Shown: piece after piece, positions 1 through 64,000 of the stretch | Position numbering within the stretch: the first letter of the stretch is position 1 | How the letters are laid out: the number at the start of each line of letters is the position of its first letter | Assembly (NCBI GenBank): GCA_907163375.1 | Contig: CAJQUW010016163.1 | Span: forward strand, 310,001-374,000 | DNA length: 64,000 nt | Reading direction: 5' to 3' | Source of the DNA: Prostheceraeus crozeri | Lineage: Eukaryota; Platyhelminthes; Polycladida; Euryleptidae | The notes under the pieces: model-generated | What the model was told of the DNA's origin: nothing | Databases searched by the model: none | What the model saw: only the letters and a program-made list of their open reading frames with translations | Position numbers and translations under genes: made by a program

Positions 1-121
1 GCTGTTCAGAAGTCCGATATCAAAGACCCTCCCACGCAGAGCAACGGGTTAATATCGATTTTTTGGCTCACGTGTTTATTTCGTCAGACAATACGTGCAG
101 TGACGTTCAAGGTCAAAAATC

Positions 122-898
122 ATGACAGATACATCAATGAATGAATCGGTTTCTTTCGAGTCGGCGCGCAAGATGTCAAATGGTCAACTGAACAAGCTCT
201 CAAAGAAGCAGTTGATGGATGCTCTGCGCGATGCCATCTCCTTGCAGACATCCACATCTACAGCAAATAATGTTGTTGCAGATGAACTCAATACACAGAA
301 TTTGAAGAGCATGATTTTTACTGCAGTTTTCGAGCTAAAAGAAATTCTTCTTCTTGAACAGGACAGAAAAATCAAAGAGCTTGAAACGAATTTGCAAAGC
401 CAAATTCAAGCTCTTAATTCAAGTATCTCTATGAGCATGAATGACATTTACTATGAGTTTGAACAGCGCTGTTTAGGACAAAACAATATCGTTTTACATG
501 GCGTGGAAGAAGAAACTAGCGGTTCAGTTGCAGAACGTTTAGAAAAGGATAAAGATGTCGTAGACAATATTCTGAGTCAGGTTGACGATGGTTACACTAT
601 TGAGTCAGTTAGGAGATTGGGTATGCAGCGGCAAGGGAAAAAAAGGCCAATCAGGGTGGTTTTGCAAAACCATTCTCAAAAGATAACAGTCTTAAGAAAC
701 TCGAAATCACTGCGTAACAGTGTTGATTATAAGGGAGTTTATATCAATAACGACTTGACCTTTAATCAACAGAGGGAAGCGAAGCAAGTGCGACTTGAGT
801 ACAAACGCAGAACAGAGAATGGAGAACAGAACTTGGTGATTTATCGTGGGAAAGTCATTTCAAGAGATGAGGTTAAAAATTTTCGACAAGGCTTTTAA
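122..898 (+). CDS. LINE ORF1 protein (nucleic-acid chaperone type)
   Basis: 258 residues starting at an ATG that is the first in frame. Residues about 55-110 form a likely coiled coil (heptad-like, rich in L, E, K and Q). Residues about 118-250 resemble the C-terminal region common in LINE ORF1 proteins: the stretches NNIVLHGVEEE, KKRPIRVVLQN, INNDLTFNQQREAK and LVIYRGKVISRD are typical. No CCHC knuckles are visible. In this class the protein coats element RNA and helps target-primed reverse transcription. The stop codon overlaps the beginning of the ORF2 frame, and the last codons contain A AAT TTT at 877-883, a -1 slippery heptamer. Confidence 0.8.
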   Translation: MTDTSMNESVSFESARKMSNGQLNKLSKKQLMDALRDAISLQTSTSTANNVVADELNTQNLKSMIFTAVFELKEILLLEQDRKIKELETNLQSQIQALNSSISMSMNDIYYEFEQRCLGQNNIVLHGVEEETSGSVAERLEKDKDVVDNILSQVDDGYTIESVRRLGMQRQGKKRPIRVVLQNHSQKITVLRNSKSLRNSVDYKGVYINNDLTFNQQREAKQVRLEYKRRTENGEQNLVIYRGKVISRDEVKNFRQGF

Positions 899-3525
899 CA
901 GACAATGCTGCAGCTACTCCTTCAATTCTTTTAACAAATATCCAGTCCTTGCGACCGAAGGTAGATGAACTGAATGTTTTGGTTTCAACCATAAGACCTG
1001 ATCTAATTGCCATCACTGAATCTTGGCTTAATGATTATGTGACTGATGCTGAAATTGATATTCCTGGATATGTTATATATCGCTGCGACAGACAAGGTGG
1101 AAAAAGAGGAGGCGGCGTTTGTGTGTATATAAGAATAACTGTTGATTGCATTCATTTATGTAGGGAAGATCGAAATGAACATTTTGAATTTGTGTGGTCA
1201 TACTTGATTTTTATGAACATAATTCTTTTGACTGTTTATTTTCCTCCTGCTCTTAGTCGTAGTACAATTAATGAAATCACGAATTACATTGTTTACAAGT
1301 ATGATTCTTTATCATTGAATTACCCAAATGCTAAATTGATGATTATTGGCGATATGAATCAATTTCCTTTCACAGAATTTGAGAAGACGCTAAACTTAAA
1401 TCAAATTGTAAATCAACCGACTCGTCATGAAGCGATACTTGATAAAATTGTTATGGATGCACGTTTGTCTGAGAGTCTTGCGGAAAGTACAGATGTGACT
1501 AATCCTGTCCTCATTGGACCACCCATTGGAAACTCTGACCATCGAACTGTGTTTCTGAAATCCTGTACGAGTGACATTGAAGTGTCAAGTATTAAAAAAG
1601 TATTTGACTATCGTGATTCTCACATCAGTGCCTTAAAACGTGAATTGAATTCCTATCCATGGCATACCTTCTATCGTAGCAACTCCAGTGTTGATGAAAA
1701 ATGTAATTTATTGCATGAAATACTTGATTCCGCAATTTCTATATCATTGCCTTTTTCTTACGTACTAACGAAGACGTCAGACAAACCCTGGCTGACTCCC
1801 GTATTGAAATTGCTGATTGCAAAGAAACACCAAGCGTATTCAAGCAAAAATTATATTCTATACGATCACTACAAGAATAAAGTCAAGTCTGCAATTTATG
1901 AAGCAAAGTCTAAATGGATACAAGATAAGATGAGGACAACGAATGGTTTGTGGTGTATAGCGAAAAATTTAAAGAACTCCACCCAAAATTCATTATCCGG
2001 TTTGATTTCATCTTATTCCTCTCCGGTTTTGGCGGCTGAATCTATTTGTGAGAAATTATCAGAATATCAATCGAGTGCGGCTGATTGGAGCGAGATTCTG
2101 CCAAATTTGCGTTATAGTGGTCGTGATTGGTGTCCCAATGTTACTCAAGAGGTTGTTTTACAGCATCTTCAAAGGTTGAAGGTCGGCAAATCCCCGAGCA
2201 GTGACGGTCTTTCACCTCGATTATTGAAATTGCTGTCAGATGAGATTTCGGGACCACTGACCCATCTCTTTGCATTATCTTTTGAGTCTGCTACAGTTCC
2301 TTCGAAATGGAAACTCACCAACACGTAAGTTATCCCGAAGAGCATGCCTGCAAAGATCGACAATCTGCGAGGAATTTCACTGCTGCCGATTTTTTCTAAA
2401 ATCCTCGAAACTCTTGCTGTTCAGTCATTACAGAATGAACTTGTCGAAGGCTATGAACTGAATCAATTTGGCTTCAGACCCGGTGTATCAACGTTACATG
2501 CTCACATTCATATTCATGATTTTATTACTCGCACGTTGGACATTCCTGACAACCAAACATGTACTGTGATCTCCTTTGATATGGACAAGACGTTTGACAG
2601 ACTTCATCACTCTAGTCTTCTCTCCTCACTGATAAATGCCAACCTCCCTATCTGCTTCATCCTTTGGTGCACGAGCTTTTTGCAAGATAGACGGCTGCGT
2701 GTATATATTGACTATACTACCTCCAGTCATCTGTGTTCATTAACTTCTGGTGTTCCTCAGGGATCCGTCTTGTCACCGTATCTTTTTTCCATTCACATGT
2801 CTTCCTTACAAGCGAAATATCCGACTTCACAGATGACCAAATACGCCGACGACGTCATTGTTGTTATCCCGGTGGAGCAATTGTCTGACCCTGAGGAAGA
2901 CATTCAAGGTGAAATTCGGAGTGTTGAGAATTGGAGTATTGAACATGGTCTGCGAATAAATAGGCGAAAAACCAAAATAATGCTCATCAAAAATGGCAAC
3001 ATTTCGCTACGCCAACCAAAAGATGTAGAAGTGGTCAAAGAAATGAAAATTCTTGGAATTGTTTACAGCAGCGACCTGAAATGGACTCTTCACACTGACA
3101 TGATTGTGCGTGCAGCCAGTAGAAGGATTTTCATCTTGAAGAAACTGAAGAATGGCTTACCTGTGAGATGCTTGGTTACTCTTTATAATGGTCTCATCCT
3201 CAATATATTAGAGTACTGTTCCCCTGTTTTTATGGGAATGAGTGTCACCAATCAGGAAAAGATAGAGAGAGTACGGCGACGATGTCACAGAATCATTTGC
3301 GGTGATGACTGTCAGTGTTCTAGTTTCACTCCCTTATGGACGCGACGATATGAACGGAGTCTAAAAGTCTTACTCCAACTCGAACGTGAAGACAACATTT
3401 TGCACCATCTCTGCCCAAGACGTTTTCAACGCTCTGGACATTTCGAAATGCCATTGATACATACGAGCCGAAGACACAAATCCTTCATTCCTTTCATGTC
3501 AAGTTACAGTAATTCATTATCTTGA
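877..3525 (+). pseudogene. LINE ORF2: apurinic endonuclease plus reverse transcriptase, one in-frame stop
   Basis: The frame opens at 877, just after a TAA at 874-876, and runs to TGA at 3525, broken only by TAA at 2326-2328; both sides of that stop are in the same frame and the protein reads through sensibly. The endonuclease shows NIQSLRPKVDELN, ITESWL, GDMNQFP and the terminal GNSDHR motif. The reverse transcriptase shows RGISLLPIFSKILE, FGFRPG, FDMDKTFDRLHH, GVPQGSVLSPYLF and the catalytic KYADDV. There is no in-frame ATG near the start, so translation would need -1 frameshifting from ORF1 or reinitiation. Family role: nicks target DNA and copies the element RNA at the nick. Confidence 0.88.
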
Positions 3526-3620
3526 AATTTCTGATTTTTCCTTACTTCTTATTTTGATTGTTCAATGTCTTGCAATTATAATTTTCACTATTGTCAATAA
3601 ACGTATACTACTACTGCTAC

Positions 3621-6600
3621 TAAATCAATCTCCGATTTTGTGAGGCCATGGCCATCAAAATTTTTAGGATCTCAATCAGTAGATTATCACATATTAGCCT
3701 CAAGTCTTACATTTTCGCATTATGTTGTTTCATTTGTTTGTTCCACCTAGGAAGGATTTCGACAAATTAGCTGCCAGCAGTGCATAGAGTTGATTAACTT
3801 ACTTCTCTTGTCACTCTTTTTCTAGATCTGATGAGTCACTGATGGTGACATCTCTTTGAAACTGGTGTGGGTGAAACTGCCGATGACTTCATTTTCTCCT
3901 GTAATTTGTATATTGTACGATATTAAGTGCGCGTCTATTAACATTTGACTTGCAAGCTGTTGCTTTTTCGCTAGTTACCATTCGAAACGGAAGTGATTTA
4001 CCTGAAAGCGGACATGGAAGCGACGAAAATTTGATCCCTTTTCAATATGATGAATCAAAAGATTCGAGTTGCACTGTATAACACAGCAAATATTGAAGTA
4101 CCCTGTTCAGTTTTGAGACACCAGATTTTATAATATAATATCCTATAATTAGTATTAATAATTTCACATCCTAATATCGTTCGTAAACATAAAAGCATAG
4201 TGAGATAATAGATAGTCTGAATTATATGCATGATAAAATCCAAAGTTACATAGACGCGCAATCATAATGAGGTAGCCTTAGTATTCATTACAATAGTTTT
4301 CTATTTGTGAACTAAGCATGCTGCTCTTAATCACATATGAATTAGTATTCCCTGTTATGATTGTTATCATTGGATTATTGTTGCACAATATCTACAAATA
4401 CATGCAATGATAAAGGGCTCACGAGAAATAGGTTTTCTTTTCCCTAAGATGCAACATGTTCAAACCCATGATAAAAAGAAGTAGCCCTCTCTCCCTCTCT
4501 TTCAATTTCATTTTCTTATTTAAGGAAGTCCTATCCCTGGAGTTGATTAGAAGGCATTCAGCCGCTTGTCTTTGAATTAAATGCCTATTTTAGTCTATTT
4601 TGCTCATGTTAATTCTAAAGATTGCCAATTATCTTTTTTTCTGGATCCGTTGTGATAAAGCAAATTATACATAATGTGTGGAAGTGAAAATGAACGTTTT
4701 CGTAAATCCTCTTCATCCCATTTGAGACAATGCTAACCTTGGCTCCGACTTTATCATTGTCATTTAATGAAAGATTAAACTGAACTCTCAACTGATTTAT
4801 TGAATGACCAAGAAAGTTTGCACGTATGTCATGAAGAAAGTATGCAGTACCCATAAAGTACATGTCATTGCAAATTGATCATTCATTTTTGCATCACATG
4901 ACAATCCCAAATTCAAATATTTGTCACTTGCTGGTATCTACTGGTGCATTGTTTTATTGAAAGTCAGTAAGCCATTAATGTAAGCGATCTACATGCGCGT
5001 CATAATTGGCACAAATTATGTTATGCTGTGGAAGTGCATTATCAGTATGTCTTAGAAATTTCGGCATTGAAAATATTTACGGTTGAATTGTTTTCCACTC
5101 CACTAAACCAGAATTGAAAATATGTTATGTTCTTGTTGCGGTAAAGCCAAAAGAAAGCATATATTTTTAACATTATGAAAAAGATAATGTCTATCAATTA
5201 ATCTATCTTGTGCATTCTTCAAGAGTTTGCCTTTGCAGATCAATGTTGATACATTAAAGGAGAACAACAACTATCATGTCTATACAGGCAAGTCCATGAT
5301 GCAAGACTTCAAACACCGTTGAATCCTTGAACGCCTAGACCAATAGCTTGACCTACAAATGTCATTTAAAAAGTTAGTCAGTTCAGAGTGTAGAAATCAA
5401 TCACTTATTTAAAATTATATTTCAATTAATATTTTAGTTATTTCATTTTTAATTGTCTACAGCATATGACACTTTTGAGTTGCAACATCTATTACAAGAT
5501 CCGTTTACTGTGAGCTGAAGCTGAAACTAACTAGCTAATAAGGATAGAGCAGATTGCTTTAAATGCTAAACGATGATCGACAGATTGATGAATGAATTGG
5601 TGCAATTAATGCTACGGCTTTACCAGCGTTATTTAGTACCGTTAAGCGTTCGCCAACATTTTCAAAAACAGTATACATACAGTGCGACGATTTGAGCTTC
5701 AAAACATTGATCGCTCTTTTGCGGTTTACCTTGATTTCATAAAGTTATGATACAGCCATTTAATGCCTGAGTTATTGGATTTAAGTTCACTTAATATAAC
5801 GCATACTAGATCAAATGAGAATTTTGGCATCGACCCAGACTTCAATGCAATCAAAGCCATGGTTAATGTGAAATTTGATTATGAAAATGTTTAAAGCTAG
5901 TCTAAAGGGTTTGGGTAATCTAGAAACTATAGATCCACAATGAAAAGTGATCAATTCAAGGACATGCATATAACCCTTTATTTGCCTTAATTCATATTAT
6001 GCTTTATCATCATATTATCATTTCATCTTTTTTTAAGACATCAGCAATGACCTTAGTTCACAACTCTTGATAATCACAACGACTCATTTATTTTCGATAT
6101 TACTTGTAGATACGGTTTGCTCAACGATGGCCTTTCTGTTTGTTTGCAGTTATTGTCACTTGATATTTCATGTATGTACATGTACATGTGTAGTGATTAT
6201 GAGATGCATTTTTTGCCGAATAATATTCCTAAAGCCATGCTTCGAAATAGCACTTAGGGGTCTTTCTCTACCATCCTATGCGAACAAATCGAACGATGTG
6301 ACTTAAAATAATGTTTTTGCATCAAGATTCATTTTGATTACGATGTTGAATAGTGTAGGAAGATTACTGACAGAAAAAAACTGCCTAGAATAGAAAGAGT
6401 TCAGCTATCTGTACTCAAGAAATTTTGTCCCTAGGATGCTTTTTTGCAATCAAATTATATTTACACAATTTTCATTTAATGACGACTTTGTTTGCGAGAT
6501 ATTAATAACATCGATTTTTACAAGCAGATGTGTAATTAAACAGCTTGCCTGCTAGATTTTTAACCTAAATTGCGACATCGACATAGCTGATTGAGTTAAA

Positions 6601-9600
6601 TTAAAAATTGGATTTTAGGAGATTGCTGCACTAGAAGAATGAAATTTTCCCTTGCAATGAGAAAGAACATTTTTATGCTGATTATAGAATCAGCAATCAG
6701 ATTCTCTTGGAAAAAGTGTTCAAAGCTTCTGGATAAATTTCATCAGCAAAATTCTAAAAGTCAAAAGCATGATTCAACTGATTTTCGTGTAAATTACCCG
6801 ACAAATCTATATGTTGTATTTTCCCGAGCATTACCCGCGCGGGTAATAAATTTTTTTGCAATCTAACTCCGGTTTCTTTTTGAAGGCGGTTGCACGAATA
6901 AATTTTCGAGTTTGTGACTTACCTCCAGATATTTCAGAAAAAATGTATTATAAAATTAAAAAAAAATTAGCATTGATATGAACATTAGATACTAATATTA
7001 TTTAATATAAATTGTCTATTTTTCAATTTTATTCAAGTGCAGACATTGCGTACAATTTTTGATGAGTCGGAATACGAAGGGGGAGAAATCGGATAGAAAA
7101 AAAGAGAAACAGTGACGAGGAACTTGAGACACAGGATTTACAAGAAGAACCGAAAACATATCATTTTGATGAAAAGTGCAACCTTTTTAAAGAAAGCAAC
7201 GAAAATAGATCTCTTAAACAAATAGTTTCATGCTATGATGCTTAAAAGAAACATCTACATTCATGTTGTGCTGGTTATCTGGATTTCAAGAATTTATGAC
7301 TAGACCAGCTGTTGAACAATATGAATTATTGACAACCAGTCGTTAGATAACGACTAACTTGTAGTAAGACTTGCATGTAGTCATACTCAATGGTAGTGGT
7401 TTTATTATAAATTCGTAAAAACATCTTAGTTGATAATTTTAGGTGCGGCTCTATTTGACGGAGGTTTATGTAATTTTTTTCAATTGATGTTCGGGTTCGA
7501 TTTGAGGGAGAGTTAAATTCGAGAAAATGCGGTAACTTGATGAACTTCCTTTGTAATATGATCAAGCTTCGAAATTGGCCAATTAGAAACATTACAGTTT
7601 TAAGCAAACAAAAACATGCTTTGTCCTATGGTTTTGTCCAAAGACACATTCTTTGATTTCGTCTATTGCAAATATAAGGCTTGGCTATCTATCTTGAAAG
7701 CATGCATATCTTTTTATAAAATTACATCAAATATCATCATAATTTTAAATATCATATTATAATGAATCATGACTTATGATAAACTTCATCGACACACTTG
7801 ATTGCTCAGCAAGAATTGTATATATCAACCAACTTTATTCACCAACTTTGATAATTGTTCCATGCCATGTGTTTCTATTCACATTCCAAATTCACACTCA
7901 AATGTTTCACAGCTTGTTATTTAGGGACTCTGAATAACAAGGGACTTTTTATTTAGAACTTTTGAACTACATCGTGAATATAGTGACCATAAATCATCTA
8001 TGTATTCCATTCTACTTTGAAACATTTCTATCTTGCAATGCTTGCAGTGCACCCAAATTCTTGCTTAAGTTTGATTCAGCTGTTGTTGCAGTAATAGTAG
8101 TTAAACATTGCATAACGGCAATATATGACAACAGCATCACATCTTTGTGTTCCAATTTATGCACACGTATATCATGCAACGTCAGAATGATGCCTGTGTT
8201 GAAAATTGAAAGGAAAGTTTCGGCTTCTGATAGCCAACCAATGCATAGTTGTTTCTTCGCAAATTGGCAATTTTTGGAATGATGGTAAATGTATGTGGGC
8301 TCAATTATGCAATGATATTTATTGGCAAATATCATGTAGTGACTGAACGCGTAATCATAGGCTTCTAATTCAGGTTTTCAATATGATTTTGTACATAGGA
8401 TGTTGTGATTAACGTATTCATTTTCTCCTTTTGTCAAACATATTAAACTTCAAGCCTTTGTACATTAAATTAGTCGACAATTGGAAATCAACAATAATGG
8501 AAATCATAAAAATGAGATGGACATTGAATATAGTAAGCAACATTTTTATTTCGACTACTGAGTTTCGTCCGATGCAAATATCACAAGACAGATAATGAAA
8601 ATAGATAGCTAAATTTTTCTGCATTTCAGTTAACAAAGAAAAGTCACATGGCATGTGTTTATACTAGAAAAAACAAGGAAGAATTGTTGGCATCAGCTTG
8701 AGCATTACAACAGCTGCATCTGTTGAATTGATTATTGAAAGTCAGAAATTTCGCGCGCAAAAGTTTCGTGTATGAAATTCGACCAACAAAAATTGATCAA
8801 CAGTGGCAAATCGACTGCTTACCTAAAAACGTCTCACAATAATGGAGTTCATTAATGATACCATAAAGCAATTTAACGACTTAGGTACAGGAGTGAGCTG
8901 AGCAATGCATCTCCGGCCATTTGTGGCATGCCATCCTTCTGCATTGAGCAGCCTCACAAGCTCATATTGTTGGAAGCCATTTAAAAAATTTAAGTGAAAA
9001 AAAGCCTAAAACAAGAAAAATTTCGAATGAACAATTAACTAATCGGGCCGAGCCCAGACTCTACATTAAACAAATTGAACTATCCCTATTTGTCTACCAT
9101 ATTGGCACCGTTTTAAGCACTACATGTTAAGAATTGAATTGTACACTTATCAAGCGTTCTTAAGTATTAAGTACTTTGCTTTATGCATTCCAAAATGCTT
9201 TTCTGAGCATTGCTCTCATTATTTCGGTATGCCGGCATTAAACATGCATGACAAGTGTATGTCGCCATCATCATTATTGTAAAGGCTTATTATAATGAAA
9301 ATAAAGGACACATTATTTTCCACATTATTATTCAACATTATTCAACATTATTATACACATTATTTGCAATTAAAAGCGTATCACTTCAACACAGTGATTC
9401 AGTGTTTGGTCTCGGTATCTCTTGGTTCGCCGGTCATGTCCCTAGAGTTTCAGTCTAAGTCAGGAGGAGTATCCAGACTAAGTCCCACTGCTTTAGCAAA
9501 GTCTGACAATGACAGCACGACCCAAGTCCAGGTGGATGAATGAGGCGCTAAAGCTTTACGCAAATATTACCTGTATTACGCAGTACTTTGCATTGCTTCT

Positions 9601-11514
9601 TTTAAATGAACGCATGAATGAGGATTCTACAAATGCTGAATAACATTGGAGCATGGTGTGTAAGAATTGCATACTTCACTAAAAAATGATCACTGCTGGC
9701 TCCACTTTACAGTGTAATCAATAGTTGTCCCATTGGAAGGCTGACTCTTGCGCATGGGCATCTGCAACCAAGTAGACCCAACCTCGGAAACTCCCATTTG
9801 TTCACTATCATTTTTCAGAGGTTACTTCAGAATAACATAACTATAGCTGTGTTCTATGCGTTGTATTAGCTTGTGAGCGGCATATTTAGAAAGACCTTAA
9901 TCTCCCCTTTCATATGAGACAATGGCCAAAAGCTCGAAATGTTCATATCCTAACATGGAATCGGTTGAAACACGAACAGCGAATTTTGTGACTTATCTAG
10001 TTTGATCACTCACTCATACGAGCGTACAAATTGATATTACTCTACTCATCTAGTCGCTGTAAGCTTGATTTGCCTCGGTGCTTTGTGCACTGATGATAAA
10101 AATAAAATAAAAGTAAATTAAAAGGGGTTGATTATTTGAGGATAAGAGTATAATTAATATTCAGAAAGGCTGTATGCAGAATTCTGTCTCAGACTTACCA
10201 CAACATGCTAAACGGTGACTATTTCTTTAATCAGTGTTTCAATGGGGGATTGTTTAACTCCTTAGGATATCAGCAAGGGTAAATTATTTTGTCGGAGATC
10301 ACGTCTATCACATCTTCAGTGACTTCGACACCTCCGTCAAACATATCACTATTAACCAGATTGCTGATCTAACTGAAGTATTCAAGACTTTCCTATCATT
10401 TGCTTCATTCCACTTTCTCCTCTCCTGAAAATCACTCCCCTGCCGCTAGTAACAACCTTAACATTCACTCTACACAGTTCCTTATTTTCCTGATGGTTAA
10501 AATGTAAGCGGTTCCTAAAATGATTATTCACTGAATCAATGCTATCATCACTAAACCCAAAATACTTTGCGAACTCCTATCGGTATGTCTCTAATGTCTC
10601 GTTCTTAAGCGTCCATTTTGCGTGCTACTAACGATGAAATGGTTCTCCGCATACAGAAATATGAATAGGCCAGAAAATTGAGGTCTAGTCCGACAACGAT
10701 TGCCTGTTTCAACTCGCTGCGGAGCCGGATCAATTATTAAGATCAATCCAAAAATCAAATTCTGAGTTGTCACAGCCAGTCACTTTCGGTTATAGGTGAG
10801 GTTAAAGGATTCCGATTGGAACCCAATAGTAAAATTCAAGAAATATCTATGGATTGTGAAACACTTGGCAATTTTCGCACATTTTCTTTTGCAGGAAAGA
10901 AACTATTTATCAGAATACCATGAAATTTGAAACATGATTGAGTTCAGAACATCAACTTCGATCTAAAAGTTGAAGTGAGTCACATGATTCAGTATTTGAT
11001 GTTTGAGAGCATCTACAAAATGAGTAAAATCGCCAAAATTAAGTCAAAACATGAAATTTTTGTATTCAGCGTTTCAAGATCTACAAATCCATACTATTAA
11101 GCCCTTTATGCGCGCATTTAGGAAGAAAGTGTCAGTAGCTCCCGTCCTCTATTGCTGAGATTTAGGTAGACAGCCCTTCATTTTAATATTCTGTAAAATT
11201 CCTATAGAAATCCATATAAATGAAACTGAATAATCAGCCGCGAACGAGGTCCTGTGACGAGAGAACTCGTAAATAACCGCAACATAAACCCAACGCGTCC
11301 GCTAAATATGAGCGGATCTATCCCACTACAGACCCAAAACCGGAACCGAAAATTTTGGGTCTGGGTCGACTTCTGGCAGAATAATTTTGAAGTCAATAAT
11401 TTTGAAGTCGGGTCGGGTCATCAATAGATTATCTAATCTCGAGTGTGATATTGAGAAGGCCCAGAGGCCGAGTTCTCCGCGTACCCGGTTCTACGATCGA
11501 ATTTGAAAGAAGAA
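3621..11514. other. AT-rich stretch with no recognisable gene
   Basis: Open frames here are short (up to about 107 codons), overlap on both strands and show no domain. Short pyrimidine runs occur near 4486-4510. No tRNA, rRNA or complete transposon was recognised. Decayed repeats or exons too short to see by eye may be present. Confidence 0.6.
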
Positions 11515-11661
11515 CGTTTTCGGATACCATGCAAGTTTAATTCGGTGCGACGTTTCGCCTTGACGGCTTAATGATGTACGAATCATGCCGTCATTCGTGC
11601 ATGATTAAGCCGTCAAGGCGAAACGTCGCACCGAATTAAACTTGCATGGCATCCGAAGACG
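11515..11661. repeat. Near-perfect foldback: 69-bp arms, 9-nt loop
   Basis: Bases 11515-11583 pair with 11593-11661 around the loop at 11584-11592. By hand alignment there are two mismatches (11526/11650 and 11573/11603) and two G-T pairs (11518/11658 and 11577/11599). The arms contain GCGACGTTTCGCCTTGACGG. No coding potential and no obvious flanking target duplication. It could be a very short foldback MITE, or give a long hairpin RNA if transcribed. Confidence 0.9.
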
Positions 11662-14600
11662 CTCGGGTATCATAGACTATCTCTATCATCATAAACTCGA
11701 AACATGACAACCCCGAACTCTGGATTTTTCGGGTTTCAGCAAACAGATTTTGAATGCTTTGGGACGACTTTCTTCAGATGAAAATCTCTAGTCTCATAAA
11801 GTGGAGCATGCCAGCTTAGCATAACATCGAAACTAAATAAAAATTATATCTCATTGGGTCGGGGTAGGCCCGTTCTGTTCATTCGGGGTTCAAAATTCAT
11901 GACACCCGATCAAAAGACCATATTTAATATCCACTGATAATAAAATATCAGTATGAGGTTCGAAAATACAGTGGAATATTGATGTTTATGTTTCAACATT
12001 CCCCTAATTTTTTCTTCTCGCTAGATTGCACGAACACAAGCTGCAAAGCATGAAAAGACCGCACTGAAAACTGAGGTAATTGAGCGTCAAAACTCATTCA
12101 AGTGGTCTGAATGAATCATTAATAAAATATAAGAGGATGTAATGGAGGTGTCAGCAAGCAATGTTTAGTTGTAGAATATACACGTTGCATCAGCCAAGGA
12201 ATGAAGATATGGAAGAGAAGAAGGGTTGGGAATGGCTGAGTTTCCCCATTTTGCGTCAGTAACGTGTCGCAGATAGAAGAGCCATGGTTTGTGTTTCCTC
12301 CTGCCGCAATATGGGAACTGAATTGCCTTAGACTTCTCTGTATATCCATCAAATATCGATTTCCATCAATAATGAAGATTTCGCATAGCATTTATTTTCG
12401 TCATAACATACCAGTAATTCAAAATAGGACGAAAATCCATACGATGTAATTCTTTTAATGCGAATAAATTGATCGATTTATTAAGTTCCTACTGTTATCT
12501 TGCGTGAATGATTAGGCCTACTTCTACGAGAAATAGATGAGAATTCCGATCTGAGAATCTTTACAATTAAGTTTTCGAATAAGATAATCAGTATATATTA
12601 TCTTTTGAATGATTGTTGTACTCTGAAAACACTTTGTAAAATACATTCAGAAAATAGGACATTCCCCTGTTTTGCGGAACGGAATAGTAGGTAGCCCTTT
12701 TAGAACGGAGAGGTAGACTGTATAAACAGTTAAAGAATGATGGATGATATGAAGTATACAAAACGATAAAATGAGGTATGCGGAGTCCTATCATATCGAT
12801 TGACGTACTATACTGCATAAATTGTTCTACAATATATCTAGAGTATTCATATTTCTCAGGATACAGGCCTACGATATATTAAACACGCATTCAATGATTA
12901 ACGATTCACAGTGAAATTATTTTCATCGGTTCAATTGAAGTCAATATATTATTTTTTTAATCTGCAGCCTACCGTAGATCGCTGTAGGCCACCTACCTGA
13001 ACCCATGTTTGGTGGGCACCGCTGTCACATTCTGTGAAAGCTTGTTAGCTGCACAATTTTATATCAATGTATGACACTTGAATAAGGCATCACAGCTTGA
13101 TTGAAAGCAATCCGGAAAACCTTGTATTCAAAACAGATTTGTTCTTAAAAACATGATGGAGTCGACAATCAACCTCTAGTTGAGATCGGAGGTCACTGAT
13201 CTTGATAAATGATAGAAATGATGGAACTCGGACTCCGCAACCATAGACTATAGGTATAGCGCAGATGTTGAACTTGCATGAATAGGTAGAGAAATACAGA
13301 GAATGAGAAGTATATGCAAGGAAATTTCGCAGAAATAACGTTAAGGAGCACAGCCTTATACAGTCCCCGTTCTCAAAATTACTCATTCCTCATTTTCCGA
13401 AGAAAAATATGTTCACTACACACAGAGCAAACCGGCCCGCATTGTCATGACCCGCGGTCTGTTATTACAGCCAGTGCCGTAACCCATTTGAATGCAATTG
13501 TAAATTATGTCTGAATATTCCATCATATTTCAAAGTTCACTCAAGACGCTTTCTGTTCAGAATCAAAGCGTGCGAGCATTTATAAGTTCATACACGCAGC
13601 CACAAACTAAATACTATTTTTTATGAATAAGGTATGTGAAATGTATTTATATATAGGGCCTACATGTAATTCGAAATATAGAAGTGTTTGCTTGCTTTTC
13701 AAACCGAAATTATGACTATAGCGTTTGCAAAGGACCGTGTTAGCAATAACTTATTCCGCCACAAATGCTTTGAAAACTTCAGTCACAAGTTAAGTCACTG
13801 CATATCTCCATTATTCAATTATATTTCCTTTGAATAACAAATGAATGAATACGAAAGAAGAATGAATTGACTAAACTAGCAAAATGTACAGCCACCGGGC
13901 AAATGAAACTTGGAAGTTTACTGCGAACTGCTAGAAAACTCGCTAATCTAATGTCCGTGTCCTTTACTATTGATATAATGCAGGTGCCCCATTTTGAGGA
14001 GTTCGCTGACCTAATCACAGGATCAAAGGTTTCCAGTTATGATGCAGCTATACATTGGCCTTAATTCATGTAATTATGTTTTGGGGATTGCATTTACACA
14101 CATCTTCCTATTACATGCGTCAACACATGAACTCTTCCACGCATAGGCTACCTGGACATCTTGAACCACCGGAAACTAAAAATTAACCACCTACTGCGAT
14201 TCCTGGTTTCCGAAAGAATGTTTTGTGTAGTAGAATTGGATCGAACAAGAACTTGAAGAACTTATTCCAGTACTCCAATGGTCACATGGTCACTAAGGAA
14301 GGCCCGTCATAAATTGCATATAGTACATCTGGGTATCGCCGAAGAAGTGTATTCATACTGTATTTCAAGAACAAAGTGTTCATTTCTCTTACCACAAGGG
14401 TCTGAAAATGACGCGGTCATTAGGAAAGCGAATTTGCGAAGTTTGGTTCCTTGCAGCATACCACAAAAAGCTTGGAGTGTTTTTTTTCGAGACTGCTGTA
14501 TATTTTACTAGTTTAGTCCCTTTTTCCTTCCTTTGAATTGTATAATTCATTTGTTTCGTTATTTTAAGCTAATATACCGGTAGGTATTGGAGATGAAATG

Positions 14601-15912
14601 TGAAATCATTTTTCTTCGGAAAATAGAATGAGCAATTTAGCTAGCCGGATTGTATCAATAATAATGATAAATGGCATCAGAAAATATGGTGAATGGGAGG
14701 TGAAATCTCCTATAAGCATACCAGCAGGTCAGAAACACATTTTTGTCAAACGTGCCGTGAATGACATTATCTGTTACAACTCATGCGATTTTGCTGCTAT
14801 TGATCACAATAGTATGCAGCAAATACGCATGTAATAGCTTGTGTTATTTTGACTACAATAAGCGACCATTAGAACTTTTGAACACTCTGTAACTAGAGAG
14901 TAAACGTTGGAATAAATAAACTAACTTCAGATTCGTGTTTTCAGGGTTAAATTGACCAGAATCAATGAAAATATGTAGACACACAAAATATCTTTGAAAA
15001 ATTGTTTACTATATTTCCAGATTTATGTCATGATGTTGCGCTATAACTGAAATTTGTAATCATAATTATGTTTCAGATTGCACAGCACTGGTAGAATGTT
15101 CCAACTTCTTTCTATTTTCAATCTTCGCATCCTTTCTACACGGTTCTTGTGTTTGCAGACCTATTAGCAAAGCACCTGTCAAATTCAGAAAATATTTGAT
15201 CGAGGCCTACAAGTATAAGCAGCATATGACATTAATAGCCACTGTAAATTAGCACAGTTATTCGTGGCGACCGTATTGAGATAAAATTACGACGACATAG
15301 CGCAAGTGAGTAATTTCTGTGCAAACATTCTGTCGACTGACGATTCTTGAAATAATCTATACATTAGAATACATAGACCATCCATGAGTCCATAGATTCT
15401 GTTAAACCAGTTCTATTGGTATTATTCCTTTGATGTCTTTGTTCCTTTGTTGTGACCTATTGATTCTAGGTTCTATGTAAGTCAGAAATCTCTATAGGTG
15501 GCTCTACAGATTTGCAAGCAACCATCGAGTTGTTAATTCAACCCAAACTATCATTTTCAGTCATGTGTGCTATACTTATTTGTCATTGTTCCTATTATTT
15601 CTGAAATATAAATAATACTATTCAATAAACTAAAATCATGATGATGTCACTTTTTTTGACTGCAAGTTGTACAAAGTACATTCGTGATTGATGCTACGTG
15701 ATGTCAGTCAGTAGCCTAAACAAAGTTCATTCCTACAACATGAATGAGCGCAAAGCGGTTAGCATATTTCTCTGTTCACAGGCCTATATAGCATTCGGAT
15801 ACCTACATGTGCATTTATATGTGTAATCATAATAAAGAAAATCGTGATTACATGGGAATTGCATCATTCTAAACAGTGGGACATAACGGCAACTTTGATA
15901 GCAGTTCTATTA
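11662..15912. other. AT-rich stretch with no recognisable gene
   Basis: Only short, unconserved-looking open frames on both strands (for example 12119-12391 minus and 13090-13386 minus), none with a recognised domain. No structural RNA recognised. Confidence 0.55.
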
Positions 15913-16666
15913 CAGCAGCCAGAACAAGTTTCTACAGGGAACGAGGCCGAAAATGAGACTTTTTCACAGAATGATAGAATGATATGCACCGTATGCCTAT
16001 TACGAATCTGCACGTCAGCCGAATTCTAGTTAGTTCCTCTTCTTGTCAGACTCGATCAAAGAAAAACGCATGTTGATCCAGTGGGACGCAGATTTTAGTT
16101 CATAGTTCAAATAATAAGATACACGGTACATGGATAACATGGATAACATCGTTCTATGCTTTCTCTTATTAACTGAAAAGTACAAAGTCAAGAGCCATAA
16201 TTTTTGACATGGACTGTCTCCAGGTAATTTCGCATCATGTTCATGCACCCCTGTTTATAAAGTCAAACACATTCAGCTTTGGAAAGCTTGCTAATATCGG
16301 CAAAAACAAGTATTTTGAGCGATTTAATCCACATCTAATTACATTCTCGCATGCATTGCCGATCAGAAACATGATAATAACACATACACATTATAGGAAA
16401 TGATCTGAAGACAGTCCCTATCAAACATTATGACTCTGGGCTCAGTATTTTTCGCTGAATCAGAGAAAACATAGAAAATTTCATTTCTACCAAAAACTTC
16501 AATCTGCATCCCATTGGATTATGTTTTTTTTATCGTGACTGATAGGAAGAGGAACTCAGTAGAACTCGGCAGACGCACAGATTCGTAGTAGGCATAGAGT
16601 GTGCATCATTCTGTGAAGGCTTCATTTTCGTCCTCGTTCCCTGCAGAAACTCGCTCTGGCTGCCGG
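15913..16666. mobile_element. Long-terminal-inverted-repeat MITE, copy 1
   Basis: The outer regions, about 15913-16110 and 16460-16666, are inverted copies of each other; the ends read GCAGCCAGAAC on the left and its complement on the right, followed inward by a segment containing AACGAGG(C)CGAAAATGA. The middle matches the middle of a second copy at 27375-28108, so this is a repeat family rather than a chance palindrome. No transposase is encoded. Exact ends and target duplication are unclear in this diverged copy. Confidence 0.82.
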
Positions 16667-19600
16667 ACTTTTCTAGGTAAAGTGGAAGAGAACGACATTA
16701 TTCTTCATCTTTCGGCGAGTAAACTGGAGCGGAATGGTACCAAGTTAGAGCACAACGATTCATTCTCTGGCTGTGACTTCTATCACCGTCAGCACTCGAC
16801 CACACAATGGTCCAAGTCTCTATTCATTGTAGCACAGTGTTCAACATCCATTCATGATTATGCAGAATGCAGATTTACAAATGTCTTCATTCACAGCCCA
16901 CACTCAAGATAAGATAGATGCAATCAAGTCGGAATCGATCATATACAGAGTATCTTTTATCTCCCGCTGATGTGTCTCTCAAACTAAAGCTATTGAGTCG
17001 ATCAGGAAAGTCTGAATGCTTTACGCACTTTCATGCTTGAAAATTCCGATCAGAAGAAACTCAGTGAACTCAAATGTCTGCAAATTCATATGAGAAAATC
17101 AGGAAAGATTCAGTCATGCACATTATTCGCTTTTGTCAATTTCAAATAGACTTAACCTATGAGAATTTAACAGATTCATGTAATGTTGTGTCTGCAAGCC
17201 ATCCTAAAAGTAAAGTAATTCTTGTGTTTACTTTTCAATTTCACTTATGGGATGATTTAGATTGTCTAGAATCGCTATAAGGTGAATAGTGTTAAAGTGT
17301 CGTGATTCAGAGCAACCAAGATTTTCACTGTGTTCTCGGCCTCGGAAATCTGTGGAAGTTGTACCATTGGACTCAGCGTGGTTCATTCTACCCTAGGGTA
17401 CCATATTCTCAAATCCGAATTTTGGCTGGGAAAATAACTTCGTGGGCGTCCCCCTTGTCCTGAAAAATGCTTTTGAGCTTTTAAAAATCGAGGTTTTAGA
17501 AAATCAAAATTTTGAGTAGGAAAATAATTTAGAAAAATTTTGGTCTGACCTCCCCCCTCCTGTAAGATCCCTTAAATAACGATAGTCCTTTTTCTTATTA
17601 GATCCTGCATGTTGATTAGGTTGCCTAAAGCTCACAATTTATAAATTCACTATTTGTTTGAAAATATGCAGTATATGAAAGTCGTTGATCGAGAGATGCT
17701 GGAATCCTGATTTGGTTATCAACATTTCCATTAAATAATAAAAAATTCAGTTACCTCGCTTTCTCATTGCGGAAGTATTTCAGGATCATCTTTCATTAAG
17801 ATGAATATTTGTGAATAAAAAGCAAGAGTGAATGCGATGAGATTAATGTACTCTAAAAAGGAATTGGATTGAGATGTTACAGTCGGATGTTTATAATGCA
17901 CCTAACTCAAGAAAGTGGTAGGCCCATGTATTAAGAAGATTCTGTTCAATTCTGTCTTCATCATTTTCTTGTACATATTTTTACTGTGATGAGCTGTCAT
18001 TATAAATATTATAACATGGCATTGGTTCATACTAAATGTTCGTAACTTCTCTGAAATTCAATTTTTGCGCAATCTGATTGCTCCAATGACGTTATTTTGT
18101 AGACATGAGACATCGATTTTGAGGGAAGCCTTTCAATGGGCGAATTAGCTGTGATTCAGACAATGTTTGGTGTAGCGAAGAGGCTAGACAGGAATAATGC
18201 AGAAGAACAGATGGGATAGACTAAGATTACGAGGATATGCTTTGAAAAGAAGATGTGGTAGACGCATTGAAAAAAGAAGAATTCAAGTAGGTGGCAAAGG
18301 TCTGGACGACTGTAGATAACGTAGAAGATCATAACATAACCAAGTAAAGGAAAATATGAGGTGATATTTTTTAGTTCTATCCCAATACTTTTTGACGATG
18401 TTGTATGGCTGCTAGACAGGGTCATATGGATCATACAATTTGCTCACTTATAATTCTGATTGTAACTGACTTCTCAGTTTGAAGACAAGAGTGGCAACCT
18501 CACCGAACAATTTGCAGTAGCTACCGATGGATCGAATACTGCAACCTTACGATTTCAACCTCAATGCCACTAAACTGTATCATCAACATAACAGCGAATG
18601 AAAACAATGAATCAGGAAATAGCGAGAAGCAAGTCGAAGAGGCTCTGCGATGGCTAAGAAAATGTACACCACAAGTCATACACCGCAATGTGCACGAGCA
18701 AGATGCTTTCCTCCGCACTTTTTCCTTATGGACCATATATATAATTTATTGTCCGTTATCAAGAAACCAATATCAAGACCAGCTCCCGTCGTAAGCTTAC
18801 TTCAACTTGTTGTTCGCCCATCTTTGCTCCCTTCTCTTCCCTTGCAGACTACAGTGCAAAGGAAATCTTCTTAGGTGAACAAAATTCCTAATAAATTTTA
18901 AAAAGAGGACCGTAGAAGCGCTCACCGGTCCATAAACAACGATCTGTGAGAAGCGATCACACGCTTCTTTTTTTACACGGGTTTTTACACGAGTCACGGA
19001 TTTTGCATATCTCGGCCACAAGGTTGGATATTGGGTTTTCGGGTTGCTGTCCCAAGATCTTAGAGTGCAAACCAAAATTATGGACACAATATTAAAAATT
19101 TGCATGTTTGAAATTTAAAGATGCATGTATCTGCAAACAGTCTCCATGAACCCTATAAACTAATGCTATAGCTGTGATTTAAAAGCTGTATGCATTTTCT
19201 CATCATTGTAACAATTACCAGAAGTCGTCACCATAAGTTGTTATGCAATAACATGCCCATTTATAAAGATCCTTTATTGCTTTGTGAACAACAGAAATTT
19301 CGAATGCATTTTTAGTCTACTTCTTTGTGACAATTCAACGCCCAAATTTTCAAGTAAATCCTATGGGAGGTGCACACTTCAGTAAAAAGGTGGCCAATCT
19401 TAAATCTGTTCATGCGATGTACCCAAGATCTGTCCCAAGATCAATCCTTGATATAATCTTGGGAACATTAACCCAGGCTTAGTCAATACACTACGGATAG
19501 CAGATCCAATTTGTGCCAATTTGGAGGTGAATATGGCCGCATCTAACATGACAAATTGACAAGACCATGTAATGCAGATGAGGTCTATAAGCTTCTCAGT

Positions 19601-22070
19601 CAAGTTAGGACTGTATTACTCGTTGGTAGTCTCTATTCGATTATGCGGATGCAATTGTTTGACACTAAGATCTGAACTGTAAATTAGAATAATGATTTCG
19701 AGCTGTTGACGATCTATGTTAAGGATGTGTTAAGGATCTCCGATGTCGAAGGGAAAACAATGAGCTATGTCAGGAAGCGAGTCACCAACTACACTGGCGA
19801 GCAAGAGCCTCTCATTGCCACTATAAATATAATGAATAAACATATAATCAAATTACCATATGACGAGCGCCTGATGAGGCTTGAACAGACTAACACTCAG
19901 GTCATGCAGAAATGTTGCTCTAGCCAATTTAGAATGGACTAGAAACTAGAAATTATTGAAAATTTCAGTCAGACTGTTTTTGTTCATCAACTGAAAAAAT
20001 CGTGTAATCTTCTTTTAAACTCTGTATAAACTTTAATGTTTCTTACAATATGTGCCTTTTCATTGCAAGCTCTTAGGGCATTCTGAGTATTTTAATGCTA
20101 GAACTGATAGGTGACATGTGATAAGCCATGATAACTGTGACTGCAAGTATTTGAGAGATCAATTAAGCCTACTAGGATCTCAGTGAGGGCTTAAAAACCC
20201 ATTTTAAGACATAGCTTTACAGCCATCTTTGAATACAAAGTGTAGAAACGATGTACAAAACACGATTGTAAAACCATGTCTAAAAACTAGAGTTTTCTAT
20301 CAGCTACATGACATTGCTTTATAACTGTTTCTTCTGCACTTTTGACAATAGGGCTATTAAATTGACATTAAGAAGATGCAGCATGGGTTAATTGTGTTCT
20401 AACATGATGTGTACCATCTGCAGGAATGAGCATCATTCTATTAATTAATCACACTCATCTAAACAGCAAAATGTACTTATGAAGGATGCTAATATATCAT
20501 CAAACCCAAAATTTATGATGTTTACCAAATAAGTCTTAAATCGAATGTCATAGTCAAAAAATTATTTTACCGAAAAAACACGGTCGAAACAAGCTATGGA
20601 TTTAACTTTGAATTCATGGATAAATAGTAAAATTTTTCTCAGCGACCTTGTTTTCACCTATTAAGGACATTTTCTTTATTGAGTATTTCAAACATTTATA
20701 CTCTGAAGTATTTTTCAATCCTCATCCGTTATCAGTAAATGGAACACATGCATGTTCAGTACATGCAAATTTCGATCCCCATTCATAATGAATCACATGG
20801 TAATTGCAGTTGAGGTTAAGTGTCATTTTTATTAGAAGTGTTGCTTTTACGACAAGAACCAGGTGTGTCAATTTAAACTCTGTCGAGCTTCTCTTTGGTT
20901 GAGTTTAGTTCACCTGCTGTCAATGAGTGCTTTGAATTGCAGATCAAATGCTCCTACGATTAAAAAAGATGTTGAATTATTCTTTTGCAGTACTTGTTGA
21001 CATCAATCATTTACATCAAAGTGGGAAAAATCTATCTTTTAATAAGACAATTTTCGAACATGTTGATAATTTTCCGGTTTCTTTTCTAAGTGAATCTGCA
21101 TCGTTGATGATATCTGTGTCCGATTAGAGATTATTGTTGAACGTTCATGATCGTGATTGAGAAATATATGTATTGCGTGATTCACGTTGTTCATATTACT
21201 TCAGAAATAGACATATAGGTTTAATTGAATTCTTTATTGTCTTATTTCATCTATGAGAGATGATGAATCATCAAACTAGCAAGCAAAATAATGAGAACTG
21301 TATGGTAAAAGTAATCATGATGGTTTTCCTGGTGCATCAAGCTGAGTGAACTAAACTATGGGATAGATGATACAATAATTGGAAAAATGGCATTGTAACT
21401 TCCTAATGAGTCATGTCATATGCACGTCAATTGTGAATGAAATTAATCGATGAGAAAGGCAATCATTCAAGGGAAATGTATTATGTAATCGATAATATGG
21501 AAAGAATTTAACTCTCGAAATAATAATATTAGGCGACATATCCATCAATGAATAATTTATGAATAAGATTCTTCAATTGAACTTTGGTACATGATCTCAA
21601 ACAAGCAAAGGCAAATAGTTAATTCAGAATTCCGCGACATTTTTCATAATTTATTCAGACATTTTCTAATGAGAAAGACTGAGTTCCACATATCCTGCAA
21701 CTGCTATTTTATTCAGGGTCAATGCATTATTTTGGGACCGAAACATGTTTACTACTTGTATTGATAGACAAGAAAAATGTGTTTATATCCATTTACCCAT
21801 GCCTACATTCCTCAGACTGTCTTAATTCCCAGACAATCGACACATGATCTGTCGAATTGGGTACACTGAGTTGGAAGTAAATAATTGAAACTTGCCCCAC
21901 GAGGCTTTCGACCCACAGTCCGCCTAATCCACGCTGCCCACAGACCCATGACCATCATCACCAATGTGTCATGCTTAGTTATTGATTGTAAAATTTACAT
22001 CTTCTGGAAGCATTTTCATGAATCCAAGCGAATTTAAACAATGTAGGTATATAGATTTGTCATGTCGCCT
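16667..22070. other. AT-rich stretch with no recognisable gene
   Basis: No convincing gene. A frame at 19706-19942 begins with a segment weakly recalling Cys-loop receptor extracellular sequence (VKDVLRISDVEG), but it soon diverges and has no partner exons that could be recognised. A short region at 17390-17570 repeats a degenerate AAAATTTTG-type motif near C-rich runs. Confidence 0.5.
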
Positions 22071-22292
22071 GCCGGCGCTGTGGCCTTATGGTAGAGTGTT
22101 CGCTCTGCGTCCGGGAGACCTTGGTTCAGACTTTGGTCGTGTCAAAGCTAAGAATTCTAAAAACAGGCAACACTCTGCATTCTTGCTAAGCACTCAGCAT
22201 AGAAAGAATGAGAGTGTTATAAATAACAACTCAGCCACATGGAAGAAAGGCTCCGTGCCTAATGTGCGTCTGAGTATAAAAAGGTTCATCTA
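22071..22292 (+). repeat. tRNA-derived SINE
   Basis: The head resembles a tRNA gene: an A-box-like segment near 22080-22096 (TGGCCTTATGGTAGAG) and a B-box-like GGTTCAGACTT at 22123-22133, spaced as in an internal RNA polymerase III promoter. The following 150 bp is not tRNA-like and ends near 22292 without a long A tail. The B box deviates from GGTTCRANYCC and the arms do not form a complete cloverleaf by eye, so a functional tRNA is unlikely. Boundaries are approximate. Confidence 0.7.
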
Positions 22293-25200
22293 AGTCATTA
22301 ATTTTTAGACATTTTAGGATATAAAAATTTTCTTTTAAATCATATTTTGTACCTATTGAAAATTAACTAGTCATTAGCTTGTTTTTTTTATTATTTTTAT
22401 TTTTGTTACCTTGACGCACTTTGCTACGTTGAATCAGAAATGCATGTGCTGGTATGAGAGCAAGAACAAGAAGCATGTCGGTGATTATTTTGATGTTGAG
22501 GTGATGTTGAGGGCTGGCTTATTTACGGAAAAGTTGATGAAATCTTTATACAGGTTGTAGCTAAGAATCCTTCAAAACTATCTGATAACATATACGCATA
22601 AAGCTTCAGAAAACAAATTTTGCATGCTTCCTATCTGTTCTATATTTTCTGCATTTTAATACAACAAACCTCCATTGTGTCTTAAAACACAAGCAACTAG
22701 ACGGATGAATATCAGAAACATGATCACGTGCTTCTGGGAAATCAAGGTTTTGTTCAATCTGCTGTGATTATCGCAACATTCTACTTGCAATATTACCATA
22801 GATTAAGACCAAAAGTAATAACAAAGAAATGAGGCTTATAGCATGGTGCATCATTTGTAAAAATCTCCAATCTCATCTACAAAGATAATATGCTGCATGA
22901 TTCAAATCTAAACGACAGTTACTGAATTCATTACAAAATGATTTATAACTGAACTTATGCTGTATCTTGTCGCATTGATACCGACACTGAAAATGATAGT
23001 AATTTCGAGCAATTTACGAACAATCGATGGCTTTGCAAAAATGTAGTAGCAGAAAATGTAAACATTGTCAATATTTTTCATCGTTAATAACGAGAATGAC
23101 AGAAAGATCGAGAGAGAAACGGTGGGAGAATTTACATTACAGTTTACTCTTAACATACGTCTCACATAAAATGTAAATTGTTTTTCAATTCGTGCAGCTA
23201 CATTTGCAGCAATCGATTGAACAATTCTGTTGAAATGGTTGAATATTGATTGCCATGCATATCTCAGTAGCGTTGACAGTCAATCAACCGGGCTAAAGCA
23301 AGACATTAATCGTTTGGTCAATATCGAGAATAACAAGAAATATGCAGTAATTTGAACTGTCTTCGTTCATGCGTTCTCTCAAATTGTTGCCGTGCATTTT
23401 TTGAAATAATTTCAAATGGCTGCAGACAACGCATATTTGTATGAAATAGAATATGAGATAATTTGACAACAACATGCGTCATTAAATTTCATTTCCATGC
23501 CTGCTATCAATGAATCTGCGTCATGACTTCTCTCTCTCTCTCCCTCTCTCGCTGTAAGACTTCAAACTAACTTTCTAATTAAATAAATTTGATCTTCTGA
23601 GTTCTATTTGTGCCTACTGCCTTTCATCGACTAACCTTTCATCGTGCATTTAAATTTGTCAATCAAGAGGTTTTTGTGAGTTTCATCCAAAAAAAACACA
23701 ATGGAGGGTAACTACTTGTGCGTGACGTCTTCACACTGTCTAGCAATGTCAATAATTATAATTGTCCAACAGTTGGCCTAACTATGTATAAATTCCTGAT
23801 TTTTAGATAATTAGCATTCATGTAACATACATGTATATCACAATTTATTTATTGCCCCAATGCTGCTTCTCATTATAAGATGTACATTAACTAGCTATTT
23901 TGATTGTTATCTTATAGACAGGTTATCTTAAAAGTTTCTTATCTAATCTTTGCTATCTTAAAAGTAATTCTGACATTTAAGTATAAGTTATGCGATGGTA
24001 TGACTTACATCTCTTTTCAAAATGATCAACAATCATAATTTCGATAACCGCTCAACTGATGCTCATACATAACATATGTAAAATGATCAATAAAATAAAA
24101 TGGTCAGTGCTACATCGTCTCTAATTATAAGCTTCTGGTTCTGATTCTTGCAAATCTTTCGTCTTGAGTTCGTCGTCACCATTGCAGACATCTGTCATTA
24201 CACCGCTAAAAACAGCTAAAATAACCGTTAAACTTAACACAAAAGCTTCACAGTAAATATCCGCAAACATCTGTTAAAAATGATGACTTCACAATTTGAT
24301 GAGTGATGACGTAACGGTTAAAATCCGTCAATATCAGATAATCAACGTCTGTTTTGACGGATACTTACAGATCATTCCAAAAAACCGTGAAAGCTGTTAC
24401 CGTGTTAGCTGTTACTTTTACGGATGTTTACAGTTTACAATTTACAATGCGATCCCTTTCATTTTGTGACTCATCAATATACACAATATCTGTATTTCAT
24501 CTGCAAAAAATCAAGACAGTTGGATCACAATCTTTAAAAGTATCCATACGAGAAATCTCTCTACAACATTCTGCATTCGATTTATGCAATGAACGAACAT
24601 GACAGATAACACATGAGTTTCGCCAAATAGCAAAAATCAGACAGATAGCAATCATAATAAGGCAAAAGTAAGTTACGGTTTATGGTTTTGACTGCCTTTT
24701 TTTAAAAAAAAAAAAGATGACAAATTTTCGTTCATTCCAAAACGATTAACTGCCAAATGCCACTCAAGCCGCTTCAAAGCTCCTATCACCGCCTCGCAAT
24801 AAACACCGGATTTTTCTAATATAACCTGTGGGTGATTAATTGTTTTGCAATTTATCTTTTTTTTTTAGGGAGAGTTGTATTAATACATTTTTGAGTTTGT
24901 GATTTAGCTCTCTTTTCAGTCTCATTTTAAGCTTGATTTAGATCTCTTGTGATCAGAACAGATCGGCCAAGGCAGGGCCGGCAGCCCCTCAACAGACTGA
25001 CAGCTATCTGCTCAACTTCGAGCGATGTACATCATTCGATTACTCGATGTCTATGTTACATACGGTAGGCTTACCGGCACTCCGGATAAGTAAGAGTTCC
25101 CTATAAAGCACGTCGATACTAATTTTCATCATTTTCTGTCCAAATTGATCATCTATCAGGTAATTAGACGAATGTTCGCACTTTGATGATATATTTCGTG

Positions 25201-27374
25201 CGCATGTGAAAAAGATTGAGCAGCAATGCACGTAATAACTTATCCAAGATATGGAATAATTTTACGATAGATAGGCTATCAAACTTATGATTCTTGTAAA
25301 ATTCAATGCGCGGTTCCGGAAACACTATTTGAAATGGAGTACGGCTGAAAACTTAATAAATGAATAAATAATTGTCTTACGGACAAGCTTCGACGTGCCC
25401 TCACTGCCGTCAAGCCAACTATGAAAACTTCACAGTACTCATTACAAAGACCAAACTTAAGCTACAATAAGTATCCTCGAGCAAAAACACCCGTGAATTC
25501 AGTAATGAATAATCTAAGTACATATACGTTGTAGCGGTTATTCCAAATACCTAAAAATCTTTATTATCGTCAACTTTCAGTAGCATTGTGAGGCTTTGTT
25601 AGCCGCTTTGAATTATGATTTGAAGAATACTGTCCATGTGACGATTCGCAATGTTTGCGTCATCAGAATAATGTTGTCATACTCCTACAATGTTGCAATG
25701 CCAAATTTAACTGACTTAATGCCCAATTTTTAATGCTTAATTTAATTTGAACTGACCAGACAATTAATTCTAGAATGAATCGTCGGCATGAGCCTAATTA
25801 TAATATCCGGCGCAGTGAGTAATCGGCCGGTCGACGTTGTTAAAACCGGTCAGCAAAAACCAACCGGCGGCCGGTTCCAACCCCAACATTGATGATGGGC
25901 GAGAGGATATTGAAGAGGAAGAAAAGGTGACTTCTACTCTCATAACGAACTCGAGACGCAAGAGTTGTAAGAAGTAGAACCTGAAGCTTATGATGAATGA
26001 CAATGTAACATTGACCATTTTGTGTTTATAGTCGTTTTATATAAATCTTCATATACAATAGCTGAGTGATTATCGATTCTATCACTTCCTATCAGCTTAA
26101 TAATACATGTATGTGTAGTCCATGCAAAGGATTACAGTAAAAAACATTTCTTGAAAAGAAGTTCTATTCTATGACGGTTGACAGAGCCATATGTTGCAAA
26201 GAAATAATAATGATAATGTTGCGATCAGTATTTTGAAATCAAGAGCTTACAGGTAGACCAATCTTTGAACAAAAATAATTATTGACAGCCATTGTAAGAC
26301 TTCATCAAAAACGTTAGATCTAAATTTAGTTATACTCCAACTGCAGTGGTTTTACAAAAAACGTAAAAAACTCTTACTTGATAGATTCATGGTCGGATTA
26401 TATGTGAAGAAATGTTCCATTCGAGAAAAAACGGCAAGTACAATATGGACTATAGTTAAAATGGTGACAGTGCCTATAAGCATATACAACTCCCTACCAC
26501 ACTACTACCATTGACTAACTATCAAATGTGAATAGTAATACAACTCCTAAGAAATAAGCAAGGAATCTAAGAAAAGTCATGTGAGATCCGTCCAATCTGA
26601 ATGAATAATCATTGCTTTGAAATCGAAAAATTCGGTTTCTTAATTGAACTTAAGCACAACGACCATGTAAATACCGTTAAAAATGACTTGGTTCAAACCC
26701 TTGCGAGACGGCTGCTCAAGTCAATAACCCATAAGCTATGAAAGCAGTTAATACTTTCGTGCAGATTTCATCATGTTTAATCTGTTGATAGCAGACTTAA
26801 CATGTCATTAAATCACAACAATCCCGCCAGCAGGATCGTGGGATCAGTTAGCCACTGTTTTGATAGATTATTTTAACAAAACTGAACTATGGATTATTGC
26901 AAATAGCTGAACAGTTCTGAAAGCATGCAGTCTCACGAAGAAAAAAAGAATAAAAATGAATTAATTCAGGAAAAAGGCACAAATATAGATCGACGAAACA
27001 AAAATTAAGAAGATCGTGTCAATAGTCAAGATATGTCAATTTCATAAAAGCTTTTTTTAGACTTCTATTTCTCTTCGTCAAAATTCTTCCTTAATTCTCA
27101 TTCTCCTCGCTGCACAAAAGACTGGCATGTTCTTAAAGTCAGTCCTACCTGTCTCCTCTGTCGAATATTTGGTTTGATGACCTAACTACTATCACTTCAT
27201 CAACCCTTTATCACATGAAATTATTTTATAATGATTTCACGAATGAGTCAATGCACTGTCATAGATAAAAACACAGACCAACTTTGTCGGAAAGATGAAA
27301 TTGCCCTCGTTGGATTAGAGGCCAGTGCCTTCTAACTTATGAGCCTACATTGGTAGTGGGGGAAGTCAACACCG
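22293..27374. other. AT-rich stretch with no recognisable gene
   Basis: No domain-bearing frame found. A short CT-rich run lies at 23527-23552. The segment 24190-24430 contains loosely inverted blocks (ACAGCTAA.. and ..TTAGCTGTTAC, CATCTGT and ACGGATGT) that may be a decayed inverted-repeat element, but pairing is poor. Confidence 0.5.
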
Positions 27375-28108
27375 CATTATAGTGCGCAGCCAGAACGAGT
27401 TTCTGCAGGGAACGAGGCCGAAAATGAGACTTTCACAAAATGATGTACTCTCTATTCCTTCTGCGAATCTGCACGTCTGCCGACTTCTAGTAAGTTCCTC
27501 CTCTTGTTAGACATGATCATAGAAAAACGCATGCAAATCCATTGGAACGCAGATTGCAGCTTCGGGTTAAAATGAAATTTTCTATGTTTTTTCTGATTAA
27601 GTGAAGAATACTAAGCAGAGAGTCATAGTTTTTGTCACGGAATGTCCTCATGTCATTTCCTTTCATTTCCATGCACCCTTGTCTATAAAGCTGAACACAT
27701 TTAGATTTGGCGAGCCTCTCAATGTCGTCAAATACAAACAATTTGAGCAATTTTATCCACATTGAACCACATTCTCACATACATTGTCGATCAGAAGCAT
27801 GATGGTAGCACATGTACATCATGGGAAATTATCAGAAGACATTCCATGTCAAAAATTATGACTCTAGACTTAATACTTTCCATTAGATAAGGGAAACATA
27901 GAAAATTTCATATTAACCAAAAGCTGCAATCTGCGTCCCATTGGATTTACATGTGTTTTTCCTTGATCCTGTCTGACAAGAAGAGGAATTCACTGGAACT
28001 CGGCAGACGTGCAGATTCGTAGTAGGCATTGGGTGTACATCATTTGGTGAAAGTCTCATTTTCGGTCTCGTCCCTGCAGAAACTCGTTCTGGCTGCCGCA
28101 CTATAATG
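27375..28108. mobile_element. Long-terminal-inverted-repeat MITE, copy 2
   Basis: The clearer of two copies. The left end reads CATTATAGTGCGCAGCCAG and the right end is its complement with one extra G, so the inverted repeat reaches the very ends. Arms of about 200 bp pair across the element, and the internal part aligns with copy 1 at 15913-16666. Non-coding. Mobilisation by a transposase elsewhere is inferred from structure; the superfamily was not determined. Confidence 0.85.
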
Positions 28109-30409
28109 TTGATTACTCAACACAGCACACGGACTTCGAAATGGATCCAAAAACGTATTGGATCGAGAAAATGACTTGCGGAAATACGCATTTTTTGCTC
28201 TACAAAATGCTTTCGCATATCAGCATTCATAAAATCAGTTTTGTGTCGTATACTAGTAAGTGGCGAAGAATCCAAGCTTGGTCAGATTGATGCCTCTGCT
28301 GAGACATGCTGATCCAGTTTTATATGACTTTCCATTACACCAATTGTTAAAGGAGCGAGGAAGGTACTTTGCACCAAGACTGAACCCAGTTGAAATAATC
28401 GCATCAATTATTACGTGAATTAACTATTTAAGTGATGTAATTGATAAAATAATCAGCATATTTTATTCCAAGGAGACACTAATGACGTAAAGCTCATGGG
28501 ATTGAAAACATTCCGATGGCAGAATGCAGAATGCATTGGACAATCAGTCGGATAAAATAGGCCTACTGCTATATTCCCAGGATCACATCGCATCATTGAG
28601 GTGAACCCCGACCATCCAGTCTTGCTGAAGTCCAGTAAATTCGAAGAATTCTGAGTACTTAGTCAAAGAAGCAACAGCTCAATTGTATTTATCTATTGTG
28701 GACTGTCTAGTCTCATTTTAAGTGTAGTAATCTGACATTGATAAATTACTCGTCTTCCCGGAACTTCAAGCAAGCCGCACAGCTCCAACCTGCAATGACT
28801 CTGCTGATGCCAAAATCAACGTTATAGCGTGTTATCTATCTTATCTTTTCAATAACAATGAGAAACAACAAGGAGAACGCAGAGTGGGCAATCAAGCTTC
28901 TATTTGAATATACAATATAAATTGCGAGCACTTTAAGCCGTGAATTTGTTTAGTGTGCTTTTTTTATTGATTCAATGAGAGGTGACTTCAGATATCTTGA
29001 TATCTTCTAAAAACTGAATTTCTAAGTAAGCATGAAATATTCAGAAAATTCAGTGGCATTGACAAAAGCATGCTTAGGTATACATTGTGTACGTATATCT
29101 GCATATACATCAATTAATATACACGTATGCATGTATTTATATGTGGATACAGATATACAGGCACACGTATGCATGTATATCAAGCATATATGTTCGAAAC
29201 ATACAACAATATTTGCTTAAAAAATAAGAGTCAGTAGAGACCAAATGAAACCAGCGAACTTGGTATTTTCTTTAATATTCATTAATTTACCGAATCGCCT
29301 TTAAGCATATCGAAATGCATTTCATGAATACTCATGCGTATTATTTTCATCAGCATTTAGTGCATGAACATTGAAATAAGTGGTCTCTAATATCTGTTAA
29401 ATACAAATCTCATAGTTATGACAAAGCTACAGAATCGAAGAATGAGATTTAGCAAGGATTTAATGAATTACACAGACGAGTAGAACAGTATTCGGTTCGC
29501 AAATTTGTTCATTTTATTGCCTCTAATCTCTCATATGAGTTGTATAATCGAATTTTGCATTTAATTACTCATTATGATGTCATGCATGCAATTGAAAGGC
29601 AGGCTAGTTGATTGCAACTTATTGAGAAGACTTCTGCAAGCACGAACGATTGAAATTGCAAGATGACTGTTGTGAAGATGAAGATTAATAATTTTCTAAA
29701 ATAATTTGCTTTCAAAATTATCAATTCTCTGTATACAGAATAAAATGTATTTGGCACTATAAAACTGTTAGACAATGTTATGTCCAGTGTCCATCATACA
29801 AAAGATTTTCAACCAATGATAAGTGCTTATTCAACACTTTTAAAACTTTAATATTTAGCTGCATTCACTACACATAGCTGCTAGTTTTGCACAAGTGTTC
29901 CGTCGATTGCTCTTATAACATCTGTTACATTAATTTGCGTCATTTGTAGACTTAATGGTGCACCTTTAGAACGTTGCGAGATGTCACAAAACAAAGTTGA
30001 ATCTTAGATATGGTTGTGTGCTGAGAATCATCAAACATGTTCTCCCGTGATGGCGTACATATTGAACTCTACATGAGTTAGCTCTCTGACATATCGTGAA
30101 TGACCGGTCGGTTTCGGGCTTTTCGATTTCTATTTTCGCGGTCTCATATTATGTACACTGCGCTAATGCACATGTTTGATTGTTGCATTTAGATAACCGT
30201 CTTGCATGAATGCTTGACTTTATTGTCTAATATCACTGTCCGAGAAGGTTTTGACGCTAATAAAGTGCATTCTTAAATATTGAAAACTTTTCCGACACTG
30301 ATGCCCGGACAGGTGGCACCGCTATGGAAAATTTTTTATGCTATATCTACATATAATTTTAAATCACAATGTCTTGTATACACTTGAATGTTATCACACA
30401 TTGTCAATG

Positions 30410-30413
<4 letters not shown>
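28109..30413. other. AT-rich stretch with no recognisable gene
   Basis: Nothing recognised apart from short runs of TATGTATGCA-type simple sequence at 29080-29200. It ends in the AT dinucleotide tract where the Penelope-like block begins. Confidence 0.5.

Positions 30414-30440
<27 letters not shown>
30414..30440. repeat. (AT)n microsatellite at Penelope-like element boundary
   Basis: Uninterrupted AT dinucleotides directly abutting the outer end of the left Penelope-like arm. Similar tracts lie at 34955-35001, 35366-35382 and 37231-37248, each next to a Penelope-like end. Confidence 0.9.
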
Positions 30441-30443
<3 letters not shown>

Positions 30444-30477
30444 TAAACAAAAACTCAGAAAAAAGTTATGAATAACT

Positions 30478-30520
30478 ATCCCAACCGGTTTCGCCTCTTC
30501 ACGGGAGGCTACTCATGGGA
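30478..30520 (-). ncRNA. Hammerhead-like ribozyme motif in left Penelope arm (variant core)
   Basis: On the minus strand: TCCC, a seven-base core ATGAGTA, a hairpin with GCCTC/GAGGC stem, GAAA, CCGG, TT, then GGGA which pairs with TCCC. This is the type I hammerhead order: open stem I, closed stem II, very short stem III. The core deviates from CUGANGA at two sites (A for C3, U for G8). It differs from the right-arm copy only by one base at the stem II loop edge. Activity is not established. Confidence 0.5.
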
Positions 30521-30832
30521 AGTGAAGTAAATCTATCGGAATCAATCACATTTGTATACATTCATAATGTAGACATCAGAATTAGGTGGAAAATAAAAAC
30601 ATAGAAATTATTCACTTATTCAGAGGAGGACACAGCATAGAGATGAAATGTTGTTCCTTTAATTCTCTATCCATGCGGCTGGCACTAGGATGCATCTGAT
30701 ATATAGGGGCCGCTTCAAAATTAATGTTAAGTGGGCCTCGAGCACACTGGGCTATATGCTTACTAACGGCCAGAACTCTATAAGCTTCACTTGAGATTTG
30801 TTGGCGGTGAACAGTTATCCGAGTTCGAAATA

Positions 30833-32656
30833 TTGGTCATCACATAAAAAACTGCGTTTTTATAATTGATTTTTTAATGGCAATTGAAAACATTATTATG
30901 GCACTGAGACCTATTAAAATTTGTGTTCTGTTAACTCATAAATGGGGGGCTCAGTAAATGGGGGTAATGGGGGTCAGTAAGACAGTAAGTAACTCACAAA
31001 TAATTACCGTTTGCAGCAATCACATTTCTGCAGTGGTCAATCAATTTCAATGCTGCTCTTCTCATTACTTGTGGAGTAAAAGTCAAAGTTTCATTTAAGT
31101 AGGATTCTAAAGATTCCTTTGTCATTAACTCCAAATCACTTCTCTTCATTTCCAAAGCAGGAAATATCATGCGATCACATATATTTAAGTCAGGTGAATA
31201 TGGAGCTTGATACAGTAGCTGAACATTCTTGTCTGCCAAAAAGTTTTGAGTGTGGCGTGATACATGTGGTCGAGCGTTATCATGCATCAAAACCATATTC
31301 TCCCATGACACCTCTCTTCTTTCATTTCTTAAATCATGGTTAGTGAAAGAATTAACTGTGTCAATCAGAAAATTAGTATACAATTCGGAATCTACAGACT
31401 GATTCCTTTCAAGTACTGTAGAAAACGATAATCCATCAAAATTCACAGCAACAATTGCCATGAACTTTCTGTCGACGGTTAAACGTTTAGGAATTTGATC
31501 TCTATCAACATCACCATCAGCTGAACACCAAGACCTTCTGGTTTGAGGACAACCAACTGGCCTACAGAAAAACCATTTCTCGTCTGCAACTACAAGATTG
31601 CGATGGATATTGCGCCTTGTAAATTTCTCAATAAGGTCAGTGCAGCACGATACACGAGCCTCTTTGTTTGCCTCGGATAAATTATGTGGCACCCACTTAT
31701 CTTGGATTGATCGCATATGCAGGTCTTCTGTCAGGATGTCGTAAATCATTCTATGATTTGTATCCAATTTATCAGCAAGCTCGTAGCACGTAATTCTCCT
31801 ATTCACGGTCACCTCATCAGCAACCATCTGAGTAAGATCGATTCTTTTCTGAGACTTTGGACGCCCACTTCCATCAATTCTATCAAATTGAATGCGATCT
31901 TCTCCAAACTCAGTCATAACTTGTACACGTCTAACTGATATCCGCTTGTCACCCCAAGCAGTTGTTATGATCTCGTGTATTTTTGTGCCTTTAAAGTTAT
32001 TTCTTCTTAAAGTCTCGACGATTAGGTTGATGTCACGACTGTTGATCTCCATTGCGGCAGTCAAAATGAATGCTGGTTTTCGGAATCAAAATTAAAATTG
32101 ATTTCAAAGTGAATCCATGTTAAAGATAATGATGATTGTGTTTAAGATATCTATGATTCATGTGAAAAGTGGCGATGATGGTACAAACATGGAACAAACC
32201 AGAGACAATATACATGGATATCTGTATAGTAAGGATTCCGAACACGCCGTAGATGAGAATAGTCGCAAATCAATAAGTTATAGCTATGGCTGATTTCTTT
32301 ACTGATGCGAAGCAGTCGTCTTCTACACGATAAATTGTTTTCACTTCAAAATGAAATGAATTTGACTTAGGCTTATTGCAGTTCAACATCTGAACTGTAT
32401 TATTGCCGTTGCCGTATTGTAACTTACAAAGTTCTTTGATTCAAGTAACACAGAGTTGGTATAGAGCTAAATTGATTTTGAGTAGAGTGTCTCATCCCCT
32501 TACTATATAGATATCCATGCAATATAGTAGAGACAATGAACGGTTTACAGATATGACACAAACTTGTTTACAAAAGAATAAAATGATAAAGAATAATATC
32601 ATAGAATCCAATTAAATGAACCATATAAAAAACGCAATTTTTTATGTGATGACCTA
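30833..32656 (-). mobile_element. mariner DNA transposon, apparently intact, inserted in Penelope-like element
   Basis: Terminal inverted repeats of about 32 bp: left end TTGGTCATCACATAAAAAAC, right end the complement of TAGGTCATCACATAAAAAAT. TA target duplications at 30831-30832 and 32657-32658; removing the element and one TA restores the Penelope sequence present at 34531-34545. The single transposase frame is complete. The insertion lies in only one of two near-identical Penelope arms, so it came after the inverted pair formed. Confidence 0.93.
30994..32052 (-). CDS. mariner transposase, DD34D
   Basis: 352 residues from the first in-frame ATG at 32052; the frame extends four codons further but without ATG. 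N-terminal helix-turn-helix regions, linker motif WVPHNLSEANK, then the catalytic triad: D in VVADEKWFF, D in LMHDNARPH, and D in YSPDLNICD, with 34 residues between the second and third. The SPDL box is typical of mariners. No stop or frameshift is present, so it could be active. It catalyses cut-and-paste movement at TA sites. The insertion disrupts a Penelope-like gene on the same strand. Confidence 0.92.
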   Translation of the reverse strand: MEINSRDINLIVETLRRNNFKGTKIHEIITTAWGDKRISVRRVQVMTEFGEDRIQFDRIDGSGRPKSQKRIDLTQMVADEVTVNRRITCYELADKLDTNHRMIYDILTEDLHMRSIQDKWVPHNLSEANKEARVSCCTDLIEKFTRRNIHRNLVVADEKWFFCRPVGCPQTRRSWCSADGDVDRDQIPKRLTVDRKFMAIVAVNFDGLSFSTVLERNQSVDSELYTNFLIDTVNSFTNHDLRNERREVSWENMVLMHDNARPHVSRHTQNFLADKNVQLLYQAPYSPDLNICDRMIFPALEMKRSDLELMTKESLESYLNETLTFTPQVMRRAALKLIDHCRNVIAANGNYL

Positions 32657-33848
32657 TACATCGCCGGTTTGGCCAATATAGAAATCGCCACAGGACTTAC
32701 ACCGAAGAACGTAAATCAGATTCTTGGAGGTACAGCTCATGTTGGTCTTAATCTTGAAGGGCTCATTGTTCTTCAGACTTATCTGATTACCTGTGATTAG
32801 AAGATCACAACATCCACATCGAGCTTCTTCGCATCTGGTGATACCTTTGATTGTTGGCCTGTTGTTATGGTTGAGGAGTCTTATCAAATTCGGAGGTTGC
32901 CTGTATGATCTGTATATTTCACAGTTATCAAAATGGGGAATTTGTTTGATGGCATTACTTATTGGTAAGATCACATCTCTATACACATTGGGATTGTTCT
33001 TATTATATGTACAAATGAATGGCACTTTGTTATTCCTGTTGTTACTACTACCTTCCAGCTGAGACCTCTGAGTTCCATTTTGAGCCGCACGACAAAATGC
33101 GTGGTCAATGAGGGTGACAGGGTAATTAAGTTTTATAAGCGTAGTCTTCAATTCAGTTAATTGTTGTAATCTATTCTTCTGTTGAGAAACAATCACATTA
33201 ATCCTCGAGGCTAGTGCATACGGTATATTGCGAACTATATGTTTCGGATGTCCAGAATCAAACGGAACGTAATTGCGAGTGTCCGTAGCTTTACGAAAAA
33301 TATCCGTCTCCAACTTATCTCCTTCTTTATAAATTAGAACGTCCAGAAAATGCATGCTACCAGGGCTAGATTCCATAGTGAAATTTATATCTTGGTGAAG
33401 TTCGCATAATATCGAATAAAATTGTTCAATATCACCAAAACGTCGATCCCAAATTATCCAGCAGTCGTCTATGAACCTAATCCATCTGTTCTTTATTTCA
33501 TCAGATATTCCATTGCCATATACGTTGCCAGTTACCTCATACAATTTTACCTCCAAATACCCCATTACGAGGATAGCGTAAGTAGGGGCTACCTTAGTAC
33601 CCATCGCGGTACCTGAGATCTGAATGTAAGTATCATCTTCAAAGGTGAAATAATTATTCTTCAGAATGAAATGAATAGCCGAGAGAATGAAATTCACCGA
33701 AAATCTATGGGATATGAAAGCTCTTTTCTTTAAGACCCAAAAGTTTATAGCATCCATGCCCAGAGAGGTAGGAATACGCGAATACAGTGATTCGACATCG
33801 ATAGTGGTAAGAATTGCATTTTCAATATTTGCATTGTCATTAGTAAAA

Positions 33849-34754
33849 GACGTTCTAATTTATAAAGAAGGAGATAAGTTGGAGACGGATATTTTTTGTA
33901 AAGCTACGGACACTCGCAATTACGTTCCGTTTGATTCTGGACATCCGAAACATATAGTTCGCAATATACCGTATGCACTAGCCTCGAGGATTAATGTGAT
34001 TGTTTCTCAACAGAAGAATAGATTACAACAATTAACTGAATTGAAGACTACGCTTATAAAACTTAATTACCCTGTCACCCTCATTGACCACGCATTTTGT
34101 CGTGCGGCTCAAAATGGAACTCAGAGGTCTCAGCTGGAAGGTAGTAGTAACAACAGGAATAACAAAGTGCCATTCATTTGTACATATAATAAGAACAATC
34201 CCAATGTGTATAGAGATGTGATCTTACCAATAAGTAATGCCATCAAACAAATTCCCCATTTTGATAACTGTGAAATATACAGATCATACAGGCAACCTCC
34301 GAATTTGATAAGACTCCTCAACCATAACAACAGGCCAACAATCAAAGGTATCACCAGATGCGAAGAAGCTCGATGTGGATGTTGTGATCTTCTAATCACA
34401 GGTAATCAGATAAGTCTGAAGAACAATGAGCCCTTCAAGATTAAGACCAACATGAGCTGTACCTCCAAGAATCTGATTTACGTTCTTCGGTGTAAGTCCT
34501 GTGGCGATTTCTATATTGGCCAAACCGGCGATGTATTTCGAACTCGGATAACTGTTCACCGCCAACAAATCTCAAGTGAAGCTTATAGAGTTCTGGCCGT
34601 TAGTAAGCATATAGCCCAGTGTGCTCGAGGCCCACTTAACATTAATTTTGAAGCGGCCCCTATATATCAGATGCATCCTAGTGCCAGCCGCATGGATAGA
34701 GAATTAAAGGAACAACATTTCATCTCTATGCTGTGTCCTCCTCTGAATAAGTGA
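33849..34754 (+). pseudogene. Penelope-like ORF C-terminal part with GIY-YIG endonuclease
   Basis: Open from the junction at 33849 to TGA at 34752-34754. It carries the post-RT linker and the whole GIY-YIG region (NLIYVLRCKSCGDFYIGQTG, followed by RTRITVHRQQI and the SASRMDRELKEQHF region), but lacks the RT catalytic motifs, so it cannot act alone. The apparent ATG further left, at 33687, belongs to antisense sequence of the other copy and makes a chance chimera. Confidence 0.85.
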
Positions 34755-34845
34755 ATAATTTCTATGTTTTTATTTTCCACCTAATTCTGATGTCTACATT
34801 ATGAATGTATACAAATGTGATTGATTCCGATAGATTTACTTCACT

Positions 34846-34887
34846 TCCCATGAGTAGCCTACCGTGAAGAGGCGAAACCGGTTGGGA
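34846..34887 (+). ncRNA. Hammerhead-like ribozyme motif in right Penelope arm (variant core)
   Basis: TCCC 34846-34849; core ATGAGTA 34850-34856; stem II from G34857 to C34873; GAAA 34874-34877; CCGG 34878-34881; UU 34882-34883 as the position before the expected cut; GGGA 34884-34887 pairing with TCCC. The stem III equivalent ACCGGU is self-complementary and too short for a hairpin, which in known minimal hammerheads implies action as a dimer. Core positions 3 and 8 are A and U rather than C and G. Activity is not established. Confidence 0.5.
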
Positions 34888-34952
34888 TAGTTATTCATGA
34901 CTTTTTTCTGAGTTTTTGTTTACTTATTTAATGCCATTTTGATACCTGTCTT

Positions 34953-34954
<2 letters not shown>

Positions 34955-35001
<47 letters not shown>
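34955..35001. repeat. (AT)n microsatellite between Penelope-like ends
   Basis: Long AT dinucleotide run directly between the right Penelope arm and another Penelope-like terminal fragment. Confidence 0.92.
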
Positions 35002-35003
<2 letters not shown>

Positions 35004-35365
35004 AAATAGTGAAATCAAAAAAATGAAAATTAATGCGACAAATAGTAACCCACGCAGAAGGCAAAAAGAAAAAGCACAATTTTGTAGCCCAAACCGGTTT
35101 CACCTGTGTTCCAGGCTTCTCACGGGCAACTGAATTATATTACAAAAATTCGAACTGAAGCATGCAAATGATCAACATAACATAATAGATATATGACACT
35201 AATCACATGTACTGAAATGGAAAAGGAAATCATACATTTTTCGGGATGAGCACAGTGAGATTCTATGGTACTGGTGAATGTTACTCACTTAATTATTTAC
35301 ATTTAATTTTGGCTTTAAGATATTTATACACATTTTTTCTTTTAGTTCTCTCATGCCTCTGTCAC
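35002..35365 (-). mobile_element. Solo terminal fragment of a Penelope-like element
   Basis: Bounded on both sides by AT tracts. On the minus strand at 35130-35086 it has the same arrangement as the hammerhead-like motif of the neighbouring copies: GCCC, GTGAGAA, a CCTG/CAGG hairpin, GAAACCGGTTT, GGGC. The core is more degenerate (no pairing between core positions 3 and 8). No coding sequence. Confidence 0.55.
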
Positions 35366-35466
35366 TATATATATATATATATAATTTCGAGGAATTGAAT
35401 CAATTTCCGTCAAAGTGCTCAACTGTGAAAGGAGCAACGTATACCCAAAGTTAGGAGGAAAAACTC

Positions 35467-35510
35467 AGAACTCGGTACTCAGAGTTTCATGTTAACACAA
35501 TCATCAGCCA
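35467..35510 (-). ncRNA. Hammerhead ribozyme, canonical core
   Basis: On the minus strand: CTGATGA (35507-35501), a short stem II region with GTTAAC, GAAAC (35488-35484), stem III ACTC/GAGT, then TT as positions 16.1-17. The conserved residues C3, U4, G5, A6, G8, A9, G12, A13, A14 and the A15.1-U16.1 pair are all present. Stem I is weak, with several G-U pairs. Hammerheads are known in Penelope-like elements, where they are thought to process element RNA; here the position in the 3' region fits. Confidence 0.62.
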
Positions 35511-35667
35511 AAGCTAAGGAACGAATTTTACAAAGTTAAAATATTGAAGTAAATATGTAATCGGAGTAACCGTGACCTTTACAATTTAAAGAAATATGCA
35601 CAGTTACAATAGAAGAATATGCATTCGGTGTTTATCGTGACCTTTGCAAAGCAGGACACAAAGAAAG

Positions 35668-37230
35668 TTAATGTCTTGATAGCAAATACTTATTTCGGTG
35701 CCTGCATTTGGAGACAAGTTCATTCCGCTTGTTGAGTAGGTTATCACCGTCGTGGTCCAAAATAAAAAACTTCTCGCTGAGACAGAGATCGCACCTTTTC
35801 GTTACTTGGTTGAAGGGTTTGCAAACTTTTTTTATCCTCCACTTTACTATTGGGCTGGAACCTGCTTCCTTCAGCCTCCAATATTCCTTAGACAGTTTAG
35901 TTTCATGCTTGTATTTTTCATGGGAAAACGACTTCTTGTGATTAGCGTATCTGAGCTTGAATGAACTTTCGCAAATACCCAGATATCTTCTATTCTGACC
36001 ATTACAAGTAATTTGGGCCTCATACACAATGTTGCTTGCCAGACATTTATTTTGCAAAGGGCATTTTTCTTTGTTCATGCAATTGCATTCCCTCCGATCT
36101 TTGTTATTCTCTTCTTTGCTCAACATTCTCCGGTTATGGGCGTTTATGATTGATTTGATGTTGGGCATACAGCTATAGCTCACTTTGAGGGTGTTTCAAT
36201 TAAAGATCCTTTGAAATCTGGTGCCATCTCTGAAGTGTTTGTCAACGAGTTCCAAAAAGCGTTGACCCACATTTGTTGCCACGGTTCTGCTGTAAGGTGG
36301 ATTGAACCAAATTATCTGCCTTGCTCGCTTCCGCTTCTCACTTGGCTCACTACTTTGCTGTTTGAATTCAAATTTGCGGGTGTAGCCATGCTTCCGCAGG
36401 ACCCCCTCGTAATAGGGAGCAGATTCACTGAAGGCAGCTTCATCAGATGACAATTCGCTGATTCGCCTCTCAATCATTTCTGGCAATTGTTTAGTGATAC
36501 TACCAGGGTGGTTGGATTTTGAGTTGATGTATAGAGTCTCATGATCCTGTTTTCTGTAAGGTTTGTAGGATCCGTCACAAAGATTGAAAATGACATCAAG
36601 ATAGTTCACAATCTTTAAATTACACTGAATCTCCAGGTGAAGGCCATATCGCTTGAATATCTCGTGAAATTTCTTCCTGATCAGATCTCCTTGACGCCCT
36701 GTAACATTTTTGAAGTAGGCCAAGCCATCATCACGGTACAGGCCAATGCAGTCCTTGTTGAACTCTTTGGACAAAACGTTCAACAGGTATATGCCCACCA
36801 ACTCGCACAGCTCGGCACCATCGTAAGCTCCCATTGTAACATCAAAATTCTCGTTCTCGCGTTTTCTCCATGGCTCGCCATCTTTGAAGAGTAGCCACTT
36901 ACGAGCATGTCTTATTGCTTGCAGCTCCCTGTCTTCGATATTTATAAATTCAGATGCAAACCTCAATGAAAGCTCCATTAGACTCTCTGTAATTGATGGG
37001 TAAAAGTCTTTCACGTCGAAAATCATAAACTTTCCAGACGATTTATACTCGAGTCCGTTAAACCAATCAATTACTTGCTTGGTGTTCTGCCATTGCTTTA
37101 CTCCAGTTGAAAGTCGTAACTTTGAATTAACAATCTCCAAAACCCGTTTGCTGATACGCCCAATTTCATTCTTTGATGGGTTGATAAGTCTTGTTGAAGG
37201 ATTGTTCAAAAAATTGTCCTTGTGATCTAT
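35668..37230 (-). pseudogene. Penelope-like RT + GIY-YIG ORF with one nonsense codon
   Basis: One frame, broken only by TGA at 36196-36198; the residues around it (RIFN, stop, NTLKVSYSCMPN) read as a single protein and the stop could be a CGA-to-TGA change. The RT region contains KFMIFDVKDFYPSI, MGAYDGAELCELVGIYLLN and LYRDDGLAYFK (catalytic DD). The C-terminal half has a cysteine-rich segment (ECNCMNKEKCPLQNKC) followed by GIY-YIG-like IVYEAQITC..RRYLGICESSFKLRYANHKKSF. The N-terminus is missing. Confidence 0.85.
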
Positions 37231-37248
37231 ATATATATATATATATAT
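37231..37248. repeat. (AT)n microsatellite at Penelope-like 5' truncation
   Basis: AT dinucleotides separating two Penelope-like fragments that point away from each other. Confidence 0.9.
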
Positions 37249-37670
37249 AACCTCCACGTATGTTCATTTTTTGTATTCATTTCATTTGAATGCTGTAAAT
37301 CTATGTTAATCGAAAAAATATTCAATTATGAGAGAAATGGAGAACAAAGACATTTTCAAATCAAATCTAATATGAACTGTAATTCAAGAAACATCATTTA
37401 TGCCCTGCAATGTGCAGTGCAGGATGCAGAGCCACTTACATCGACCAAACAGGCGATTTCTTGCGCGCAAGAGTTCGAGTGCACCGTCAAGAAATTAGGG
37501 ATGAGAATTATCGCTCCCTCTACGCTAGTAAACATATATTCAACTGTGCCCGCAACTCCAATCCAATGTTTTATGTAATGCCTCTCTTAAAAATGCCACC
37601 TACTTCCACAAAATTGTATAGGGAAGAAAGAGAGAAGTTTCGTATCAGCTTTGTACATGCTTAGTTAATA
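37249..37670 (+). pseudogene. Penelope-like GIY-YIG fragment, frameshifted
   Basis: Plus-strand remnant of a third Penelope-like copy. One frame gives KSNMNCNSRNIIYALQC and the next gives CRATYIDQTGDFLRARVRVH followed by SLYASKHIFNCA, so a frameshift lies near 37410-37425. It matches the GIY-YIG region of the first family by motif order but is clearly more diverged. Confidence 0.72.
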
Positions 37671-37902
37671 GCGGAAAACATTTTAACATCATTCCAATTT
37701 CCGAAATGAAACATAAGATAATATTTTGTTTTTAACCAATCAAGGGCATTTACAGTACTGGCAATAAGTTTGGAGACACCCGTGGAATTTTCCCGAAATT
37801 TAATTTTCAATATTTAAATGTACAAATTTCCAAAAATAATCGATTTATTTCCATGAAAAGTAAATCTAGAGTGTCACTAAAAGGCTAAAGTACACTGTGA
37901 GC

Positions 37903-38110
37903 TCAATATTTTGAATGACTTCCTTGATTTCGAATAACTTGTGTTATTCTGTTGGGCATTGAATCAACTAACTTTTGGCACAGGTCACTGTCAATCTCTC
38001 GGCACCACACATGCATGATTGCGTCCTTCAACTCTTTGATGTTCTGTGGACTCTTAGCAGCAACCTTCTTTTTCATAATAGTCCACAAAATCTCGATTGG
38101 GTTCAAGTCA
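37903..38110 (-). pseudogene. Inverted C-terminal fragment of Tc1 transposase
   Basis: Encodes the SPDLNPIEILW segment with the catalytic Glu and on to the terminus, matching 39450-39665 at nearly every residue. Upstream coding sequence of this copy continues across the MITE insert at 38383-38413 (GNSPD side and DKQIQVLDW) and then loses similarity. Confidence 0.82.
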
Positions 38111-38118
38111 GGCGAATT

Positions 38119-38374
38119 CATAGAAATTGACAACAATAAAACCTCTAGAATGGAAATTAAGCTTCATGCAATGCACAATGGCGGCACATAAATCGCACGC
38201 ATTTTCACTTAGATGCACCTGTCAACGTCTGTATGATTGGGTTAGAATCAGTCACATGTGTAAATCGAAGCTTTTAATTGGTGGTTCATGCCTCAACTTA
38301 GTTCCCCCGGATGTGCCGCAACCTTGAGTCAATTTCCATTCTAGTCAACTTCAGATAAACAGTTTATTTCTATG
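38119..38374. mobile_element. 256-bp MITE with 8-bp target duplication (hAT-like)
   Basis: Inserted in the left arm of the Tc1 element. Target duplication GGCGAATT at 38111-38118 and 38375-38382; the uninterrupted site is seen at 39449-39456 in the right arm. Both ends begin CATAGAAAT, and a subterminal CTAGAATGGAAATT is also repeated inverted. Eight-base duplications are typical of hAT elements. Non-coding. Confidence 0.88.
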
Positions 38375-38646
38375 GGCGAATTGCCTGGCCAATCGAGAAC
38401 TTGGATTTGCTTGTCCCGAAGTTGTTGCAGGAGTTGCAAATTTCTCATATTCTCAAGGGTAACATCGATTTCTATGCTGCAATCATTCAAATCATCATAG
38501 TTAGAAGCACAACTACGTCACTATGTTCTACGTCACTATGTCATGTTATGTTGCTCTGTATTGTACATAGATATCCATCATTTGCATTTTTGAATATATC
38601 GCTTTGTTAGTCGAAATGTGCATATTCTGTTTATTTCTGCGCTACT

Positions 38647-39665
38647 ATGGGTCGTAAACGAGAAATACCATCTGATATTCGTGCTCAAGCAAGGATTTTG
38701 AGCGAGGAAGGATATTCTGTGAGGAAAATTGCTCTACGCCTTATGTGCTCACCATCTGCAATCGGTAAAATTCTACAACGTTTCAAATCTACAGGCTCAT
38801 GTGAAATTCGCAAAAGATCAGGAAGACCCAGGAAACTGTCTGAATCAGACAGCGCCTTGCTAAAAAGGATTGTGATGAAAGATCCTGCCATTACTTCAAC
38901 TGATTTACGTCGCACAAATTCCTTTTTGAAAGACATTTCCTTGCGCACAATACGTCGTCGACTTGCACAAGACTGCAATCTTCGAACAAGAAAGGCTCGG
39001 AAACGCCCATTACTCACAAAGACAATGCGATCCAGACGACTGGCATGGTGCAAACTGCATAGAAGTTGGTCTGTTGAGCAATGGAGGAAAGTGATGTTCT
39101 CGGATGAGAGCAACTTCCTGCAATTCCGTTGTTACAAATCTTTTATTCGACGTCCACTTAGATCTTCAAGCACCGATCCTCGCTACTGTCAACCAACAAT
39201 GAAGCACCCACCTTCGGTGATGGTATGGGCCAGCTTCTCATCCCGCGGCCGTGGAGGATTGTACTTCATAGAAAGGGAACTAGCATGAATGGTTCACGTT
39301 ATCAAAAGGTGTTAGAGGAACATCTTCAGGACTTCATGAGCGTCCATCAATGCACGACGTTTATGCATGACTTGGCACCTTGCCACAAATCCAAGGGTGC
39401 CACAAAGTGGCTTTAGGACAAACAAATCCAAGTTCTCGATTGGCCAGGCAATTCGCCTGACTTGAACCCAATCGAGATTTTGTGGACTATTATAAAAAAG
39501 AAGGTTGCTGCTAAGAGTCCACAGAACATCAAAGAGTTGAAGGACGCAATCATGCATGTGTGGTGCCGAGAGATTGACAGTGACGTGTGCCAAAAGTTAG
39601 TTGATTCAATGCCCAACAGAATAACACAAGTTATTCGAAATCAAGGAAGTCATTCAAAATATTGA
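38647..39665 (+). pseudogene. Tc1-like transposase (DD34E), frameshift and nonsense
   Basis: Starts at ATG 38647. Paired-type helix-turn-helix (IRAQARILSEEGYSVRKIA, then AIGKILQRF), a basic GRPRKLSE segment, second helix-turn-helix, then catalytic motifs: FSDES, MHDLAPCHKSK and SPDLNPIE, with 34 residues between the second Asp and the Glu. Two defects: a frameshift near 39275-39288, where the first frame ends, and TAG at 39414-39416 within KWL.DKQIQVLDW, probably from CAG. Otherwise well preserved. Confidence 0.9.
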
Positions 39666-39817
39666 GCTCACAGTGTACTTTAGCCTTTTAGTGACACTCT
39701 AGATTTACTTTTCATGGAAATAAATCGATTATTTTTGGAAATTTGTACATTTAAATATTGAAAATTAAATTTCGGGAAAATTCCACGGGTGTCTCCAAAC
39801 TTATTGCCAGTACTGTA

Positions 39818-42800
39818 GAAAAACATAAAAGTTGATGGTTTGCCGACTTCGTCTATTAACCATCATCTACCATCATATAAATAGAATTATCAAATATTGG
39901 CATACTCAGTTGAAAAATAGGAGCAGGAACTGACTGGCCGCCATTTCATCAAATATCTGGAATCAGCAGCAGGCCAATCTCACACACCTAAAATTTTACT
40001 GGGGCATTTAACATAATCGTATTTGAAACATGCAACTTTTGGAGGGTGCCGCATGTTGTTGAAGTATACATAAAAATACCCGAGAAATTTCACTTAATAC
40101 ACTGAATATTGCATGTATCTCACAATCTAACATTAGCCTAAATATACTGCAAATTAGAGAATGCAGATGCACTAAATTTTATAGTTTCCGATAAGATTTC
40201 ACTGGGAGATTTCTACTAAAAAAGTCCCTTACCACACCATTCACATATCGTCGGTGGGTAATGGGGGTTCCGGTTTCCGTGGAAATTCTGCGAGATAGAC
40301 TAATGACGCAGATGTAAACCATAGGCCACAACATTCTCTGCAATTGTGCCACTGGGTCTAGGCGCCAATTCTTACCAACGCTGACTGTTTGCGCCTAACA
40401 TAGTATTTATTCCATCAGATAAACAAAAGGCTTGATCGATTAGTGTCTTTAGGTACGAAATTTTGATGCCTGATCAAAAAATAGGCACCAAATTTTGAAA
40501 TTTTAGTCTCTTGTATACAGTTTACAATGCACGCTCTACTGCAGATTGTCACAGTCAAATGAAGTAATGACTCATTTACGATCACTTATAAGTCGAAATC
40601 TACATACATCAACATCAAGCAAATTGAAAATGGCTTGAGCACTTTCAAACTATCTGACGACTTTTGACATTAAAGAATGCTCGACATGAATAAATAGAAG
40701 TGACATACAACATATTATTGATTTTTCTTGGGATGAGCATTTCTCCTAACTGTTATGCAGAGTTACAAATTGTTCAAACCACTTCCGCAGCGGTCGAACG
40801 GAATTGTTCGATACAAAAGAGAAATTTCACGAAGAGTCGAATTTTCTACCCTACAATGTCGAAAAAGATCTAATATTCAGCAGGGATGTGCGTACATTCG
40901 ATTCTGACTATATAGTTAGCATATTGCGTTTCGAATTAAACCGACAATCGTTTCAGCACACCGCATTTTGTCGAGTCGAAAGAACCGTATCTAGGATAGA
41001 ACCCTGACATAGAATGATAATTTACAATCGGTTATAATTATATGTAATAAATAGTGACAATAGCAACAATAACATCTGAAATACGCTTACTGTCCTCGAA
41101 TGTCATTACATTTATCGTTTTTATTACTAGTTAAAAGAAAATATAGTCGAACATTAATGAATCATTAAATATATTGATTATCATTAGCATGCAGGAATTT
41201 AGCACTAAATTCATTTCCGATACATGAATGCAAGTTGTCACTAGGCAAAAGCGCTTTGTTGAAGAAATTATTTGACTAAGATGTTAAGCTGAACTATCTG
41301 CTAGCAATAATAAAATACAAAATAGAAAAATGCCAATATGGCATCGTTCTACGAATCTGATAAATATTCTCCGTTTTATTCCAGTGCTTGTTGATTGTTA
41401 TCATCGTCATTATCTTCTTTCTCTCCTGAGTCCGGTATGTCAAAAAATTCACGAATAAGATGAGACGACTAATGCGACGATTTTTTGCAATATATACGTC
41501 ACAAATATGCATAGTCGTATAGTGATCGAATGAGCAATCGAAAACGTGATAAAGAGCATATATCTAGTAGGCTCCATTCGAGTTAGCACAAAACTAATAT
41601 CCTTAACCATAAGGTTGCATGAAATTGGTGCTGTGCACAATTAGTCAGTTATGAAATTCATAGTAATTGATGGTACGATTGATCCTATTATCATACTGAC
41701 ATGCAAAGCGATGCTTCACTTAAAGCGAAAATTCATTTAAAACATTTTTGTGCGATATTTAAAAAAATGGGCACTTCAAGAATGATGTTTCAATTGAAAA
41801 TGTCCTCGAGAATTTTCAACTTCAAATTGAGTCTACGTTCGAGCTTCATCGGCAAGATAATTATCTAATTTATTCGATTTTCTCCTTTGTTTAAAGATGT
41901 TCATTCAAAAGTTGTAGTGAAATTGGATGTTATTGAATTTTCTATATTCATTAAGATTTTGCTATTTCTCCTATTTAAGCTTAATAGGGGAGGATTACGT
42001 GACTCCTTTATGCCTTGGTTTGTTAGTCACACTGGTCGACAAAGTATTTTAAAATGCAGTTTTCAGTTTCACCTCATGTCGTACTAGTTAGGTCGTATTC
42101 CATTTATCAATACGCAAGGATAATTTGAGAACAATTTTTATCACAATTTTGAAAATTTGCACATAAATTTACATCATATCATATATATGACATATAAGAT
42201 ATTTATCAACCAAATATCCAGTTTAATTGATATTTATTACAAAGAACAGGATCACTCAAATGTCAATATTGATATGCGTAATTAAGTGAAAAATCAAATA
42301 ATAAATACATAGAATAATACAGGCATTCATCAGTTTCCAAAGCTTTGATAACATTAATGCACAAGTGCGTAGTTCTCTAATATCGATGCATTTCTATCAT
42401 CTAGTTAGGAACTACAGTACATACTTGAAACAACTTTTGAAAGAATTTTAGAACAAGATAAGCGTTTAAAAGAGAAAATCACATCGTTGGCGAATTCACG
42501 TGAAAAGGATCCTGATGTTAATGATTATCAGTTTTAGACAGTATGTCTAATGTCCATGCTATTTTTGCAGGGTAGCTCTTGGAACTTCTATAAAACCAGA
42601 TCCATAGGTCATAAGATGAACCCATCCCAGATACAAAGAAAGAGTTATTTCCGCTCCACGGGGTCGCGGAGGTTTCCACGAAACTTTAATCTTTTGAATT
42701 CAAAGCTGTTGCTGATGAGATTTGTAGCATAATAAATTGCACTTGAATCGATCTTATTGAATCGAAATGATCAAATTCTTCTTTAAAATAATCCTCTATT

Positions 42801-44989
42801 TGGAAAATTGCAATTTTCCTATCCCACTTTGATGCGAAAAACCTATTGCAATTACGCAATTTACCTATCTAGTTATTTCTAAAATTTTATACGACACTGA
42901 AGTTGATTCGAAGCATCATATAGCTGTTGTCAGCGAAGGAAACGGAACGGAATATCTTGGCGGTGATCCTCTCATCAAAAGCTGACTCCTGTCTGATTAT
43001 TTGACTTTTAATCATAAGCTGAACCATTATTTTGAATTTTGATGCCGGGCCGATAAGACTTTGTCTAATCAGAGATCTTCATGCAAAAAAAATATTAAAT
43101 GAAGCCTCTTCTAGGGAAGCATTTCGGCAATGCATTGTGTCTTAAACAATCCTGGCAAACACTTTCGGTTACGAAGTACCTTTAAAGAACTTGAATGCAA
43201 AATGTGACTAATCATTTTTAAAAAAGCGCGATTTCTTCTGCGACTAAAGTATCAGGCATTTATGTAACCAATTCATCGCAGTTCAATTTCAATTTTTCTT
43301 GGCATTTCATGGCACATAATTGATAGATTTGAATTATAAATTGAAGTGGTCTGACCGTCGTTTTGCACATGCAATATAAATTTACGTATCTTCTAGGTGT
43401 AAAAGCGATTACTGCTAACCTGCTGCGATATTGTCTCAGAAAAACGATTTAAAATATGCGCACATTGTGCCATATTATCTTTCAAATTTGATTTTGTTTA
43501 ACTTGCCGCAAATGACGAATATATTGCACTGTAGTTGACGAAGTGAATGAATTAACTGATGAATCAATTGGCAAAATTCCAACATTTTCTAAATTAAAAA
43601 CAGTTCAAATTTCAGTTTTATCTCATCATGTTAACAGAAAAGTTTGAAAAATGATAGAAAGGTGGTCAAAATGTTACTGATAAAAAAGAAGAAATCTTGA
43701 TGGATCATTGGTGTCCAGCACATTCTGGGTCGATAGTCACGTGAATATCGTTATATAGTTTGCTCGTAAAATTTGAAAGTCATATTGAAGCTGTTAATTG
43801 TATATCAAAAATTACATTTTCACAGAATAGGTCTCAACTTAACTGAGGAATGAGATCAGGAATTTTCACTGATAATCTTATCTTGCACAGTAGGCTACCT
43901 CTTACTTCACTATATTCTTCCTTCCATTGAGTAGTTCACACGATGTAAAATCATTAACTCATCTCAAAATCAGTAACGCTCGTTATTATCATTGCAAAGA
44001 AAGTCCTCGATAACTAGAAGACTACGGTATCAATTCTAATTAGACTATTAATGTCTTATGCGGTTTTGCGCAACATTTATTGCAAACTCCTTAAGTAACA
44101 TACTAACGTCCACAGTCGCCTGACATTTCCGTTTCATTTCCATCATGTGTCTTTTTGGAACGATAGATCATGGATGGATTATGCGTTCCGTGATCGATCT
44201 CAACATCTGCTGTATGTTAGTATTTTGAACACATCGTTGTGAAAAAGTGATTGAAGGTCAAAATAGCGTCACTACCTTGCTGTAGTATTCATGTGGTTCT
44301 AGATTCAGTACAGTGAATTTGGAAATCCATTCTATAGCTGGATAAACCGTGATATCTGCATTGAATAATTTTCAAAGTAAAAAATGTGAAGTGTCGGCAT
44401 AGTGGCATTTGTAACTGCGTGTACTATTGATGATTAAATGCATATCAGCGCTACCTTGGACGGCTTCCAAAAGGCACACAAAAGAAAAGATCTCGTCGGA
44501 GGAGAAAATTCACCTCCTGATAAATATTTGTTCATTCCAGCAATATCATGTCAATATTTGTTCATATAAATTGATGTTATGTAAATTGGTTAACCGCAAA
44601 CACGTTTTAATCTGGCTGCTCTTAAACTTTAAAATATATTTCCATTCGTTAAAATGGAAAATTTAATCACGATTGCACCCTTTATGCATTGACCATAATT
44701 TACAAAGTTATTTTAAACACTTCATGAATTAATTGCAATCAATTAGTATAAGTCATTGTCAATATCAAAATCAATCAATGCATTGACAAAAGTAACGGTT
44801 CAGAATTCAAAGAGTTTTATGAGCGGTCCATTTCAATAAATTTTTCATGATGTGGTTTTTATAGAAGCCATTGCAGAAATATACTTGATGTTTGAAGAAT
44901 TTCTTTTTTAGAACACTGATTTGCTTCAATCAGTGACATTGAGCACGACTAGCCCTTCCACCCCGGCATGGAAAATTGCTTCACAACCG
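39818..44989. other. AT-rich stretch with no recognisable gene
   Basis: No frame with a recognised domain and no structural RNA recognised. Frames of 60-79 codons occur on both strands as expected by chance. Confidence 0.55.
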
Positions 44990-45098
44990 TTCATTACGGG
45001 AGAGCATGCCTGGCAAGCCCTCATTTATTTTAGGGAAATCCTGTCGCATTGTAGCATCGTGATTCCAAGGGCTTACTTGGCATGCCCTCCGTAGTGAA
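44990..45098. repeat. Imperfect inverted repeat, about 32-bp arms
   Basis: Arm 44990-45022 pairs with 45067-45098 in blocks: TTCA.TACGG, GCATGCC and AAGCCCT are shared between one arm and the complement of the other, with two internal loops. The terminal loop is about 44 nt. A precursor-type hairpin or decayed foldback is possible; nothing proves transcription. Confidence 0.6.
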
Positions 45099-47835
45099 AA
45101 AGAGATGATGCGCAAGTAAGTTATGCCAACTCTTTTAAAGAGCGATTAGGAAAACGATCAGCTTTAGCATTTCATTGCATTCTTCGACTTCTATTGCATT
45201 CCTTCGCAACAAAAACTAACGTCTAAGAAGAGCTTACAGATCTAGGTAAATTCCAGAGGTAGGCTGAATGCATTATTCGAAATTTAAATATTTACTTGTT
45301 AAAATTGTCCTAAATTCTAGCTGTGGATTGAATTCAGGAAATATGAACAATACGACGCAAGTGGAAAAGATGAAGAGATTGAGTGCTTGTGCTCTAACTC
45401 ATCGGTCGATGTGACATTGAAAGATGATTCTCACTAAGAAAAAATGAGTCTCTCCGTAAATATGGCCTAAATGAGATTAACGAGCTGAAAACTGGAAATT
45501 AAAATTGTGGCGGTCTTCAAATGTAGACCTTAAAATGAAATAAATACTAATTACTCTAGCTCTGGATGCTATCTTATTATAACAGGTGACACAGAATTTA
45601 GATGCTATCAATTGTATAAATAGCTAGACTTTTGATAAATCAACTGTATCATTTAGTAGTTTTGCTACAAAGGCTCTCAAAGATTTCTGTCCAGTTACAT
45701 TTTTTGAGCAGGAAATGTCGCAAATTGTGAGGAACCAATTTTTAATGGGAAGTCAATTTTCTTGGCAAATAATAACGTGTGGTCATTTGTTTAACTTTTT
45801 GCTCATAACTGTACATTTTTGTTGTTGTGCAATCGCTTTACCGGTATTTTGCGTAAACAAATATATAAAAATACAAGAATTTCCTTACCGCCGTTATTTA
45901 TTTTTTTACTTGGAATAGTCAGTTATAATCATAGTATTAGGCCACCTGGATGCAGACTGGCGAGATATCTATGCACTGGTAATATTTCAATACTTCAATA
46001 AACAATATAATACCATCTGAAGAAGCAACAAATGCTTTATAGACTTTCCATTTTTCAACTGAGGATGCAACTCAATATTTAATAATTCTATTTGCTAGCA
46101 AGAAAGGCTCAGCTCCTCTGTTCAAAAATATAGTAGCATGTGACGTGTTGTACCACTAGATCAGCAAGACGATCAACATATACATGGCGTTCACGAACTA
46201 CTCACATTATCATTATAGAACATTATCGCCATCTATTTTTCAATAAAGCGTTGCATTGCATTGTTTTATTTGCAAGTATTTGAAACTTGTCGTCGTCAGG
46301 TGGTTATTGCCTCCCAAGCAGGGGGCCTCGAGTGAATGCGAAAACGAGCATTTATTGTAAAACTGTTTTAACGCTTGACTTTAAATACTGAAATACTCAG
46401 ATAATGCCCTGAAAGTAAATCGACATCACAGAACACACGAATATTTATGACATTTTACCACTGCTTGCGATGATAAAATAAGGAAAGTTCAGTGTGGCTT
46501 GAAGAGCATAACGATGCTAAAGAATTCAGTGATTAAATTTTTCAAGTCTGATGACATCAGTATATTATATGCTCAAGGGAAATGACACTCTGCAGTTTTT
46601 ATGAATATGTGTGTAGTTGGCTCTCATTCCGTTATTCCCTATCCATATTTTTTCATAAATGTAATCTATACAGTGTATATTTTATAATTGTGATCCAGTT
46701 CAGTCTGTGGAGACGGTTCCTTCCAGAACAACTCATTGAAAATATTTATCAGCTTACTTCATGTAAAGAGATGGAGAATTCGTAAAAACTGCATGAAATT
46801 TAATTGCTGAATTTGTTAAGAACATGTTGATCAAAACTATTTTGTGAATTGTCCATTACACAGTCTATGTGATCATTACTATTATCTAGCGGAACTTATG
46901 TCATTACGTAAAGCTTAATTATCTAGGTTTTGAAGGATTTGGGTGGTTTAGTTAATTTTCCTGTCATAATTCCTTTATAATCCGGGAATCAACTGATCGT
47001 GAAATTTTTTTAGACATTATCAAGAGTTCACTTATTAATTTAATCGACCTAGGAAAAGACATCAAAATTCCATATAATGTTGGAATGAATTTAGTTGATT
47101 TTCTTGTAATTGAGACAATAAGCGGCTGTAATTTCTTCGCCATTAAGTGCAGAGGAGACAACAATATGAAAACGAATTATCAGTATTATTTAGCAAAAAT
47201 GTGCCATTTATGAATGACAACATCTTCACTTTCATCGATGGAAGTTATTATGAACAGAAAGTGGCTGAAATGAGCAGAGCAGTCAACGGATTTTTATATT
47301 GTTAATGGAGAGTCCTGTCTCAGCTGGCTTGAACAGCTAATGCCTGAAAGAGGCTATTTACACACCTGCATACTTAATTTTCACACGCGTTCATGAAAAA
47401 ATATGAATGCTTTGCATGCATGAAATGATCAAAACTCACCTGTTTGAGTCGTGTCTTTCGGATCTGAGACACATTGTGAGCAGTCATCAGGCAAGGCTCT
47501 TTTCATTTCATTCCACAGCAGGTGAGGCGGGTAATTTGAATACTGAAGTTTACGACAGAGCAGTCAGTTCAGGAGAGGCGAGAGGTTCACGGGTGATGAA
47601 TAGGACCATTCTCACAGGAAGAGACAATAGGCGAAAACGGTAGTTGGAGCAACTTGCAGATTTAATCGGCGACACAAAACCCTGGAAGGGCCATGTTGAT
47701 AATGAGAATTAGATACTGATCATGGCTTTGGATTGGGCAGGCGGAGAAATTGAAGAAGGAGAAGGAAGCCTCAGAAAGGATATAGGTTTGAGATGGCGCC
47801 TGTGAGGTAGCCCTCATCCGGAGTAGAAGTAAGAA
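45099..47835. other. Intergenic sequence downstream of the Kv1 gene
   Basis: No recognised gene. It probably contains the 3' untranslated region of the channel gene, which is on the minus strand, but no confident AATAAA was placed. Confidence 0.5.
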
Positions 47836-49635
47836 TCACACATCCGTCTCTATGTTTATTGAATTGTTATGCGGAGGACTTCCACCACGATGTTGCTGCT
47901 TGGCGTGGTTCTGCTTTGAGAAGTCTGGATTAAGCATGAGGATACCTTCTTCCAGATGCAAATCTGATTCTGACGCAGATCTAGAGTTCGAATTTAAGGA
48001 ATTTTTTAAACTACTAGCACTCCCCCCTCGATAGTTCGGACAGCTTTGAACGTGAACATACGTTTGCTTGTCCTCACTTTCTGTCTCACGATGATAAAAA
48101 TAATTGAAATTTGAAACAATAACGGGCACTGGTAGAGCAATCGTAAGAACACCGGCAATAGCACACAGAGATCCTACCAGTTTGCCCCATAATGTCACTG
48201 GCCTCATATCACCGTAGCCTACTGTTGTCATAGTAACAACAGCCCACCAGAACGCGTCTGGTATCGAGTTAAAATACGATTTGTCGGCGTCTGCTTCGGC
48301 AAAATAAACTGCGCTGGAGAAGAGGATGACACAGATAAAGAGGAAGAACACGAGTAGGCCAAGTTCTCGAACACTGGCTTTGAGTGTCAAACCGAGAATT
48401 TGGAGACCTTTAGAATGTCGGGATAGTTTGAAAATTCGGAAAACTCTCACAAGTCGGATAACTCGAAGGATAGCCAGGGACATGGCTTGATTTTGACTTT
48501 TGCTGTCGTCCGCGATAACGGTGCCTAAGGTTATAAAGTAAGGAATAATGGCCACTATGTCGATGAGATTCATGATGTTGCGGAAGAAAGCAATTTTCTC
48601 GGGCGAAGAGGCAAATCGCACGAGAAGTTCAAAGGTGAACCATACAATACAAGCAGTTTCGATGATAAAGAAAGGTTCCGTAAATTGTGGAATATCGTCT
48701 TCTTCGATGGTTTGCATCGTATCGTTGGTACCGTTGACTACTTTATAATGGCGGAAATGCGGCAATGTCTCCATACAGAATATCACGATGGATAAAAGAA
48801 TGACACACACAGAACAGATGGCGATCACACGAGCTGCCATGGAGCTCTCTGGATATTCGAACAGAAGCCACACTTTTCGCTGGAAGTCGTTGTCAGGAAG
48901 CACCTTCACCTCTTCTTTGATGAAACCCTCGTCCTCTCGATACTTCTCAATAGCCTCTTCTCCAAGTTCGTAGAATTTGATTTCTTCCGTGAAGACATCG
49001 ATTGGGACGTTGACTGGGCGCCGTAAGCGACCTCCACTTTGATAATAATACAAAATGGCATCGAAGCTGGGCCGATTGCGGTCGAAGAAATACTCATTTC
49101 GAAGAGGGTCGTAGTACCGGTTTCGTTTTTGAGGATTTCCCAGTAAAGTCTCTGGGAATTGGTTTAGAGTCCTGAGTTGAGTTTCGTAACGAAGTCCACT
49201 GACGTTGATGACCACTCGTGCGTTATCGTAGTCTCCACCGGAATTCTCGTCGCTGTTCTGATCGTTCTCCTCCTCCGCCAGTTTCGGAAAAGATCTGGAA
49301 GGTGTTAAAACATCAGATTTAGCTCGATGAGTAGGTGGACTTCCAGGTGGACTGGTACCACCTGGGGGCGGTAGAGGATCGATATCAGAAGCAGGTTCTG
49401 GGATATTCGACAGTACACCACTGCCACCGATGCTACTGCCTACTGTCGGAACTCGTGCTGTATTGAAGTACGGCATCAGACCCCCATTGCCTTCTATTCC
49501 TACGTCGAGTTTAGAACTTCGCTTCATTGGAGTTCCACCGGACCGAGCAACGGACCAAAGGCCCCATCGTTCGATGAAATCCATTGTGGCAATCTGTCGA
49601 GGATTGTTGTAAGTGTTGTTCTGATGGGCACACAT
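47836..49635 (-). CDS. Shaker-family voltage-gated potassium channel, Kv1 (KCNA-like)
   Basis: Forms tetrameric voltage-gated K+ channels in the plasma membrane of excitable cells. Uninterrupted frame; the 5' stop is at 49762-49764 and no ATG precedes 49635, giving 599 residues. An ATG at 49584 ([12 protein letters not shown]) has the better context and would give 582. Domains numbered from 49761: T1 tetramerisation 181-280 ([13 protein letters not shown]), S1 309-331, S2 363-385, S3 396-417, S4 428-452 with R433, R436, R439, R442, K445 and R448, S5 466-488, pore 500-522 with TVGYGD, S6 529-556 with PVPVIV. An NGT glycosylation site lies in the S1-S2 loop. The C-terminus ETDV is a PDZ ligand. 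Further 5' exons are possible. Confidence 0.93.
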
Positions 49636-49761
49636 ATTGAGCTTCTTAACTATGGATATGATCACCAGAGAAGAAATTTGTATTATGCCTACAGATGTCA
49701 CAATACAGTCAGTTCGACATATTTCACAGCCTGGCAGCAGGCAACGATAGCTATTAGCCAA

Positions 49762-50241
49762 TCATAATATCACCACATGTTGGAGGTATTCGCTATACCT
49801 CCGACATTTTCTCGAACATAGATGGAACTTCTTTTTGGATTCACATGTACACGATGCTTAAAAAACAATAGCACGTTCACTCGATCGGGATTTTCAAATG
49901 GCTAGCGGAAAACAGCAGACAATTGCTAATCGCCAAACTGGATCATAACAGATCTATTCTAGATTGGGCAAGCCGAAGAGGTATTTCATTGAATAAATGT
50001 CAAACAAGACGCGAATAACAGACACGCAGATCTACTGCTAGAGCTATCTGTCGGCTCCTAGCAACATATCGACTTGTGTCAACGAGAGTCTCAACGCCTG
50101 GAACTCTCCCTCACTCCATCTCTCTCTCTTTCTCTCTGTCTCTGTCTCTCCCGAATCTAATAGAACCAGCCTTAAACATATTCTGTAATCTTCCCTTTCC
50201 AAGAGCAGTCATTTGTTCACAAGAGTAGCATACGGGGAGAA

Positions 50242-50340
<99 letters not shown>

Positions 50341-52250
50341 GAGTGAATGAGTGAATGAGTGAGAGAGGGAGAGAGAGAGTTGGGGGAAAAATGAGGATGC
50401 CTCGCATACAGCTGTGAGACAGCTGTATGAGAGCGAGAGAGAGTCACTGTGTTATATTGTATGAAAATAAGAGAAAGTAAGTGAATGCGTGCGTGTGGAT
50501 AAGTGTATGAGAGTGAGAGAGCGAGAGGGAGAGAGAGAAGCGGAGATGGATAGAGGAGGGACAAGAGGAGGGGAGAAGTGATCAATGTAACTGTTGTGAA
50601 TTGTACTTCTGCGAAAGTTGACATAAAACTGTGCAGTCAAACGGGGAATTTAACTTATTTGTCTATTTTAAATGATTTTCAGGTTTTTATCAAACCTTAA
50701 GTGAAATTTGAAATGCTGACTATTATGATTGTATTTTGCGAATGTGATTTAAAGCCTTGGATGAGTATTATGGGTATGCTGAACTTACTTGTACAACACT
50801 CTTAAACGATAACGAAATGAAGACGGGAGTAAGAGAAGAAGACAGAGGGGAAACTAAAGAGGGGATTTTCCTTCGTTTGATCGCGAGGTAAGGCGGGTTC
50901 CCCAGTTACTGATATCGACATCAAATCAATAATTAGCATCATTAATCAGCTGGTAGTCAGTTGATGCACATGTTATGTATTTTTGACAAAATGAATACCT
51001 CTTTTGAAATATTATTTAAATTGGAATGTCTATTAATAGACTAACCTATTGAAAAAATGCCATGTGATTTTATGCTATTTTGTTTCTGTTTTTATTTTTG
51101 ATTTGATTGTTGGCTTGAACACTTTTCATTTTTAAAGCAGGCAATCTTCCAAATAATAATGAACCAAGATATTACAATTTGTCTCAACAACAATATGATA
51201 TTCGAAAATTAAAATCGATCCTTCATCAATTAATAAATCTAAGTTGTAAACATTACATAAAATTATTTTTGAATTACTAACTGTAAAACATTACCCAAAT
51301 TGCATTAGTGACCTATATGCAATTTAGTAACAACGTGATAGTTGCCCATATACAAATGATAAATGTTCTTGAATTCGAAATTTTCGACGATATTTCATTG
51401 TTTTACAATGCCAACTCTAAAATGTTTAGCTAAATGGTGCAACTACGTAGCGCATTCGACGCATGTATGTCTTTTCATTGATGGTACCGGCGCCAGTTTT
51501 GCTACATATCTAATGATTCTTTTGAAATGTGAAACTTTGACACTGAAGCATTTTCCAAACATTAATTGATCTAAATTACATCTTTGGCGCACCACATCGG
51601 GGATTTCTCTAAGTTTACCCCGGGTAAAGGGATGGCATTCAGAAAATCACCCTCAGAAGATGTACCCAGAAGCTAACCCACGAAGTTTCGCATTGTTCAA
51701 ATACTTGCCTAAATCCTTGATAAATATGATGCTGCAAAAGAAGCGGTAGTCTTTATTGATCTACGATGCAATCTACAATTAAAATTTGTTTCTAATTATG
51801 TACAGTGGAATCTATTGTTGAAAATTCAAGGATGTCTCTAACATAAGCAACCGGAAAAAGTAAGTTCGCATGAGAAATTTATTTTGGCGCTTTATAAAAC
51901 TGATATTTCCATCCTTTTTTGCATAGGATTAATTTTCTTATGCTATAACCTATTTTTCATATTAAGATCTGGTCGATGGTTCATTCAGACAATCTCTTTC
52001 AGATACCGGTACTTTAGAACATCTGTATCTTCAAGATGAAATCGATCGGATGTCTCTTTTAGAAGCCAGTGCGATCTAAGTAAAAGGATCGCATGTTTTC
52101 TCGTTGAAATAAATGATTAGCCTAATTGCTGGCCCACGGTAGACAAGAAACACTGAGAGATGGCGTGAATGGACATATAGCAGCAGCGTGAGACACTTCA
52201 TTCGTTTTGTTTGGTCGAGCATGCCGTGAACTGATAATTTAAGTCCAAAT
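49762..52250. other. Region upstream of Kv1, no recognised coding sequence
   Basis: Presumed promoter and 5' untranslated region of the minus-strand channel gene for the first kilobase, including the dinucleotide tract at 50245-50339. The rest to 52250 shows no gene. Confidence 0.5.
50245..50339. repeat. (GA)n / (CT)n microsatellite upstream of Kv1
   Basis: About 95 bp of almost pure GA, with purine-rich GAGTGAATGAGTGA sequence extending to about 50560. On the sense strand of the channel gene this is a long polypyrimidine tract 600-900 bp upstream of the start, a type of sequence able to form triplex structures or bind GAGA-type factors. Confidence 0.93.
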
Positions 52251-52315
52251 TTACCCCAGGAGTAGTAAGCAAAACTCCACTTCTGGACCGCGCAAGATGG
52301 CGGCCATCGCTGCGT

Positions 52316-52734
52316 CCCCCCCCCCCCTCTGGCACGGCAGAGTGTCGTGGTCGGCCGCCGTGGTGCTTCGTGTCTGAGTCCCCCCCCCCTCTGGAACGAC
52401 AGAGGTTGTGGTCTGTCGTGGTGTGCCGGCCGGGTGGGTCCACGTTCACAACATGTTCGCTGACGTCCCCCCCCCCCCTGCAACAACAGAGTGAGACTCG
52501 GGTGCGTTGGTCCGACCGCCTGGTTGACGTGGGCGACCGTCTAGGTTGACGTGGGCGACCGCCAGGATTAGTCTTGAGGCTATAGTGTGTGATGTTTTTG
52601 GTGTGTAGCGTCCAAACGAAGCATCGGATGAGAAAACGGAGGCCAGATTCGGAATCTACGTGAAATTTTGGGTTAGGAGGGATGTTTCCAGCGAAATCGG
52701 AGAGAAAAAATTTTCGGCTGACGTCCCCCCCCCC
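52316..52734. repeat. GC-rich segment punctuated by poly-C runs
   Basis: C runs of 10-12 at 52316-52327, 52380-52389, 52467-52478 and 52725-52734. The first three are each followed by a CAGAG-containing segment (GGCACGGCAGAG, GGAACGACAGAG, GCAACAACAGAG), so it is a diverged short-period repeat leading into the main array. Composition changes sharply here from the AT-rich flank. Confidence 0.75.
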
Positions 52735-54770
52735 TGGACAGCTTGCTTCCAGTGGACGGATTTTGTCGTGCGATAGCTCGTTTGAAAGCTAAGAGTGAGA
52801 CAAATTCAGTGAAAGAATCGGCTTGTTCCTATCTGTCTTCGTTCAAAAGTTAGAGCGGTTACAAGATTTTAGGTCGGAGCTCGCTCACCTGAAAAAATCC
52901 TAAGTGTCAGAGTGACTTTGTATGGGTAAAATTTTGAAAATTTTCCAAAGTGTGGAATTTCGACCTGGGACCGTCACCAAAACATTTTTCATCAAATTTC
53001 ACTGACCTCCCCCCCCCCCCGACAACAATCTTCTAACTTTGGTTCTAGTGGACGGATTTTGTCTTACAGCTACTCGTTTGAAAGAGGAGAAAAAACTGCT
53101 CGACAACATTTTTTGTTGCGAGTCAATCGGACCAGCCGTTCACAAGTTAGAGCGGTTACAAGATTTTAGGTCGGAGCTCGCTCACCTGAAAAATCCTAAG
53201 TGTCAGAGTGACTTTGTATGGATAAAATTTTGAAAATTTTCCAAAGTGTGGAATTTCGACCTGGGACCGTCACCAAAACATTTTTCATCAAATTTCACTG
53301 ACCTCCCCCCCCCCCGACAACAATCTTCTAACTTTGGTTCTAGTGGACGGATTTTGTCTTACAGCTACTCGTTTGAAAGAGGAGAAAAAACTGCTCGACA
53401 ACATTTTTTGTTGCGAGTCAATCGGACCAGCCGTTCACAAGTTAGAGCGGTTACAAGATTTTAGGTCGGAGCTCGCTCACCTGAAAAATCCTAAGTGTCA
53501 GAGTGACTTTGTATGGGTAAAATTTTGAAAATTTTCCAAAGTGTGGAATTTCGACCTGGGACCGTCACCAAAACATTTTTCATCAAATTTCACTGACCCC
53601 CCCCCCGACAACAATCTTCTAACTTTGGTTCTAGTGGACGGATTTTGTCTTACAGCTACTCGTTTGAAAGAGGAGAAAAAACTGCTCGACAACATTTTTC
53701 GTTGCGAGTCAATCGGACCAGCCGTTCACAAGTTAGAGCGGTTACAAGATTTTAGGTCGGAGCTCGCTCACCTGAAAAAATCCTAAGTGTCAGAGTGACT
53801 TTGTATGGGTAAAATTTTGAAAATTTTCCAAAGTGTGGAATTTCGACCTGGGACCGTCACCAAAACATTTTTCATCAAATTTCACTGACCTCCCCCCCCC
53901 TGGACAGCTAGCTTCTATCTTGGCTTCTAGTGGACGGATTTTCTCGTGCAATAGCTCGTTTGAAAGCTAAGAGTGAGACAAATTCAGTGAAAGAATCGGC
54001 TTGTTCCTATCTGTCTTCGTTCAAAAGTTAGAGCGGTTACAAGATTTTAGGTCGGAGCTCGCTCACCTGAAAAAATCCTAAGTGTCAGAGTGACTTTGTA
54101 TGGGTAAAATTTTGAAAATTTTCCAAAGTGTGGAATTTCGACCTGGGACCGTCACCAAAACATTTTTCATCAAATTTCACTGACCTCCCCCCCCCTGGAC
54201 AGCTAGCTTCTATCTTGGCTTCTAGTGGACGGATTTTCTCGTGCAATAGCTCGTTTGAAAGCTAAGAGTGAGACAAATTCAGTGAAAGAATCGGCTTGTT
54301 CCTATCTGTCTTCGTTCAAAAGTTAGAGCGGTTACAAGATTTTAGGTCGGAGCTCGCTCACCTGAAAAAATCCTAAGTGTCAGAGTGACTTTGTATGGGT
54401 AAAATTTTGAAAATTTTCCAAAGTGTGGAATTTCGACCTGGGACCGTCACCAAAACATTTTTCATCAAATTTCACTGACCTCCCCCCCCCTGGACAGCTA
54501 GCTTCTATCTTGGCTTCTAGTGGACGGATTTTCTCGTGCAATAGCTCGTTTGAAAGCTAAGAGTGAGACAAATTCAGTGAAAGAATCGGCTTGTTCCTAT
54601 CTGTCTTCGTTCAAAAGTTAGAGCGGTTACAAGATTTTAGGTCGGAGCTCGCTCACCTGAAAAAATCCTAAGTGTCAGAGTGACTTTGTATGGGTAAAAT
54701 TTTGAAAATTTTCCAAAGTGTGGAATTTCGACCTGGGACCGTCACCAAAACATTTTTCATCAAATTTCTC
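52735..54770. repeat. Tandem array of seven poly-C-headed units of about 290 bp
   Basis: Units begin at 52735, 53021, 53316, 53607, 53901, 54196 and 54491, so later periods are 291-295 bp. Each ends with CACTGACC and a run of 7-13 C. There are two unit types: B (units 1, 5, 6, 7; begins TGGACAGCT) and A (units 2, 3, 4; begins GACAACAATC). They share the 3' half from GTTAGAGCGGTTACAAGATT onward and differ in the 5' half. Unit lengths are not multiples of three and open frames within them are repeat shadows. Confidence 0.93.
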
Positions 54771-54772
54771 TG

Positions 54773-54905
54773 AACGAGGGGGGGGGAGGTCAGTGAAATT
54801 TGATGAAAAATGTTTTGGTTAAGGTCCCAGGTTGAAATTCGGAAGTTTTAAATTTTTCAAAATTTTCACCACACTGGAGCTCTCACACTTAGGAATTTTT
54901 TCACT
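54773..54905. repeat. Diverged inverted copy of the array unit's 3' half
   Basis: Starts with a run of nine G and continues as the complement of the array unit end (AGGTCAGTGAAATTTGATG, TTTTGGT.A.GGTCCCAGGT). It forms a potential hairpin with unit 7 with a loop of only a few bases. It differs from the array at scattered positions, unlike the units among themselves. Confidence 0.88.
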
Positions 54906-55076
54906 TGTGGCATGTTACATGGACATGTGCTGGCGGACCAACTTCCCGTGGTCATATGAGAATGGTTCAGGTGTCATATTGTAAAGAATGATAAGACAAA
55001 TCGTTTGCAACAAACCGGATGTCGCTACGATGAATACTTTCGGAGATAGAGCCATTTTTAAGTTTTCTTCCGAGCA

Positions 55077-55084
55077 TATATAAA
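55077..55084 (+). promoter_or_regulatory. TATA box for coiled-coil gene
   Basis: TATATAAA followed 26-30 bases later by CACTTCATC, close to the TCATTTCATT element downstream of the other TATA boxes in this cluster. Confidence 0.6.
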
Positions 55085-55125
55085 CCCCCGACAACGTAAG
55101 TCTGATCACTTCATCGAAAGACGAG

Positions 55126-55655
55126 GTAAGCGACGGTCGTCGCTCTGAGCTCCCGATATCGGGTGCAAAGGACTCTATCTTTTGAAGTAGGCAAGCTATC
55201 TTGCTACTTCAAAGTTTGTATGATAGAGTTTGATAGTGTCTTTACTACTGATAAAATTTTTTAAAAGTAGTATGAGTAGTAAAATGCGGAATTTTTTAAA
55301 AATTATTAATTTTCACTTTTTTCAAAGTTTTAACATATAGACTAAGGTTTTCAAGTATCCTGAGTTCAAATCTGCTATCAGATTTGAAATTTAACTAAGT
55401 CTAAGGCAGCTTTGAGGGGTTAGATCCCAGCTACTGATCACTACCTTTGACTCGGCGTTCCTGTTACCACTTCGGGGCAGTGACAATGATGTCTTCAGCT
55501 GTAAAGAGCGGGTATCGGGGAAGATCTCTCACTTCCCTAGTGATCGGTACAAGGCCTTCGGGCTGTCGACGGGATCGAGTGCCACTCACTACACTCTTTA
55601 GGAATATGACTGTACTACATGATTCCAAACTTATACAAATTTCATTATCTTACAG
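55126..55655 (+). other. Predicted intron in 5' untranslated region
   Basis: Donor GAG|GTAAGC at 55126 and acceptor TTATCTTACAG ending at 55655, 17 bases before the chosen ATG. A second donor-like GTAAGT lies at 55096. The region has no long open frame in phase with the gene. It contains a hairpin, GAAGTAGGCAAG then CTTGCTACTTC, at about 55180-55206. Confidence 0.5.
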
Positions 55656-55672
55656 CTAACGATAAATCAGGC

Positions 55673-56851
55673 ATGGCAAACGATAGAAACAGAAAGTATC
55701 ATATCAAAATGTGTGTGTGCGGTCGTATAAATCGCAGTGCGGACGCCAAGGCTCACGTCAAGAAGGCGGGCACCGGCCACATGATTGTCTTGAATAGGGT
55801 TGCGTGCGTGAAGTGTAGAGTGCTGAAGGGTGATGAGGATGAGGCGCGTTTCTACAGAGTGCATGCTGACTGTAGTGGTGGTTTAGTGACTGATTTGAGA
55901 TTTACACAGTTGATTGTGGAAGAGAGGGAGCGAATGTTGGCGAATGTTGCGAATGTTGTTGAGAATGTTGTTGAGAATGTTGTTGAGAATGATGAGTTGG
56001 CGAGAGCGGTTGCGTCGTTGGAGGGTGAGATTGAGCAGCGGAAGAGAGTGCTTGAGAGTGATGATGAGGATGATGTGGATTTAGATAGGGAGCGTGTGAG
56101 GAAGCGTGTGAGGAAGTTGAGCTCTTCGTCATCGGAGGTGTCCAACATCGTCATCACCGACCCCCCGAAGAGCTCATCTTCCCCAAAAGTGAAGAGTGGT
56201 GGGATTCGTGTGCAGTCGGCGAGGTGGTTGAAGGATGAAGAGAAGAGACATGTTTCGCAGCAGATGGCGCATGAGTTGTTAGTGAATAAGTTTGAGAGTT
56301 TGAAGAAAGTGAAGGATGAAGTTGTGAAGGAGTTGGATGAGTTGAAAAAGAAGGATTTGAAGTCGAAGGAGGTGGCGGATGAAAACATTAGAATGAGGCG
56401 TTGTGTGACTGATTTGAAGAATAAGACGCGAGAGTTGGAAGAGAAGAATGATGCGTGTGAGAAGAGGGCGAGTGCTGCGGAGAGAAGAATGAGAGATGCA
56501 GAGGCGAAGTTTGAGGAGATGATGAAGGAGATGAGTGTGTTGAGAGCGAGGAATGTTGAGTTGGAGAGGACTGTGGCTCGGCGGGGTGATGAGAGGCAGG
56601 CGTGTGAGAAGTTGGAGCGCATGAGGGATGAGTGGGAACGTGTGAATGAGGATCGTTTGTTTGAATTTCACATCCCTATTCGGGACAATCATTTGGCCGG
56701 CGAAGTACTCGTCAATCAAAGTCTCGACGAGTCCATCCTATGTTACAATGGTCATCCCACGAAAAAGTGTCTCCATGCCAGCCTGAGAATGCGCGGCCAT
56801 CTACACAAATTTTCGATTCGGAAACGCGCGAGACTACCTAAGGATGACTAA
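55673..56851 (+). CDS. Unknown coiled-coil protein with N-terminal Cys/His cluster
   Basis: 392 residues from ATG 55673 (GGCATGG); an in-frame ATG at 55619 lies upstream of the predicted acceptor and is not preferred. Residues 14-48 hold a possible zinc site: CVC, two His, and CVKC. Then come a short VVEN repeat, acidic stretches, a basic RERVRKRVRK nuclear-signal-like segment, a Ser-rich linker, and a long charged coiled coil at about residues 205-350. The C-terminal 40 residues are basic and different in style. Function unknown; it could be a structural or regulatory protein of the element. Codons are strongly G/A-biased between 55900 and 56650. The stop is followed by an intron donor and then by histone-like module 1. 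Confidence 0.72.
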   Translation: MANDRNRKYHIKMCVCGRINRSADAKAHVKKAGTGHMIVLNRVACVKCRVLKGDEDEARFYRVHADCSGGLVTDLRFTQLIVEERERMLANVANVVENVVENVVENDELARAVASLEGEIEQRKRVLESDDEDDVDLDRERVRKRVRKLSSSSSEVSNIVITDPPKSSSSPKVKSGGIRVQSARWLKDEEKRHVSQQMAHELLVNKFESLKKVKDEVVKELDELKKKDLKSKEVADENIRMRRCVTDLKNKTRELEEKNDACEKRASAAERRMRDAEAKFEEMMKEMSVLRARNVELERTVARRGDERQACEKLERMRDEWERVNEDRLFEFHIPIRDNHLAGEVLVNQSLDESILCYNGHPTKKCLHASLRMRGHLHKFSIRKRARLPKDD

Positions 56852-56855
56852 CTTG

Positions 56856-56916
56856 GTAAGTGAAAAAGTAAATAAGATAGTATATCCTATTCTAACACAT
56901 ATCATTTTCATTGCAG
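56856..56916 (+). other. Predicted 61-nt intron just after the stop codon
   Basis: Donor TTG|GTAAGTG at 56856 and acceptor CATTTTCATTGCAG ending at 56916. It would join the stop region directly to the sequence carrying the histone-like stem-loop, 52 bases further on. Confidence 0.6.
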
Positions 56917-56950
56917 ATCTTTGCCCGCCTTCACCACCCCATCACGTCAC

Positions 56951-57094
56951 TCCCGAGAACGAACCATCGGCTCTCTTAAGGGCCACCTAGGGGCAAGACA
57001 TGATAGAACCTCCACGCGGTTTGCCCTGGGCAGTCTTCGGACTGGCGAATACTATCATTAAGTTGAATCTGCTATCAGTCAACTTGAACGTTGC
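56951..57094 (+). promoter_or_regulatory. Histone-like 3'-end module, copy 1
   Basis: Stem-loop GGCTCT-CTTA-AGGGCC at 56969-56984 followed by ACC, as in replication-dependent histone mRNAs (6-bp stem, 4-nt loop, ACC flank). A purine-containing GGGGCAAGACATGATAGAA follows at the distance where a U7-pairing element would be. Then CAGTC-TTCG-GACTG at 57031-57044, and a stem AAGTTGA (57060-57066) with TCAACTT (57079-57085). Almost identical to copies 2 and 3. Confidence 0.8.
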
Positions 57095-57109
57095 GTCGCG
57101 TTAGAGGGG

Positions 57110-57117
57110 TATATAAA
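57110..57117 (+). promoter_or_regulatory. TATA box for 88-residue gene
   Basis: TATATAAA, followed by CTCATTTCATTTCATTTCA, a likely initiator region. The ATG is only about 31 bases after the TATA box, so the 5' leader would be extremely short. Confidence 0.7.
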
Positions 57118-57148
57118 CCACTGCCTCTCATTTCATTTCATTTCAATC

Positions 57149-57415
57149 ATGCAGACGCCGAACAGTCAAGTCAGCTCTCCTCGCGGACCGCAGTTAAGGC
57201 CGCGAAATTTATTTAATGAATTTGCTAGAATAGAGGAGCAAGACAGAGTTTTTAATAATCTTGCTCGGATTGGCAATCCGATGACAGCAACTGCTGTCAA
57301 TCCAACGGAATGGCGCTACATTCCACTCTATACTCACATGCCAGTTAGTGTGGAAGTCGACAGTGCTACCAAAGAGAGAGTCTTTGACTCTCTCAGCAGA
57401 ATTGGTAGGCTGTAG
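57149..57415 (+). CDS. Small unknown protein, 88 residues, with an internal repeat
   Basis: Complete frame from the first ATG after a TATA box to TAG at 57413-57415. The segment QDRVFNNLARIG (residues 31-42) recurs at the C-terminus as KERVFDSLSRIG (75-86); a weaker third copy lies at 20-29 (NLFNEFARIE). These look like short amphipathic helices. No signal peptide or membrane segment. Histone-like module 2 starts 10 bases after the stop, which supports this being the transcribed gene. No family recognised. Confidence 0.68.
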   Translation: MQTPNSQVSSPRGPQLRPRNLFNEFARIEEQDRVFNNLARIGNPMTATAVNPTEWRYIPLYTHMPVSVEVDSATKERVFDSLSRIGRL

Positions 57416-57424
57416 GATGACGAC

Positions 57425-57563
57425 TCCCGAGAACGAACCATCGGCTCTCTTAAGGGCCACCATGGGGCAAGACATGAGAGAACCTCCTCGCGGTTTGCCC
57501 TGGGCAGTCTTCGGACTGGCGAATACTATCATTAAGTTGAATCTGCTATCAGTCAACTTGAAC
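57425..57563 (+). promoter_or_regulatory. Histone-like 3'-end module, copy 2
   Basis: Stem-loop at 57443-57458 (same 16 bases as copy 1) followed by ACC; UUCG hairpin at 57505-57518; terminal AAGTTGA/TCAACTT stem. It differs from copy 3 at only a few positions. It begins directly after the 88-residue gene. Confidence 0.8.
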
Positions 57564-57631
57564 ATTATGCAGTCGATTGCTATCCCTGAAGCATTCTGAT
57601 TCGCTGTTGAGCAATTCATTGTTGAAAACCC

Positions 57632-57639
57632 TATATAAG
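57632..57639 (+). promoter_or_regulatory. TATA box for 83-residue gene
   Basis: TATATAAG, followed about 22 bases later by CTTCTCATTCAATTT, a likely initiator region, and by the ATG at 57680. Confidence 0.7.
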
Positions 57640-57679
57640 CCAGAAGATTGTAGCGCTTCTCATTCAATTTGAAGTCACG

Positions 57680-57931
57680 ATGGAAGCGACATCTGCCGAC
57701 AATATTCCCGTCTTCACTGATGAAGACAACGGTATTCCCGAGTTCGTCATCCTCGACGAGTGGGATGAGGATGAGAAGAAGGGGAAGATCAAGAGGATCG
57801 TTTGGACGGATGAGGTGTGGACTCCAAATACCACTCGCATCCGAAAGGTGCCAGATGCACCACCACGGCTTAGGCGGTATAGGGTATACGAGAACCTAAG
57901 CGTCATACCCATTGACTATTCCAGTCAATAG
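57680..57931 (+). CDS. Small unknown acidic/basic protein, 83 residues
   Basis: Complete frame from the first ATG downstream of the TATA box to TAG. The N-terminal half is acidic with aromatic residues (IPEFVILDEWDEDE), the middle is basic (KKGKIKRIVW), and the C-terminal half is rich in Arg and Pro (DAPPRLRRYRVYE). No Cys, no membrane segment. Histone-like module 3 starts 11 bases after the stop, matching the arrangement of the preceding gene. No family recognised; a small nucleic-acid or protein-binding factor is one guess. Confidence 0.65.
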   Translation: MEATSADNIPVFTDEDNGIPEFVILDEWDEDEKKGKIKRIVWTDEVWTPNTTRIRKVPDAPPRLRRYRVYENLSVIPIDYSSQ

Positions 57932-57942
57932 TCAAATTTACG

Positions 57943-58086
57943 TCCCCGAGAACGAACCATCGGCTCTCTTAAGGGCCACCATGGGGCAAGACATGATAGA
58001 ACCTCCTCGCGGTTTGCCCTGGGCAGTCTTCGGACTGGCGAATACTATCATTAAGTTGAATCTGCTATCAGTCAACTTGAACGTTG
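57943..58086 (+). promoter_or_regulatory. Histone-like 3'-end module, copy 3
   Basis: Stem-loop at 57962-57977 followed by ACC; UUCG hairpin at 58024-58037; terminal stem retained. The copies show near-complete identity over about 140 bp but unrelated sequence on both sides, so the module itself is the unit of conservation or of recent duplication. Confidence 0.8.
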
Positions 58087-58424
58087 CAAATGAAGTTCGG
58101 TGTAATACTTCCTTTCGACGGGCGTTCCTGTAAAGGGCGGCGGTGAAACCCGTAGCTATGTATACCGCAAGGGACATTCGGCAATGGTCAATCTTGTTAA
58201 ACCTCTCTGCGTCATGTTTGCAAGTGATTGCCTCTGTCTCAACGTAGCATGCATTCGCGTCAGGGCGACATTTAGCCAACTGTCGAAGGTTGCCTAAAAC
58301 TTTCCATTGCATACGTTATGAGAACCATGAGTTCTACCTGTCTCTATCAATGAGACGAATTGATGAATGGAATGAAATGGGAGGACACTCACGCGCCACA
58401 CGCAACATAACACACTTCTCTCTT
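58087..58424. other. Non-coding gap after module 3
   Basis: No supported gene. An antisense frame (58312-57938) crosses module 3 but owes its length to the module sequence and is not preferred. Confidence 0.5.
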
Positions 58425-58820
58425 CCGTAGTCTAACAAGCTCTTTACACATGGATCGCAGTCGATTGCTATCCCTGTATCAGAAGTGTAAGCTATCTTAA
58501 TTTATTTGACACTATTTTATCTACCATCATCGTCCATATGAAATGTTTTTAGATTTACAAGTTAGACTAAGCGTGCTACTATTTCCAAATGAAAAAGTAT
58601 ACATGGTTAAATCATCCACTTAAGCCCATCCGTAGTCTAACAAGCTCTTTACACATGGATCGCAGTCGATTGCTATCCCTGTATCAGAAGTGTAAGCTAT
58701 CTTAATTTATTTGACACTATTTCATCTACCATCATCGTCCATATGAAATGTTATAAGATTTACAAGTTAAACTAAGCGTGCTACTATTTCCAAATGAAAA
58801 AGTATACATGGTTAAATTAT
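58425..58820. repeat. Direct tandem duplication, 205-bp unit
   Basis: The sequence starting CCGTAGTCTAACAAGC at 58425 repeats at 58630 with very few changes and runs to about 58820. The unit contains GCAGTCGATTGCTATCCCTG, which also occurs near 57572 just after module 2, so parts of this intergenic sequence have been copied around the cluster. Confidence 0.9.
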
Positions 58821-58882
58821 TCACTAAAACCCCATTCAAGTAAGTCAGTATGAAAGCAAAGATAATACGAAATAAACATTTA

Positions 58883-59320
58883 TTATGGCATGTATTTCAA
58901 AAGGTCTTCATCGTCAATATCGTCCCAGAGTCTGGCTTCACATAGATTACAAAAACAGTTGAGCTGCTTTAAACGTTCTTCTGCAGCGTCCCTCACTTTC
59001 TCAATGTACGCCCACTCCGCCACGGTTCGCGGTTGGGAGTTAGGGGTGTACCACTCCCATATTTGATGCAAGTGCGACTTGCTGGTCGTCTCCATCACCC
59101 CTTCGGCATCATATTGTAAATATTTCCACCGTATGCCTGTTAGGTCGGGCAACTCCTCTTCATCCTCCTCCGATAATGATAACTTTCGTATATTGTCGAG
59201 ATTGTATGTCTTCTCCACCTTCGCCTTTCTTGGTGCATTTGGTGTAACGAGCACCTTTGCTGATGTATATGGAGAGGAGAACTCCAATGCGGTATTTGGT
59301 GTTGTTGGAGGACTTGTCAT
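58883..59320 (-). CDS. Unknown 145-residue protein with CxCxxC motif
   Basis: Minus-strand frame from ATG 59320 to TAA at 58885-58883; the stop overlaps an AATAAA (58884-58879 on the minus strand), so the gene is probably polyadenylated. The N-terminus is Thr/Ser/Pro-rich (MTSPPTTPNT), followed by a very acidic run (SLSEEDEEELPDL), a central segment with several Trp/Tyr, and a C-terminal CFCNLCEARLWDDIDDEDLL that could hold a metal. It is divergent from the polymerase gene, sharing the intergenic region 59321-59433. No family recognised. Confidence 0.7.
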   Translation of the reverse strand: MTSPPTTPNTALEFSSPYTSAKVLVTPNAPRKAKVEKTYNLDNIRKLSLSEEDEEELPDLTGIRWKYLQYDAEGVMETTSKSHLHQIWEWYTPNSQPRTVAEWAYIEKVRDAAEERLKQLNCFCNLCEARLWDDIDDEDLLKYMP

Positions 59321-59393
59321 GTTGTCTTTGAAATGCTGACTTTGAATAATGATAACTTTAACATTTTTCTAATTCTTAAGTATACACAAGCAG

Positions 59394-59441
59394 CCAATCA
59401 GAATGAACATCCAATGAATGAAGAGGATGAAAGTATATAAG
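59394..59441 (+). promoter_or_regulatory. CCAAT boxes and TATA box of the polymerase gene
   Basis: CCAAT at 59394-59398 and 59411-59415, then TATATAAG at 59434-59441, then GGTCATTTCATTT at about 59456, matching the initiator-like sequence of the 88-residue gene. The region lies between two divergent genes and may drive both. Confidence 0.68.
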
Positions 59442-59576
59442 CAAAGTGACATTCAGGTCATTTCATTTAATCTGTGAATCATACAAGTGACGAACGCACG
59501 ATCTCTCTCTTTGACTATTATTTGAGTGAAGTCTCTATCTTGTAGAAGTATCAACCTTAAACTTGATTTCGTTGAA

Positions 59577-62542
59577 ATGGTAAGTTGAAAATTTCCTCTC
59601 ATCTCCCTCAAACGTGTGACTAATAGCATCTTCCTCAATTTCAGACATCAACTTCATCACCAACGCCCTCTCTTCTCGAGGAAAGTTTAGAGTTATTGAG
59701 TCAAGGTAGGTTGTAACACTACACTGAGGCTTGAACAGAGATGAAAGAATGATTTCTAGTCAACCTCTTATTAGTAAAACAAGATGATAGCGAGGAATGG
59801 CACTACTGTGGTATTCCCAAAATCTCTCGCTTGTACACTCACTTGGGGCACTCTAAAAGAGGTGAACATTTTGTATGCGACCGCTGCATCCGCTCATTTT
59901 GGAGTAAAGATAAATTTGAAACTCACTATGAATGGTGCAAGCGAGGTAAATTACAAATGGAACGCATGCCCAAAGATAAAATATTTTCACATAGGGATAA
60001 TGGTGACGAATTAAGTCCCCTGCGTGTCATTTACGCAGACATAGAATGCTACATTGATGATATCATCCACAAGCCAGCAGCCATATCCTGCTATGAAGTA
60101 TGGCATGACCACTTTAGGAATAGACAAAACAAAATGCATACTTGGCAAGGTGAAGATTGCATTTCAAAATTTCTAGAATTTCTCGATAAAGCTGCAAAAT
60201 TTCAACAATCATATGATTCCCAATTGCAGCGTAAGTCACTACATATGTCAGATGAAGACAAACAAAAATTTGAAAGTTGCACATCCTGTCCTAAATGTCA
60301 TAAAACGTTTGATGACGATAAAATTAAGAAAGTGCGTGATCATGATCACATCACTGGTAAATTTAGAAACGCACTCTGCTCCAAATGTAACTTTTCACTT
60401 AGGTTGAGACGTCGTGTACTACCCGTCATTTTTCATAACTTTAAGGGCTATGACAGTCATATGCTCATAAAAGGAGGGTTGAGCCAGATGAAATCGTGGC
60501 AGTTTAATGTAATAGCACAAACGAGAGAAAAATTCATGGCAATGACAGCAAAAGTACCAGTAGATAAAACTAAAGAAAATAAGACAGTCTTCTTCGAAAT
60601 AAAATTTTTAGATTCATTTCAATTCATGTCAGCGTCACTAGCTTCTCTCGTTCGTAATCTCAAGTTTCTTCCCCATAGTCAAACTTTAAAGAAACACTAT
60701 CCAAACTTAACGGATGAAATAATCACTCGCAAAGGAGTCTTTCCTTATGCGTATTTTAGCTCAATGTCTAAACTAAATGAAACAACCCTTCCTTCCATTG
60801 ACAAATTCAAAAACGATTTGACGGGTGAAGATTGTCCAGTAGAGGACTATGAACATGCTCAAGAGGCATGGTTAAAATTTAATTGTAAAACGTTTGGCGA
60901 TTATATGATCGCTTACTTAGAATTAGATGTCATTTTGCTGGCTGATGTCTTTCAGGAGTTTCGACGAGTGGCATTAGAAGAAGACAAATTAGATCCTATC
61001 CACTTTGTCAGTCTACCAGCCATGTCCTTTAAATCAGCCTTTAAAATGACTGGTGAGACCATTCATCTCTTACAAGACCCGGAGATGTATAATATATTTG
61101 AGAGCGGAATACGCGGTGGTCTCACATTTGTAAATAAACATCATATAAAATCTGAAACAGTAGGTGATGATCATATCCACCTAAAGTACTATGACCAAAA
61201 TAATTTATATGGCAGTTCACTGTCTAAACCACTACCTCATTCCGAGTTTAGTTGGTTAAATCAAAATGAGCTTGAGTATTACTCCAACCCTTCAAACATA
61301 CTGAATATTCCAGATGAAGGTGATTGGGGATATTATTTTGAAGTGGATTTGATTTATCCAAATAGTATTAAAAATAAAACTGCTGATTTCCCACTCGCAC
61401 CTGAATCTGGCGAAGTGACTGAAGATATGTTTTCACCATTCATGTCACAATTTCATAATAACTTAACAGAGTGTGGACAGCCAAGGTACAAACCATGCCG
61501 CAAACTTTTACTCACCCAATATGATAAGAAAAATTATCTCGTACACTTCTGCATATTAAAATTCTATTTAGAAATGGGCATGCTTCTAAAGTCAGTTCAC
61601 CGCATTATCAAATTTAGACAGAAAGCCTTCCTCAAACCCTACATAGATAGTAACAGTCAAAAACGTGCACTCGCCCAAAATAATTTTGAAAAGGATTTTT
61701 ATAAATATAAGAATAACAGTCTATTCGGAAAGACCATGGAGGATGTTAGAAAACGTATGAATTACAAACTAGTCGTTGATGAACAAAAATATCACAAATT
61801 GACCTCATCACCTCTTTTCATTGACAGAGACATCATCGATGAGGATCTTGTAGGTGTTAAAATGATTAAATCAGAAGTTGAGTTGTGCAAACCCATCTAT
61901 ATTGGGCAAGCCGTTTTAGATTATTCCAAGCTTGAAATGTATCAACTCTTCTACAAAATATTAAAACCATGCCCTCTCGTAAAAGAGGTTCGCTTGCTGG
62001 GTGGTGATACAGATAGTTTCTTTTTAGGAATTACCACTCAAAAAGATTTAAATTTTAATGAAGTAGGTAAGTCATTAGAAAAATATTTCGATACATCTAA
62101 CTACAATCCCACTCATCCACTCTATTCCATACAGAATAAAGCCAAACTTGGTTGTTTTAAGGATGAAACAGCAGGAAAGGAAATAGATGAAATGATTCTC
62201 CTCCGTCCTAAAATGTATTCCATGAAACTAAAAGAATGTGCAGATAGTATTAAGCGTGCTAAAGGTATATCAAAATCCATTGTTCATAAAATGAAACATC
62301 GGTCCTATAAGAAGGCCTATAAAAATAAAACTATAACGTTTGTCAATATGACAATCTTAAAATCTCAAGTTCATACTGTGAAAACGTACACGTTCAAGAA
62401 ACGAGCACTTTCGGCATGGGAGGATAAGAGGTGTTGGATAGGACATAACACATCTCTTCCACATGGACATCCTGACACAAACATACCTCCACCCAAAAGA
62501 ATAAAACTCACGCTACCACATTCAGGAGATGTATTGACATAA
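59577..62542 (+). CDS. Family B DNA polymerase, protein-primed type (Polinton-like), spliced
   Basis: Replicative polymerase with proofreading. The main exon is open from 59753 to TAA at 62542 but has no suitable ATG near its start. Predicted upstream exons: ATG at 59577-59579 with donor GTAAGT at 59580; acceptor ending 59644; exon 59645-59705; donor GTAGGT at 59706; acceptor ending 59759 or 59774, both keeping frame. The N-terminus has a Cys/His finger pair (HYCG, HLGH, CDRC, HYEWC). Exonuclease: YADIECY, NFKGYDSH, YLELDVILLADVF. Between Exo I and II lies a CPKC..DHDHITGKFRNALCSKCN region like endonuclease VII zinc/HNH motifs. Polymerase: YDQNNLYG (A), YKNNSLFGK (B), GGDTDSFF (C). Full motif set, no break. 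AATAAA at 62700-62705. Confidence 0.9.
59580..59644 (+). other. Predicted 65-nt intron in the polymerase gene
   Basis: Donor ATG|GTAAGT and acceptor CTTCCTCAATTTCAG. Phase 0, directly after the initiator codon. Confidence 0.65.
59706..59759 (+). other. Predicted second intron in the polymerase gene, alternative 3' end
   Basis: Donor CAAG|GTAGGT. Two acceptors, TTTCTAG ending 59759 and CTTATTAG ending 59774, give 54- or 69-nt introns. They are 15 bases apart, so both keep the phase-1 frame into the zinc-finger exon. Confidence 0.58.
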
Positions 62543-62691
62543 TCAACTTTAACTCAGTATTTTGATGTTGCTTTTTGTAGATATACATGGTTGTTTTATG
62601 TATCGCATGAGATCGTTTCTTCCTTGTGAATATATGCCTACAGTCAGCCCATTCCCCTATATCTGTGAAAAGACTTTTTCATATACATATT

Positions 62692-62705
62692 TTTATTTCA
62701 ATAAA
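62692..62705. terminator. Convergent polyadenylation signals
   Basis: AATAAA on the plus strand at 62700-62705 serves the polymerase gene; TTTATT at 62692-62697 is AATAAA for the minus-strand gene ending at 62721. The two transcripts are predicted to end within a few dozen bases of each other. Confidence 0.72.
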
Positions 62706-62720
62706 CATATCACAATGACT

Positions 62721-64000
62721 TCACTTTGTTTTCCGAAACACTAAAGTTACGAGGGATTTAGTATCTTTCACATGGATACACTCTTGTAAACCATTGGTAA
62801 TTTTGATAGCAATAGAGGGTATAGTTTGTTTGACGACGGGATGATAGAAAATAGATTCAAACATCTTCTCGACTATTCCATATGAAGCGTCTTTATCATG
62901 AATGAAATCACGTAAAATGTATTCTTTTTTCTCGCCAACAGAAATAGGTAAAATCAAATCACTTTGAATGTAAAGGTGTTGTTCATGTTTATCAAGTGTC
63001 ATTGGTGTTTCTATACCAATCGTATGCGCAGCAGCAAACACAGTTTGTAGCATTGAAAAGCCAAAGAGTTTTTTCAAATTTTTACTCAATTGACATTGAA
63101 TGTCATCACCCAGTTTCAGAACAACGCGTTGTTTTTCAATTGAAAACGAAATGTGGTGTGTCTTTACATCATATTTACTTTTCATCACATGCTTCAACTT
63201 CTGTTGTATATAAGGATTTACTACATGAATGAAGCTTTCAACTGTATGATATAGACGCGGCATTATATTGATAGCAACTTTAGATTCTTCATAAGACTGA
63301 TAAATTTTCTTGATGCGATCGCCATAGATGTCCACCCACCATTCATCATTAACTGAATCAGCTTTAGTGTGATATTCATGAGAACCATACACCACACCGC
63401 TTCCAATAATAGGCGTATAATGTCTTACAAAATGACGCAAGGTTGGAGAGAAATAAACTGTAAGTTTGTCATTATATTTCTGAATAACCAACTTATTTTT
63501 GTCCGCCATAATTTTCTCTCCATACTTCTTACCCACAGTCTCATTCCATCGTTTTACTAACTCAATAAGTGATAAAGGTTGAACACCACGCTTTTTCAAA
63601 ATGATGCGTTCTTCGCATTCTACAACATCTTCATCAAATATTTTAAATCTATAATGAAATTTGTTGATTCGAGTTGAATAAACTTTTTTAACATTTGCAG
63701 TAGCAATTGACGTTAGATGTAGTCCATGACCAAAACCAAGATGTGGATAGAATTCACTATCCAACCTCAGCGTAAGACCTTTAGTAAAAGAATGAAAGCG
63801 GAGGAACTGTCTCCCACTCCAATGATAGATAGTAAACTCATAAGCTTTCTGATTTTTATTCTTCATGATGGAAGTATTACCACTGTTGAATGCCTTAATA
63901 ATTTTCTCATTCCCAAATGGCTCATAAGAATCTGATTTTATCTGAATCCATTCATAGTTCCACTTTCCATCTGATGTTAAATTGTATGGGAACTGAAATG
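62721..64000 (-). CDS. Unknown conserved-type element protein, 5' end off-window
   Basis: The frame is open from the window edge to TAA at 62721, at least 425 residues; an internal ATG at 63866 is not the likely start. Near the edge a segment with GKWNYEWIQIKS, then PFGNEKIIKAFNSG and KAYEFTIYHWSG, recalls a WWE domain (Trp pair, then an IxxA...G pattern), a tentative call. The C-terminal third (HLYIQSDLILPISVGEKKEY followed by ILRDF, YHPV and a predicted beta-rich end) resembles, from memory, a protein found beside polymerases in animal Mavericks; a virion role is possible but unproven. No membrane segment. Convergent with the polymerase gene. Confidence 0.68.
   Translation of the reverse strand, partial: FQFPYNLTSDGKWNYEWIQIKSDSYEPFGNEKIIKAFNSGNTSIMKNKNQKAYEFTIYHWSGRQFLRFHSFTKGLTLRLDSEFYPHLGFGHGLHLTSIATANVKKVYSTRINKFHYRFKIFDEDVVECEERIILKKRGVQPLSLIELVKRWNETVGKKYGEKIMADKNKLVIQKYNDKLTVYFSPTLRHFVRHYTPIIGSGVVYGSHEYHTKADSVNDEWWVDIYGDRIKKIYQSYEESKVAINIMPRLYHTVESFIHVVNPYIQQKLKHVMKSKYDVKTHHISFSIEKQRVVLKLGDDIQCQLSKNLKKLFGFSMLQTVFAAAHTIGIETPMTLDKHEQHLYIQSDLILPISVGEKKEYILRDFIHDKDASYGIVEKMFESIFYHPVVKQTIPSIAIKITNGLQECIHVKDTKSLVTLVFRKTK

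Follow-up and report, generated by a model that had tools for sequence, protein, structure and literature searches.

We propose, with a probability of roughly four in five, that three modules behind genes of a virus-like mobile element in Prostheceraeus crozeri give the element's mRNAs 3' ends that would be made by a ribozyme, bound by SLBP, and independent of U7. Each module joins a near copy of the host histone stem-loop to an HDV-like ribozyme beginning 5 nt past the stem, and related elements keep the stem-loop in front of a ribozyme of another class, twister. We found no description in the open-access literature of a histone stem-loop followed by a self-cleaving ribozyme as a natural mRNA end, and within that scope this way of ending messages appears to be new. 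The window, i.e., the whole stretch of DNA analyzed, comprises 64 kb of the P. crozeri assembly GCA_907163375.1 (contig CAJQUW010016163.1, positions 310,001 to 374,000, forward strand).

Results

The element bears a PolB gene and extends past the end of the window, with genes packed head to tail and equipped with their own TATA boxes (Table 1). The initial annotation had called it Polinton-like, a plausible label that fits what the polymerase and its relatives show: like Polintons and adintoviruses, it is a large DNA element with PolB and an endonuclease VII domain, seen here as far as the window end. PolB relatives occur in metagenomes, some of them with PF03175, a domain without a match in the window's own PolB exon. 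The PolB search returned nothing in viral contigs, nothing in phages, and two distant MAG contigs, and the profile had no match among solved structures.

TABLE 1 Features of the mobile element and its three modules (window coordinates)
Feature	Position	Strand	Remarks
Gene 1	55672..56851	+	410-aa ORF, coiled-coil-like by composition; first gene carrying a module
3' UTR intron, gene 1	56856..56916	+	Predicted by eye, 61 nt, GTAAGT...CAG, between stop and module
5' flank, module 1	56952..56968	+	GAGAACG motif; GAACG-type motif common with host H3/H4 3' UTRs
Stem-loop, module 1	56969..56984	+	Exact match, RF00032 alignment; 117 nt after gene 1 stop
Tail, module 1	56985..56989	+	ACCTA, 5 nt, predicted to remain at the end of the cleaved mRNA
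HDV-like ribozyme, module 1	56990..57058	+	Predicted cut 56989/56990; RF02682 26.8 bits, RF00094 24.8 bits
3' hairpin, module 1	57059..57089	+	Conserved, AAGTTGA..TCAACTT
TATA box, gene 2	57110..57116	+
Gene 2	57149..57415	+	88 aa; relatives in L064 (broken) and L067
Stem-loop, module 2	57443..57458	+	Exact match, RF00032 alignment; 27 nt after gene 2 stop
HDV-like ribozyme, module 2	57464..57532	+	Predicted cut 57463/57464; one broken P2 pair
3' hairpin, module 2	57533..57563	+	Conserved
TATA box, gene 3	57632..57638	+
Gene 3	57680..57931	+	83 aa; relative in L064
Stem-loop, module 3	57962..57977	+	Exact match, RF00032 alignment; 30 nt after gene 3 stop
HDV-like ribozyme, module 3	57983..58051	+	Predicted cut 57982/57983; RF00094 27.5 bits, RF02682 26.5 bits
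3' hairpin, module 3	58052..58082	+	Conserved
145-aa gene	58883..59320	-	Without module; AATAAA (58884, -) overlaps stop; 92% identical in L095
PolB large exon	59957..62542	+	Endonuclease VII domain; without module; AATAAA at 62700 (+), ~158 nt past stop

The reading frames of the three module-bearing genes are open. That of gene 1 is open from 55619, with ATG 55672 as the likely true start after a 5' intron (55126-55655; the introns of this gene were called by eye from the sequence letters). Two of the candidates scored from the protein database are relatives of the 410-aa protein, and one relative of gene 1, P0122, is 68% identical, starts at the matching place, and has the same KDD ending. 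The distance from the gene 1 stop to its hairpin contains the likely 61-nt intron, and GT..AG stretches resembling this intron directly precede the module in the related loci L067 and L095. None of the three ORFs, described as non-histone genes in the initial annotation, has a Pfam histone match. From 54900 to 58871, the + strand contains no AATAAA or ATTAAA. The claim that other genes of the element use AATAAA holds for two of them, the signal lying at the stop of the 145-aa gene and behind the polymerase.

The histone-type stem-loop, GGCTCTCTTAAGGGCC, occurs as exact copies at three sites, each behind a gene as first described, with no further match elsewhere in the window at up to three mismatches; shuffled windows hold 0.15 matches on average, and none of 100 shuffles reaches three. 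It has the GG-YYY-U / 4-nt loop / A-RRR-CC form with an ACC-type flank near the stop, and its loop begins with C, like the loops of those host histone genes that were found. Rfam RF00032 aligns to all three hairpins (18.9, 17.0, and 18.1 bits, under the gathering score of 34), every pair being intact in the copy whose alignment was displayed. The initial annotation had named a covariance score no better than shuffled sequence as its refutation; in a search of 61 nt, the hairpin match stands above chance (E = 0.0021, 4227 families compared), and its E-values are 0.042 to 0.21 in 1.25 kb and 0.4 to 2 in 12 kb, all under gathering. Across elements, Histone3 scores range from 17 to 27.1 bits against the same cut-off, which the host H3/H4 stem-loops also fail to reach (25 to 31.1 bits versus 34). 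A whole-window Rfam scan at gathering thresholds listed neither hairpin nor ribozyme, since every Rfam score lies under its cut-off. When 39-nt pieces of modules 2 and 3 are folded, the stem-loop comes out best; in module 1, an alternative fold is slightly better than the stem-loop, or replaces it, in pieces of 39 and 54 nt.

A stem-loop was found in 4 of 25 readable host H3 loci. All four of these, together with two H4 genes located through the hairpin, carry GGCCCTCTTAAGGGCC 26 to 34 nt past the stop, one base from the element hairpin, a likeness that extends to the AGGGCC arm and to the loop, CUUA. Upstream of the hairpin, a GAACG-type motif is found in host H3/H4 genes and elements alike. 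The RNA-binding domain of host SLBP was found in two pieces of one contig. These observations bear on an alternative that we regard as improbable, namely that the ribozymes are active for other ends (RNA release, circularization, or cutting of read-through transcripts) while the hairpin is a folding aid or insulator whose histone likeness is incidental. HDV-like ribozymes of other mobile elements are reported to liberate RNAs from co-transcripts (PMC3774820, PMC4035085), and the head-to-tail genes with their own TATA boxes would suit such a role. However, the element hairpin is one base from the host hairpin, with the same loop and the same upstream motif, its distance from the stop resembles that in host histone genes, and it persists when the ribozyme class changes.

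The hairpin belongs to a repeat of ~140 nt, copies 2 and 3 being 95 and 98% identical to the first, and most of this repeat is a 69-nt HDV-like ribozyme that begins 5 nt past the stem; position 1 of RF02682 falls at this place in all three modules. The nested double pseudoknot is present with a P1 of 7 bp and with P2, P3, and P4 in the HDV order, each module's best nested fold includes P1 and P4, J4/2 opens with the catalytic C, and the core L3 (UCYNCG) is in place. The scores of 24.8 to 28.3 bits are under the curated thresholds of RF00094 and RF02682 (50 and 44 bits; across the Rfam matches to the modules, E-values in a 12-kb search are 0.13 to 2), so that the ribozymes are filed by their fold only and not under these Rfam families. 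A strict HDV descriptor, written after seeing the sequence and leaving P2 to be read separately, finds the three modules alone in 64 kb and nothing in 1500 dinucleotide shuffles; a looser one finds two of the three, with 0.95 chance matches per shuffled window. The hairpin shuffles and the strict descriptor together rule out a chance origin of the modules. Self-cleavage is putatively placed just before P1.

The initial annotation had read the purine-containing stretch behind the hairpin as the place where U7 would pair; this reading is not supported, as the stretch is the HDV-like ribozyme from +5 on, matched by RF02682 and RF00094, and a U7-type downstream element is improbable there. Ordinary histone-type processing, in which SLBP and U7 snRNP direct a cut 4 to 5 nt past the stem, is accordingly a highly unlikely account of these ends: the hairpin and ACC flank fit RF00032 and a cut 5 nt past the stem would suit it, but the downstream sequence is occupied by an HDV-like or twister ribozyme, next to which a histone downstream element of its own would hardly fit. 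Of the initial interpretation, the histone-type signal is supported, on genes that are not histone genes and belong to an element with PolB; U7 processing is not supported.

The exact hairpin is present in 12,437 copies in the 2.05-Gb genome, which form one repeat family and are non-independent, and 11,235 of them have the first bases of the ribozyme, GGGGCAAGA, at exactly +5 (reversed-pattern controls, 0). Genomic loci were collected through the hairpin, and two of the 20 fetched regions (L044 and L045) are, at least partly, mutually inverted copies. Among 41 exact-hairpin modules from these regions and the window (34 distinct), 40 adjoin a ribozyme, which starts at +5 in 39, the remaining one lacking a G; the tail is constant in length and variable in its last two letters. 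At L069 and L090, the hairpin stands without a recognizable ribozyme. Pattern scans of viral contigs gave three matches resembling phage coding sequence, without ribozyme, and further scans gave none.

Copy number of this order could mean that the modules are relics, functional in a founder element and since then passively spread and mostly dead, a view that we consider very unlikely. Along with the thousands of copies, it draws on P2 or P4 being broken in some of the 25 distinct HDV-like copies, and on an internal stop in the L064 homologue of the 88-aa gene 2. Against it, GCGAATA is found in 25/25 distinct HDV-like modules although the search pattern (G..AA.A) left the catalytic C free, and the window's three genes are open. 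Moreover, ribozyme and 3' hairpin together vary less than other non-coding DNA (7/300 versus 24/298 sites, P = 0.0016, in seven elements, counting the last 3 nt of P2' with the 3' hairpin and leaving out two repeats of one element; 37 forward-sense hairpin matches were counted and 18 opposite-strand readings set aside); for the ribozyme alone, P is 0.057 in the same seven elements. No two-sided compensation was seen in the HDV-like helices of the 25 distinct copies because their variation is too low; the hairpin arm is damaged in one copy.

The module was also looked for in related elements, as the initial annotation had proposed, and the stem-loop is kept there with either an HDV-like or a twister ribozyme behind it. 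The best twister match reaches 41.3 bits (E = 2.9e-6) and further ones 28.8 to 36.5 bits, all under the curated RF03160 threshold (at least 67.2 bits); by fold, these loci are type P1 twisters with P1, P2, P4, and the conserved loops, including GGUCCCAAGCCC, GAGGG, and a U-A cut step. Compensated changes on both sides of a helix are seen in P1, P2, and P4 (e.g., P4 pairs GCG/CGC and GTG/CAC), and single pairs are broken in L065, L066, L081, and L087. For the twisters, cleavage is predicted 6 or 8 nt past the stem rather than 4 to 5. Between the twister element L095 and the window, gene order is the same and PolB is 80% identical over 512 aa and the 145-aa gene 92% identical. The locus L067 holds one twister module and one HDV-like module, the latter with a broken P4 pair and absent from Rfam matches up to E = 5. 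Since a relative such as L095 keeps the hairpin and swaps the ribozyme, the conserved design is a host histone stem-loop plus a self-cleaving ribozyme, and the exchange between two unrelated classes suggests that it is the stem-loop that is being retained.

It is hardly credible that the block is instead a repeat conserved at the DNA level, or a short coding sequence (from ATG 57462 or 57981, in strong start context) with the RNA motifs as by-products. Open frames of 45 and 50 codons do overlap modules 2 and 3, but the ATG is absent from the matching place in module 1, and neither version gives a reason for the HDV-like and twister motifs, the +5 spacing, or the compensated twister helices.

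Discussion

Altogether, these findings argue for each module being a self-contained 3'-end maker serving one element mRNA. In our model, Pol II would read the gene and on through the module, and the HDV-like ribozyme would fold and cut the nascent RNA just before the first base of P1. The mRNA would be left ending in a near copy of the host histone stem-loop followed by five nucleotides (ACCAU or ACCUA), the last one bearing a 2',3'-cyclic phosphate, at a place coinciding with the normal cut of histone mRNAs, and U7 snRNP, CPSF, and a poly(A) signal would all be dispensable. Host SLBP, instead of poly(A)-binding protein, would bind the stem-loop, and we propose that the export, translation, and timing of element mRNAs would consequently follow the pattern of replication-dependent histone mRNAs. 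As the twisters behind the same stem-loop show, the class of ribozyme is interchangeable. We infer cleavage, SLBP binding, transcript ends, and S-phase timing from sequence features.

Replication-dependent histone mRNAs share with the element the 6-bp stem, the 4-nt loop, the GG..CC ends and U-A top pair, the ACC-type flank, the short 3' UTR, and the cut a few nucleotides past the stem, and no poly(A) signal is seen behind the module-bearing genes. In contrast, the genes here are non-histone genes of a mobile element, the first of them probably with a 3' UTR intron, and the predicted end is a ribozyme cut with a 2',3'-cyclic phosphate rather than a product of U7 snRNP and CPSF73. With the HDV-like ribozymes of other mobile elements (R2, L1Tc, and others), the modules have in common the nested double pseudoknot, the C in the J4/2 strand, and a mobile carrier. 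While those ribozymes are reported to free element RNA from a co-transcript (at the 5' end for R2), here a histone-type stem-loop precedes each of three copies, which stand at the 3' ends of genes. Likewise, the type P1 twisters of the related elements differ from known ones in their place at gene 3' ends, directly behind such a stem-loop. For Polintons and adintoviruses, the literature searched yielded neither a ribozyme nor a histone signal where genes end. Laboratory fusions put an HDV ribozyme behind a histone stem-loop to obtain an exact 3' end (PMC12775136); these were made in vitro, whereas the arrangement described here is natural and present in thousands of copies.

A more far-reaching version of the model, which we advance tentatively and hold to be somewhat less probable than its negation, is that the element has a U7-free pathway of its own: fast, interchangeable ribozymes of the HDV-like or twister class would make cyclic-phosphate ends, the stem-loop would have been copied from the host to load SLBP and impose S-phase timing, and the blocked end would resist the trimming and uridylation by which histone mRNAs are destroyed at the end of S phase.

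If the model is true, the modules would represent a new route to an mRNA 3' end, in which self-cleavage reveals a host-type SLBP signal with neither poly(A) addition nor U7, and a virus-like element would be imitating histone mRNA at the RNA level. They also show that one ribozyme class has been exchanged in nature for an unrelated one behind the same kind of stem-loop. What SLBP alone can do for an mRNA, without U7 snRNP, would thereby become testable, as would the question of why a DNA element should tie some of its genes to S phase.

RESULTS

The initial annotation claimed three copies of a 16-base histone-type hairpin, and all three are exact matches (Table), with no further copy in the window at up to 3 mismatches. 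The Rfam histone 3' stem-loop model (RF00032) aligns to each of them, and each hairpin lies near the start of a ~140-nt repeat, copies 2 and 3 of which are 95 and 98% identical to copy 1. The repeats also stand behind genes of the element as described: they are preceded by open reading frames of 410 aa (gene 1, with much coiled-coil-like sequence), 88 aa (gene 2), and 83 aa (gene 3), the two small genes having a TATA box each and stop codons 27 and 30 nt, respectively, before the hairpin. On the module strand, no AATAAA or ATTAAA poly(A) signal occurs between 54900 and 58871.

Table. Positions of the stem-loops and of other features in and around the element
Feature	Position	Strand	Remarks
Shaker-type potassium channel, long open frame	47836-49635	-	Rfam match to potassium channel RNA editing signal, 87.7 bits
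Tandem array, ~295-bp units with poly-C tracts	52714-54907		Immediately left of element; 94-nt inverted copy at right end
Hairpins with the same CTG-CTAT-CAG top	55356-55381; 57059-57089		First in likely 5' intron of gene 1, lower stem different but still paired; hairpin also ends each module 3'
Recurring 25-nt stretch (76%) ending in GGCGTTCCTGT	55440-55464; 58107-58131		Downstream of the CTATCAG hairpin at both sites; maybe a further structured RNA
Histone-type hairpins	56969; 57443; 57962		Modules 1, 2, and 3
88-aa protein	57149-57415		Short repeated motif (LFNEFARI, VFNNLARIG, VFDSLSRIG) that by eye recalls a BH3-like helix
Two open frames (45 and 50 codons)	57462-57599; 57981-58133		Overlap ribozymes 2 and 3; begin at ATG in strong start context (GCCACCATGG); matching ATG absent from module 1
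Two tandem 204-nt repeats (96%)	58424-58832		Between module 3 and 145-aa gene; their GCAGTCGATTGCTATCCCTG motif recurs at 57569

Behind the stem-loop, an HDV-like ribozyme was first spotted by eye and tested afterwards. Both Rfam HDV families (RF00094 and RF02682) match all three window modules at 24.8 to 27.5 bits, and the modules are missing from the gathering scan of the window because these scores lie under the cut-offs of 50 and 44; the E-values, each over 4227 families, were 0.014 to 0.44 with 1.25 kb searched and 0.13 to 1.9 with 12 kb. When both strands of the 64 kb were scanned with a strict descriptor (P1, P3, L3 core, P1.1 GG, P4, and J4/2 with its C), composed after the sequence was known, it matched these three modules and no other site, and 1500 shuffles gave no match; an earlier, looser one matched two of the three, with 0.95 chance matches per shuffled window. 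In each of the three modules, the best nested fold also contains P1 and P4. The first base past the cut, position 1 of RF02682, falls 5 nt beyond the stem in every module; histone mRNA is normally cut 4 to 5 nt past the stem.

The exact hairpin occurs in 12,437 copies in the 2.05-Gb host assembly (reversed control, 0), with GGGGCAAGA exactly 5 nt after it in 11,235 of them, all counted as one repeat family and not as independent evidence. Among 41 sampled modules (34 distinct) that carry the exact hairpin, from 20 fetched regions and the window, an HDV-like ribozyme adjoins the hairpin in 40, at +5 in 39 and with one lacking a G, a share that holds for loci selected via the hairpin. The two letters before the predicted cut differ (AT, TA, AC, TT) and the tail length is constant, which is the telling point.

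Across seven elements chosen for the exact hairpin, variable sites numbered 7/198 in the ribozyme and 0/102 in the 3' hairpin versus 69/519 in the two small coding regions and 24/298 in other noncoding DNA. The ribozyme differed from coding sequence at P = 6e-5 and from other noncoding DNA at P = 0.057; with the 3' hairpin included, the latter comparison gave P = 0.0016, and homogenization among copies could contribute to the low variation. No two-sided compensation was found in the HDV-like helices of 25 distinct modules; P2 or P4 is broken in some copies, and a stem-loop arm is damaged in one.

One of the 41 modules, at locus L057, has no HDV-like ribozyme and is matched by the Rfam type-P1 twister (41.3 bits, E = 2.9e-6). 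Of 100 places with the C-G hairpin, the first 30 were classed by eye: 20 continue with a twister-like sequence and 6 with the HDV-like ribozyme, 2 are H4 genes, and 2 have neither. In the part of the loci run through Rfam, twister-P1 was found at 28.8 to 36.5 bits, below the cut-off of 67.2, in L064, L065, L067, L071, L084, L094, and L095 (L094 being the same place as L066, and L095 the same as L071). Fifteen distinct twister variants match the search pattern, all with a stem-loop directly upstream, most of these loci having been chosen for their stem-loop; in L080 one of its pairs is broken. Two-sided changes keep the pairing of P1 (CTTC/GAAG, CTCC/GGAG), P2 (TGCA/TGCA, TGTA/TACA, TGTG/CACA), and P4 (GCG/CGC, GTG/CAC), with broken pairs in P1 or P2 of L065 and L081 and in P4 of L066 and L087; this compensation is modest in number because the variants represent few lineages. 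The predicted U-A cut lies 6 or 8 nt past the stem, the U-A step being where twister cuts (PMC6154101).

The twister element L095 has the gene order of the window (coiled-coil gene, module, small gene, module, reversed 145-aa gene, PolB), with PolB 80% identical over 512 aa and the 145-aa gene 92% identical; two modules were seen, and the small gene of L095 is not related to either small gene of the window. L067 carries a relative of the 88-aa gene (56%) followed by an HDV-like module, which has a broken P4 pair and was not recovered by Rfam at E-values up to 5, and upstream a twister module behind a coiled-coil-like reading frame, the stem-loop of which has a compensated pair (GGCCTTTTCAAAGGCC). 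In L064, a broken 88-aa relative precedes a twister module. The comparisons of L057, L064, L067, and L095 therefore indicate that the stem-loop is retained while the cutting device switches class. Distant PolB relatives (35% and 28% identity) lie on two short contigs, L004 and L005, which are classified as metagenome-assembled genomes of bacteria and archaea and are perhaps misbinned or related elements.

The comparison with host histones covers H3 and H4. Thirty loci were fetched out of the 150 scored matches of a histone search, and 25 had a readable H3 frame; these frames (within L014 to L043) are scattered on many contigs. The stem-loop, in each case GGCCCTCTTAAGGGCC, stands 26 to 30 nt past the stop in 4 of the 25, and none was found within 220 nt after the stop in the other 21, possibly retrocopies or replication-independent genes. 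A single contig carries two H4 genes, both located via the hairpin and alike in their printed flanks, with GGCCCTCTTAAGGGCC 34 nt past the stop. These host stem-loops score 25 to 31.1 bits, also under the Rfam cut-off. Element and host hairpins have the CUUA loop and AGGGCC arm in common and differ solely in the fourth pair (host C-G, element U.G); the loop is a shared peculiarity because the Rfam consensus has UUUA. Both also have a GAACG-type motif 7 to 8 nt upstream: among 49 distinct forward stem-loop sites, GAACG lies 6 to 9 nt away in 37, a one- or two-base variant occurs in 11 more (counted by eye), and one, L069, has none. At L069 and L090 the host-type hairpin occurs without a histone gene or recognizable ribozyme, L090 retaining the upstream motif. 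The SLBP RNA-binding domain is encoded by the host in two pieces on one contig, one reading ARRQRDIDNGKTTTEYEGYVKSIPK, at 52.7 and 32.9 bits (Pfam cut-off, 27).

DISCUSSION

In the simplest account, the ribozyme would stand in for the U7 snRNP by cleaving the RNA cotranscriptionally, that is, while it is being made, and the predicted cut would expose a histone-type end available for SLBP binding. A 2',3'-cyclic phosphate end would slow histone-type decay. Normal processing involves SLBP, U7 base-pairing, and CPSF73 (PMC7026596). The element would use the same trick as laboratory fusions, in which an HDV ribozyme placed in vitro behind the histone stem-loop yields exact histone ends (PMC12775136). 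HDV-like ribozymes vary in sequence while retaining a nested double pseudoknot, and a C-to-U change at the catalytic base abolishes their activity (PMC10879173); those of R2 are located at the 5' end of the element (PMC3774820).

In the open-access literature, we found no paper joining the histone stem-loop with an HDV-like ribozyme and none joining a self-cleaving ribozyme, a nonpolyadenylated mRNA, and histone. Titles and abstract openings described no such module for ribozymes and Polintons, for stem-loop binding protein and HDV ribozyme, for SLBP or the histone stem-loop in viruses or transposable elements (best 20 of 23), or for ribozymes with twister, adintovirus, Maverick, or Polinton-like elements (best 15 of 255), nor did the available portion of PMC11071296 describe one. 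The parts are known and the combination is new with respect to this mostly open-access literature, an earlier description being possible.

Altogether, the module is a real, structured, and repeated 3'-end module, for which cleavage and the use of SLBP are predicted from sequence.
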